Shown here piece after piece: positions 1 to 43,421 of a DNA stretch of 43,421 nucleotides; positions within the stretch are counted from its first letter, which is position 1; every line of letters starts with the position of its first letter. A program made the position numbers and the translations under genes. The DNA is taken from assembly GCA_903858185.1 (NCBI GenBank), contig CAIOHT010000011.1, positions 1 through 43,421 on the forward strand, written 5' to 3'. Under the pieces are notes generated by a model. That model was not told the origin of the DNA, ran no database searches, and saw only the letters and a list, made by a program, of their open reading frames with translations. The stretch comes from an uncultured Caulobacterales bacterium. Lineage in GTDB: Bacteria > Pseudomonadota > Alphaproteobacteria > Caulobacterales > Caulobacteraceae.

Positions 1-122
1 GCGACGGGGGCGGCGGCGGGGGCGGCGAAGGCGGCCGGCGCGGCGTTGAGCGCGGCGGCGAGACTGGCCACGACGGCGGTGCGGATGAGGGACAAGGCAG
101 GCTCCAGAACGATGAATCGCAT
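1..122 (-). CDS. N-terminus of an exported protein (partial)
   Basis: Reading leftwards, an open frame with an N-terminal signal sequence runs off the window edge. From the ATG at 122 the protein begins MRFIVLEPALSLIRTAVV and continues into an Ala-rich hydrophobic stretch and a Pro/Ala-rich region. A TTG at 95 in the same frame has a GGAG (102-105) six bases upstream and gives a neater signal peptide (MSLIRTAVVASLAAAL), so 95 may be the true start. Too little is present to name the protein. It is divergent from the sugar dehydrogenase gene, so 123-250 should hold two promoters, though no clear -35/-10 pair was recognised. Confidence 0.55.
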   Translation of the reverse strand, partial: MRFIVLEPALSLIRTAVVASLAAALNAAPAAFAAPAAAPV

Positions 123-250
123 GGACTATTTGTGTCGTGAGGGCCGAAGTGCAAGCGCAGGGACCCTGCGCTTCATCGTTGACAGCTTGCGGCGAGCATT
201 GCCGATCGGGCGCGGCGAGCCATACTGGTCCCAGAACAAGGAAACGTCCC

Positions 251-1555
251 ATGCTCCGACACTCAGCCGCCGCGCTCGCCGCCCTGACTCTCGCCGCTTG
301 CAACAGCGCCGCCGAGCTGCCCGCCGAGGCGACCTATGGCGCCTCGCCGACCCTGACCGCGCCCGACCCCGGCGGGCCGATCCCGACCATCAACCCGGCC
401 AAGGCGGTCGGCTGGCCGGCGGGCGGCAAGCCCACGGCACCGGCCGGCTTCACCGTGACACGCTTTGCCGAGGGGCTGGACCATCCACGCTGGATGCTGT
501 CGCTGCCCAACGGCGATGTGCTGGTGGCCGAGAGCAACAGTCCGCCGCGCGAGGAAAAGGGCCTGACCGCATGGGTCGCGAAGATGATGATGAAGCGGGC
601 CGGCGCCGGCGTACCCAGCGCCAATCGCATCACCCTGCTGCGCGACGCCGACGGCGACGGCGTGGCCGAGGTGAAGACCCCGCTGCTGAACGGCCTGAAC
701 TCGCCGTTCGGCATGGCCCTGGTCGGTGAGTGGCTCTATGTGGCCAATACGGACGCACTGCTGCGCTGGCGCTATGTGCCCGGCGGCCCGGCGCCCACGG
801 GTCCGGGCGAGAAGGTCGCCGACCTGCCGGCCGAGGCGCCCAACGGCCACTGGACCAAGGGCCTGCTGGCCAGCCCGGACGGCAGCAAGCTCTACATCTC
901 CGTGGGCTCGCACTCGAACCTGGCCGAGGGCGGCATCGAGAAGGAAAAGAACCGCGCCGGCATCCTGGAGCTCGACCTGGCCTCCGGCGCCCTGCGGCAG
1001 TTCGCCAGCGGTCTGCGCAATCCGGTCGGGATGGACTGGGAGCCGACGGGCGGGGCGCTGTGGACCGCGGTCAACGAGCGCGACATGCTCGGCCATGACC
1101 TGGTGCCCGACTATATGACCAGCGTGCAGGACGGCGGCTTCTACGGCTGGCCGTACAGCTACTTCGGCCAGAACGTCGACGTGCGGATGCAGCCGCAGCG
1201 GCCGGACCTGGTGGCGAAGGCGCTGAAGCCCGACTACGCGCTGGGGGCGCATACAGCGTCGCTGGGGCTGGCCTTCTATCCGGCCGGTGGATCGCTGGGC
1301 GAGGCGTACGCTGGCGGGGCCTTCATCGGGCAGCACGGTTCGTGGAACCGGAAGCCGGTCAGCGGCTACAAGGTGGTCTTCGTGCCCTTCGCCGCCGGCA
1401 AGCCCGCCGGCAAGGCCCAGGACTTCCTCACCGGCTTCCTCGACGCGAAGGGCCAGGCCCTGGGCCGGCCCGTCGGCGTGATCCCCGACAGCAAGGGCGC
1501 GCTGCTGGTGGCGGACGATGTGGGGAACATCGTGTGGCGGGTGGCGGCGAAATGA
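251..1555 (+). CDS. Sorbosone/glucose dehydrogenase-like beta-propeller lipoprotein
   Basis: 434 residues. The start is the ATG at 251 behind AAGGAA; an in-frame GTG further upstream lacks a ribosome site. The N-terminus is a lipoprotein signal with lipobox LAAC (Cys17), so the protein is probably anchored outside the cytoplasm. The body matches the sorbosone dehydrogenase/GSDH family, six-bladed propellers that usually oxidise sugars with PQQ: repeated blade motifs (PNGDVLVAES, DADGDGVAEV, SPDGSKLYISVGSHSN) and the family-typical GLRNPVGMDWEP followed by NERDMLGHD. Length fits the family. PQQ dependence and substrate cannot be read from sequence. It stands alone, followed by an inverted repeat pair. 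Confidence 0.85.
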   Translation: MLRHSAAALAALTLAACNSAAELPAEATYGASPTLTAPDPGGPIPTINPAKAVGWPAGGKPTAPAGFTVTRFAEGLDHPRWMLSLPNGDVLVAESNSPPREEKGLTAWVAKMMMKRAGAGVPSANRITLLRDADGDGVAEVKTPLLNGLNSPFGMALVGEWLYVANTDALLRWRYVPGGPAPTGPGEKVADLPAEAPNGHWTKGLLASPDGSKLYISVGSHSNLAEGGIEKEKNRAGILELDLASGALRQFASGLRNPVGMDWEPTGGALWTAVNERDMLGHDLVPDYMTSVQDGGFYGWPYSYFGQNVDVRMQPQRPDLVAKALKPDYALGAHTASLGLAFYPAGGSLGEAYAGGAFIGQHGSWNRKPVSGYKVVFVPFAAGKPAGKAQDFLTGFLDAKGQALGRPVGVIPDSKGALLVADDVGNIVWRVAAK

Positions 1556-1570
1556 TCTTCCCCTCGTAGA

Positions 1571-1605
1571 GGGGAGGGGGACCAGCCGAAGGCTGGTGGA
1601 GGGGG
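1571..1605. repeat. GC-rich palindromic repeat, left member of an inverted pair
   Basis: The unit reads GGGGAGGGGGACCA, then a short hairpin (AGCCGAAGGCT), then TGGTGGAGGGGG. Its inverted partner lies at 1665-1699 with the same outer blocks and a different inner hairpin. It is placed right after the dehydrogenase stop codon. REP-like by structure; function unknown, possibly termination. Confidence 0.6.
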
Positions 1606-1664
1606 CGGCGCAGAACGCCCCGGAAGAACCGGAATTCAGGATGGGGCCGCTCGCATTCGCGCTG

Positions 1665-1699
1665 CCCCTCCACCATGCTCCGCATGGTCCCCCTCCCCG
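1665..1699. repeat. GC-rich palindromic repeat, right member of an inverted pair
   Basis: Reverse complement of the 1571-1605 unit in its outer parts (CCCCTCCACCA ... TGGTCCCCCTCCCC), with inner hairpin TGCTCCGCA in place of AGCCGAAGGCT. About 60 bp separate the two. The variable hairpin inside conserved flanks is the pattern of REP/BIME elements. Confidence 0.6.
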
Positions 1700-1721
1700 C
1701 TTCGCGGAGAGGAATGCATAG

Positions 1722-1758
1722 AAAAAGGGCCGCCCACCTGTCCGGTGAGCGGCCCTTT
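1722..1758 (-). terminator. Rho-independent terminator of the thiolase gene
   Basis: Ten-base arms AAAGGGCCGC (1724-1733) and GCGGCCCTTT (1749-1758) form a strong stem with a 15-base loop. On the minus strand it is followed by a short T run. It lies 22 bp beyond the thiolase stop codon. Confidence 0.7.
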
Positions 1759-1779
1759 CGTCAGAGGGTCAGGGCGCGA

Positions 1780-2952
1780 TCAGAGCGCTTCGACGATCGT
1801 CACGTTGGCCAGGCCGCCGCCTTCGCACATGGTCTGGAGACCGTAGCGCTTGCCGGTGCGGCGCAGGTTGTGGACCAGGGTGGCCATCAGCTTGGCGCCG
1901 GAGCCGCCCAGCGGGTGGCCCAGCGCGATGGCGCCGCCCGAGATGTTCAGCTTGGCCGGGTCGGCGTCGTTGCCCTGCAGCCAGGCCAGCGGCACGGGCG
2001 CGAAGGCTTCATTGACCTCGTACAGGTCGATGTCGTTGATCGACATGCCGGCCTTCTTGAGGGCCTTCTGGGTGGCGAAGACGGGCTCTTCCAGCATGAT
2101 CACGGGGTCACCGGCGGTGACCGTCATGTGGTGGATGCGGGCCAGCGGCGCGACGCCGAGGCGCTTGAGGCCGGCTTCGTTGACGACCATGACGCCCGAG
2201 GCGCCGTCGCAGATCTGGCTGGAGGTGGCGGCCGTGACCGTGCCGCCCTCGACCAGCAGCTTCACGCCCTTGATGCCTTCGAGGCTGGCTTCAAAGCGGA
2301 TCCCCTCGTCGACGACGTGGGACTCGGTCTTGCCTTCGGCCGTGGTGATCTCGACCGGCACGATCTCGCCGTCGAAGTAGCCGCCCTTGGTGGCGGCGAT
2401 GGCCTTCATGTGGCTGCCGTAGGCCCACTCGTCGAGCTGGTCCTTGGTGAAGCCGTACTTCCTGGCGATCATCTCGGCGCCGGCGAACTGGCTGAACTGG
2501 ATGTTCGGATAGCGCTCCTGCATGTTCGGGCTCATGTAGTTGCCCATGCCGGCCTTCAGCGCGAGGATCGAGGGGCTGCCCATCGGCACGCGGCTCATGC
2601 TCTCGACGCCGGCGGCAATGACGCAGTCCATGGCGCCGGACATCACGGCCTGGGCCGCGAAGTGCAGCGACTGCTGCGAGGAGCCGCACTGGCGGTCGAC
2701 CGAGGTGGCGGGAACGCTTTCCGGGAAGCCGCTGGCCAGCACCGCGTTGCGGGCGATGTTGACCGCCTGCTCGCCGCCCTGGGAGACGCAGCCCATGATC
2801 ACGTCCTCGACGGTGGCCGGATCGGCGCCCGTGCGCGCGACGAGGGCCTTGAGGACTTCACCGGCCAGGTCGGCGGGGTGAACCCCGCTCAGACGGCCAC
2901 CCTTGCGGCCGCCCGCGGTGCGGCCGGCGGCGACGATATAGGCTTCACCCAT
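1780..2952 (-). CDS. Acetyl-CoA acetyltransferase (thiolase)
   Basis: 390 residues, full thiolase length. The nucleophile is Cys89 (SVDRQCGSS), the catalytic His346 sits in GGAIALGHPLGGSG, and Cys376 in TMCEGGG; NEAFAPV is also present. These match the positions of the classical degradative/biosynthetic thiolase triad (Cys89, His348, Cys378). It should cleave 3-ketoacyl-CoA or condense acetyl-CoA in the cytosol; chain-length preference is not visible. GGGAGA precedes the ATG. It is monocistronic, with its own terminator and a palindromic TTTACG-N4-CGTCAC just upstream that may be an operator. Confidence 0.95.
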   Translation of the reverse strand: MGEAYIVAAGRTAGGRKGGRLSGVHPADLAGEVLKALVARTGADPATVEDVIMGCVSQGGEQAVNIARNAVLASGFPESVPATSVDRQCGSSQQSLHFAAQAVMSGAMDCVIAAGVESMSRVPMGSPSILALKAGMGNYMSPNMQERYPNIQFSQFAGAEMIARKYGFTKDQLDEWAYGSHMKAIAATKGGYFDGEIVPVEITTAEGKTESHVVDEGIRFEASLEGIKGVKLLVEGGTVTAATSSQICDGASGVMVVNEAGLKRLGVAPLARIHHMTVTAGDPVIMLEEPVFATQKALKKAGMSINDIDLYEVNEAFAPVPLAWLQGNDADPAKLNISGGAIALGHPLGGSGAKLMATLVHNLRRTGKRYGLQTMCEGGGLANVTIVEAL

Positions 2953-2979
2953 GGGGTATCTCCCGGTTGGAAGGTTTCG

Positions 2980-2995
2980 TTTACGTACGCGTCAC
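2980..2995 (-). promoter_or_regulatory. Possible operator upstream of the thiolase gene
   Basis: TTTACGTACGCGTCAC is a partial palindrome of the form T-N-ACG-N4-CGT-N-A, 28-43 bp before the thiolase ATG. Acyl-CoA catabolic genes of proteobacteria are often controlled by TetR or MerR-type regulators (for example LiuR-like) with ACGT-centred palindromes. Assignment to any regulator is speculative. Confidence 0.3.
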
Positions 2996-3053
2996 TTAAG
3001 CCTTCGGATTGTCCGCGCCAAGTATGACCCAGCGTCAGGGGGTGTGACGATAC

Positions 3054-3581
3054 TCAGTCCGTATGCACCTTGCGGTACCCGCCGCGCAGATAGACCAGCG
3101 GCTCGTGGTCGGCGTCGTGGTGGACCTTGAGAATGCGGCCGATCAGGATGCGGTGGTCGCCCGCGTCGATGCTTTGCTCGGCGCGGCACTCGAAATTGGC
3201 CATGCAGCCGGGCAGGACCGGGGCCCCGGTGTGCCAGGTCTCCGGCGTGACGCCCTCGAACCGGTCGGCGCCGCGACGGGCGAACTGGGCGGCCAGGGCC
3301 TGCTGGTCGACATGCAGCACATTGACGACGAAGACGCCGCTGGCGTCGAGCGCCGGGAGGCAGCTGGCCTCGTTGCCGACGCAGATCAGCGCCAGTGGCG
3401 GGTCGAGCGAGACCGAGGCGAAGCTGTTGGCGGTGAACCCGACGGGGCGACCGTCGCGGTTCAGCGTGGTGACGATCGTCACGCCCGTCGTGAAACAGCC
3501 GAACGCGTCCCGCAGTGCGCGGGCGTCGGCAGCGGCTTCGCCGGTCAGATCAATCGTGCGGGGGCCTGTCATCCCGACCAT
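3054..3581 (-). CDS. Flavin reductase family protein (FMN-binding split barrel)
   Basis: 175 residues; an ATG at 3572 is an equally good start since neither has a clear ribosome site. The fold is indicated by CFTTGVTIVTTLNRDGRPVG, FTANSFASVSLDPPL and VNVLHVDQQALAAQF, hallmarks of HpaC/RutF-type NAD(P)H:flavin oxidoreductases that supply reduced FMN or FAD to a partner monooxygenase. No two-component monooxygenase is encoded nearby, so its partner is unknown. It follows the cupin-like gene by 33 bp on the same strand and may be the last gene of that operon. Confidence 0.85.
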   Translation of the reverse strand: MVGMTGPRTIDLTGEAAADARALRDAFGCFTTGVTIVTTLNRDGRPVGFTANSFASVSLDPPLALICVGNEASCLPALDASGVFVVNVLHVDQQALAAQFARRGADRFEGVTPETWHTGAPVLPGCMANFECRAEQSIDAGDHRILIGRILKVHHDADHEPLVYLRGGYRKVHTD

Positions 3582-3614
3582 TTGGAGCGATCGGCGCAGG
3601 TCGGCAAGGGCTGG

Positions 3615-4532
3615 TTATGCCGCGCGCTTCGTCAGACCCGGAACCTCGTGCTCCAGATTGAACGTTACCGGCAGCACGCGCTCGTTGGCCTTCTGCAGCT
3701 TCAACGCCTTGGCGGCGCGGGCGGCGGCGACCTTGGCCAGGCCGAGGGGCGAGAAGCCCGGCTGTATGGACGGGCTCGCGCCAAGCCGGCGACGCAGCAG
3801 GCCGTTGGCGTAGATCACGTTGGCCCGCATCAGGGCCGCCGGGGTCATGTACTCCATCGACAGGGAGACATTGAGCATCGGTCCGTTCTCGATCCGGTGC
3901 GGGGCGTTCTGCGGCCAGGTCAGCATGCGGCCGGGGGTCAGCTGGGTCTTCGCTGCGCCGGCGTCCCAGTCGGGATCGAAGGCGAACTGCTCGGCCGTCT
4001 CGCGCAGCACGATGGCCTCCAGCGCCTCGGGCCCGACATAGGGGTCGGCGACCGGGTAGGCCCAGACCGTCTTCATGCCGCGGATCTGCCAGAGCGACAC
4101 GAGCGGCACGTCCAGATGGTAGAAGACCTGGGCGTTGGGCGAGCTGATCAGCACGCCCAGGTCGCGCTTCATCGCGCGAAGGCCCTGGACCATCGCCTGC
4201 TTCTCGGTGAACACCTCGTCGGCGAGGGCGGCGTAGTCGGGCAGGTAGTCGTTGACCGCGCGCAGGTTCAGCCAGATGCGGCCCTCGCGCGCCATCCGCA
4301 GCAGGGTCTGGCCGGAGAGATTCCCGGCCACGCCGCGCCGCCAGGTGCGCCACTCGCGCGGGTCCTCGCCCATGGTGAAGACGCCGAGTTTGTCGCGCGG
4401 ATAACGGTCCAGCAGGTCGGCCAGGCCGTCGTCATCGAACATCGGCCGATTGTGCAGGTCATGGTCAAAGGTCAGCACCTCCTTGCCGAAGGCGTGGGCC
4501 TTGTCCGGAGTCCAGTCGCGGATGACGGTCAT
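3615..4532 (-). CDS. Cupin/JmjC-like protein
   Basis: 305 residues from the ATG at 4532, which overlaps the glycosyltransferase stop as ATGA (4529-4532), implying translational coupling. The middle contains VFYHLDVPLVSLWQIRGMKT and later LTWPQNAPHRIENG and NVSLSMEYMTP. This is the layout of cupin-8/JmjC-like proteins: His139-x-Asp141 and His212 would be the iron ligands of a 2-oxoglutarate-dependent oxygenase. Enzyme activity is inferred; some members are only annotated as jumonji-like proteins. Coupling to a GT2 gene suggests a role in glycan modification. Confidence 0.7.
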   Translation of the reverse strand: MTVIRDWTPDKAHAFGKEVLTFDHDLHNRPMFDDDGLADLLDRYPRDKLGVFTMGEDPREWRTWRRGVAGNLSGQTLLRMAREGRIWLNLRAVNDYLPDYAALADEVFTEKQAMVQGLRAMKRDLGVLISSPNAQVFYHLDVPLVSLWQIRGMKTVWAYPVADPYVGPEALEAIVLRETAEQFAFDPDWDAGAAKTQLTPGRMLTWPQNAPHRIENGPMLNVSLSMEYMTPAALMRANVIYANGLLRRRLGASPSIQPGFSPLGLAKVAAARAAKALKLQKANERVLPVTFNLEHEVPGLTKRAA

Positions 4533-5452
4533 GCGCTGCGTCCGTAGAAATTGATCTTGAAGGGGCCGAACCAGAAGGTCTTGCCGAGGCCGCGGGCCGC
4601 GCGGTCCAGGGCCTGGGCGCGATCGGGCGCGCCGATCAGCCATTTGACGGCCGCAACCGCGCCGAAGACAGCCGCCTGGCCCAGGCCGATCACCATCCAG
4701 CGCGCGACGCCGGGCCAGTCGGGCGGGGTCGATGAGGCGCAGTGCTCGCTGGGCCCCTGACCGTAGGCGAAGGCGCGCAGGAGGGTGTAGCGCAGCGTCA
4801 GCCGGTCCGGGATCGGATCCTCCCAGACCCAGGCGTCCGGCGCCCAGACAAAGGTTGCCCCCGCCGCCTGCATCGTGCCGAACAGCAGATCGTCCTCGCC
4901 GCCGATGCTGTTGCGGCCGACGTCGAACGGCTGGTCCGGATTGGGCAGGGCCGCGCGGCGCAGCAGACTGTCGCCGCAGCCGAAATAGCCCGGCATCGGT
5001 CCGGCGTCGGCCGGTCCCTCGCGGGAAAAGAAGCGTTCGAGATAGTCGCGGTGGAGGCTAACCGTCTCCGGCGCCCGGGCGCGGACCGGTCCAAAGACCA
5101 CGTCGCCCTGATAGCGCTCCATCGCGTCCAGCAGCGCCGCGAGCCAGCCGGCCGGCGCCTCCTGGTCGTCGTCGAGGAAGGCAATCAGCTCGCCCCGGGC
5201 CCGGCGCAGTGCGCCGTTGCGGACGTTCGCGACGCCGGCCTTGGGGACGTGAACATAGCGCACCGGGAATGGCGCGCTCTTCGCTGCGGCCTCGACCGCG
5301 GGCCTGGCGCTGGATTGCTGGTCATTGTCGGCGACGATCAGTTCGAGCCGGGCGGGATCCACGCCGGTCTGGGCGAGCACCGAGCGCAGGGCGACGGCCA
5401 GGCCCGCCGGCCGGCGCTGGGTCGGGATGACGATGGAGATCGTCGCGCTCAT
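4529..5452 (-). CDS. Family 2 glycosyltransferase
   Basis: 307 residues. The N-terminus ISIVIPTQRRPAGLAVALRS, AFLDDDQEAP (Asp94-96, nucleotide-sugar/metal binding) and GGEDDLLF (Glu186-Asp187-Asp188, catalytic base region) are typical GT-A fold GT2 motifs. A hydrophobic stretch around residues 252-272 could be a membrane anchor. It transfers a sugar from an activated donor; donor and acceptor are unknown. Upstream lies an acyltransferase-like gene (5 bp gap) and downstream a cupin-like gene (4 bp overlap), so the three are very likely one operon. Confidence 0.9.
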   Translation of the reverse strand: MSATISIVIPTQRRPAGLAVALRSVLAQTGVDPARLELIVADNDQQSSARPAVEAAAKSAPFPVRYVHVPKAGVANVRNGALRRARGELIAFLDDDQEAPAGWLAALLDAMERYQGDVVFGPVRARAPETVSLHRDYLERFFSREGPADAGPMPGYFGCGDSLLRRAALPNPDQPFDVGRNSIGGEDDLLFGTMQAAGATFVWAPDAWVWEDPIPDRLTLRYTLLRAFAYGQGPSEHCASSTPPDWPGVARWMVIGLGQAAVFGAVAAVKWLIGAPDRAQALDRAARGLGKTFWFGPFKINFYGRSA

Positions 5453-5457
5453 CGAGC

Positions 5458-6615
5458 CTATTCGCCCTCCATCGTCGCCAGGCGGCGGCGCGGCTGGGCC
5501 GCGACCGCCTCGACGAATCCGCGCACGCGGCCGGCGGTCGACAGTTCGGTCACCGCGATGGCGTCCAGACGGCGGCGCAGACTGGCGACCATGCCGTCAC
5601 GGCGGGCGCCGGCCAGGGTCCAGACCCGCTCGCGCCCCCCCGCCAGGACTCCGGCGGGGGTCGACGCGGCCGCCGTGCCCTCGCCGACCCGCTGTGTCGG
5701 GGCGGCGTAGTGTCGCTTGTAATGGTCATGGCTCGGACCGAGGTCATAGGTCGTCAGACCCAGACCCGGCATGGCGGCGATGGCCTTCATCAGAAAGGTC
5801 TGGCCTGGCGAGTATTCGCCCAGAGCCGGGTTCGTCGAGGCCACCCAGGGGTGATACCAGCCGTTCTGCGCCACGCCGAAATGGCCGGCGGCGATGGTGT
5901 CGCCCGCCCACATCGTCAGGGTAATGCCCCGCAGCGGTCCACGCGCGGTGGCGAAGTTCGCCAGCAGGTCGCGCGTCCAGTCCGGCCGCAGAAAGTCGGC
6001 GACGCCCGTGCGGATCAGCTGCTCGCGCTTCCAGTCCATGATCTGCTCGTAGACCGCGGGATCATCGCTGGCCTCGATCCGCACCGGACCAACCTCTCGT
6101 TCCAGCTTGCTGTCGAGACGGCGCCAGTTCTTGAAGCGTTTGGGCGAAGCGGCGCGCAGGCCTTCGAGATAGTCCGTCGGCGCGGCCGTCAGGGTCACCG
6201 CATAGCCGTACGCCTCGCCCGCAGTGGCCTCGGCGAAGACCCCGTAGGGATCGACCAGACCGGTGAAGCGCCAGGCGCTGAGCCCGGCCAGACCCAGGAC
6301 GCGGTCGGCGGTGAGGTCGGCGTGCGGCCCGGCGATCAGGCCGTGATAGTCCGCCAGCGGCGCGCCGAGCGGCCGGGCCATGCCACCCGGACGCCGGTGA
6401 TGAGGCAGGAAGCCGACGATGGCCGTATCGTCGCGATAGACCGTCACCCGGGCGTCGTCCCGCACCACGCCGACGGCGATTGAAAAGTCCGGCCCCAGCA
6501 GCGGATTGCCGAACGCGGGCTCGGCGACGACCAGCGCCGACCAGGCCGACACCTCGTCGAGGGTCAGGGCGGCGGGGTGGACTGTGCGGGCACTCAACAT
6601 CGCGGGGCGGCTCAC
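5458..6615 (-). CDS. GNAT/FemAB-type acyltransferase (BioF2/CelD-like)
   Basis: 385 residues from a GTG at 6615; an ATG at 6600 is an alternative and neither has a convincing ribosome site. The C-terminal half has the BioF2-like acetyltransferase pattern: KRFKNWRRLDSKLEREVG, DWKREQLIRTG, IAAGHFGV, YHPWVASTNPALGEYSPGQ and TYDLGPSHDHYKRHY. This domain occurs in proteins of exopolysaccharide and cellulose biosynthesis (CelD family) and in FemAB-like transferases. As first gene of the cluster with a glycosyltransferase and a cupin-like protein, it probably acylates or aminoacylates a cell-surface glycan. Confidence 0.75.
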   Translation of the reverse strand: MSRPAMLSARTVHPAALTLDEVSAWSALVVAEPAFGNPLLGPDFSIAVGVVRDDARVTVYRDDTAIVGFLPHHRRPGGMARPLGAPLADYHGLIAGPHADLTADRVLGLAGLSAWRFTGLVDPYGVFAEATAGEAYGYAVTLTAAPTDYLEGLRAASPKRFKNWRRLDSKLEREVGPVRIEASDDPAVYEQIMDWKREQLIRTGVADFLRPDWTRDLLANFATARGPLRGITLTMWAGDTIAAGHFGVAQNGWYHPWVASTNPALGEYSPGQTFLMKAIAAMPGLGLTTYDLGPSHDHYKRHYAAPTQRVGEGTAAASTPAGVLAGGRERVWTLAGARRDGMVASLRRRLDAIAVTELSTAGRVRGFVEAVAAQPRRRLATMEGE

Positions 6616-6680
6616 TTTGGGGACAAACCCTGTCCCTGTCAGGGATTCTCACCCCTGCCCAAGCAAGTACCGGGCCGGAC

Positions 6681-7178
6681 TTAACGGCTGAATACGGACG
6701 CGAGGATTTGCTCGAGCCAGCGGGCGTCGACCGCGTCAAAGGCGGCCGGCTGGTCGGAATCGACGTCGAAGACCGCAATCAGGTCGCCGTCAGGGCCGAA
6801 CACCGGGACCACCACCTCACTCTGCGAGCGGCCGTCGCAGGCGATGTGCCCTGGAAAGGCGTGGACATCGGGAACAAGCTGGGTCTGGCCGGTGGCCGCC
6901 GCCGCGCCGCAGACGCCGCGGCCGAAGGCGATGCGCAGGCAGCCGAGCGTGCCCTGGTAGGGCCCGACGACCAGCTCGCCCGGCTTGTCCGGATCGACGA
7001 CATAGAAGCCGGTCCAGAAGTAGTGGTCGAAACTGGCCGCCAGCATCGAGGCGACTGTGGCCATCCGCGCGGTGCGGTTGGGCTCTCCGTCCAGCACGGC
7101 GGCGATCTCGGCGGCCACCTCGGCGTAGCGGGCCTCGCGGTCGGCGGACAGGGTCAGGTCGTTGAAAGCTTCGGCCAT
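6681..7178 (-). CDS. msrC: Free methionine-(R)-sulfoxide reductase (GAF domain)
   Basis: 165 residues forming one GAF domain. The three cysteines of the fRMsr family are present as Cys80 (GTLGCLRI), Cys90 (GRGVCGAA) and Cys114 (HIACDGRSQSE). Their spacing of 10 and 24 residues equals that of Escherichia coli Cys84, Cys94 and Cys118. The enzyme reduces free L-methionine-R-sulfoxide in the cytosol using thioredoxin. It is transcribed alone or ahead of the acyltransferase gene 65 bp downstream. No ribosome site is obvious before the ATG. Confidence 0.9.
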   Translation of the reverse strand: MAEAFNDLTLSADREARYAEVAAEIAAVLDGEPNRTARMATVASMLAASFDHYFWTGFYVVDPDKPGELVVGPYQGTLGCLRIAFGRGVCGAAAATGQTQLVPDVHAFPGHIACDGRSQSEVVVPVFGPDGDLIAVFDVDSDQPAAFDAVDARWLEQILASVFSR

Positions 7179-7230
7179 GGGGGCGGATATAGGCGATTGG
7201 CGTCGGCGATCCCAGAGCCGGATAGCAGAA

Positions 7231-7257
7231 GGGGCCCGCTCGATCTGAGCGGACCCC
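7231..7257 (-). terminator. Probable terminator hairpin after the SDR-thiolase operon
   Basis: GGGGCCCGCTC and GAGCGGACCCC pair with one mismatch across a five-base loop, about 50 bp past the thiolase stop codon. The T run on the minus strand is weak. Confidence 0.5.
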
Positions 7258-7308
7258 CTCCGTCCCGGCTTAGCCGGTTCGCCTCCCCCGAGGGGGAGGA
7301 TTTCAGCC

Positions 7309-8547
7309 TTACATGCGCTCGATGATGATCGCAGGAGCCATGCCGCCGGCGGCGCACATGGTGATCAGGCCGTAGCGCTTGCCGGTCCGCTCCAGCTCAT
7401 CGACCATCGTGCCGATGAGGATCGAGCCGGTGGCGCCGATCGGGTGGCCCAGCGCCATCGCGCCGCCGTTGACGTTGACCTTGGTGCGGTCGAGCTTCAG
7501 GTCGCGGATGAACTTCTCGGCCACGACCGCGAAGGCTTCGTTGATTTCCCACAGGTCGATGTCGTCGACCGTCAGGCCGGCCTTGGCCAGAACCTTGCGG
7601 GCCGCCGGGACCGGGGCGTTGAGCATCAGCGTCGGGCTGTCACCCATGTTGGCCATGGCCACCACGCGGGCGCGCGGCGTCATGCCGTTGGCCTTGGCGT
7701 AGGCGGGCGAGGTCAGCAGCAGGGCCGCCGAACCGTCCACGACGCCCGAGCTGTTGCCGGCGTGGTGGAAGAACTTCATGTCCAGGTCCGGATAGACCGC
7801 CGTGATCAGCTTGCGGAAGGTCGTGCCGTTGGCGTCGAGCGGAACATCGGCCAGGGCCTCGAACGAGGGCTTCAGGGCCGCGAGGCCTTCGGCGGTCGTC
7901 TGGGGACGCGGGAACTCCTCGTGGTCGAGGGCCAGCGTGCCGTCTTCCTTGTAGACCGGGATCAGGCTCTTGGCGAAACGGTTCTCGGCGATGGCGACGG
8001 CGGCGCGCTGCTGGCTGACCAGGGCCAGGGCGTCGAGCGCCTCGCGGCTGATGCCTTCCAGGGTGGCGATGGAGTCGGCGCAGATGCCCTGGTGCGACTG
8101 GGGATGCCTGGCGCGCAGGCGCAGGTTGCCCTGGTCCATGGTCACCGGGCCGTCTTCCGGCGAGCGGCGGTTGGGCATCGACATCATTTCACAGCCACCG
8201 GCCACGACCATGTCGGACATGCCGGCCATGATCGTCGAGGCGGCGAAGTTCACCGTGGTGATGCCCGAGCCGCAGAAGCGGTCGAGGGTCACGCCGCTGG
8301 ACTTGATGTCATAGCCGGCGTCGAGCGCCGACATGCGGCCCAGATCGCCAGCCGCCGGACCGCGCTGGGAGCTGGTGCCCCAGATCACGTCGTCGACTTC
8401 GGCGGTGTTGATCTTGTTGCGCTCGGCCAGGGCCTTGAGCACCGCGGCGCCCAGCTGCTGCGGGTGCATCTCGGACAGGGCGCCCTTGCCGTACTTGCCG
8501 ATGCCCCGCGGGGTGCGGACGGCGTCGATGATCCAGGCTTCACTCAT
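7309..8547 (-). CDS. Acetyl-CoA C-acyltransferase (second thiolase)
   Basis: 412 residues. Catalytic Cys92 (LDRFCGSG), [11 protein letters not shown], His368 in [15 protein letters not shown] and Cys398 in TMCAAGGM define a thiolase. It is only distantly like the thiolase at 1780-2952, so not a recent duplicate. The SDR gene ends 43 bp upstream on the same strand, so both probably form an operon catalysing the last two steps of beta-oxidation: 3-hydroxyacyl-CoA oxidation, then thiolysis. AAGGAA precedes the ATG. Confidence 0.95.
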
Positions 8548-8590
8548 GGTCGTGTTCCTTCGGAGGGGATGGGTTTGAAAGCGTCGAAAG

Positions 8591-9373
<783 letters not shown>

Positions 9374-9498
9374 GGAACCGGTCCTGTCAGTGAACGCGGA
9401 GAGCTAATCGCTCTCTCGTTGGGGAAGGCAACAGGGACGTGGCGGGAGGCCCCGCGCCTGCTAGACCGGGCGGGTGGATCTGGAGTCGGGAGCGGACG

Positions 9499-9912
9499 AT
9501 GGCCCGTTGGCTGGTGAAGTCGGAACCGGACGTTTTCAGCTGGGATGACCTGGTGAAGACCGGGGCAAGGGGCGAGCCCTGGACCGGGGTGCGCAACCAC
9601 ACCGCCAAGCTGAACCTGAAGGCCATGACGCTCGGTGACGAGGTCTTCTTCTACCACTCCCAGGCCGGCAAGGAGATCGTCGGCATCTGCGAGGTGGTCA
9701 AGGAGGCCTACCTGGACCCCACCGACGCCAGGGGCCAGTTCTTCTGCGTCGACCTGAAGGCGGTGAAGCCCCTGCCCCGGCCCTTCACCCTGGCGATGGC
9801 CAAGGAGGACCCCGCGCTGGCGAAGATGAGCCTGATCACCAGTTTCCGACTGAGCGTACAGCCGGTGACGGACGAGCAATGGGCGCATGTGTGCGCAGTG
9901 AGCGGGGCCTAA
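9499..9912 (+). CDS. EVE domain-containing protein
   Basis: 137 residues from the ATG at 9499 behind GGGAGCGG. The whole protein is an EVE domain (PUA-like fold related to YTH): MARWLVKSEPDVFSWDDL, GVRNHTAKLNLKAM, GDEVFFYHSQAGKEIVGI and the C-terminal SLITSFRLSVQPVT. EVE proteins have an aromatic pocket thought to bind modified bases. Most stand-alone bacterial EVE proteins are housekeeping-like genes of unsettled function; some EVE domains are fused to restriction enzymes. Here it is alone, so no defence role is indicated. Confidence 0.9.
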   Translation: MARWLVKSEPDVFSWDDLVKTGARGEPWTGVRNHTAKLNLKAMTLGDEVFFYHSQAGKEIVGICEVVKEAYLDPTDARGQFFCVDLKAVKPLPRPFTLAMAKEDPALAKMSLITSFRLSVQPVTDEQWAHVCAVSGA

Positions 9913-9927
9913 CGCCCCCATCGCCGC

Positions 9928-10030
9928 TTCCCCGGCAAAGGCCGGGGTCCAGATCGCAGAGCGCGATTTCGGGTCAGTATGGCCGACACCGAAGTTGAAT
10001 CTGGATCCCGGCCTTCGCCGGGAAAACGGA
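9928..10030. repeat. Inverted pair of CCGGCGAAGGCCGG-type palindromes (copy 1)
   Basis: Left unit at 9928-9954 (TTCCCCGGCAAAGGCCGGGG, then TCCAGAT) and right unit at 9999-10030 (ATCTGGATCCCGGCC, then TTCGCCGGGAAAACGGA) are near reverse complements. They lie between convergent genes (EVE and PA1024-like). The same pair occurs at 25107-25216 and 32602-32688. Confidence 0.75.
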
Positions 10031-10045
10031 AATGAGGCTGAAATC

Positions 10046-11020
10046 CTAAGCCGCGAACTTCGCCAGGCGCTGGCGGATGATCTCGTCTGCTTCGCTCATG
10101 ATCCGGTCGATCAGTTCCTTGCAGGTCGGGATGTCGTGGATCAGGCCCGCGACCATGCCGCAGGACCAGGCCCCGGCGTCCATCTCGCCCTCGATCATGA
10201 TCTTCGGATAGATGCCGGCGACCTCCTCGATGATGTCCTCGAACTTGATGTTCGCGCCCAGTTCCTTCTCCTTCTGGAGCAGGCGTTCGACGCCGGCGTT
10301 GGTCAGCACGCGCTCGGTGTTGCGCAGCGGGCGCATGACCAGGCGGGTGTCCAGCTCGCTGGCCGCGACGATGGCGTCCTTCACGTTCTGGTGGACCGGG
10401 GCTTCCTTGGTCGCGATGAAGCGGGTGCCCATGTTGATGCCGTCGGCGCCCATGGCGAGCGCCGCGACCAGCTGGGCCCCGTTGCCCACGCCGCCCGAGG
10501 CGACGAACGGGATCTTGAGCTCCTCGGCGGCCCGGGGCAGCAGCACCCAGTTGCCGACGTCGTCCTCGCCCGGGTGGCCGCCGCACTCGAAGCCGTCGAC
10601 GCTGACCGCGTCACAGCCGATCGACTCGGCCTTCAGCGAGTGGCGGACCGAGGTGCATTTGTGGATCACCTTGATGTCGGCTTCCTTCAGCGCGGGAAGC
10701 CATTTGGCGGGGTTGTTGCCGGCGGTCTCGACGGCCTTCACGCCGCCCTCGATGATCGCCTTCACGTAGCCCGGATAGTCCGGCGTGTTCACCGACGGCA
10801 GGAAGGTCAGGTTCACGCCGAAGGGCTTGTCGGTCATCTCCCGGCAGCGGGCGATTTCCTTGGCCAGGTCGTCCGGCGTGCGCTGGGTCAGGCCGGTGAT
10901 GATGCCGAGACCCCCGGCGTTGGACACCGCCGCCGCCATCTCGGCGAAGCCAACGAAGTGCATGCCGCCCTGGATGATGGGGTGCTCGATGCCGAACATC
11001 TCGGTGATGCGGGTCTTCAT
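10046..11020 (-). CDS. NAD(P)H:quinone reductase / nitronate monooxygenase-family flavoprotein (PA1024-like)
   Basis: 324 residues from the ATG at 11020, preceded by AGGACA; a start 39 bp upstream is less likely. It is an FMN-binding TIM barrel of the nitronate monooxygenase family: FGIEHPIIQGGM, VVSNAGGLG-like AAVSNAGGLGI, KVIHKCTSVRHSLKAE, SVDGFECGGHPGEDD (His149) and ASGGVGNG with INMGTRF. These stretches closely follow Pseudomonas aeruginosa PA1024, which was first called nitronate monooxygenase and later shown to be an NADH:quinone reductase. The quinone reductase name is therefore preferred. It has no operon partner. Confidence 0.85.
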   Translation of the reverse strand: MKTRITEMFGIEHPIIQGGMHFVGFAEMAAAVSNAGGLGIITGLTQRTPDDLAKEIARCREMTDKPFGVNLTFLPSVNTPDYPGYVKAIIEGGVKAVETAGNNPAKWLPALKEADIKVIHKCTSVRHSLKAESIGCDAVSVDGFECGGHPGEDDVGNWVLLPRAAEELKIPFVASGGVGNGAQLVAALAMGADGINMGTRFIATKEAPVHQNVKDAIVAASELDTRLVMRPLRNTERVLTNAGVERLLQKEKELGANIKFEDIIEEVAGIYPKIMIEGEMDAGAWSCGMVAGLIHDIPTCKELIDRIMSEADEIIRQRLAKFAA

Positions 11021-11114
11021 GGCGCGTGTCCTGTCCTGGGGGAGCGTTGTTGTTGGCAACGATCCTACGGACGCCGGAGCGCGATGGGTAGGGGTGTCGT
11101 GGCGTCAGGCTTCA

Positions 11115-11194
11115 GGGGACATGTACCGCAGGTACGTGTCCCCCCATCGCGCTGCAGCGAGCTTAGGGGACACGTACCTGCGGTACATGTCCCC
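11115..11194. repeat. Inverted pair of GGGGACATGTACC palindromes (copy 1)
   Basis: Two 29-bp units, 11115-11143 and 11166-11194. Each is a near-palindrome (GGGGACATGTACC, 3 bases, GGTACGTGTCCCC) and the second is the exact reverse complement of the first, with 22 bp between. The pair ends six bases before the stop codon of the SIMPL gene. Further copies: 12677-12705 (single), 19654-19745 and 37245-37322. Confidence 0.8.
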
Positions 11195-11200
11195 GTCGTC

Positions 11201-11938
11201 CTATTTGATCAGCTCGAAGGTCGCATTGACGTCGATCCGCACCTTCAACTCGCCGGCCTGGACCGGCGTGGACTCGGCCTTGTCCATGCGGGCCATGGCC
11301 AACATCGGCATGGGCTGGGGCGGGCTGTAGCCGCCGCCTTCGCTGAGGGTGACCAGGCGGGCGCTGCTGTAGCCGGTCGCCCGGGCGTATAGGTTCATCC
11401 GCGCGAGCAGCACCCTGACCGCCTCGGCGCGGGCGGCGTCCTCGGCGGCAGCGCTGTTCTGCAGGCCGAACTGGATACCGCCGACATTGGTGGCGCCGGC
11501 TTTCACCGTGGCGTCAACCACCTGGCCCAGCTTCGTCAGGTCCCGTGCGATGATCGTCACCTGGTTGGACACCTGGTAGCCGGTCAGCTTCGGCGGCAGG
11601 TTCTCCTGGTAGACGTACTGGGGATTGAGACTGAGGCCGCTGGTCTGGATGTCGCGATCGGCCAGCCCGGCCTTTTTCAGGGCGGCGATCACCTGGTTCA
11701 TCTTCACGGCGTTCAGGCGCATGGCCTCGGCCGCCGTCGGCGCCTCGGTCTGCACGCCCAGCGAGATGGTCGCCATGTCCGGCGCGCGGTTGACCTCGCC
11801 AAAGGCCGACAGGCTCAGCGTCGTGGCGCGGAAGAGGGTGTCGGCGGCCGAGGTCGGGGCGGTCTGGGCGAGCGCGGCGCCGGCGGACCCGGCGACGAGC
11901 AGCGCTCCGATGGCGGCGGCGCGGAAGAGGGCTTTCAT
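11201..11938 (-). CDS. SIMPL domain protein (DUF541), exported
   Basis: 245 residues. Residues 1-24 are a Sec signal peptide ending in ALAQ, so the protein is periplasmic. The rest is a SIMPL/DUF541 domain: TTLSLSAFGEVNRAPDMATISLGV, MNQVIAALKKAGLADRDIQTSGLSLNPQY and VGGIQFGLQN are typical. E. coli YggE belongs to this family and is linked to oxidative stress tolerance, but no molecular activity is established. GGGAGACCGACC precedes the ATG. It lies upstream of a palindromic repeat pair and is transcribed alone. Confidence 0.9.
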   Translation of the reverse strand: MKALFRAAAIGALLVAGSAGAALAQTAPTSAADTLFRATTLSLSAFGEVNRAPDMATISLGVQTEAPTAAEAMRLNAVKMNQVIAALKKAGLADRDIQTSGLSLNPQYVYQENLPPKLTGYQVSNQVTIIARDLTKLGQVVDATVKAGATNVGGIQFGLQNSAAAEDAARAEAVRVLLARMNLYARATGYSSARLVTLSEGGGYSPPQPMPMLAMARMDKAESTPVQAGELKVRIDVNATFELIK

Positions 11939-12058
11939 GGTCGGTCTCCCTGACGGGCGGTTGATGGGGTCCCGTCGATGGCTGGTTTGCCTGACCCTAT
12001 ATGAACCGGACCTTTAAGGCGCGTTCGGGGCATGGTAACCGGCGGCTTCTTTACCTGA

Positions 12059-12134
12059 AGGCCCGTAGCTCAATGGTTAGAGCTGACCGCTCATAACGGT
12101 CTGGTTGGGGGTTCGAGTCCCTCCGGGCCTACCA
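12059..12134 (+). tRNA. tRNA with CAU anticodon, probably tRNA-Ile2 (lysidine-modified)
   Basis: A complete 76-nt cloverleaf including an encoded CCA. Acceptor AGGCCCG pairs with CGGGCCT, D-arm GCTC/GAGC, anticodon stem GACCG/CGGTC with loop CTCATAA (anticodon CAT), T-arm GGGGG/CCCTC. The A1-U72 pair and an acceptor/D-arm like that of bacterial tRNA-Ile (AGGCxxGTAGCTC) favour tRNA-Ile2, whose C34 is converted to lysidine to read AUA. Annotation pipelines often label such genes tRNA-Met. It is not initiator tRNA, because positions 1 and 72 pair. Confidence 0.9.
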
Positions 12135-12183
12135 GCCTTCGCGCCGCACTGATGTGCGCCGCTACGGCTTGGCCTACCCCTCG

Positions 12184-12627
12184 CTAGAGGCTTCGCAATA
12201 CGAGCCAGAGCACGATCAGTATCGCGCCCGCGATCAGTCCACGCAGGGTGTTGCGGCTCACCGGCGGACGTCCGGGAACGGCTGCTTTGGCCGGCGGCGC
12301 CTCCACGAAGGGGACCGGCGCATGCGCCGCCGCAAAAGCGGTCGGGTCCGCGACAAGCGATCTCAGGAGCGCCTTGAACGCTTCCGATCCTTCCGGACCC
12401 GCAGCGGGGGTGGACGCGTTGAAAAGCGGCTCCGGCAATTCACCGTCCCAGAGCATGGCGTAGAAGCAACCATTGCTTCCTGACCAAAGGACCCGATAGG
12501 CCAGCCCTTCGAACGTCACGTTGAACGACCAATAGCTGGCCCTTCGATCCTCTGTCTCTCGCTCTATGGTGAAGCCAAGCCGGGACAGATAGCTTCGATA
12601 CTCGTCTGGTTCAGGATACCAGGTCAT
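12184..12627 (-). CDS. Hypothetical protein with C-terminal membrane anchor
   Basis: 147 residues from the ATG at 12627 (AAAGG eight bases upstream). A soluble N-terminal part (WYPEPDEYRSYLSRLGFTIE, WSFNVTFEGLAYRVLWSG, YAMLWDGELPEPLF) is followed by a Pro/Ala-rich linker and a single C-terminal hydrophobic helix (LIAGAILIVLWLVL), so it is probably tail-anchored in the inner membrane. I do not recognise the family. The upstream gene is separated by a lone palindromic repeat. Reading frame and ribosome site support a real gene. Confidence 0.6.
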   Translation of the reverse strand: MTWYPEPDEYRSYLSRLGFTIERETEDRRASYWSFNVTFEGLAYRVLWSGSNGCFYAMLWDGELPEPLFNASTPAAGPEGSEAFKALLRSLVADPTAFAAAHAPVPFVEAPPAKAAVPGRPPVSRNTLRGLIAGAILIVLWLVLRSL

Positions 12628-12676
12628 GCGAGGGCCTTTACGGATCGTTCCGGGGTCCGGACCAGCGGATGATTGG

Positions 12677-12705
12677 GGGGACACGTACCGAAGGCGGATG
12701 TCCCC
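12677..12705. repeat. Single GGGGACACGTACC palindrome (degenerate)
   Basis: Starts GGGGACACGTACC, then GAA, then GGCGGATGTCCCC; the right half differs from the consensus GGTACATGTCCCC at three places. No inverted partner is nearby, unlike the other copies. It lies six bases from the stop codon of the lipoprotein gene. Confidence 0.7.
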
Positions 12706-12710
12706 TGTGG

Positions 12711-13184
12711 CTAAAGCCCGGCCTTCCGGAACGCGCTCTCCAGCCGGACCTTGATCTCGCGGCCGGGAAGCACTGTCGGGCCCTGCATGTTGGCGGCGTA
12801 GGCGAGGTCGCCGTACTGGGCGCCCGGCGACGGGGTGATGGGTCCGGAGGCCCAGCCGACGCGTCCCGCATCGCCGGTCGCGTCGCAGCTGGTGGTGCGG
12901 GTGTCGCCCGCCGCAGCCAGCTTCGCGAGGTCATCGGTGCTCAGCGTGCCGGCGCCGTCGCAGGCAGGTCGGCCGAGGGCGCAGGTGGTGTATTCACCGT
13001 AGCGGAACACCACCTTCGCCGTGCCCTTCTCGACGATCAGCACGCAGGTGTTGGGGTCGCCGATGGCCTTGCTGACCTGCTGGGTCAGCAGTTCGCTGTC
13101 GACGCCCTTGGGGCCGGCCGGCTCACAGGCCGCCAGGGCCAGAGAGGCGAGGCCGACGGAGAGAACAGTCAGGGACGTGCGCAT
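12711..13184 (-). CDS. Hypothetical lipoprotein
   Basis: 157 residues from the ATG at 13184, with a perfect AGGAGG seven bases upstream. The signal peptide ends in lipobox LAAC (Cys20), so it is a lipid-anchored envelope protein. The mature part contains four further Cys that could form disulfides (NTCVLIVEKG, YTTCALGRPACDG, TTSCDATGD). No known domain was recognised. It is divergent from the exported protein gene at 13330. Confidence 0.7.
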   Translation of the reverse strand: MRTSLTVLSVGLASLALAACEPAGPKGVDSELLTQQVSKAIGDPNTCVLIVEKGTAKVVFRYGEYTTCALGRPACDGAGTLSTDDLAKLAAAGDTRTTSCDATGDAGRVGWASGPITPSPGAQYGDLAYAANMQGPTVLPGREIKVRLESAFRKAGL

Positions 13185-13329
13185 GGAATCCTCCTGTTGG
13201 AAGAACCCTGCGCCATCCGGCCGTTTCACTCAATGCGCAGGATCAAGCGGGCGGCCGCCCGGAAGACGCGGCTTTGACAGGGTGGGGGCGAGAGGTCAGC
13301 CTGCAGCAGGCCTGACTGCGGAGTCTCTC

Positions 13330-13797
13330 ATGCGTGCGCTGCTGCTGACCGTCCTGCTGCTGCTGACGCCGGGCGCGGCCTGGAGCCAGTCGCTGGATGA
13401 CGCGCCGCCGATCTATGTCGCCGGCGTCTACGACCGCCTGGCCAATGGCGGCGACTATGATCCGCCGGATGCCCTCTACACCCCGCGGCTGCTGGCCCTG
13501 TGGGAAGACATGCGCAAGGACGCTGCCGGCGAGGTCGGCCGGCTCGATTTCTTCTACTGGACCAATTCGCAGGACTGGACGCTGTCGGACCTGTCGATCG
13601 GCAGCGCGTTCGTCGACGGGCATGAGGACCGGATGACCGTCACCGCAGCCTTCCGGAACGGCGAGCGCCGCGAGCGGATCCACTTCCATTTCGAGAAGAC
13701 CGGCGGCCGGTGGCGGCTGGACGACGTTTCGTCCGGCGGCGCCGATCCCTGGACGCTGTCGGTGTTGCTGAAATACGGCCGTACTGGCGGAGACTAG
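13330..13797 (+). CDS. Exported DUF3828-like protein
   Basis: 155 residues from the ATG at 13330. A Sec signal peptide (MRALLLTVLLLLTPGAAWS) leads a small domain with YVAGVYDRLANGGDYDPPDALYTPRLLALWEDM and a C-terminal HFHFEKTGGRWRLDDV. This NTF2-like arrangement resembles the DUF3828 family; the assignment is from memory of family pattern. Its stop codon overlaps that of the convergent VOC gene in the tetranucleotide CTAG (13794-13797). No functional partner is evident. Confidence 0.7.
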   Translation: MRALLLTVLLLLTPGAAWSQSLDDAPPIYVAGVYDRLANGGDYDPPDALYTPRLLALWEDMRKDAAGEVGRLDFFYWTNSQDWTLSDLSIGSAFVDGHEDRMTVTAAFRNGERRERIHFHFEKTGGRWRLDDVSSGGADPWTLSVLLKYGRTGGD

Positions 13798-14180
13798 CCC
13801 AGCCGCCAGGGCGGGAAGCGACGCGCCTCGCCGGCGCGGTAGAGGCAGACGCGGTTGCCCGAAGGGTCGCGTAGCCAGGCCTCGCGCCAGAGCCAGGTCT
13901 GGTCGACCGGATCGCTGTCGAAGGCCAGGCCGCCGGCCTTCAGCCGCTCGACCGTTGCGTCGAGGTCGTCATCCTCGAAATAGACCGAGGTCGCCGTGAC
14001 GCCGGCGGTGTCAGGGTCGAGATGCAGCGAGAAGGTCGCCGGCTCTCCGCCGTCGCTGTCGGGGCACTCGAAGCGGACATAGTGATCGGTCTGCACGATC
14101 AGCCTGAGGCCCAGCGCCTGGTAGAAGGCGGTCGAGGCGACGAGATCGCGGGCGGAGGCGGTGACCTGGTTCAGTCTCAT
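13794..14180 (-). CDS. VOC family (glyoxalase-like) protein
   Basis: 128 residues with the beta-alpha-beta-beta-beta repeat of the vicinal oxygen chelate fold: RLNQVTASARDLVASTAFYQALGLRLIV at the N-terminus, SVYFEDDDLDATVERLKAGG in the middle and REAWLRDPSGNRVCLYRAG at the end. The family includes glyoxalase I, dioxygenases and antibiotic-binding proteins; the substrate is not predictable. The terminal TAG overlaps the stop of the convergent gene. Confidence 0.85.
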   Translation of the reverse strand: MRLNQVTASARDLVASTAFYQALGLRLIVQTDHYVRFECPDSDGGEPATFSLHLDPDTAGVTATSVYFEDDDLDATVERLKAGGLAFDSDPVDQTWLWREAWLRDPSGNRVCLYRAGEARRFPPWRLG

Positions 14181-14211
14181 GCCGGCTAGATGGGCGCCGG
14201 CGGGCCGGACG

Positions 14212-15081
14212 CTAGAGCCGCGCCTTCAGAAATGTCGCCATCTGGTCGAGGACGGGAGCGCGGCCCCGTAGCGGTCGGGACAGGGCCAGGACGATGCCCG
14301 CATGGTCAACGCCCGGATAGTAGTGCGCCTCCACCCGTCGACCGGCCTCGCGCAGGGCCTTCTCCAGCTTGCGGCTGTTGCGGGGATAGACGGTGGTGTC
14401 GGCCTCACCGGTCGCGAGGAAGACCGGGGGCGAGCCGGGGCCCACGAACCGGATCGGCTGTGTCAGGGTCAGGTCCGGCGCCTCGCCGAACGTGCGCCGG
14501 GTGACCGGACCGTCCAGGGGCAGGAAGTCGTAGGGACCGGCCAGTCCCGCCACGCCGCGGATGGCCGCCGGATCGACTCCCGCCGCCAGTAGCCAGGAGG
14601 GATCGAGCGCCAGCATCATCGCATTGTAGGCCCCTGCCGAATGCCCGATCAGGACAAGGTGCGAGGGGTCCCCGCCGAACTCGGCGGCATGGTCGGCCGC
14701 CCAGCGGACGGCCTGGGCCCCGTCCTCAAGAAAAGACGGGAAGCGGACCTCCGGATAGAGGCGGTAGTCGGCGACGATCGCCACGAAGCCTTTCGCCGCC
14801 AGCGCCTGGCCGACCCAGCGATAGTCCTGCCGACGCCCCGAATCCCACGAGCCGCCATAGAAGAACACCGCCGTCGGCAGGCCGGGCGCCGGGATGGCCG
14901 GGGCGTAGACGTCGAGCCTCTGCCGGGGCAGCGAGCCGTAGGCGATGCCGCTGGCGCCGCGACGGGCGCGGTCCTTCGGCGCCAGGGTGGCGAACATGGA
15001 CAGCGGCGAGCAGGCGGCGGCCAGACTGGCGCTGAGCGCCGCGAGGCCGGCGAAGAGAGCATTGCGACGGGTGAAGGCCAT
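14212..15081 (-). CDS. Alpha/beta hydrolase, esterase-like lipoprotein
   Basis: 289 residues. The N-terminus MAFTRRNALFAGLAALSASL ends in lipobox AAAC (Cys24); its twin Arg suggests possible Tat export. The hydrolase fold shows an oxyanion segment AVFFYGGSWDSG, nucleophile Ser148 in GHSAG, Asp228 (GEADTTVYP) and His260 (GVDHAG). This is the layout of BD-FAE/carboxylesterase-type enzymes of the hormone-sensitive lipase clan, likely acting on small esters in the envelope. Substrate unknown. No clear ribosome site precedes the ATG. Confidence 0.85.
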   Translation of the reverse strand: MAFTRRNALFAGLAALSASLAAACSPLSMFATLAPKDRARRGASGIAYGSLPRQRLDVYAPAIPAPGLPTAVFFYGGSWDSGRRQDYRWVGQALAAKGFVAIVADYRLYPEVRFPSFLEDGAQAVRWAADHAAEFGGDPSHLVLIGHSAGAYNAMMLALDPSWLLAAGVDPAAIRGVAGLAGPYDFLPLDGPVTRRTFGEAPDLTLTQPIRFVGPGSPPVFLATGEADTTVYPRNSRKLEKALREAGRRVEAHYYPGVDHAGIVLALSRPLRGRAPVLDQMATFLKARL

Positions 15082-15118
15082 GGGGAGGACTTAACCCGAC
15101 CCGCCCGGCAGGCAAGAC

Positions 15119-15424
15119 CTATCCCCGCCCCTCGATCAGCTTGCCGATCGCGTCGAGGTAGGCGGAGAAGGCCTTCCGGCCGGCGTCGGTCAGGGTCAGG
15201 GTCGTCAGCGGCTTGCGGTTGACGAAGCTCTTCTCGACCGTGACGAACCCGGCGTCCTCCAGCTTCCGCAGGTGGGCTGAGAGGTTGCCGTCGGTGGCCT
15301 GCAGCCGGGCCTTGAGTGTGTTGAAGTCGGCCGATCCGGCGCCGGACAGGTAGGCCATCACGCCCAGCCTGACCCGGCCGTGGATCACCTCGTCTATGCC
15401 TTCGATATCGAACCCGTCGGTCAT
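15119..15424 (-). CDS. Winged-helix transcriptional regulator
   Basis: 101 residues, a single winged-helix DNA-binding domain of the HTH_27/MarR-like type: VIHGRVRLGVMAYLSGAGSADFNTLKARL, recognition helix DGNLSAHLRKLEDAG and wing KSFVNRKPLTTLTLTDAG. It lacks a ligand domain. AGGAAGGG precedes the ATG. The gene for a multi-pass membrane protein ends 13 bp upstream, so both are one operon, a common arrangement in which the small regulator represses the pair. A CACTTT-N7-AAAGTG palindrome in the promoter is the likely operator. Confidence 0.85.
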   Translation of the reverse strand: MTDGFDIEGIDEVIHGRVRLGVMAYLSGAGSADFNTLKARLQATDGNLSAHLRKLEDAGFVTVEKSFVNRKPLTTLTLTDAGRKAFSAYLDAIGKLIEGRG

Positions 15425-15437
15425 GACGCGACCCTTC

Positions 15438-16064
15438 CTAAATCGTGTCCGACGGTTCCTGACGCATCAGCACCAGGCCCGGCACGACCGCCAGCAGGAA
15501 CAGGCATCCGGCATAGCCGAGCATCTGCTGTGTCGAGCCGCTCATGAAGCCCATCAGCACCGCGCCGGCAAAGGAGCCAAGGGCAACCAGCTTGATCCAG
15601 CCCTTGCCCGACATGTCGCCGGCGACCAGCCAGGCGGCGCCGTAGAGGCCGAAGATGACCACAGGGAAGATGTTCATGACCTCCCATGCCTGGTTGCGCC
15701 AGGCGTAGGCCATGATCCCCAGCCACATGGCGAGGATGGCGAAGCCGACACCGGACCAGGCCGAACCGGTCGCCTTGTTGGCTGCGGCGCTATAGCCCGG
15801 CCGCGAACTGGCGCGCCGCACCAGGAGGGTGCAGACCACCCCGAACAGCGCCCCGGCGCCCACCCAGTTGATCAGATAGGCCCAGTCCGAGACCGCCAGG
15901 ATGTCCATGGCGATCAGCCAGTGGCCGATCGACGCCGCCCCGAAGATCAGGCCGGCGGCGACCATGTTGCCGCCGAACAGCAGCGGCACGGAACTGCCCT
16001 CCTGGGCCAGCGCCTTCATGAAGGCGATGTCGTCCCTGAGGGTCTGGATTTTCTCTTCGGTCAT
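15438..16064 (-). CDS. Multi-pass membrane protein, partner of the winged-helix regulator
   Basis: 208 residues from the ATG at 16064 (GGGAG upstream). A short cytoplasmic N-terminus (EEKIQTLRDDIAFMKALAQEG) precedes about six hydrophobic helices. The function is not recognised. The first 25 residues resemble the heads of membrane proteins that co-occur with HTH_27 regulators; that association is from general knowledge. It is the first gene of the two-gene operon and probably under control of its own downstream regulator. Confidence 0.75.
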   Translation of the reverse strand: MTEEKIQTLRDDIAFMKALAQEGSSVPLLFGGNMVAAGLIFGAASIGHWLIAMDILAVSDWAYLINWVGAGALFGVVCTLLVRRASSRPGYSAAANKATGSAWSGVGFAILAMWLGIMAYAWRNQAWEVMNIFPVVIFGLYGAAWLVAGDMSGKGWIKLVALGSFAGAVLMGFMSGSTQQMLGYAGCLFLLAVVPGLVLMRQEPSDTI

Positions 16065-16113
16065 GTCAGGCGCTCCCGGCCCCAAAAAGTCTGTGACTCC
16101 GGATTAGCGCCCT

Positions 16114-16132
16114 CACTTTGTATTGTAAAGTG
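16114..16132 (-). promoter_or_regulatory. Palindromic operator in the promoter of the membrane-protein/regulator operon
   Basis: CACTTT (16114-16119) and AAAGTG (16127-16132) form a perfect inverted repeat with a 7-bp spacer. On the minus strand, TTTACA inside it and TAATCC 17 bp downstream make a plausible -35/-10 pair, so a bound regulator would block RNA polymerase. Autoregulation by the winged-helix protein is inferred. Confidence 0.6.
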
Positions 16133-16202
16133 CTTTTTCATAGACTGACCGACGGGCAGCCACGTCCCATCGCCGCTACATCAGACGCCCCGGGGGAACG
16201 CC

Positions 16203-17123
16203 ATGACCGACCTGCCCATCCTGCATCACTTCGACACCTCGCCCTTCTCCGAGAAGGTGCGACTGCTGTTCGGGCTCAAGGGGATGGCGTGGAAGTCGGT
16301 CATCATCCCCAGCATGATGCCCAAGCCCGACTATCTGCCACTGACCGGCGGATACCGTCGCACGCCCTCGCTGCAGATCGGCGCCGACGTGTTCTGCGAC
16401 ACCCAGGTGATCCTGGCCGAGATCGAGCGGCGCTGGCCCGCGCCGCAAGCCGTGCGCGGCGGGATGGACTGGGCGATCAATCTGTGGGCCGACCGGCCGT
16501 TCTTCCAGGCGACCGTGCCGATCATCTTCGGCGCGATCGGCGACAGCGTGCCCGCGGCCTTCATCAAGGATCGGGAGGCGATGTCCGGGCGACCGTTCGA
16601 CACCGCCGCCATGAAGGCCGCCGGTCCGCCGCTGACGCAGCAGTGGCGCGGCCACGCCGCCTGGATCGAGGATCAGCTGGCGCAGACGGGTTCGGGCTGG
16701 CTCCAGGCCGACGGCCCCGGGCTGGCGGACATTGCCGCCTACATGAACGTCTGGTTCCTCGGCGGCGCGCTGCCCGACACGATGAAGGCGCTGACGGCGG
16801 GGATGCCGCATCTGGCCGCCTGGAGCGCGAAGGTCGCAGGACTGGGCCACGGCAAGCCGGAAGCGATGACCGGGCCTGAGGCCCTGGCCGTCGCCAGGGC
16901 CGCCTCCCCCGCCGCGGCGCCGGCGCATGACGAGAACGATCCGCTCGGCCTCAAGCCCGGCGCGGCGGTGATGGTGATGGCCGACGACTATGGCCGCGAT
17001 CCGGTGCGCGGAACCCTGGTGGCCGCCACGCCTGAGCGCGTCGTGCTATCGCGCGAGGACGAGGCGGTCGGGACCGTGCACGTGCACTTCCCGCGGGCGG
17101 GGTACTTCGTAATGCCGGGGTAG
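16203..17123 (+). CDS. Glutathione S-transferase family protein with extra C-terminal domain
   Basis: 306 residues. Residues 1-80 are a thioredoxin-like GST N-domain (LHHFDTSPFSEKVRLLFGLKG, RRTPSLQIGADVFCDTQVI), and 90-225 an all-helical C-domain (GPGLADIAAYMNVWFLGG). Typical GSTs end near 220; here about 75 residues follow an Ala/Pro linker, with DPLGLKPGAAVMVMADDYG and RGTLVAATPERVVLSREDE, which look like a small beta barrel. Ser13 in the TSPFSEK turn is a candidate catalytic residue. Reaction unknown. It is transcribed alone behind GGGGGAA. Confidence 0.85.
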   Translation: MTDLPILHHFDTSPFSEKVRLLFGLKGMAWKSVIIPSMMPKPDYLPLTGGYRRTPSLQIGADVFCDTQVILAEIERRWPAPQAVRGGMDWAINLWADRPFFQATVPIIFGAIGDSVPAAFIKDREAMSGRPFDTAAMKAAGPPLTQQWRGHAAWIEDQLAQTGSGWLQADGPGLADIAAYMNVWFLGGALPDTMKALTAGMPHLAAWSAKVAGLGHGKPEAMTGPEALAVARAASPAAAPAHDENDPLGLKPGAAVMVMADDYGRDPVRGTLVAATPERVVLSREDEAVGTVHVHFPRAGYFVMPG

Positions 17124-17142
17124 GACGTGCGTGGTTCGGGAC

Positions 17143-17160
17143 GCCGGCCCGAGGGCCGGC
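17143..17160 (+). terminator. Possible terminator hairpin after the GST gene
   Basis: GCCGGCCC and GGGCCGGC pair perfectly over a two-base GA turn, 20 bp after the GST stop codon. There is no T run, so intrinsic termination is uncertain. Confidence 0.4.
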
Positions 17161-17199
17161 TCCTCACCATGGCGAATAAACCGCGAGCCTGCCCCTCTT

Positions 17200-17243
17200 C
17201 GTCATCCTGAGGAGCGAGCCCCCGGCGAGCGTCTCGAAGGACG
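17200..17243. repeat. Dispersed repeat of the CGTCATCCTGAGGAG type
   Basis: Contains CGTCATCCTGAGGAGCGAG followed by GCGTCTCGAAGGACG. I recognise this as an intergenic repeat found in many alphaproteobacterial genomes. Only one copy is in this window. It lies at the 3' side of the acyl-CoA synthetase gene. Confidence 0.5.
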
Positions 17244-17250
17244 CCCCCCC

Positions 17251-19047
17251 CTAAAGCTTGAACCCGCCCTCGCAGATCTTCTCGAAGCTGGCCTTGGTGA
17301 CCTTGGTCCAGGCCTTCTTCAGCGGGTTGCGGAAGTACAGCGGGTCCTTCACGCGGGCGGGGTTGAAGCCGTCCTCGACGAGGTCGACCTTGCGGTACTT
17401 GAAGGTGCCTGTCGTCTCGATCTGGCGCTGCAGCCGCAGGAACAGGGGCTGGGCGTAGGACGGCAGTTCCTTCTCCACATGGGCGTGGAAGTCGGTGAGG
17501 GCGAAGTCGTCGTCGACCGTCAGCGCGACCATGCCGACGCGGCCGTCCTGGCCTGGCACGGCGACGCCATAGACATTGGCCTCCAGCACACCCGCCGCCT
17601 CGGCCAGCCGGTCGGCGACCTCGCCGGTGGAGACGTTCTCGCCCTTCCAGCGGTAGGTGTCGCCGATCCGGTCGACGAAGTAGAAGTAGTTCTCCGCGTC
17701 GTGCCGCATCAGGTCGCCGGTCCGGAACCAGGCGTCGCCCTTCTCGAAGACGTCTTGCAGCACCTTCTTCTCGGTCGCCGCCTTGTCGGCGTAGCCCGTG
17801 AAACTGGTGCGGGCGTCGGACGTGTCGATCCGGCCGATGCATTCGCCGATCTCGTCCGGGCCGCACTCGATGCAGAAGCCGGCGGCATTGCGGACCGGCT
17901 GCTCGGTCTCGACGTCAAAGCGCACCAGGCGGGCGTTGACCTTCTTCTTCAGCCATTTCGGAATACGACCGATAGCCCCGATGCGGCCGTCGAAGTTGAA
18001 CATCGAGACGTTCCCCTCGGTCGCGCCGTAGAACTCCATCACCTGGGGAATCCTGAACCGCGCGACCATCTGTTCCCAGACGTCGGCGCGCAGGCCGTTG
18101 CCGAACACCTGGCGCAGCTTGTGCCCGCGCTCGAGGGGATGCTCAGGGGCGTTGACGAGATATCGGCAGAGCTCGCCAATGTAGACGAACATCGTGCAGC
18201 CCTCGTCGTGCACGTCCTGCCAGAAGTGGCTGGTCGAGAACTTCTTGCGCAGCACGACCGAGCCGCCGGTCAGCAGGGCGGCGCCCATGCCGCAGAGGCC
18301 GCCGGTGGCGTGATACATCGGCAGGACCTGATAGATCCGGTCGCTCGCCACTGCGCCCGTCGCGCCGGCGAAACCGCGCATGTAGAGCTGGACCCGCATG
18401 TGGTTGATGCGGGCGGCCTTGGGCAGGCCCGTGGTGCCGCTGGTGTAGATCCACAGCGCCGTGTCCTTGCCGCGCAGGTCGCCGCGGGCGGTCTGGCGAT
18501 CAGGACGCAGGCTGCTGCAGCTCTTCAGGGCGGCGGTCAGGTCGCGGCGGTCCTCGACGACCGGACCCAGCGTCCACTGGGCTATATGTTTGGTCAGCTG
18601 GCCCCGGACGGCCTCGAAGGCCGGCGAGGTCTCTCCGTCGACCACGCAATGCAGGGCGCCGGAGATGTTGAGGCAATGCGCCAGCTGGGCGCCGGTGAGG
18701 TTGTTGTTGATCAGCGCCGAGGCCACCCCGACCTTGGTCAGGCCATACCAGATCGGCAGGTAGTCCATGCGGTTGGGCATGAACAGCGCGACGGTCTGGC
18801 CGCGGGTAATGCCCTGCTCCTTGGCCCAGTGGGCGTAGCGGTTGGCGAGCGCGTCCATCTCGCCATAGGTGAGGGTCTTGCCCTCGAAGGTGATCGCCGG
18901 ACGGTCCCTGTGCGCGTCGACAGCGGCCTCAAGGTCGTCGCAGATCAGCTCCTTGCTGTCCGGCGCAATGGGCTTGACCCACTTCAACGTGCGACCCAGG
19001 CCCTTGATGAACCTCAGCTCGCGCGCGATCCGCGCCTTAAGCTTCAT
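17251..19047 (-). CDS. Long-chain acyl-CoA synthetase (FATP/VLACS type)
   Basis: 598 residues from the ATG at 19047 behind GGAGGG; an in-frame TTG 15 bp upstream overlaps that ribosome site and is unlikely. AMP-binding motifs in order: P-loop YTSGTTGLPK (201-210), FYGATEGN (339-346), TGD (443-445), DR (459-460) and WKGENVSTGEV (468 on). The order and wording match the FATP/very-long-chain acyl-CoA synthetase family, which activates long fatty acids with ATP and CoA and may couple this to uptake. It is monocistronic here, but fits functionally with the thiolase and SDR genes. Confidence 0.9.
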   Translation of the reverse strand: MKLKARIARELRFIKGLGRTLKWVKPIAPDSKELICDDLEAAVDAHRDRPAITFEGKTLTYGEMDALANRYAHWAKEQGITRGQTVALFMPNRMDYLPIWYGLTKVGVASALINNNLTGAQLAHCLNISGALHCVVDGETSPAFEAVRGQLTKHIAQWTLGPVVEDRRDLTAALKSCSSLRPDRQTARGDLRGKDTALWIYTSGTTGLPKAARINHMRVQLYMRGFAGATGAVASDRIYQVLPMYHATGGLCGMGAALLTGGSVVLRKKFSTSHFWQDVHDEGCTMFVYIGELCRYLVNAPEHPLERGHKLRQVFGNGLRADVWEQMVARFRIPQVMEFYGATEGNVSMFNFDGRIGAIGRIPKWLKKKVNARLVRFDVETEQPVRNAAGFCIECGPDEIGECIGRIDTSDARTSFTGYADKAATEKKVLQDVFEKGDAWFRTGDLMRHDAENYFYFVDRIGDTYRWKGENVSTGEVADRLAEAAGVLEANVYGVAVPGQDGRVGMVALTVDDDFALTDFHAHVEKELPSYAQPLFLRLQRQIETTGTFKYRKVDLVEDGFNPARVKDPLYFRNPLKKAWTKVTKASFEKICEGGFKL

Positions 19048-19270
19048 GACAACGCCCTCCAAACGCCAGCAACCTTTCGCCTGACGGGCGAATTGAGGTC
19101 AAGCCAAGCCTAGGCTCGATGCGTTGCAGGCGGGTGAACGTGGCGCAAAGAGCGCACCTTGTGGTCAGTCGATGATCACGCGGCCGCCGCAGACGGCGCG
19201 ACGACCTCCCCCTCCGGGAACGCCTTTTCTCAAGCGTGGTCTACACTGGCGTTCGACAGGAGCCCGATTC

Positions 19271-19654
19271 ATGCCGCAGCGACTCGCCCTGACCGCCCTG
19301 CTGGTCGCCGAATATGATCCGGCCATCGCTTTCTTCACCACGGCGCTGGGGTGGGATCTGGTCGAGGATGTCGCGCAGGGCGGAGAAAAGCGCTGGGTCG
19401 TGGTCGCGCCGGCCGGCGGGTCTGGATTGCTGCTGGCGAGGGCGGCCGACGACGGCCAGCGGGCGATGATCGGCAAACAGGGCGGCGGCCGGGTGTTCCT
19501 GTTCCTCGAGACAGACGATTTCCACCGCGAACACGCGCGGATGACCGCGGCCGGGGTCCGGTTCCTGGAGACGCCCCGCCGGGAGGTCTACGGCACGGTG
19601 GCGGTGTTCGAGGATATCAGCGGCAACCGCTGGGACCTGATCGAGAAGGCCTAG
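19271..19654 (+). CDS. VOC family protein
   Basis: 127 residues from the ATG at 19271 (AGGAG eight bases upstream). VOC pattern: LTALLVAEYDPAIAFFTTALGWDLVED, then VFLFLETDDFHREHARMTAAGVRFLE and TVAVFEDISGNRWDLIE, with the C-terminal metal-ligand region. Function within the superfamily is unknown. The last base of its TAG stop is the first G of a palindromic repeat unit. Confidence 0.85.
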   Translation: MPQRLALTALLVAEYDPAIAFFTTALGWDLVEDVAQGGEKRWVVVAPAGGSGLLLARAADDGQRAMIGKQGGGRVFLFLETDDFHREHARMTAAGVRFLETPRREVYGTVAVFEDISGNRWDLIEKA

Positions 19655-19745
19655 GGGACATGTACCGGAGGTACGTGTCCCCCAAAACGTGCAGGCGGGT
19701 TTTGGTGCCGGGTTTGGGGGACACGTACCTGCGGTACATGGCCCC
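19654..19745. repeat. Inverted pair of GGGGACATGTACC palindromes (copy 3)
   Basis: Units at 19654-19682 and 19717-19745 in inverted orientation; the second carries one change (TGGCCCC for TGTCCCC). The pair exactly fills the gap between two convergent genes: it begins inside the TAG of the VOC gene and ends two bases before the stop of the GIY-YIG-like gene. Confidence 0.8.
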
Positions 19746-19746
19746 G

Positions 19747-20091
19747 CTACCCGGTCACCGCGGTCGCGCCGAGCGTCTCGCGCCAGTGGCGCTCGCGGCT
19801 CTTGAGCTTGCTGGTCAGCTCCCAGCCGGCGAGATCCTCCCCGTCGAGGGTTTCGATGTCCTCGATCAGGAAGGCCTCGGCGCCATGGGCCTTCCACTCG
19901 GCCTGCAGCGCCTTGTTGGGATGGGAGCCCAGCTTCAGCGGGAACCAGACCCCGTTGCGGCAGGTGTCGAGATTGACTGCCGCCTGCACCCAGACCTGAC
20001 CCGTCGCCGTGCAGCGCACCGCAAACACGCCGGGGCGCGGCTTCTTCTCCCTGAAGGCGGCCAGCAGTTCCTTGCGGCGCTCCCGGCTCAC
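19747..20091 (-). CDS. GIY-YIG nuclease-like protein with degenerate motif
   Basis: 114 residues from a GTG at 20091 overlapping the upstream stop (GTGA). RPGVFAVRCTATGQVWVQAAVNL corresponds to the GIY and YIG strands of small GIY-YIG proteins, with GVF and WVQ in place of GIY and YIG. The helix region LGSHPNKALQAEWKAHGAEAFLIE is well kept. The usual catalytic Tyr and Arg are not evident, so it may not be a nuclease. It is the second gene of a pair with the DUF2239 protein. Confidence 0.65.
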   Translation of the reverse strand: MSRERRKELLAAFREKKPRPGVFAVRCTATGQVWVQAAVNLDTCRNGVWFPLKLGSHPNKALQAEWKAHGAEAFLIEDIETLDGEDLAGWELTSKLKSRERHWRETLGATAVTG

Positions 20092-20648
20092 GACGGCTCT
20101 CCGAAGCCCGGTTCGGCCAGGGTCAGGAGATGCTCGCGCACATCCCTCGGCCAGGCGGCGATGTGGGTCTCGAAGGCGGCGCGATCAGCGGCGTAGAGGG
20201 CGCGTGTGGCCTCCTCGAACCCGGCCAGATTGCCCGCCAGGGTGCTCATGAAACGGTAGGCGCCGTCGCGGGCGGACCGGGCCAGCTCGCGCGGATCCTT
20301 GCGGGCCGCCTCGACCAGCCGTCGCAGCGCCACCGAGGCGCCACCCTGCTGGGCCGAGAGCCATTCCCAATGCCGCGGCAACAGGGTGACCTCGCGCGGA
20401 ACCACGCCGAGCTTCGGCCTCCCCGGCCCCTTTTCGACGGGGGCCATGCGGGCGGCGACCTCGGCCACCGTGCCGCGCAGGACGACCACGATCCGCCGGC
20501 TGTCGTCGTCGGCGAGGATCAGGATCGAGGCGTTCGGCCGCGCATCGAGCGCCGCCCTCACCTGGGGCGCGACGTCGCCCAGGGGGCCGGTGGCAATCCG
20601 GCGCACGCCTTCAAAGGCGGTGCAGGCGATTTCGGGGTCGAACGACAT
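20088..20648 (-). CDS. DUF2239 family protein
   Basis: 186 residues from the ATG at 20648 (AGGAG eight bases upstream). The family is recognisable by FEGVRRIATGPLGDVAPQVR, the strand SRRIVVVLRGTVAEV and especially GRPKLGVVPREVTLLPRHWEWLSAQQGGASVALRRLVEAARKDP, split here only for description. No activity is known for DUF2239. Translation is coupled to the GIY-YIG-like gene by GTGA. Its promoter contains TTTTACCCGGATAAAA and a partial second copy, so it is probably controlled by a dimeric regulator not encoded here. Confidence 0.8.
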   Translation of the reverse strand: MSFDPEIACTAFEGVRRIATGPLGDVAPQVRAALDARPNASILILADDDSRRIVVVLRGTVAEVAARMAPVEKGPGRPKLGVVPREVTLLPRHWEWLSAQQGGASVALRRLVEAARKDPRELARSARDGAYRFMSTLAGNLAGFEEATRALYAADRAAFETHIAAWPRDVREHLLTLAEPGFGEPS

Positions 20649-20675
20649 GGCGGCGCTCCTTTCAGCGAGCGCGCC

Positions 20676-20718
20676 TTTTACCCGGATAAAACCAGCTGTC
20701 AATATCGCCCGGGTAAAA
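20676..20718 (-). promoter_or_regulatory. Tandem palindromic operator upstream of DUF2239
   Basis: Site 1, TTTTACCCGGATAAAA (20676-20691), is palindromic except at one pair. Site 2, TATCGCCCGGGTAAAA (20703-20718), keeps the right half only. Centres are 27 bp apart. AT-rich flanks around a CCGG core stand out in this GC-rich intergenic space. The regulator is not identified. Confidence 0.55.
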
Positions 20719-20720
20719 CC

Positions 20721-21113
20721 CTATTCGGTCGGGAGGGTGTAGCTGACGTAGCCGCGCTCGACCATCCGCCGCATGGCTTCATAGGCCTCGGCCAGTTCCT
20801 CGAACGTCTCACGCAGATGGGTCAGCTGGCTGAGATCCTGCGGCGTCATCTTGCCGCCGGAGGCCGAGACGGCGAGCGCCTGGGCGACCCAGGTGGCGCG
20901 AGCGGCAGCGGCCGCCACTGCCAGCCGCTGGAACTTGCGCGAGTCGCCCGCACCGAGCGCCTGGCTGATCACCGACTTGTTGGCCGCGAAGGCGGTGTAG
21001 TCGATGTGATCCAGAATGCCGCGCATTCGCCGCTGGGCGTGGGGGTCGCTCTGGTCTTCCGGCTCGAAGTGATCGCTGTGGCGCCGGAAGCTGTTGGTGC
21101 GGGTTACGGACAT
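20721..21113 (-). CDS. Conserved hypothetical protein
   Basis: 130 residues from the ATG at 21113 behind AGGA. It is predicted soluble and largely helical (NKSVISQALGAGDSRKFQR, then LAVAAAAARATWVAQALAV and LTHLRETFEELAEAYEAMRRM), with no signal or membrane segment. The family is not recognised. Codon use is like the neighbours, and a proper ribosome site supports it as a gene. The downstream DUF2239 gene has its own operator, so the two need not be co-transcribed. Confidence 0.65.
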   Translation of the reverse strand: MSVTRTNSFRRHSDHFEPEDQSDPHAQRRMRGILDHIDYTAFAANKSVISQALGAGDSRKFQRLAVAAAAARATWVAQALAVSASGGKMTPQDLSQLTHLRETFEELAEAYEAMRRMVERGYVSYTLPTE

Positions 21114-21188
21114 CGCGTCCTGCCTTGATCGAACGTCGGGAGGGCCCCGAATTCCCCCCAGATTGGAATGCTTCGCGTTAACAGGCGG

Positions 21189-21695
21189 TTAGGCTTCGAC
21201 CGGCGTAAGCGGCAGCCAGTAGTAACCGTCCGTCGTGTAACGGTCCGCATCCAGCTTCAGCGCCCACGGCTCCAGGCCCCAGCGCCGGAAGCCGTGGCGT
21301 TCGTAGAGGGTGACGGCCGCCGTGTTGGTCGAGACGACCACGAGATTGAGGACCTCGACCTCGGTCCGGGCGTACTCGATCACCGCCCGCAACAGCCGGC
21401 CGCCCAGACCGAGGCCGCGCGCCGAGGCGCGGACATACATGCTCCACACCGTGCCCTTGTGCTGTTCCCGCAAGGGCTTCATCCGGGCGAAGCCGGCCAT
21501 GCCCACCAGTTCGCCGTCGACGAAGGCGCCGAACACGGCGGTCGACCCGAGCGTGGCCGCGCTGGCCTCGATGGTCTTCACCCGCTCTTCGGCGATGTCC
21601 GTGCCGAAGCTCTCCGGCTCGGCGGTCATGGCCTCGATCCGCAGGGCGCGGAAGGCGGCGACGTCCGCGGTTGTCAGGCGGCGGATGGTGGTCAT
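21189..21695 (-). CDS. GNAT family N-acetyltransferase
   Basis: 168 residues. IRRLTTADVAAFRALRIEAM at the N-terminus, the acetyl-CoA binding loop YVRASARGLGLGGRLLRAV (R-x-x-G-x-G) and the C-terminal VVSTNTAAVTLYERHGFRRWG define a GNAT fold. Substrate unknown. Its ATG overlaps the stop of the DUF1801 gene (ATGA at 21692-21695), and it is the last gene of a four-gene minus-strand run that starts at 23144. Confidence 0.9.
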   Translation of the reverse strand: MTTIRRLTTADVAAFRALRIEAMTAEPESFGTDIAEERVKTIEASAATLGSTAVFGAFVDGELVGMAGFARMKPLREQHKGTVWSMYVRASARGLGLGGRLLRAVIEYARTEVEVLNLVVVSTNTAAVTLYERHGFRRWGLEPWALKLDADRYTTDGYYWLPLTPVEA

Positions 21696-22069
21696 GGCGC
21701 TTTGCCGCGCGACCTCGCACCGGCCCGCGCCACGGCGTCGGCGATGATCCGGCGCAGCAGAGGATCGGGGATCGGCGCGTCCGGCTGGAAGCGGATCGTG
21801 CCCTTGCTGGTGGAGAAGGCCGTCAGTTCGGGGAGGAATTCATCGACCAGGCCGCCCGGATACAAGGCGCAGTGCTGTTTCGCCGCCGCGAACCAGCAGA
21901 CCACCGTCCCCTTCACGCGGAAGGCGGGCATGCCGTAGCTGATGCCTTCGACCGCCGTCGGGGCGACGTCGAGGATCGTCTCGCGCAGGGCCTGCAGCGC
22001 CGCGCGCTGGCCCTGTGGAACCCCGTCGAGATAGGCGTCGATCGAGGCGGAAGAGGCGGCATTGCGCAT
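21692..22069 (-). CDS. DUF1801/YdhG-like protein
   Basis: 125 residues from the ATG at 22069. SIDAYLDGVPQGQRAALQALRETI, EGISYGMPAFRVKG and VVCWFAAAKQHCALYP are typical of the DUF1801/YdhG family, a frataxin-like fold without assigned activity. It starts 4 bp after the stop of the exported protein gene upstream and overlaps the GNAT gene downstream, so translation of these genes is likely coupled. Confidence 0.85.
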   Translation of the reverse strand: MRNAASSASIDAYLDGVPQGQRAALQALRETILDVAPTAVEGISYGMPAFRVKGTVVCWFAAAKQHCALYPGGLVDEFLPELTAFSTSKGTIRFQPDAPIPDPLLRRIIADAVARAGARSRGKAP

Positions 22070-22073
22070 GGCG

Positions 22074-22541
22074 TCAGCCGCCGCAGGCCCTGAGCAGCGG
22101 ACCAAGCACCGCCGCCGCCCCAGCGCCGGGGATCACCCGCTCCTCGCCCAGCAGCATCAGGGTCAGATCGCCGCCGGCCATCAGGCCGGCCACGGCGTCC
22201 GAAGTGCGCGGCAGCGGCGCACTGACATTGGGGCCGTCGCCGAGTTCGATCAGCCCGCCTTCCAGCATGTCCATGCCCGCGTCAGTCGACGCGACGATCC
22301 GGACAAGCCCGTCCGACCCGGCCGAATCCGGATCCACCGGCGTGATCAGCACCAGGGTCTTTCCGCCCTCGCAGTCGATGCGCAGCGCGCGATCATCGGT
22401 GTCGGGAACCCCGAAGGCGATGCTGGTGTCGGTGTAGGTGTTCCAGACGTAGGCGGCGGCGCCTTCGGCCGGCGCCTCGCGGGCGGCGGCGGGGGCGGTC
22501 CAGACAGCAACGGCCAGAACCGCCAGGCTCAGATACCGCAT
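22074..22541 (-). CDS. Exported hypothetical protein
   Basis: 155 residues with an N-terminal Sec signal (MRYLSLAVLAVAVWTAPAAA) and an AGGAGG ribosome site. The mature part contains ALRIDCEGGKTLVLITPVDP and ends in two short hydrophobic-rich segments. No domain recognised. Directly downstream of a lipoprotein gene (9 bp), with which it may share an envelope role. Confidence 0.65.
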   Translation of the reverse strand: MRYLSLAVLAVAVWTAPAAAREAPAEGAAAYVWNTYTDTSIAFGVPDTDDRALRIDCEGGKTLVLITPVDPDSAGSDGLVRIVASTDAGMDMLEGGLIELGDGPNVSAPLPRTSDAVAGLMAGGDLTLMLLGEERVIPGAGAAAVLGPLLRACGG

Positions 22542-22550
22542 CGAAACCTC

Positions 22551-23144
22551 CTACCGGAACGCGCAGGTCACGCCTGCCCAGAGGTGGGTGATCTTCGCGT
22601 CGGGAGCGGCGTCTTCGAACAGGCCGCCCATGTCGGCGACGGCGAACTCCGTGCCGAGCGTGCTGTCCTCGACGGTTGTGTCCGGGCGGGCGGCGAGCAG
22701 CTGGGCGCGGGTCGAGCCGACTCCGATGCCGTCCATCGTCGTCAGGCCGGCCTTGTCCATGGTCCAGCCGGCGAAGCGGTCCTCCTGGAACAGCAGGGTC
22801 AGGCCGCCCGGCCACTCGACGAAGGTCAGCGTCCCGGCGCCGCACTCGCTGTTGACCGTTTCCACGCCGGGGCTCGGCTCGACGCGGCTCATGGTCACCA
22901 GGGTCTGGGCCTTGTCGCGGCTGAAGGCCAGCAGCTGGGTCGACCCGTTTTCGGCGATGACCGTCAGACCCTCGCCGGTCAGGGCCAGTTTCAGCGGCAT
23001 GGCCGGCGTCGCGGGCGCGGCAGGCGCTGCCGGCGTCGCAGCGGGCGCGGGGGCGGCGGGCGCCTCCGGCGTCGCGGCGGGCTTGTCGCAGGCGGCGACC
23101 GTCAGGGTCAGGGCGGCGGCGAGGATCAGGCGTGTGCGGGTCAT
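22551..23144 (-). CDS. Lipoprotein with Pro/Ala-rich linker
   Basis: 197 residues. Signal peptide with lipobox VAAC (Cys19), then about 30 residues of Pro/Ala repeats as a tether, then a globular domain (LTGEGLTVIAENGSTQLLAF, SECGAGTLTFVEWPGGLTLLFQ, DGIGVGSTRAQLLAARPD). The domain has a pattern seen in exported beta-rich hypothetical proteins; no family is claimed. First gene of the run to 21189. The lipocalin gene is 43 bp upstream on the same strand and could be part of the same transcript. Confidence 0.7.
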   Translation of the reverse strand: MTRTRLILAAALTLTVAACDKPAATPEAPAAPAPAATPAAPAAPATPAMPLKLALTGEGLTVIAENGSTQLLAFSRDKAQTLVTMSRVEPSPGVETVNSECGAGTLTFVEWPGGLTLLFQEDRFAGWTMDKAGLTTMDGIGVGSTRAQLLAARPDTTVEDSTLGTEFAVADMGGLFEDAAPDAKITHLWAGVTCAFR

Positions 23145-23187
23145 GGCGAGAGCCTAGCCCCGCCGGCGGCCGGCGGTCGAGTCCCGC

Positions 23188-23727
23188 TCAGAGCGGCGGC
23201 TGGGCCGGAAACTCGAGCCGGCCGGTGTCGTAGCCCAGCGCCCGGGCGCGGGCGACCAGCATCGCCAGGGTCTCCGGGCTCGGGACCTCGCGCGTGTAGA
23301 TCCACAGCTTCTCGAACTTCGGATCGGCCGAGATGAACCAGCTGTAGTCGTCGGCGCGGTCGAGCACCTGGTAGGTCCAGGTGATGAAGAACGGATAGCG
23401 CACCTTCAGGGTGGCGTTGTCCGACCCGGCGTCGAGCAGCGTCCCGGTCCCCTCGATGGACCGGGTCTTGCCGCCGGGGACGCCGACCTGGCAGCCGTCG
23501 AACACTGCGACCTTGCCGTCCGGGCGGCGGGTATAGTCGGTCCAGCCGGCGACGCAGCCGTCGGTCAGCCCCATCGGCAGGCGGGCGATCTCGAGCCAGC
23601 GACCGGTGTAGAAGCGGGCCGGGTCGACCGGTTTCGCGGGCGCGGGCGCCTCTGCGGCGAGGGCGGGGACGGCAGACAGCCAGACGGCGGCGGCGAGGGC
23701 GATGAGAGCGGCGGGGCGGCGGGTCAT
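23188..23727 (-). CDS. Lipocalin family protein (Blc-like), exported
   Basis: 179 residues. A Sec signal peptide (to about residue 25) precedes a lipocalin domain with the first conserved region YTGRWLEIARLPMGLTDGCVAG (shortened here to GRWLEIARLP) and later SWFISADPKFEKLWIYTRE. Unlike E. coli Blc, no lipobox Cys is seen, so it should be soluble in the periplasm. Bacterial lipocalins bind fatty acids or lysophospholipids and are often stress-induced. AAGGAG precedes the ATG. Confidence 0.85.
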   Translation of the reverse strand: MTRRPAALIALAAAVWLSAVPALAAEAPAPAKPVDPARFYTGRWLEIARLPMGLTDGCVAGWTDYTRRPDGKVAVFDGCQVGVPGGKTRSIEGTGTLLDAGSDNATLKVRYPFFITWTYQVLDRADDYSWFISADPKFEKLWIYTREVPSPETLAMLVARARALGYDTGRLEFPAQPPL

Positions 23728-23772
23728 GGAGGACTCCTTCTCCCCCGAAACCTGGGGCGGACGCCCGCGGGG

Positions 23773-25011
23773 TCAAGCGGGATCGGCGGTCCGGCCGCCT
23801 GCGCGCCGGCTGGCCGCGAGGGCCAGGAAGATCGCCGGGGCGACCACCGCCGCCCCGAGCAGGAAGGGCCCGTCGATCACCTCGGCGAAGATCAGCCCGG
23901 CGCTGAGCGGCCCGAGCACGCGCGAGAGGGCGCCGGCGGCGTTGTTGAGGCCCATGATCTGACCCTGGCGATGGGGGTCGGCCGCGCGCGAGATCAGCGC
24001 CGCGACATTGGGGAAGGCCACCGAGGATCCGACCGCGCTGAAACACATCAGCACCGTGGTCATCAGTCCGCCGGTCGAGACCACCTGCAGCAGCATCGAG
24101 ATGACCGTCATCGCCATACCGACCGCCAGCATCGGCCCCTCGCCGTAGCGTTCCGACAGGCGACCGGTGACCACGGTCTGGGTGAAAAAGGCGCAGACCC
24201 CGACCCAGGCGAAGGCGAAGCCGATGTCGCGCGGCGACCAGTCGAACCGCGCCTGGGCCCAGAGGCCGAACACCGACTCGATCCCGGTGAAGGCGAAGCC
24301 GATCAGGAAGGTCAGCAGGATCAGCCGGCCGATCACCGGATGGCGCAGCGCCTCGCCCGCCGCCGCCCAGCGGCTGGCCCGGTGGGAGATGTCGGTCTGG
24401 CGCACCCGGCTTTCGCGGATCACCGTGATCACCGCCGCCACGCAGACAAACGCCAGTCCGGACGCGATGAACAGCGGGATGCGGAAGCCCGCCGGGCCGA
24501 TGCCGGTGTGGGCGAACAGCCCGCCGATCGACGGTCCGACGATAAGCCCGACGTTCCAGGCCGCGCCCTGGTAGCTGAGCTGGCGCGCACGCTTCTCCGG
24601 CGGGGTCACGTCGGCGATATAGCCCTGGATCACCGCCCCGTTGCCGGCCGCCAGTCCGCCCAGCAGACGGATCACGAAGGCCGCCTCGATGCTCGGGGCG
24701 AAGGCCAGGAACAGGTAGCAGAGGCCGTTGGCGGTGATCGTCGAGATCAGGATCGGCTTGCGGCCATAGCGGTCCGACAGGCGGCCCCAGAACGGCTCGC
24801 CGAAAAAGGCCCCGACCGAATAGGCCGAGAAGATCAGAGCCATCTGCCAGGGCGGGGCGTCGAACGAGTGGGCGTAGAACGGCAGCAGCGGGACGATGAT
24901 CCCGAAGCCCAGCATGTTGATGAACACCACCCCGATCAGCGACGCGGCCGCGAACGGCGGCGCGGACTGCTCTGGCCCCGTTGCGGGCGGCGGCGGGGCG
25001 GAGGGGGACAT
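23773..25011 (-). CDS. MFS exporter, TetA-like
   Basis: 412 residues from the ATG at 25011; a TTG at 25047 is an alternative and neither start has a good ribosome site. Twelve hydrophobic segments. MFS motif A after helix 2 is GRLSDRYGRKPIL, and FGIIVPLLPFYA in helix 1 is typical of the TCR/TetA (DHA1) drug:proton antiporters. A second motif A-like loop (GRLSERYGEGPML) follows helix 8. Such proteins export tetracyclines or other small molecules; resistance cannot be assumed. No TetR-type regulator is adjacent. Confidence 0.85.
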   Translation of the reverse strand: MSPSAPPPPATGPEQSAPPFAAASLIGVVFINMLGFGIIVPLLPFYAHSFDAPPWQMALIFSAYSVGAFFGEPFWGRLSDRYGRKPILISTITANGLCYLFLAFAPSIEAAFVIRLLGGLAAGNGAVIQGYIADVTPPEKRARQLSYQGAAWNVGLIVGPSIGGLFAHTGIGPAGFRIPLFIASGLAFVCVAAVITVIRESRVRQTDISHRASRWAAAGEALRHPVIGRLILLTFLIGFAFTGIESVFGLWAQARFDWSPRDIGFAFAWVGVCAFFTQTVVTGRLSERYGEGPMLAVGMAMTVISMLLQVVSTGGLMTTVLMCFSAVGSSVAFPNVAALISRAADPHRQGQIMGLNNAAGALSRVLGPLSAGLIFAEVIDGPFLLGAAVVAPAIFLALAASRRAGGRTADPA

Positions 25012-25106
25012 GTAAGCGGTGATAAGTTGAGCGGCAGGGCGGGGCAAGGAAGAACGCGGTCATCTCCCCCGGAGCCCGAACCCGACCACTTGCGTCCGTA
25101 CTCATA

Positions 25107-25216
25107 TCCGTCTTCCCGGCGAAGGCCGGGATCCAGATCCAGCTACGGTATTCGCGACAGGACGCGCCAATCCCGCGCCCCATGATCTGGGCCCCGGCCT
25201 TCGCCGGGGAAACGGA
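25107..25216. repeat. Inverted pair of CCGGCGAAGGCCGG-type palindromes (copy 2)
   Basis: Left unit 25107-25139 (TCCGTCTTCCCGGCGAAGGC, then CGGGATCCAGATC), right unit 25184-25216 (GATCTGGGCCCCGGCC, then TTCGCCGGGGAAACGGA). Both arms also share GATCTGG/CCAGATC outside the core. It lies upstream of the TetA-like gene and downstream of the gene at 25269, in a gap of 257 bp with no other feature. Confidence 0.75.
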
Positions 25217-25268
25217 CGTTGGGTCAATCCGCCAGGTCGGTGAATTTCCGGGCGCTTGATTGGGCGGG

Positions 25269-25850
25269 TTATGGCGAGACCACGTAGCCGTCGTTGAACT
25301 CCACCCAGATCACCGGCTGGTTCATATCGGGTCTCGGCGCGCCGCCGATGGACACGTTGGCCATGAACCCTTCGCGGAACGGGACGTAGGTGGTGCAGAC
25401 CTCGACGCCGTCGAAGGCGGTGAAGGCGCCGGCGATCTGGCCGCGCAGGTCGGCGGTGGTCGCCTCGTCGGCCGGCTTGCCGTCGATGGTGAAGGTCGCC
25501 TCCGCCGCGCCCTCCATCCGGCCGCAGACGGCAGGACCGCGCACCGTCACCGTCGTCAGGGTGGTCATCACGATAAAGGGGCTGGGTGTGATCACCACCT
25601 GGGCGCGGTTGAGGATCTTGCCGTCGGCGGGAAAGCCGTAGGCGGTCATGGCGGCGCAGGTCTTCAGCGCCTGGTCGGGGCTGTAGCAGAGCAGCCTGCC
25701 GAGCTTGGCCGGGGCCAGCGGACTGGCGACGGGCGCGGGCGGCGGGGCCGGCGGTGCGGCGACGACCAGCGCAGGGGCCGGCAGCGGCGGCGGGACCACG
25801 GGCGGGGTCGCGGAGACGGCGGCGGCAAGGACGAGGGCGAGCAGGCTCAT
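25269..25850 (-). CDS. Exported hypothetical protein with Pro-rich linker
   Basis: 193 residues from the ATG at 25850. A short signal peptide (MSLLALVLAAAVSATP) is followed by a Pro/Ala-rich stretch (about 18-48) and a globular domain with four Cys (LLCYSPDQALKTCAAMTAYG, AVCGRMEG, VEVCTTYVP) that may be disulfide-bonded. The ending IWVEFNDGYVVSP and the Cys pattern recur in exported proteins of related bacteria as I recall, but no family is named. An open frame continuing far upstream on this strand is only a shadow of the transporter gene. Confidence 0.65.
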   Translation of the reverse strand: MSLLALVLAAAVSATPPVVPPPLPAPALVVAAPPAPPPAPVASPLAPAKLGRLLCYSPDQALKTCAAMTAYGFPADGKILNRAQVVITPSPFIVMTTLTTVTVRGPAVCGRMEGAAEATFTIDGKPADEATTADLRGQIAGAFTAFDGVEVCTTYVPFREGFMANVSIGGAPRPDMNQPVIWVEFNDGYVVSP

Positions 25851-26048
25851 TGCCGCAGGATACAGTCCCGCACAGGCGGGCCTACGGTCTGCACCTGAGC
25901 GGGGAAGTGGCGGGCGGGCCGCCGCCATTTCGCCGATCAGGTACAGCCCCGGTTGACGCAGGGGCACGATTCCCGCTTGCTGTTGGAAAGCGCGGTACGG
26001 CGGGCAGCAGTCCGCCCGCAAAGGCGCCAAAGCGGGAGGATACCGGAC

Positions 26049-27581
26049 TTGAGTACGACGCCAACGGCGGCGCCCGAGCGCCTGCGCCTCGACACCAAGT
26101 TCTTCTTCGGCGTCGGCTCGGCGGCGGAATCCATCGCGCTCTACTCGGTCAGCGCGTTTGCGATGTTCTACTACAACCAGGTGCTGGGACTGCCGGCCGC
26201 CCTGGCCGGGCTGGCCATTTCCGCGAGCCTCGTGCTGGACGGGATTTCCGACCCGCTGGTCGGCTCGCTGTCGGACCGCACCCGCTCGCGGCTGGGCCGG
26301 CGGCACCCCTGGATGCTGGCCGCACCGATCCCGATCGGCCTGTCCCTGATCGCCATCTTCAACCCCCCGGCCGAGCTCGGCCAATGGGCGCTCTTCGCCT
26401 GGTTCGCCATCTCCGTGACCCTGATGCGCCAGTTCATGACCTTCTTCCACACGCCGCACCTGGCGCTGGGCGGCGAGCTGTCCAGCGACTATCTCGAGCG
26501 GTCCAGGGTGATGAGCTGGAACAACTTCTTCACCTGGGCCGGGGCGGCCGGCACCGCCTTCTATGCGCTCAGCTTCGTGTTCAAGGCGACGCCCGAATTC
26601 CCCCGCGGCCTGCTCAATCCCGAGCCCTACGGCCCCTTCGCCTGGGGGCTGGCGGCGGTTGCCGTCGTGATCCTGTTCGCCTCGGGCTGGTTTACCCGCG
26701 ACCAGATCCCCCGCCTGCCCAAGGCCGCTGACAACCTGCCGAAGTTCAGCCCGTTCGAGTTCTTCGGCGACATCGTCAAGGTGATGCGCAACATCAACTA
26801 CGTGTGGCTGCTGGTCGCCTATTTCTTCCTGTCGCTGATGATCGGCCTGAGGACGGGCCTGGGGCTCTACATCAACACCTTCTACTGGCAGCTGACGTCG
26901 GAGGAGCTGCGCTGGTTCATCCTCGGCAGCGCCTCGGGCTACATCGCCGGCTTCGTGTTCGCCGCCCGCATGCACCGCGCCTTCGACAAGCGGCTGACGA
27001 TGATCGTCTGGGCGGTCGTCTATTCGGTCGGGCCGGCCCTGCCCAACATCCTCGGCCAGCTGGGCGTTCTGGGCCCCCAGACGCCGGGCCTGCTGGGAAT
27101 CCTGATCGCCTTCTCCGTCGTCGGCTTCGCCGCCGCCAGCATCCTGAGCATCACGGTCATGTCGGCCCTGGCCGACGTCGCCGACGAGAACGAGCTGAAG
27201 TTCGGCCTGCGCCAGGAGGGCGTGCTCTACGCCACCCGCTCGCTGGCCGCCAAGGTCGACCAGGCCATCGGCGCCCTGCTGGCCGGGCTGGTGCTGGCCT
27301 GGATCGCCTTCCCGACCAAGGCCGTGCCGGGCCAGGTGCCGGACGGCGTCATCCAGAACCTCGCCCTGTGGGACGGCGCGCTGGCGGCGATCCCCGGCCT
27401 GATCGCGGCGGCCTTCTACGCCAGGTACGCCATCACCCGGACGAAGTACGAGGAGACCAGGACCGGCATCGCCGCCAATCGCGCTGCCGAGGGCGGGGCC
27501 GCCAGCCCGCCGCCGTTGCTGGTCGCGGAGATCGAGGGCGCGCTGGATGTCGACGTCGCGCCGGATCCGGGGAAACCCTAG
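26049..27581 (+). CDS. MFS transporter, GPH (MelB-like) family
   Basis: 510 residues from a TTG at 26049 with GGGAGGA about eight bases upstream; no ATG fits. Twelve membrane segments. Helix 2 and its loop read DGISDPLVGSLSDRTRSRLGRRHPWML, the signature of glycoside-pentoside-hexuronide:cation symporters (the Asp residues bind the coupling cation in MelB). The middle DVADENELKFGLRQEGVLYA is the matching second-half signature. The substrate is probably a sugar or sugar-like compound. No glycosidase gene lies nearby to refine this. Confidence 0.85.
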   Translation: MSTTPTAAPERLRLDTKFFFGVGSAAESIALYSVSAFAMFYYNQVLGLPAALAGLAISASLVLDGISDPLVGSLSDRTRSRLGRRHPWMLAAPIPIGLSLIAIFNPPAELGQWALFAWFAISVTLMRQFMTFFHTPHLALGGELSSDYLERSRVMSWNNFFTWAGAAGTAFYALSFVFKATPEFPRGLLNPEPYGPFAWGLAAVAVVILFASGWFTRDQIPRLPKAADNLPKFSPFEFFGDIVKVMRNINYVWLLVAYFFLSLMIGLRTGLGLYINTFYWQLTSEELRWFILGSASGYIAGFVFAARMHRAFDKRLTMIVWAVVYSVGPALPNILGQLGVLGPQTPGLLGILIAFSVVGFAAASILSITVMSALADVADENELKFGLRQEGVLYATRSLAAKVDQAIGALLAGLVLAWIAFPTKAVPGQVPDGVIQNLALWDGALAAIPGLIAAAFYARYAITRTKYEETRTGIAANRAAEGGAASPPPLLVAEIEGALDVDVAPDPGKP

Positions 27582-27593
27582 GCCGGGCGGGAC

Positions 27594-27636
27594 GGCGCCG
27601 GGACAGGAACTGAAGTCCATGTCCCCGGGCGGCGCC
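27594..27636 (+). terminator. Hairpin after the GPH transporter gene
   Basis: GGCGCC-GGGACA (27594-27605) pairs with TGTCCC (27620-27625) and GGCGCC (27631-27636) with a small bulge. It may be a terminator. The GGGACA/TGTCCC part also looks like a worn copy of the GGGGACATGTACC palindromes. Confidence 0.4.
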
Positions 27637-27683
27637 TTCCCATCGCCGCGCGGGCGGCTATCCTCGCGGCTGACGGGGGGACC

Positions 27684-28280
27684 ATGATGACGCTGTTCGA
27701 CTTCACCTTCGGCCTCAGCGCCGTGATCCTGGGCCTGGCGCTCGCGCAGATGGCCTCGAGCCTGCACCGGCTGGCGATGGCCGGCCGGCGCGTGAAATGG
27801 GCGCCCGAGCCGCTGCTGCTGGCGGTGCTGGTGTTCCTGGTGATCGTCTCGGTCTGGCTCTACCAGTGGGACGAGCGGCTGCGCACCAGCACGACCATCG
27901 GCCTGGTGCTGCTGAACGTGCTGAAGCTGCTGTTCCCCTACCTGGCCGCCGCCTTCGTCCTGCCCGAGCAGCCGCAGGCCGAGGGCGAGGTCGACCTCTA
28001 CGCCCACTATGACCGCACCCGGCCGTTCACCTACGGGGCGATGATCTGCGGGCTGATCCTGTTCTGGGTGACCGGCCTCGTCGGCTGGGTGGTCCGCGTC
28101 GGCCTGCCGCAGCACAAGCCCCTTCCGTGGCTGGACGCACTGGCCGAGGGGCCCTGGGTGGTGGTGGCGATCTACGGCGCGCTGATCTGGATCCGCAACC
28201 GGTGGGTCCACCGGCTGGCCCTCATCGGGGCCGTCGGCTGGTACGGCTGGTCGATCGCCGGGATTTCGCTGACGCAGTAG
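27684..28280 (+). CDS. Multi-pass membrane protein
   Basis: 198 residues; the ATG at 27684 or the next codon at 27687 follows GGGGGG. About five hydrophobic helices (SAVILGLALAQMASSLHRLA, LLLAVLVFLVIVSVWLYQW, GLVLLNVLKLLFPYLAAAF, GAMICGLILFWVTGLVGWVV and a C-terminal pair). I do not recognise the family and there is no soluble domain to hint at function. It is convergent with the small protein gene at 28319. Confidence 0.7.
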   Translation: MMTLFDFTFGLSAVILGLALAQMASSLHRLAMAGRRVKWAPEPLLLAVLVFLVIVSVWLYQWDERLRTSTTIGLVLLNVLKLLFPYLAAAFVLPEQPQAEGEVDLYAHYDRTRPFTYGAMICGLILFWVTGLVGWVVRVGLPQHKPLPWLDALAEGPWVVVAIYGALIWIRNRWVHRLALIGAVGWYGWSIAGISLTQ

Positions 28281-28318
28281 GGGGGCTCGATCTCACGCTG
28301 GCCAGCCCGCCGAACTGG

Positions 28319-28477
28319 CTACTTCTTCGGCGGCTTCACGGCCGAGCCGCCGGTCGGCGGTTTGCCATGCTGGCTGGTCGAGGGCTGATAGCCTCCCTGC
28401 ACCTTGCCCGGCACATAGCCGCGGTGCTCGGATCGACCAACCGGCGGCGCGGGCCGGGATGTCGTGTTCTCGCTCAT
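28319..28477 (-). CDS. 52-residue Gly/Pro/Lys-rich small protein
   Basis: The ATG at 28477 overlaps the stop of the upstream DUF6338-like gene as ATGA, which strongly argues that it is translated. The sequence is polar and low-complexity: HRGYVPGKVQGGYQPS in the middle and PPTGGSAVKPPKK at the end, with no signal or hydrophobic segment. I know similar GYQP...PPKK micro-proteins from annotations next to DUF6338 genes but cannot verify it here. Function is unknown; it may be a flexible partner of the membrane protein. Confidence 0.65.
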   Translation of the reverse strand: MSENTTSRPAPPVGRSEHRGYVPGKVQGGYQPSTSQHGKPPTGGSAVKPPKK

Positions 28478-29073
28478 GACGCCTCCGCGAAGATCTCGAC
28501 GTGCCGGATATCCTTACCACAGAGCAGAATGCTCCGCGCGGGCAACAGTTCGCTCCAGGCCCCCAGGCCATCGATCTCCCAGACCCGCTCCACGAGCAGA
28601 TCGCGTTCTTCCCGGCTAGAGGACGCGAATGACGCACCACCGAGAAGGCCCGCGATCTGGGAATCGTTGTTGAGGGTTACAAGGACAAAGGTGCCCTGCC
28701 GCATTCGGCTGAACGCGAAGTCCCATGCTGTCGGAACCGGATGGACGAGGTCGAGCCCCAGTCGTGAGGCCAGCCGACGCAGCCACTGTCCGTTGATCTC
28801 ATAGGCCAGCAGGACGCCGAGCACCGTGGGCGCGACGACATACTGCAGCAGCGTCCAGAGCGTGAGCGGCAGGATCACACCGCCGGGCCAGTGGAAGACC
28901 GGCCAGGCGGCCGCATAGTAGATCGACGAGAGCGCCGCGTAGTGGAGCAGCCTGTCCTTCAGGTCCGGCTTCGGCCCAACCTGAACCGAAGCCCGGATCG
29001 TCAGTATGATGAGGCCCGGCGCGAGGATACTCGCGAGGGTCTTCAGCTTGTCCGGGTCGAGGACGGTGTCCAT
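28474..29073 (-). CDS. DUF6338-like membrane protein
   Basis: 199 residues. Two or three membrane segments occupy residues 15-95 (LASILAPGLIILTIRASVQ, LLHYAALSSIYYAAAWPVFHW, LTLWTLLQYVVAPTVLGVLL). A cytoplasmic C-domain carries PVPTAWDFAFSRM, FVLVTLNNDSQIAGLLGGASFASS, RDLLVERVWEIDG and ARSILLCGKDIRHVEIF. That order matches the DUF6338 family, whose function is not established. AAGG lies before the ATG. Translation is coupled to the 52-residue protein. It sits in the accessory segment behind thiC. Confidence 0.7.
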   Translation of the reverse strand: MDTVLDPDKLKTLASILAPGLIILTIRASVQVGPKPDLKDRLLHYAALSSIYYAAAWPVFHWPGGVILPLTLWTLLQYVVAPTVLGVLLAYEINGQWLRRLASRLGLDLVHPVPTAWDFAFSRMRQGTFVLVTLNNDSQIAGLLGGASFASSSREERDLLVERVWEIDGLGAWSELLPARSILLCGKDIRHVEIFAEAS

Positions 29074-29126
29074 TTCACGACCTTAACGCGCATTTTCTGC
29101 AATGCAATTCGACAGGCGCGACACGC

Positions 29127-29265
29127 CTTCGATCTCATGCAGGCCAGCCTGCCGACCGGTCCAGGTCAGTCAAGGCCGGGCCTCTGGCCCGCCGCGCGCG
29201 GTGGCGCGAAGCGCCAGCCTTGAGTGACCTGGGCCGGTCGGCGATGATCTTGGCATGAGATGAAG
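29127..29265. other. Large cruciform/branched inverted repeat between the OLD-like and DUF6338-like genes
   Basis: Outer arms ATCTCATGC (29132-29140) and GCATGAGAT (29253-29261) pair perfectly and extend by CTTC/GAAG with one bulged base. A fully mismatched 10x10 internal loop follows. A 26-bp upper stem (29151-29176 with 29217-29242) then has only two mismatches, one of them G-U. The 40-nt apex holds two perfect six-bp hairpins: CGGGCC-TCT-GGCCCG (29177-29191) and TGGCGC-GAA-GCGCCA (29202-29216), joined by the palindrome CCGCGCGCGG. It is either a structured RNA on the minus-strand transcript or a DNA element such as a MITE. No T run follows. Confidence 0.75.
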
Positions 29266-29298
29266 CGTTAGATGGAAGGAAGTTGTCTGAAGGTTGAC

Positions 29299-30684
29299 CT
29301 AGAGCTTCGAAAAATAATCTCGGATTTCTTCAAGAACGGAGATCGACTGCTCCCTATACTCCGTCCGAACAGTCCTGTTTCCTTCATTAAGAAGGCCAAC
29401 TACCGCTTCGCGAGGCCGAACTGCGGGTTTTGTTCGAATATCGTCAGCGGGAATAGCGGTGAAGAGAAAGTCGGGGAAATCACGCGACAGATCCGTGACC
29501 ATGGCCGCTCGGTTTCCGTCCACCAGCCCGGCAACCTTGCGAAATCCGAGTTCCCAGAGCATCTGCGCAATCGTTCGCATGTTGTCGGCTCCGCCAACAC
29601 CCCAACCATAACTCGAACCACCGACCCTCACGCCCAAGTCGTCTTCGACGCGAGGCCAATAATAAATATCCTCTTGCCCCTCTAACAGGAGCACTCCGTC
29701 ACTGGAAAATAGGGTTTCTCGCGCATTTATTCCGACTACGTGCGGATTATGGCTGTTCGCAACAAGTCGACCTACATCTCGCGCCGTTTCAATTGAAAGC
29801 TCATTTACCTTCGATCCAGTGTCGGATTGAGATACGCGAACTAATCTCATGCCATTAGATATACTAGGAATTTCGACAAAATAGGGAGAATGAGTCGAGA
29901 TAATTATTTGCCTATCTTGTGAAAATTCCCTCAGCTTTCTGAATAGGCGACGCTGAAGGTCAGGATGCAGCGACAACTCAGGCTCGTCTATTACAATTGT
30001 ATCGCCGGGGTTTGAGTCGTACAGAGCATCCACGATATACATCAAACTAACCAAGCCCTCTCCCATACCTTCACTTGTATGGTAGGCGCCCGATCCGTTT
30101 CTTATTTTGAGAAAATATTGTCCGTTGTCAGATTGGTCGATGCTCCAGTTTACCGGATGGCCAACAACTTCCTCCAATATACGGTCAAATCCAGATCGAT
30201 CTTCCAGAATTTTGAACAGACGGTAGGCGAACTCATTGAGCCGACTTGAGCGAGCTGGCGGGAAGCCCATTTGTTGCATGTACGCGGAACGACCCGAGGT
30301 AGATTTTCCGAAGTAGGGATCAAATACGCGCCTCGATGGCAGTACAAAAATTCGCGACTGATCGACCCCTGGCCCTTGGTGGGTGAAAGTTGCCTCGCTT
30401 CCGCTCGCCATCAGACTCCGGAGCCGCCGAGAACCTCCGTCATCTCCGGTGACGGTGATATCCACTTGATCACCTGCAGAAAGGTTTCGACGTCCCTGGG
30501 AGAAACTCGGTGCATCCATTTGCGCGGCGGCGCGAATAGCTTCCACAAGCGTGGACTTACCGGAGTTATTCTCGCCAACAATTACGGTCAAACCCTCAGT
30601 GCACTCGCCGCCGGGAACGGCAAAATCCACCGATTGCTCGGTCCCAAAGCCCCGAAGGCCTTTGACCTTTAGATTTGATAGCAA
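29299..30684 (-). CDS. OLD-like ATP-dependent nuclease (AAA ATPase plus TOPRIM)
   Basis: 461 residues from a TTG at 30684 behind GGAGG. ABC-type ATPase: Walker A GENNSGKST (37-45), signature-like SEGMGEG (204-210), Walker B TIVIDEPELSLHP (from 229) and H-loop STHSPYF (His265). A TOPRIM region follows: LLLEGQEDIYYW (Glu335, Asp339), VGGADNMRTIAQ and GLVDGNRA (Asp389, with Asn391 where many have Asp). OLD-family proteins are DNA nucleases, several in anti-phage defence. No UvrD-like partner is present. The DNA is clearly AT-richer than its surroundings (22 of 60 G/C at 29881-29940), so it was probably acquired. It starts 15 bp after the thiC stop. Confidence 0.85.
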   Translation of the reverse strand: MLSNLKVKGLRGFGTEQSVDFAVPGGECTEGLTVIVGENNSGKSTLVEAIRAAAQMDAPSFSQGRRNLSAGDQVDITVTGDDGGSRRLRSLMASGSEATFTHQGPGVDQSRIFVLPSRRVFDPYFGKSTSGRSAYMQQMGFPPARSSRLNEFAYRLFKILEDRSGFDRILEEVVGHPVNWSIDQSDNGQYFLKIRNGSGAYHTSEGMGEGLVSLMYIVDALYDSNPGDTIVIDEPELSLHPDLQRRLFRKLREFSQDRQIIISTHSPYFVEIPSISNGMRLVRVSQSDTGSKVNELSIETARDVGRLVANSHNPHVVGINARETLFSSDGVLLLEGQEDIYYWPRVEDDLGVRVGGSSYGWGVGGADNMRTIAQMLWELGFRKVAGLVDGNRAAMVTDLSRDFPDFLFTAIPADDIRTKPAVRPREAVVGLLNEGNRTVRTEYREQSISVLEEIRDYFSKL

Positions 30685-30699
30685 GTGCCTGCCCTCCCC

Positions 30700-32579
<1,880 letters not shown>

Positions 32580-32601
32580 GACGTCGGGGCCGCCCCCTTC
32601 C

Positions 32602-32688
32602 CCGTTTCCCCGGCGAAGGCCGGGGCCCGGATTCATCCGCAGACTCGGCGGGCTTGACCTGGGCCCCGGCCTTCGCCGGGGAAACGGA
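32602..32688. repeat. Inverted pair of CCGGCGAAGGCCGG-type palindromes (copy 3), inside the thiC leader
   Basis: Left unit 32602-32630 (CCGTTTCCCCGGCGAAGGCC, then GGGGCCCGG), right unit 32659-32688 (CTGGGCCCCGGCC, then TTCGCCGGGGAAACGGA). The arms are almost exact reverse complements. The pair lies between the TPP aptamer and the thiC ribosome site, so it is transcribed as part of the leader. Confidence 0.8.
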
Positions 32689-32702
32689 TAGAAGAAGGCG
32701 CC

Positions 32703-32788
32703 TCTCCCTTCGCCGGCATGACCCGGATCAGGTTCGGCGGGTCACGGCCTCAGCCGACTCTCAGCCACTCAAGCGCGGCCCCCCGGAG
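32703..32788 (-). ncRNA. TPP riboswitch (THI element)
   Basis: On the minus strand the aptamer shows GGCTGAGAGTCGG (complement of 32754-32766) and ACCTGATCCGGGTCATGCCG followed by GCGAAGGGAG (complement of 32705-32734). These are the two conserved parts of the thiamine pyrophosphate aptamer. The 3' end of the aptamer is about 140 nt from the thiC ribosome site, an unusually long gap occupied by a repeat pair. Confidence 0.95.
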
Positions 32789-32797
32789 AACGGGTGG

Positions 32798-32826
32798 ACA
32801 GTAGGCCGGTGCGGTCGTCGCATCAA
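32798..32826 (-). promoter_or_regulatory. Probable thiC promoter
   Basis: On the minus strand TTGATG (32821-32826) and TACTGT (32798-32803) are separated by 17 bp, fitting a sigma-70-type promoter. Initiation would fall about 5 bases before the riboswitch aptamer. The rest of 32827-32936 shows no gene. Confidence 0.5.
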
Positions 32827-32936
32827 TGGCCGGCCCGATCACGGCCCGCGCCGCAAGCTGTGAGCGAACGGCGGTTGACTGTGATCGCAAGCGCCCCGCA
32901 GGGTGACGGCGCCGGAACGGGGCATGGGCGGGCGGC

Positions 32937-33170
32937 ATGGATGACGGCGACCGGTTACAGGCGGCGGGCCTGATCGTCACAGGCGCGGGCGGCTATCTGG
33001 CGCTCGGTGCGCTGTTCGGCCTCATCTATGTGATCTGGCTGGCCGGACGGCTGGACCCCGGCGCGCGCAGTGCCGGGCTCGGGTTTCGGCTGATCATCCT
33101 GCCGGCCGCCGTGCTGATGTGGCCCTGGCTGCTGGTCCGGGTGCTGACGCCCGCGGAGCGTCGGCGATGA
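32937..33170 (+). CDS. Small membrane protein, first gene of the Rieske/ferric-reductase module
   Basis: 77 residues with two hydrophobic helices: LIVTGAGGYLALGALFGLIYVIWLAG and FRLIILPAAVLMWPWLLVRVL. No cofactor motif. It is divergent from thiC. Its stop overlaps the next start (ATGA at 33167-33170), so it is translationally coupled to the rest of the module. It is probably a structural subunit of the membrane redox complex encoded downstream; that is inference from operon position. Confidence 0.7.
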   Translation: MDDGDRLQAAGLIVTGAGGYLALGALFGLIYVIWLAGRLDPGARSAGLGFRLIILPAAVLMWPWLLVRVLTPAERRR

Positions 33171-33301
33171 TCCGGCGGCGGCGGCGCGCGCACCTGATCG
33201 CCTGGCTGGTGATCACGCCGCTTCTGGCCGTCACCGTGCTGGCGGCGGTGACCCTGCGCCCGCCAGTTCCCGCCGAAGCCCCTGTCGGGACGCCGCGCTG
33301 A
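33167..33301 (+). CDS. 44-residue single-span membrane protein
   Basis: An Arg-rich N-terminus (MIRRRRRAHLIAWL) leads one transmembrane helix (LVITPLLAVTVLAAVTL) and a Pro-rich tail (RPPVPAEAPVGTPR). The many positive charges place the N-terminus in the cytoplasm. It overlaps the genes on both sides, ATGA upstream and TGATG downstream, so translation of such a short gene is credible. No family is recognised. Confidence 0.65.
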   Translation: MIRRRRRAHLIAWLVITPLLAVTVLAAVTLRPPVPAEAPVGTPR

Positions 33302-34341
33302 TGGCCGACAAGTATCAGGCGGTCGGCTGGAACGGCTTCAAGCTGCGGTACGACCTGTGGATCGGCGGCGCGGTGGCGGCGTTCGTCATCGCCTACAGCG
33401 TCGCGGCGGTGCTGTCGCCGCCGACGGGAGACAGCTTCCATCCGGTGCAGATCGCCATGCGTGCCAGCGGCGCGGCGGCGTTCGCCCTGCTGACCGCCGT
33501 GCTGGCCATCGGCCCGCTGGCGAGGTTCGTCCCGGGCGTCGCGCCGCTGCTCTACAACCGCCGCCATGCCGGGGTGATGGTGGGCCTGATCGCGCTGGTC
33601 CACGCCGCGCTGGCGATCGGCTGGTACTATAGCTTTTCGCCGCTGAACCCGTTCGTCGCCCTGCTGGCGTCGCGCGCGCCTTCGCTGGCCGTCACCGCCG
33701 TTCCGTTCGAGCTGCTGGGCCTGGCCGCGCTGGCGATCCTGCTGGTGATGGCCGCGACCAGCCACGATCACTGGCTCAAGGTGCTCGGCGCCCCGCGCTG
33801 GAAGGCGCTGCACATGGCGGTCTACGGCGCCTATGCGCTGCTGGTCGGGCATGTGGCGTTCGGGATGCTGCAGGTCGAGCGGGCGGCGCTCTATCCGCGG
33901 ATGTTGCTGGGCGCCGCCGGAGGGCTGGCGTTGCTGCATCTGGCCGGGGCGCTGCGCGAGGCGCTCGCGGACCGACTGGCCGACCGCAAGGGCGACTGGC
34001 TGGACGCCGGCCCCGCCGCCGACATTCCCGAGGGCCGGGCCGTGATCATCGCCCCGGCCGGCGGCGAGCGGATCGCGGTCTGGCGCCATGAGGGACGGCT
34101 GTTTGCGCTGTCGGGCGTGTGCCCACACCAGAACGGCCCGCTCGGCGAAGGGCGGATCCTCGACGGCTGCATCACCTGTCCCTGGCACGGCTGGCAGTAC
34201 CGGCCGATGGACGGCCGCTCGCCGCCGCCGTTCGATGAGCGGGTCGACACCTATCCTGTGCGGATCGAGGCCGGGCGGGCGCTGGTGGGCGCGCAGCCTC
34301 TGCCCGCCGGGGCGACCAGCGAGGGAGTCCTGATCCTGTGA
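33301..34341 (+). CDS. Ferric-reductase-like transmembrane domain fused to a Rieske [2Fe-2S] domain
   Basis: 346 residues. Residues 20-225 form about six helices of the ferric reductase/MsrQ type. Candidate heme ligands are His89 and His101 in one helix and His171 and His184 in another. Residues 235-346 are a Rieske domain: Cys274-x-His276 (CPHQNGPLGEGR) and Cys293-x2-His296 (CPWHGWQY). The fusion suggests electron transfer between a quinol or heme b site and the iron-sulfur cluster, on the cytoplasmic side if the topology is as expected. Substrate unknown. Genes on both sides overlap it by 1 to 4 bases. Confidence 0.85.
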   Translation: MADKYQAVGWNGFKLRYDLWIGGAVAAFVIAYSVAAVLSPPTGDSFHPVQIAMRASGAAAFALLTAVLAIGPLARFVPGVAPLLYNRRHAGVMVGLIALVHAALAIGWYYSFSPLNPFVALLASRAPSLAVTAVPFELLGLAALAILLVMAATSHDHWLKVLGAPRWKALHMAVYGAYALLVGHVAFGMLQVERAALYPRMLLGAAGGLALLHLAGALREALADRLADRKGDWLDAGPAADIPEGRAVIIAPAGGERIAVWRHEGRLFALSGVCPHQNGPLGEGRILDGCITCPWHGWQYRPMDGRSPPPFDERVDTYPVRIEAGRALVGAQPLPAGATSEGVLIL

Positions 34342-35123
34342 CCCGCAAACCCCTGCGCCCGGGCGGTGGGCCGCTGTTCATCGGCTACGCCGCGCCGACC
34401 GACGGCCTCAGGCGGACGATGATGCTGGGCGGCTTGGCGGCCATGGCGGGCGCCGGCCTGACCGGGGCGGCGATGGCCGCCTTCAAGATGGCGCCCGGTC
34501 CCGGCGTCTGGGACCCGGGCAAGGTCCGGACCTGGCGCGGGCTGGTCGTCATGGACCCCTATCCGATGCTGCGCTTCGTCGAGGCGGACGGATCGGTGCG
34601 CACGGCGCTGCTCGGCTGCCCCGACAAGTGCGGGGCTCCGCTGGAAGTGGCCGAGTTCGCCGGCCGGATGGTCGATGTGCGCGGGTCGGCCGCGACGCGC
34701 GGCGGCCATCTGATGATCACCGCTGCTGCGCCGTTCGGCTGGATCACCGCGGCGGACGGCCCGGCCCCGCCCGCGACGCCCGCCGCCGAGACCCTCGGCG
34801 CCCTGACGCTCGAGGGCGAGCTGATGGACGCCAAATGCTGGCTGGGCGCGATGCGGCCTGGCGAAGGCCTGACCCACAAGGGATGCGCCGAGCTCTGCGT
34901 GCGGTCAGGCCTGCCGCTGCTGTTCGTCACCGGCGGACGGGAAGCGGAGCGGCGGGTGTTCATCGCCCTCGGCCCGGATGGCGAACGGCCCGAGACGGAC
35001 ATTCTGCCGTGGGTCGCCGATCCGGTGCGGGTGACCGGCGCGGTCAGCCGAAGCGCAGGCTGGCTGCAGCTGCGGCTGGCGCCGGGTCAGGTCGACCGGC
35101 TGCGGGCGCGGGGGCTTTCCTGA
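34338..35123 (+). CDS. Membrane-anchored Cys-containing protein, last gene of the redox module
   Basis: 261 residues from a GTG that overlaps the upstream stop (GTGA). A hydrophobic segment at about 27-50 (RRTMMLGGLAAMAGAGLTGA) anchors it. The outer part has GCPDKCGAPLE and, near the middle, LEGELMDAKCWLGAMRPGEG followed by THKGCAELCVRSGLPLLFV. This Cys/His-rich stretch looks like a metal or heme binding site and seems highly constrained. No named family is claimed. It ends directly against the convergent Sel1 gene with no intergenic base. Confidence 0.75.
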   Translation: MTRKPLRPGGGPLFIGYAAPTDGLRRTMMLGGLAAMAGAGLTGAAMAAFKMAPGPGVWDPGKVRTWRGLVVMDPYPMLRFVEADGSVRTALLGCPDKCGAPLEVAEFAGRMVDVRGSAATRGGHLMITAAAPFGWITAADGPAPPATPAAETLGALTLEGELMDAKCWLGAMRPGEGLTHKGCAELCVRSGLPLLFVTGGREAERRVFIALGPDGERPETDILPWVADPVRVTGAVSRSAGWLQLRLAPGQVDRLRARGLS

Positions 35124-36293
35124 TCAGTCCTTGCCCGACCGCATGCCGGTGAACGCGGCCCAGGGGTCGGCGTAGAAGCGGGCGAGGCCCTTGCGGTACC
35201 AGGCCAGCGCCTGCGCCGGATCGCGCTCGACGCCGACGCCATCGGCGTACTGGCGGGCCAGCAGGGTGGCGCCGAGGGGATAGCCCTGGTCGGCGGCGGC
35301 GCGGAACAGCCTGGCCGCCAGCGCCGGGTCCTTCGCCACGCCCTTGCCGTCCAGCAGCATCAGTCCGAGGGTCAACTGCGACTTGCCGTCGCCCTTCCTG
35401 GCCTGTTCGCCAATCGTCGCAGCCGCCCGGCCGCCGAGCATGATCCGGTTCAGGTCGAGGATCACGATCGCCAGCGCGATGCCGCGGCCTTCGGCCTTGC
35501 GCATCCAGATCAGGGCGGCTTCGGGATCGGCCTCGACGCCGTCGCCGGCCTCGTAGGCCAGGGACAGACGCCAGGCGGCCGCCGCCGATTTCGCCTCGGC
35601 GGCCTTGCGGAACAGGTCAAGGGCGGCCGGCTGGTCGCGCGGAACGCCGCGGCCGAGGCTGGTCATCATCGCCAGGTCATAGTCGGCTTCCGGCAGGTTC
35701 AGCGCCGAGGCGGCCCTGACCAGCCGCAAGGCCTCGGCGTCGTCGGCCGCGCCCGTCTCGCCCGACAGCAGCTGGCCGGCGAGATTGATCATCGCCTGGC
35801 CGTCGCCCAGGTCGGCCGCCTTGCGGAACCAGCCGGCCGCCGCAGCGGGATCCTTCGGCAGCGCCTTGCCGTCCGTGAGGGCGACGCCGAGATTGAAGGT
35901 CGCGTCGACCGATCCGGCGGCGGCGGCCTTGACCAGCCAGTCCTGACCCGTCGCGGCGTTCTGCAGCGGTGCGGCGGTGGTCAGGAAGAAAACGCCGAGC
36001 GTGTTCATCGCCTGCGGATCGCCGGCGCGGGCGTCAGGCAGGGTCGCGACGGTGAAGCCCTGGGGCTTCCGGGCGTAGGTCAGGCCCCGCTCGCCATCGG
36101 GGCAGTAGAGGCTGGGCGTCGCATCCGGCCGCCTGGCCGACCGGCGCCATTCGCAGGCCGGCGGTGCCTCGACGTCGGTCAGCACGACCTCCGTCGGGGG
36201 CGGGGGCTTTGCGGCCTGCGCCGGGCTCACGGTCAGGAGCATGGGCAGCAGGAGGCTCGCGACGAACAGTCTGGCGGTCACGGCAGGTCTCAC
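35124..36293 (-). CDS. Exported Sel1-repeat protein
   Basis: 389 residues from a GTG at 36293; a GTG at 36281 is also possible. A Sec signal peptide (LFVASLLLPMLLTVSPAQAA) precedes a domain with Cys and then at least six Sel1-like repeats of about 36 residues, for example NLGVALTDGKALPKDPAAAAGWFRKAADLG and GLMLLDGKGVAKDPALAARLFRAA. Sel1 repeats make an alpha-solenoid for protein-protein contacts, often in envelope signalling. No enzyme domain is present. Confidence 0.85.
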   Translation of the reverse strand: MRPAVTARLFVASLLLPMLLTVSPAQAAKPPPPTEVVLTDVEAPPACEWRRSARRPDATPSLYCPDGERGLTYARKPQGFTVATLPDARAGDPQAMNTLGVFFLTTAAPLQNAATGQDWLVKAAAAGSVDATFNLGVALTDGKALPKDPAAAAGWFRKAADLGDGQAMINLAGQLLSGETGAADDAEALRLVRAASALNLPEADYDLAMMTSLGRGVPRDQPAALDLFRKAAEAKSAAAAWRLSLAYEAGDGVEADPEAALIWMRKAEGRGIALAIVILDLNRIMLGGRAAATIGEQARKGDGKSQLTLGLMLLDGKGVAKDPALAARLFRAAADQGYPLGATLLARQYADGVGVERDPAQALAWYRKGLARFYADPWAAFTGMRSGKD

Positions 36294-36308
36294 TCGGCGA
36301 TGGAGGCG

Positions 36309-37163
36309 TTACAGGGCGCGCGCGCGGAAGGTGTCGCACTGGGCGGGGTCGCCGGTGTCGTAGCCGCGCTTGAACCAGCGCATGCGCTGGTCAGACGTGC
36401 CGTGGGTGAAGGCGTCGGGGACGACGCGGCCCTGGGTCTTGCGCTGGATGGTGTCGTCGCCGACCGCGCTGGCTGCGGCCAGACCCTCGGCGATGTCGCC
36501 CTCTTCCAGAGCGACCTGGCCCGCCGTCGCCGCGCCCGTGCGGGCGGCCCAGACGCCGGCGTAGCAGTCCGCCTGCAGTTCGACCCGGACCTGGCGGCCA
36601 CCGTCGCCCTGCATCCGCGCGCCGTGCGGCGCGGACAGTTCGCCGCGCAGGTTCTGCACATGGTGGCCGATCTCGTGAGCGATGACATAGGCGCGGGCGA
36701 AGTCGCCGGCCGCGCCGAAGCGGGTCTCGAGCTCGTTCCAGAAGGTCAGGTCGAGATATACCTTCTTGTCCGCCGGACAGTAGAACGGTCCCATCGCCGC
36801 CTCGCCGCGGCCGCAGGCGGTCGGGGTCGCTTCGCTGTAGAGCACCATCCCGGCCGTCGGCGTGTAGGCCGCGCCGGACTGCCTGAAGATGTCGGTCCAG
36901 ACGGTCGTGGTCGAGGTCTCGACCGCGCCGACGAAGCGGCCGGCCTCGTCCTCGGGCGTTCCGCGCGCGACCTGCTGCGACGCGGCGCCGCCCGTGATGT
37001 CGGTGACCGCGCTGATCATCTGTCGCGGCTCGATGTCGAAGACGAACACCCCGACGAGCACGGCCACCACCCCGCCGATGCCGAGCCCGCCGGCCGCGAC
37101 GCCAGGACCCAGACCGCGCCGGTCTTCGATGTTTCCAGACTGCTTGCCGCCCTGCCAGCGCAT
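36309..37163 (-). CDS. Neutral zinc metallopeptidase (YpfJ family)
   Basis: 284 residues. One N-terminal membrane helix (about 21-43) anchors a zincin domain with AHEIGHHVQN (His163, Glu164, His167) and the downstream third-ligand helix ELQADCYAGVWA. MRWQGGKQSGNIEDRRG at the N-terminus and CPADKKVYLDLTFW are typical of the YpfJ/PF04228 family. The target is unknown. It lies 15 bp upstream of the Sel1 gene on the same strand, so the two may be co-transcribed. Confidence 0.9.
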   Translation of the reverse strand: MRWQGGKQSGNIEDRRGLGPGVAAGGLGIGGVVAVLVGVFVFDIEPRQMISAVTDITGGAASQQVARGTPEDEAGRFVGAVETSTTTVWTDIFRQSGAAYTPTAGMVLYSEATPTACGRGEAAMGPFYCPADKKVYLDLTFWNELETRFGAAGDFARAYVIAHEIGHHVQNLRGELSAPHGARMQGDGGRQVRVELQADCYAGVWAARTGAATAGQVALEEGDIAEGLAAASAVGDDTIQRKTQGRVVPDAFTHGTSDQRMRWFKRGYDTGDPAQCDTFRARAL

Positions 37164-37244
37164 CGCCGTGTCTCCGTCCGTTCAGGATTTACGCTGGGGC
37201 GCCGGGGGCGGTTCGTCCAGTAGTGTTCGCCTGAATGGGGAGTT

Positions 37245-37322
37245 GGGGACATGTACCGAAGGTACTTGTCCCCTAAACCCGGCCGCTCGATGAGGGGACA
37301 CGTACCTGCGGTACATGTCCCC
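37245..37322. repeat. Inverted pair of GGGGACATGTACC palindromes (copy 4)
   Basis: Units at 37245-37273 and 37294-37322 in inverted orientation, 20 bp apart. The first has one change (GGTACTTGTCCCC). The pair ends four bases before the stop codon of the first TPR gene. Confidence 0.8.
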
Positions 37323-37326
37323 GGCA

Positions 37327-37878
37327 CTACGGCCTGCTGACGGTGAACCGGGTCAGCTGTCGGGCCGGGAGGAGCCAGTCGGGGGCGAGGTCCTGGGCCT
37401 TGCGGTAGTCGAAATAGGCGGCACGGGCGTCGCCCAGGGACTCCTGGACCAGCGCACGGTTGTAGAAGGCCTTGGCCGGCTCATCGACGCCGATCGCCAG
37501 GCCGCGATCTATCTCCGCCAGCGCGCCGGCGTAGTCCTTGTCGGCCATCAGGGCCACGCCGCGATTGACGAAGGCCTCGCCGAGCGTGGGCTCCAGGGAG
37601 ATAGCCTTGTCGAAGTCCGCGCGCGCCTCGCCGTAGGCCCGGGTGCGCAGCAGCATGACGCCGCGATTGACCAGGGTGCCCGCGCGATCCCGCCGGACCA
37701 GCCGCTCCTCAGAGAGGGAGCGGCTGCACAGCACGATGGCATCCCGGTCGCTGCGTCCGTCAAAGGCCGCCTTCGAGCAGTCGGCGGCGAGGCCGGAGCC
37801 GACCACCAGCACGGAGGCGGCGGCGGGCCCGGCCAGAGCGGCCAGGGCGACCGCGATCAGTCCGGTGCGTCCGATCAT
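37327..37878 (-). CDS. Exported TPR protein (paralogue 1)
   Basis: 183 residues. A signal peptide (to about residue 21) is followed by CSKAAFDGRSDRDAIVLCSRSL and three TPR units, for example GTLVNRGVMLLRTRAYGEARADFDKAISLEP. It is clearly homologous to the gene at 37888-38448, 9 bp upstream, with the same domain order and similar length. It is a periplasmic scaffold-like protein of unknown partner. Confidence 0.85.
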   Translation of the reverse strand: MIGRTGLIAVALAALAGPAAASVLVVGSGLAADCSKAAFDGRSDRDAIVLCSRSLSEERLVRRDRAGTLVNRGVMLLRTRAYGEARADFDKAISLEPTLGEAFVNRGVALMADKDYAGALAEIDRGLAIGVDEPAKAFYNRALVQESLGDARAAYFDYRKAQDLAPDWLLPARQLTRFTVSRP

Positions 37879-37887
37879 CGCCCGCCC

Positions 37888-38448
37888 CTATTTCGGAGTC
37901 ACGGTGAAGCGGGCCAGCTCCTTGCGGGGCGCGTCCCAGCCAGGAGCGATTTCCAGCGCCTTGTTGTAGTCGCGCCAAGCCGCCGCCATGTCGTCGAGGC
38001 CTTCCCAGGCCAGCGCCCGGTTGAAGTAGGCCTTCTCCGGCTCGTCGGCGCCGAGAGCGAGACCCTTGTCGATGTCGGTCAGGCCCTCCTGCCAGCGGCG
38101 CTGGGCGATCAGGGCCGCGCCGCGGTTGACGAAGGCCTCGCCGAGCGCCGGCTGCAGCCGGATGGCGGTGTCGAAGTCGCGGTTGGCGGCCGCGAAGGCC
38201 TTGCGACGCAGCTGGATTACCCCGCGATTGACGAGTGTGGCGGCGCGGTCACGCTTGACCAGGCTCTCGGTCTCGAGCGCGTAGGTACAGGTGCTCAGGG
38301 AATAGTCGTCCGACCGGCCGTCGAGCGCGAAGCGGGAACAGGCGTCGGCGAGGCCGCCCCCGATAACGAAGGCCGCGCCCGAAGCCGGGGCGGATACTGC
38401 GAGAGACATGGCCAGTGCGGCCGACGCGAACACGACTTTGGGGGTCAT
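37888..38448 (-). CDS. Exported TPR protein (paralogue 2)
   Basis: 186 residues from the ATG at 38448 behind AGGAG. A signal peptide and CSRFALDGRSDDYSLSTCTYAL are followed by TPRs such as ATLVNRGVIQLRRKAFAAANRDFDTAIRLQP. Shared blocks with paralogue 1 (VKRDRA/VRRDRA, TLVNRGV, LGEAFVNRG, FYNRAL/YFNRAL) show a tandem duplication that has diverged. Two conserved Cys before the TPRs could form a disulfide. Confidence 0.85.
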   Translation of the reverse strand: MTPKVVFASAALAMSLAVSAPASGAAFVIGGGLADACSRFALDGRSDDYSLSTCTYALETESLVKRDRAATLVNRGVIQLRRKAFAAANRDFDTAIRLQPALGEAFVNRGAALIAQRRWQEGLTDIDKGLALGADEPEKAYFNRALAWEGLDDMAAAWRDYNKALEIAPGWDAPRKELARFTVTPK

Positions 38449-38519
38449 TCCGGGCTCCTCCCCTGCGTGAGCTTTGACATAGTGTGCATACCACGAATTT
38501 CCAGACAGAGAGTCGCCTG

Positions 38520-39518
38520 ATGAATCTTGCCCGCTTCGCCCGCGCCCGTTTCGCCCATCTGCCGACGCCGCTGGAGCCTGCGCCCCGGCTGAGCGCCGAA
38601 CTGGGCATCGACCTGTGGATCAAGCGCGACGACTGCACGGGCCTGGCCGGCGGCGGCAACAAGACCCGCAAGCTGGAGTTCCTGGTCGGGGAAGCGCTGG
38701 AACAGGGCGCCGACACGCTGATCACCCAGGGCGCCGTCCAGTCCAACCACGTTCGCCAGACGGCCGCGGCCGCCGCCAGCTTCGGCATGGCCTGCGAGAT
38801 CGTGCTGGAGAACCGTACAGGCAACCAGGCGGTCGACTATGTCGGCTCCGGCAACGTGCTGCTCGACCGGCTGCTGGGCGCGAAGATCCGCACGGTGCCG
38901 GCCGGCCTGGACATGAACGCCGAGATGGAGGTCAACGCCGCTGCCGTCCGCAAGCGGGGCGGGGTTCCCTACATCATTCCCGGCGGCGGCTCGAATGCCG
39001 TCGGCGCGCTCGGCTATGTCGACTGCGCGCTGGAGCTGGCGGCCCAGGCCAACGACGAGGGTCTGGTCATCGACCGGCTGGTCACCGCCACCGGCAGCGC
39101 CGGGACCCATGCGGGCCTCGTCGCCGGCATGGCCGTCAGCGGCGCCGACATCCCGGTGCTGGGCATCGGCGTTCGGGCGCCGAAGGAGAAGCAGGAGACG
39201 AACGTCTTCAACCTGGCCGTCGAGACCGCCGCCCTGCTGGGTCATCCCGAGCGGGTGACACGGGAGATGGTCGTGGCCGACTGTGACTATGTCGGCGCGG
39301 GCTATGGCCTGATCGATCAGGCCGTTGTCGACGCCCTGACCCTGGCCGCGCGGACCGAAGGGCTGCTGCTTGATCCCGTCTATACCGGCAAGGCAATGAA
39401 GGGCCTGATCGCGCTGTCGAAGGCCGGCGCGTTCGAGGGCGAGACCGTGGTCTTCCTGCACACGGGCGGCGCCCAGGGCCTGTTCGGCTACCAGGGCGAG
39501 CTGGACGGCATGCTGTGA
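38520..39518 (+). CDS. dcyD: D-cysteine desulfhydrase
   Basis: 332 residues from the ATG at 38520 (AGAGAG upstream); a GTG at 38484 is less likely. It is a PLP enzyme of the ACC deaminase/D-cysteine desulfhydrase family: PLP-Lys48 in [36 protein letters not shown] and [15 protein letters not shown]. It degrades D-cysteine to pyruvate, H2S and ammonia. Its stop overlaps the GTG of a racemase gene, so the pair is an operon for D-amino acid handling. It is divergent from the TPR genes. Confidence 0.9.
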
Positions 39519-40180
39519 AAACCCTCGGCGTACTGGGTGGCATGGGGCCGGCGGCGACGGTCGACTTTCTGGCCAGGCTGCAGGCCGCGACACCGGCGGC
39601 CCGTGATCAGGATCATCTGAGGGTGCTGGTCGATCTCAACCCGCAGGTGCCCGACCGCAACGCCGGCGACAGCGCGCCCGGTCCGGTGATGAGCGCGATG
39701 GCGGTGGGGCTAAGGAACGCCGGCGCGGAGGTCCTGGCGATCGCCTGCAATACGGCCCACGCCTGGTCCGGCGAGATCGAGGCTGCGGCGGGCCTGCCGC
39801 TGATCGACATGATCGCGGTCGCCTGCGAAGCCGCGCGGGATACCGGCGCCCGGCGGGTGGGCGTCATGGGCACGGCCCTGGCGCGGGACCTCTACGCCGA
39901 CCGCCTGCGGACCATGGGACTGGAGCCGGTTCCGCCAACAGCAGCCGACGCAGCGGCGTTCATGACCCTGCTCTACCGGATCAAGGGCGGCGACCTCGGC
40001 CCCGAGGTCGCGGCAGGCATGGCGGCGCTCGCCGGCGCCCTGTGCGATGCCGGAGCCGAGGCAGTCATCGCAGGCTGCACCGAAGTCCCGCTGGTGCTGT
40101 CGGGTGAGAAACTGACCATCCCGCTGATCGACGCCGGGCAGACTCTCGCCGAGCGGTGCGTCGCGGTCTGCCGGAGCTGA
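39515..40180 (+). CDS. Aspartate/glutamate racemase family protein
   Basis: 221 residues from a GTG overlapping the desulfhydrase stop (GTGA). The two catalytic cysteines are Cys78 (IACNTAHAW) and Cys188 (IAGCTEVPL), one per half as expected for cofactor-independent racemases. [16 protein letters not shown] is the usual start. The substrate may be aspartate, glutamate or another amino acid. Coupling to a D-cysteine desulfhydrase hints at a role in D-amino acid turnover, possibly feeding or balancing that enzyme. Confidence 0.9.
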
Positions 40181-40298
40181 CGGTCGACGGGGCGCCGACA
40201 GAAAACGTCAGGTTTGACCCCCTGTTTGGGGTATGACGTTGCTGTTATCCAGTCACATATGGTGAGTGTCACCTGTATCACTTGGGGGAGTTCCTGTC

Positions 40299-40772
40299 GT
40301 GAAGAAGATCATCGCCGCCGCGGTTGCGCTCAGCGCCCTGGCCCTGGCCGCCTCGCCGGCTGCCGCCTACACCTATCCGGCCGCCGGCGTCACGGCCCAG
40401 GAAGTCGCCGCCGTGCTCAAGGCCAAGGGCCTGCCCGCCGAAATCGCCACTGACGATGGCGGCGATCCCATGATCAAGAGCAAGTCCGATGACCTGAACT
40501 GGCGGATCTACTTCTACCAGTGCGAAAAGGGTCGCTGCTCCAGCATCCAGTTCTCGTCGGGCTTCGACCTCGACGATGGCCTGTCGCTGGCAAAGTGCAA
40601 CGAGTGGAACTTCACCAAGCGGTTCGGCCGCTGCGCGCTCGACGCCGAGATGGACCCCTATACCCGCTACGACATCGATGTGGCCAAGGGCTACACCTCG
40701 GAGACGCTGACCTACGCGCTCGAGACCTGGATGCTGATCGTTCCGACGTTCTCGGAATTCATCGGCTACTGA
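40299..40772 (+). CDS. Exported YbjN domain protein
   Basis: 157 residues from a GTG at 40299, with GGGGGAG eight bases upstream. A Sec signal (VKKIIAAAVALSALALAASP) is followed by a YbjN domain: VTAQEVAAVLKAKGLPAEI, WRIYFYQCEKGRCSSIQFSSG and FTKRFGRCALDAEMDPYTRYD. YbjN resembles type III secretion chaperones and its role in bacteria is unclear. The exported form with Cys pairs is common in alphaproteobacteria. It is followed by a likely terminator. Confidence 0.85.
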   Translation: MKKIIAAAVALSALALAASPAAAYTYPAAGVTAQEVAAVLKAKGLPAEIATDDGGDPMIKSKSDDLNWRIYFYQCEKGRCSSIQFSSGFDLDDGLSLAKCNEWNFTKRFGRCALDAEMDPYTRYDIDVAKGYTSETLTYALETWMLIVPTFSEFIGY

Positions 40773-40827
40773 GACCGCTGACGGCGGGCGGCCAGGCCGT
40801 CCGCCGGGATGTCGCGAGACGCCATAG

Positions 40828-40868
40828 CGCCCGGCCGCCGTCCGTTCGGCGCGCCGGGCGTTTGTCTG
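40828..40868 (+). terminator. Probable terminator of the YbjN gene
   Basis: CGCCCGGC (40828-40835) and GCCGGGCG (40853-40860) pair, then TTTGTCTGT follows on the plus strand. It lies between convergent genes. Confidence 0.55.
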
Positions 40869-40875
40869 TCCCGGT

Positions 40876-42285
40876 TCAGACGCCCGCCGCGTCGTCCCGA
40901 TCGTCCAGCCGCCGCCGGATGTGGCCGTGGGCCTCCGCGTCAAGCCGGTAGCCGCTGATGAACCAGACCGCCAGCAGCGCCAGGATCGCCGGACCGAGGC
41001 AGAACAGCAATTGCAGCGTCAGCAGGGCCGTCGGGCTGTTGCCCCCCGAGAGTTCGGCGACGAAACCGACCTCCTTGAGCAGGAACAGGCTGCCGCCGAC
41101 CGCGAGCATCGAGCCGATCTTGATCGAGCCCGTCAGCAGGGAGAACAACAGGCCGGTGCGGTCCACGCCGCTTTCAAGTCGCTCCTCGTCGGCCACGTCG
41201 GCCATCATCGCCTTGAGCATGATCGGGCCCGAGGCATAGGGCAGACCGGCGAGGAACATGATCGCGAAACCGAGCCAGAGGATGTTGGGCAGGAACATCA
41301 CCCCCAACTGCATGATGGCCCAGGCGACGCCCGCGATCATCAGCGCGCGGTGCTTGCCCAGCCGGCGGGCGACGACCCGCCAGATCGGCGCCCCGGCAAG
41401 GGCGCCGACGAAGAACAGGATCAGCATCAGGCCGGCCATGCCCCGCTCGATCCCGCGAACGGCGTCGAAGAAGAAGAACAGCAGCAGCCCGGACACCGAG
41501 AGGGCCGTGCCCCAGCAGATGTCGGCCGCCAGCACCCGCAGAACTGATCCGCGGCGGAGCATCGCGATGATATGCGACAGCCGCGGCGTCTCGTGGTGCG
41601 GCTTCGCCGCCGGCTCTCCGGTCGCAGCCAGCGCCAGCAGGGTGGCCAGCGGCAGGGTGATGATGGTGAACCAGCCCATCGCCTTGACCCCGGTCGAGAA
41701 GTCTCCGCCGAAGCCGAACTTGACGATCGGCGGCATGAGCAGGATTGCGATGGTTCCGAAGACCGACATCGCCTGCCACCAGCCATAGACCCGCGAGCGC
41801 TCGTCGTAGCCCGGCGCGACGGTCGCGGCCCAGGCCATGTGGCCGAGTTGTGACATCGACTGCCCGCTGTAGCCGACGATCAGCCAGAGCAGGATATAGG
41901 CTCCGCCAATGCCCGGACTGGCCATGAACAGCATGTAGGTCGCCAGGATCGCCACCGGTGCGCCGAGCACGAACCAGGGCCTGAACCGGCCCCAGCGCGA
42001 GCGGGTCCGGTCCATCAGCAGGCCGACCGCCGGGTCGAACCACAGGTCGAAGAAGCGCACGACCATGAAGGCCCAGGCCAGTTCGGCCAGATCGACCTTG
42101 AGATCCTGGGCGTAATAGTTGGGCAGGTAGGCCGTCACCGGCAGCATCATGGCGGCCAGCGGAATCGTCGGGGTGGCAAAGGCCAGCAACCTCCACAAGG
42201 GCATCCGCGCCTCGCCCCCGCCGGCCCGGCTGACCTGGGTCGCCGTTACGGGGGAGGCCTTGGCCGGGTCCAATTCCACTGACAC
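40876..42285 (-). CDS. MFS transporter, GPH (MelB-like) family, second copy
   Basis: 469 residues from a GTG at 42285 with GGGGAG upstream. Twelve helices. DLWFDPAVGLLMDRTRSRWGRFRPWFVL carries the GPH cation-binding signature (Asp residues in helix 2 and the adjacent loop), and MMADVADEERLESG the second-half signature. It is only distantly related to the transporter at 26049. Substrate probably a sugar conjugate; no catabolic gene is adjacent. Confidence 0.85.
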   Translation of the reverse strand: MSVELDPAKASPVTATQVSRAGGGEARMPLWRLLAFATPTIPLAAMMLPVTAYLPNYYAQDLKVDLAELAWAFMVVRFFDLWFDPAVGLLMDRTRSRWGRFRPWFVLGAPVAILATYMLFMASPGIGGAYILLWLIVGYSGQSMSQLGHMAWAATVAPGYDERSRVYGWWQAMSVFGTIAILLMPPIVKFGFGGDFSTGVKAMGWFTIITLPLATLLALAATGEPAAKPHHETPRLSHIIAMLRRGSVLRVLAADICWGTALSVSGLLLFFFFDAVRGIERGMAGLMLILFFVGALAGAPIWRVVARRLGKHRALMIAGVAWAIMQLGVMFLPNILWLGFAIMFLAGLPYASGPIMLKAMMADVADEERLESGVDRTGLLFSLLTGSIKIGSMLAVGGSLFLLKEVGFVAELSGGNSPTALLTLQLLFCLGPAILALLAVWFISGYRLDAEAHGHIRRRLDDRDDAAGV

Positions 42286-42371
42286 TCTGAACTCCCCGCG
42301 CTGTCCCCCTCTTTGCGGGGTGGTCCGACGATGTTCCGACGCTAGCGTTCGCGGCGCAAGGGAGCGCTGCG

Positions 42372-42932
42372 ATGCAATACGCGAAACGGGTAAACGCCTT
42401 CGTCAGCGGCGAGGATGTCTGGACCGTCACGCCGGATGCCCTGGTGCGGACCTCACCGGGCGGCGGGACCTCGCGGCTGGTCTGGACGACGGTGACCGGG
42501 GTTCGTGTCAGTTACGCCCCGACCCGCCTGAAGGCCGACCGTTACCTGATCAGCCTGAGCGCAGGCGGCGGCGAACGCTGGACGATCGACAACCTGCACT
42601 TCGCCGGCATCGGCAATTTCGAGAACCGCTCGGACCGGTTCACGCCGTTCGTCCTCGCCTGTATCGAGCGGATCGCGGCCCGGGCCCCGCAGGCGACGGC
42701 GCAGGTGGGATCGTCGGCGGCGACCTACTGGAGCCAACTTGTCTTCGTCAGCGCCGTGTTTGTCCTGCTTGTCACCGTTGTCCTGCTGATGCCGGGCAGC
42801 ATGTCCTGGCTCATCCTGATCAAGCTGGGGCTGATCGTCGCCATACTACCCGTGCTGTTCCGCTGGATCGGCCGGGCGCGTCCCCGGCGCGTCAGCCTGG
42901 ATCGCGAGACATTCCGGGCCGAGCTGCCCTAG
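42372..42932 (+). CDS. Hypothetical membrane protein with PH-like N-domain
   Basis: 186 residues from the ATG at 42372 (GGGAG upstream). Residues 1-100 are beta-rich ([38 protein letters not shown]), reminiscent of bacterial PH domains. Two hydrophobic helices follow ([19 protein letters not shown] and [20 protein letters not shown]). No function is known. Its stop overlaps that of the convergent pterin dehydratase gene in CTAG. Confidence 0.65.
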
Positions 42933-43213
42933 CCTGCGATCTCGTCCATGAACGACGCCAGCTGGACATCGAGCGCGGTGACCCCGTCCGCGTCATGCGT
43001 CGCCAGCAGAACCTCGACCCGATTGTAGACGTTCGACCACTCCGGATGATGATCGAGCTTGTCGGCCAGCAGGGCCACGCGCGTCATGAAGCCGAACGCG
43101 GCATTGAAGTCCGGGAAGCTGAAGGTCTTGACGATCGCGTCGCGGCCTTCGGCGGGCGCCCAACCCCTGAGTTGCGCCACCGCGCTCGTCGCGCCGATCC
43201 GGGTCTGGGCCAT
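42929..43213 (-). CDS. phhB: 4a-hydroxytetrahydrobiopterin dehydratase
   Basis: 94 residues, full length for this family. The active-site pattern is complete: [20 protein letters not shown] with His55, His56, Pro57 and Tyr63, then His73 and Asp82 ([12 protein letters not shown]). The enzyme recycles the pterin cofactor of phenylalanine hydroxylase by dehydrating the carbinolamine; some homologues act in molybdopterin or folate metabolism. No phenylalanine hydroxylase gene is in the window. GGAGACG precedes the ATG. Confidence 0.95.
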
Positions 43214-43250
43214 GGGTCGTCTCCAGGAAAGGCCCGGCTATAGCATGAGA

Positions 43251-43280
43251 GCGGGCGCGAGGGGTCCCCCTCGCGCCCGC
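43251..43280 (-). terminator. Strong hairpin at the end of the calcium-binding protein gene
   Basis: GCGGGCGCGAGGG and CCCTCGCGCCCGC form a perfect 13-bp stem with a four-base loop, 8 bp past the stop codon of the partial gene. There is no T run, so termination may be imperfect. It also lies in the promoter region of phhB. Confidence 0.6.
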
Positions 43281-43287
43281 CTTCGGA

Positions 43288-43421
43288 TTACAGGACCCAG
43301 CCGCCGTCCGTCGGCAGCGAGCCGCCGTTGATGATCGGCGGAGCGATCGTCTGGTTGCCGTTGACCTGCAGACGGAAGTCGAACCTGCCGTCGCCGTCGA
43401 CGTCCACGGCGAGCGTGGTGA
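43288..43421 (-). CDS. C-terminus of a probable calcium-binding exported protein (partial)
   Basis: The last 44 codons of a gene that starts beyond the window. The visible end is TTLAVDVDGDGRFDFRLQV followed by GNQTIAPPIINGGSLPTDGG and WVL. DVDGDGRFDF is an EF-hand-like or RTX-type Asp-rich calcium loop, frequent in secreted proteins of these bacteria. Nothing more can be said without the rest. Confidence 0.6.
   Translation of the reverse strand, partial: TTLAVDVDGDGRFDFRLQVNGNQTIAPPIINGGSLPTDGGWVL

Follow-up and report, generated by a model that had tools for sequence, protein, structure and literature searches.

A palindromic repeat family of Caulobacter that often borders slots holding foreign genes

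What is a long branched palindrome doing in the gap between two genes of a Caulobacterales genome? The stretch of DNA analysed here (the window: 43,421 nt, contig CAIOHT010000011.1 of GenBank assembly GCA_903858185.1, from an uncultured Caulobacterales bacterium) contains such an element, and the original prediction, made from the letters alone, proposed that it could be a structured RNA linked to the neighbouring genes or a non-autonomous mobile DNA. The palindrome proves to be a member of an intergenic palindromic repeat family of Caulobacter, which we call family A. We ask what the family is and what it stands beside. By DNA folding the window copy is 142 bp long (29125-29266). Throughout, the plus strand of a family-A element is the strand bearing its G.G mismatch, and the features of the window are as follows, with the evidence for each in brackets.

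28286..28313, plus strand: partial family-A copy, left end only, right after the gene ending at 28280 (92.9% identity over 28 nt to the left end of A, E 2e-6)
28474..29073, minus strand: DUF6338 gene between the partial and the full copy of A (Pfam PF19865, E 7e-35; GC 0.64)
29125..29266, plus strand: family-A element, full copy (covariance-model match of 143.7 bits, E 3.7e-32; DNA fold)
29127..29140, plus strand: outer stem, left side, CTTC-(G bulge)-ATCTCATGC (DNA fold)
29141..29150, plus strand: asymmetric internal loop, left side (DNA fold; 8 of 10 positions at least 90% identical in 73 copies)
29151..29176, plus strand: inner stem, left arm, in which G29169 is the conserved mismatch (DNA fold; GG in 101 of 102 copies)
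29177..29216, plus strand: apex of three hairpins, namely a TCT triloop, a central CCGCGCGCGG and a GAA triloop (DNA fold)
29217..29242, plus strand: inner stem, right arm, in which G29224 is the mismatch partner (DNA fold; GG in 101 of 102 copies)
29243..29252, plus strand: asymmetric internal loop, right side (DNA fold; 7 of 10 positions at least 90% identical in 73 copies)
29253..29265, plus strand: outer stem, right side, GCATGAGAT-GAAG (DNA fold)
29299..30684, minus strand: cargo gene, an AAA_21/AAA_15 ATPase of low GC, 0.51 (Pfam E 8e-28; PADLOC AriA E 1.9e-27)
30700..32553, minus strand: conserved flanking gene, read as thiC (its stop codon abuts the variable block)

DNA folding reproduced the outer stem, the 10x10 internal loop and the 26-position inner stem with two mismatches that had been described from the sequence. 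In the window copy the outer stem consists of CTTC/GAAG and a 9-bp helix, ATCTCATGC/GCATGAGAT, with a single bulged G, and the two non-Watson-Crick positions of the inner stem are a T.G and the G.G of 29169/29224. The TCT and GAA hairpins were correctly placed at the apex, but they are not the only ones: a third, central hairpin (29192-29201, CCGCGCGCGG) had been overlooked, and the stem and three hairpins form a four-way junction with zero unpaired junction bases. That the fold lies beyond chance was borne out for RNA and for DNA on either strand, as none of 200 shuffles was as low for the RNA of the element and its flanks (29107-29285; minimum free energy -103.5 kcal/mol, z -7.1), for the plus strand of 29125-29266 folded as DNA (-58, z -8.7) or for the minus strand (-53.6, z -7.5). 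There is no T run 3' of the element and, as already recognized, it is not an ordinary terminator.

Family A recurs within the genome of this bacterium, which carries another full copy (G000:C65, 80% identity) along with several partial copies, and it is found in many places across the genus, as expected if the palindrome is dispersed DNA. Matches by blastn were found in 34 of 101 genomes, its own included, all of one genus, and a covariance model placed the family in 48 of 75 genomes of that genus. At E 1e-5 the model matched 105 of 390 Caulobacteraceae genomes and 10 of 22 genera, counts that are inflated by matches on both strands and in which weak matches may be palindromes like those of family B, described below. 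At E 1e-8 it matched 2 of 385 genomes sampled across the class, namely its own genome and G529 (63.8 bits, likewise on both strands). A pattern for the right end matched at least 118 stretches in named GTDB genomes; among the 80 matches listed, most were from Caulobacter, including C. vibrioides OR37 and DSM 9893, some were from Caulobacterales or Proteobacteria MAGs, and six were strays (Corynebacterium, Treponema, a Myxococcales MAG and a Gammaproteobacteria MAG) that we take as chance or binning. Carriage of A by phages or plasmids was not found, and a pattern search of IMG/VR likewise gave no copy. From 155 loci we obtained 124 full copies, and 102 of these, distinct and with flanks, were retained (the other 22 lie near locus ends or have identical sequence); the family alignment holds 73 of the 102.

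A search of the open-licence literature found no published description of family A, and the element was unmatched in Rfam at the gathering score, as well as at E up to 1 in 28900-29500. It is thus apparently an undescribed, strongly structured repeat. The Caulobacter CcrM-associated intergenic repeats (CIR) of Chen and Shapiro (2003) are described in the available parts of PMC2229807 and PMC10969869 as about 110 bp long, with two arms and a linker, GANTC at a loop and no terminal inverted repeat. Measured against that partial description, family A is similar in being multi-copy, intergenic, structured, longer than 100 bp and from Caulobacter, but forms one long end-to-end stem instead of two arms joined by a linker. 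We rejected CIR membership, as GANTC, the CcrM site, occurs in only 3 of the 102 distinct copies.

Like MITEs, REP/REPIN and ERIC-type repeats, family A is short, non-coding, palindromic, dispersed and intergenic, and its outer stem, in which 98.0% of cells are paired across the family alignment, corresponds to the terminal inverted repeats of MITEs. Unlike these repeats, it is associated with cargo slots, has an apex of three hairpins and lacks an association with Y1/RAYT. Transposition by a RAYT/Y1 enzyme was rejected on the distribution of PF01797, which occurs in 14 of the 48 genomes with A and in 8 of the 27 without it and is absent from the bacterium's own genome. Inspection of junctions by eye revealed no clean insertion of A alone, and no target duplication was noticed.

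Other repeats and remnants accompany the family. Mini copies that keep both ends and have lost the inner hairpin occur in L064, L110, L141, L148, L151, L149 and L050, and several of them, judged by eye, resemble the products of deletion between short direct repeats of CAGC. Beside several sites of the window lineage stand separate hairpins of the type CCTCTCCC..GGGAGAGG (L002:800-1000, L005:1552-1700). In Caulobacter sp. 602-1, a region of about 700 nt to the right of A is 91-96% identical at five sites (L061:5653-6380, L043, L057, L084, L085); it is without convincing ORFs, and pieces of it are present in other loci.

The fold is maintained while its sequence changes. Across the 73 aligned copies, 95.1% of the cells at stem positions pair, against 81.9% after shuffling and 32-45% for slid structures, and changes on both sides that restore pairing occur in 27 of 48 pairs (26 of 38 by RNAalifold). 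Two-sided changes account for 441 cells, where shuffles lead to an expectation of 133, and one-sided changes for 51. At the apex, covariation is seen in 5 of 5 pairs of the first hairpin, 5 of 6 of the third and 1 of 4 of the central one. The G.G mismatch is kept in all but one of the 102 copies, and the internal loop is among the best-conserved parts of A; the earlier view that this loop is functional or the site of change is upheld to the extent that the loop matters. Copies of the Caulobacter (C) form have an additional hairpin on each flank of A, with stems of 5.59 on the left and 5.95 on the right against 3.74 in shuffles on either side (n=66, in a test of the 95 of 102 copies having both anchors and flanks).

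Compensatory change was the evidence by which a structured RNA was to be recognized, and it is present. It does not single out RNA made from one strand, because two-sided changes far outnumber one-sided ones and G.T does not exceed A.C in the inner stem. There, G.T fills 15 cells and A.C 33 (20 of the latter in one column), a pattern suggestive of palindrome maintenance at the DNA level or of both strands folding. In the outer stem, where 20 G.T cells stand against 2 A.C (12 of the G.T in one column), the counts lean towards RNA. We set aside RNA as a verdict of the wobble test, as the inner stem is without a G.T preference and wobble cannot tell DNA from RNA folded on two strands. Quasi-palindrome correction could yield paired changes by mutation alone, and we would not expect it to preserve the G.G mismatch or the asymmetric loop. 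Recombination inside A was likewise rejected: just 2 of 102 copies have at least 4 of 16 stem mismatches, which indicates that the halves of A are rarely reshuffled.

The neighbourhood of A is distinctive in composition. Mean GC is 0.68-0.69 three kilobases away and 0.605-0.62 in the kilobase to the left of A, where codon-based gene calls leave gaps that contain low-GC ORFs. Within 1800 nt of 105 elements there are 89 low-GC ORFs of at least 100 aa, which fall into 88 clusters, two being mutually homologous and the rest singletons. Under a cargo rule that takes ORFs of at least 100 aa with GC below 0.60 no more than 250 nt from A (GC and distance cut-offs chosen post hoc), a low-GC ORF adjoins 54 of 90 copies and 36 have none, 12 of the 102 copies having been omitted as too near locus ends. 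Control gaps in the same loci have such an ORF in 0 of 30 cases (Fisher 5.7e-10). Cargo lies to the left only in 34 copies of the C form, to the right only in 5 and on both sides in 1; in the W (window) form the counts are 3, 10 and 1. Family A often stands at the preferred side of a slot with a foreign, low-GC gene.

Cargo genes are found on the minus strand in 30 cases and on the plus strand in 20, so A is not a leader of one orientation. A 5' leader or riboswitch of the neighbouring gene had been considered, as many ORF starts faced A, yet was rejected because cargo occurs in both orientations. We scanned 75 proteins, comprising 74 of the 89 low-GC ORFs and the DUF6338 protein of the window; they matched 42 Pfam families, mostly once each, and no match was obtained for 7 of the 20 that were run singly. 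Among the cargo families are AAA_21, Mrr, GmrSD, ThsB_TIR, Fic, DndB, DUF4062, caspase, PIN and others, and the foreign gene at a slot beside A is sometimes defence-like.

In the window the order is a gene at 27684-28280, the partial A, the DUF6338 gene, the full A, the AAA_21 ATPase and thiC. With a GC of 0.64 the DUF6338 gene is not low-GC under the cargo rule; the ATPase gave AriA/OLD/GajA-like matches in PADLOC. The gene at 30700-32553 we take to be thiC from its protein sequence and from the TPP riboswitch 5' of it (32688-32795, minus strand; Rfam RF00059, 70 bits). Similarity to relatives such as G024 and G025 starts at the thiC stop codon, and in the relative G034, at a site without A, the same two flanking genes lie 337 nt apart with no cargo. 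Short same-strand runs occur in the window lineage (the window, L288 and L081), and the other loci covered have mostly single sites. Displaced copies of the thiC 3' end, 120-150 nt long and about 83% identical, lie downstream of intact thiC in the window orientation in L289 (G025; 6083-6231) and L291 (G028; 6679-6800), as if an arriving segment had brought its own thiC end from another species.

Sites shared between loci reveal how the slot contents change. We defined a shared site by at least one flank in which a called gene matches over 200 nt or more at 75%, and grouped the sites by single linkage; 65 of the 102 elements fall into 18 such groups, and A therefore seems to move little. Cargo is present on both sides of the comparison in 44 pairs (29 loci), about half from the L016 hot spot and one (L081) within one genome; 0 of the 44 have homologous cargo, and identity between their flanking genes is 79-97%. 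Where two species share a site, both have A and the neighbouring genes are unrelated; the original prediction did not anticipate this link to exchanged genes. Identity of A itself averages 0.82 at shared sites, 0.81 between different sites of one genome and 0.71 otherwise, between genomes.

The limits of the replaced block can be followed in several comparisons. Two hot spots have sharp edges. At the best-resolved site, L032/L069/L102, the block starts at the stop codon upstream and ends 16 nt short of the ATCTC of A. In the L016/L027 pair of the L016 hot spot it starts where the hairpin of the upstream terminator ends and stops at much the same place near A; L023, from the latter hot spot, has A and no cargo. 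Homology in L074/L117 extends over the hairpin adjoining A, and the near edge is unsharp in L034/L072, L034/L040, L037/L088 and L024/L030. At the far edge of the cargo, no common motif was found by eye. Exchange reaches up to A and rarely into it.

Flanks without A were compared at two genes. At purH, 22 full-length flanks lack A within 1500 nt, and 21 of these are also without a low-GC ORF there (two of the 21, G026 and G047, have A and cargo beyond 1500 nt), a low-GC ORF is present in 2 of 3 flanks with A, and G057 has a low-GC gene without A. At thiC, 29 flanks lack A within 1500 nt, and a low-GC ORF is present in 5 of these; A lies farther out in three of the 5, and G020 and G007 have a low-GC gene and no A in the stretches covered, which speaks against a strict need for A.

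A sister family provides a further comparison. Weaker covariance-model matches in the bacterium's own genome define family B, at 14 loci (L190-L215), which has the same plan as A with different ends and loops. Of the 14 loci, 12 are informative (one is without anchors, and the right anchor of L193 lies past the element), and in all 12 a G.G or C.C mismatch stands beside a shared TCAAGGA/TCCTTGA core. Family B sits in ordinary gaps, with no low-GC cargo in 13 of 14 loci; the 1 of 14 differs from the 54 of 90 for A (2.4e-4) under a looser distance for B (1800 nt against 250 nt), and the sole B positive lies within 250 nt anyway.

What, then, might A do at these slots? We tentatively favour the reading that A, as folded DNA, forms the edge or docking site of a slot for gene exchange, and so may mark or direct the sites at which new genes enter. 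We infer that family A acts at the DNA level: an exposed strand would adopt the hairpin and its four-way junction, one strand would be labelled by the asymmetric loop and G.G mismatch, and a putative host factor would use folded A as the docking edge for the joining of incoming segments. This edge would coincide with A's outer end, which in the Caulobacter form lies about 16 nt ahead of ATCTC, and exchange would seldom enter A proper. A form of gene capture that does not involve integrons appears unlikely; here A would be a folded single-strand recombination site for a putative Caulobacter enzyme that docks and swaps single foreign, partly defence genes, and A and B would be two site classes, B no longer or never taking cargo. 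No recombinase for A was found when integron integrase and Y1 were looked for.

The chief alternative is homologous-flank replacement, which could do the swapping with A as a bystander. Cargo would be exchanged by homologous recombination in the flanking core genes, donor DNA presumably arriving by, for example, transduction or gene transfer agents, and A would have spread earlier into the same tolerant gaps and have no role. We rate this as somewhat unlikely. For C. crescentus such replacement is documented in the available text of PMC6986707: of 114 transferred segments, 106 fell where both parents had unique genes, the transfers brought 279 genes and replaced 328, and crossovers were placed in homologous flanks. 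The slots beside A resemble that process, as far as this text describes it, in that one foreign segment supplants another at the same site; they differ in that it mentions no structured element at the edge, the word 'repeat' being absent from it. Low-GC genes without A at thiC, and once at purH, suit a passive repeat, as does the identity of 0.82 at shared sites, which is expected of inherited DNA. By itself, however, such replacement does not account for the side preference, for the control counts of 0 of 30 and 1 of 14 or for the return of homology, in the cleanest pairs, at the outer end of A. That A is an RNA insulator, a hairpin blocking or processing transcripts that perhaps arrive from both directions, and is selected where foreign genes abut core genes, is distinctly unlikely in our judgement: the very stable fold on both strands, the extra hairpins on both flanks of the C form and the outer-stem excess of G.T would fit it, and a need to fold on two strands would likewise suppress G.T pairs, but it leaves the conserved loop sequence and G.G mismatch unexplained, the T run is absent, and family B has a similar hairpin without cargo.

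A could instead be a MITE- or REP-like non-autonomous transposon that copies itself, its link to cargo being secondary. Dispersal on both strands, inverted ends, the higher identity between different sites within a genome (0.81) than between genomes (0.71) and the right-hand 700 nt or so shared by five copies in Caulobacter sp. 602-1 point that way; the lack of any noticed target duplication, the lack of association with a Y1 transposase and the 65 of 102 copies in shared-flank groups make it improbable. Integron attC sites are imperfect palindromes with an unpaired spacer, a variable apex and strand-marking unpaired bases, and diverse low-GC single genes adjoin them. Family A resembles attC in shape only, as a folded palindrome with an unpaired spacer, a variable apex and strand asymmetry, here including a strand-marking mismatch, and it too lies beside diverse low-GC single genes. 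It differs in that its sites are mostly single and dispersed, not arrays, in the loci seen, and in that A is present in both species while the gene differs. That A is the attC of a true integron's cassette array is highly improbable, and we rejected it, as no integron integrase (TIGR02249) scored over the cut-off in any of 75 genus genomes; matches below the cut-off, to tyrosine recombinases, occur in 74 of the 75.

Even as a passive marker, A is a covarying structure unmatched by Rfam scans and a sequence-defined flag for many Caulobacter cargo slots. If, as we tentatively propose, A takes part in exchange as a docking edge, that would tell us where a model bacterium gains and swaps single accessory genes, and how it does so without integrons, and the gene adjoining A would become a search handle for new defence genes.
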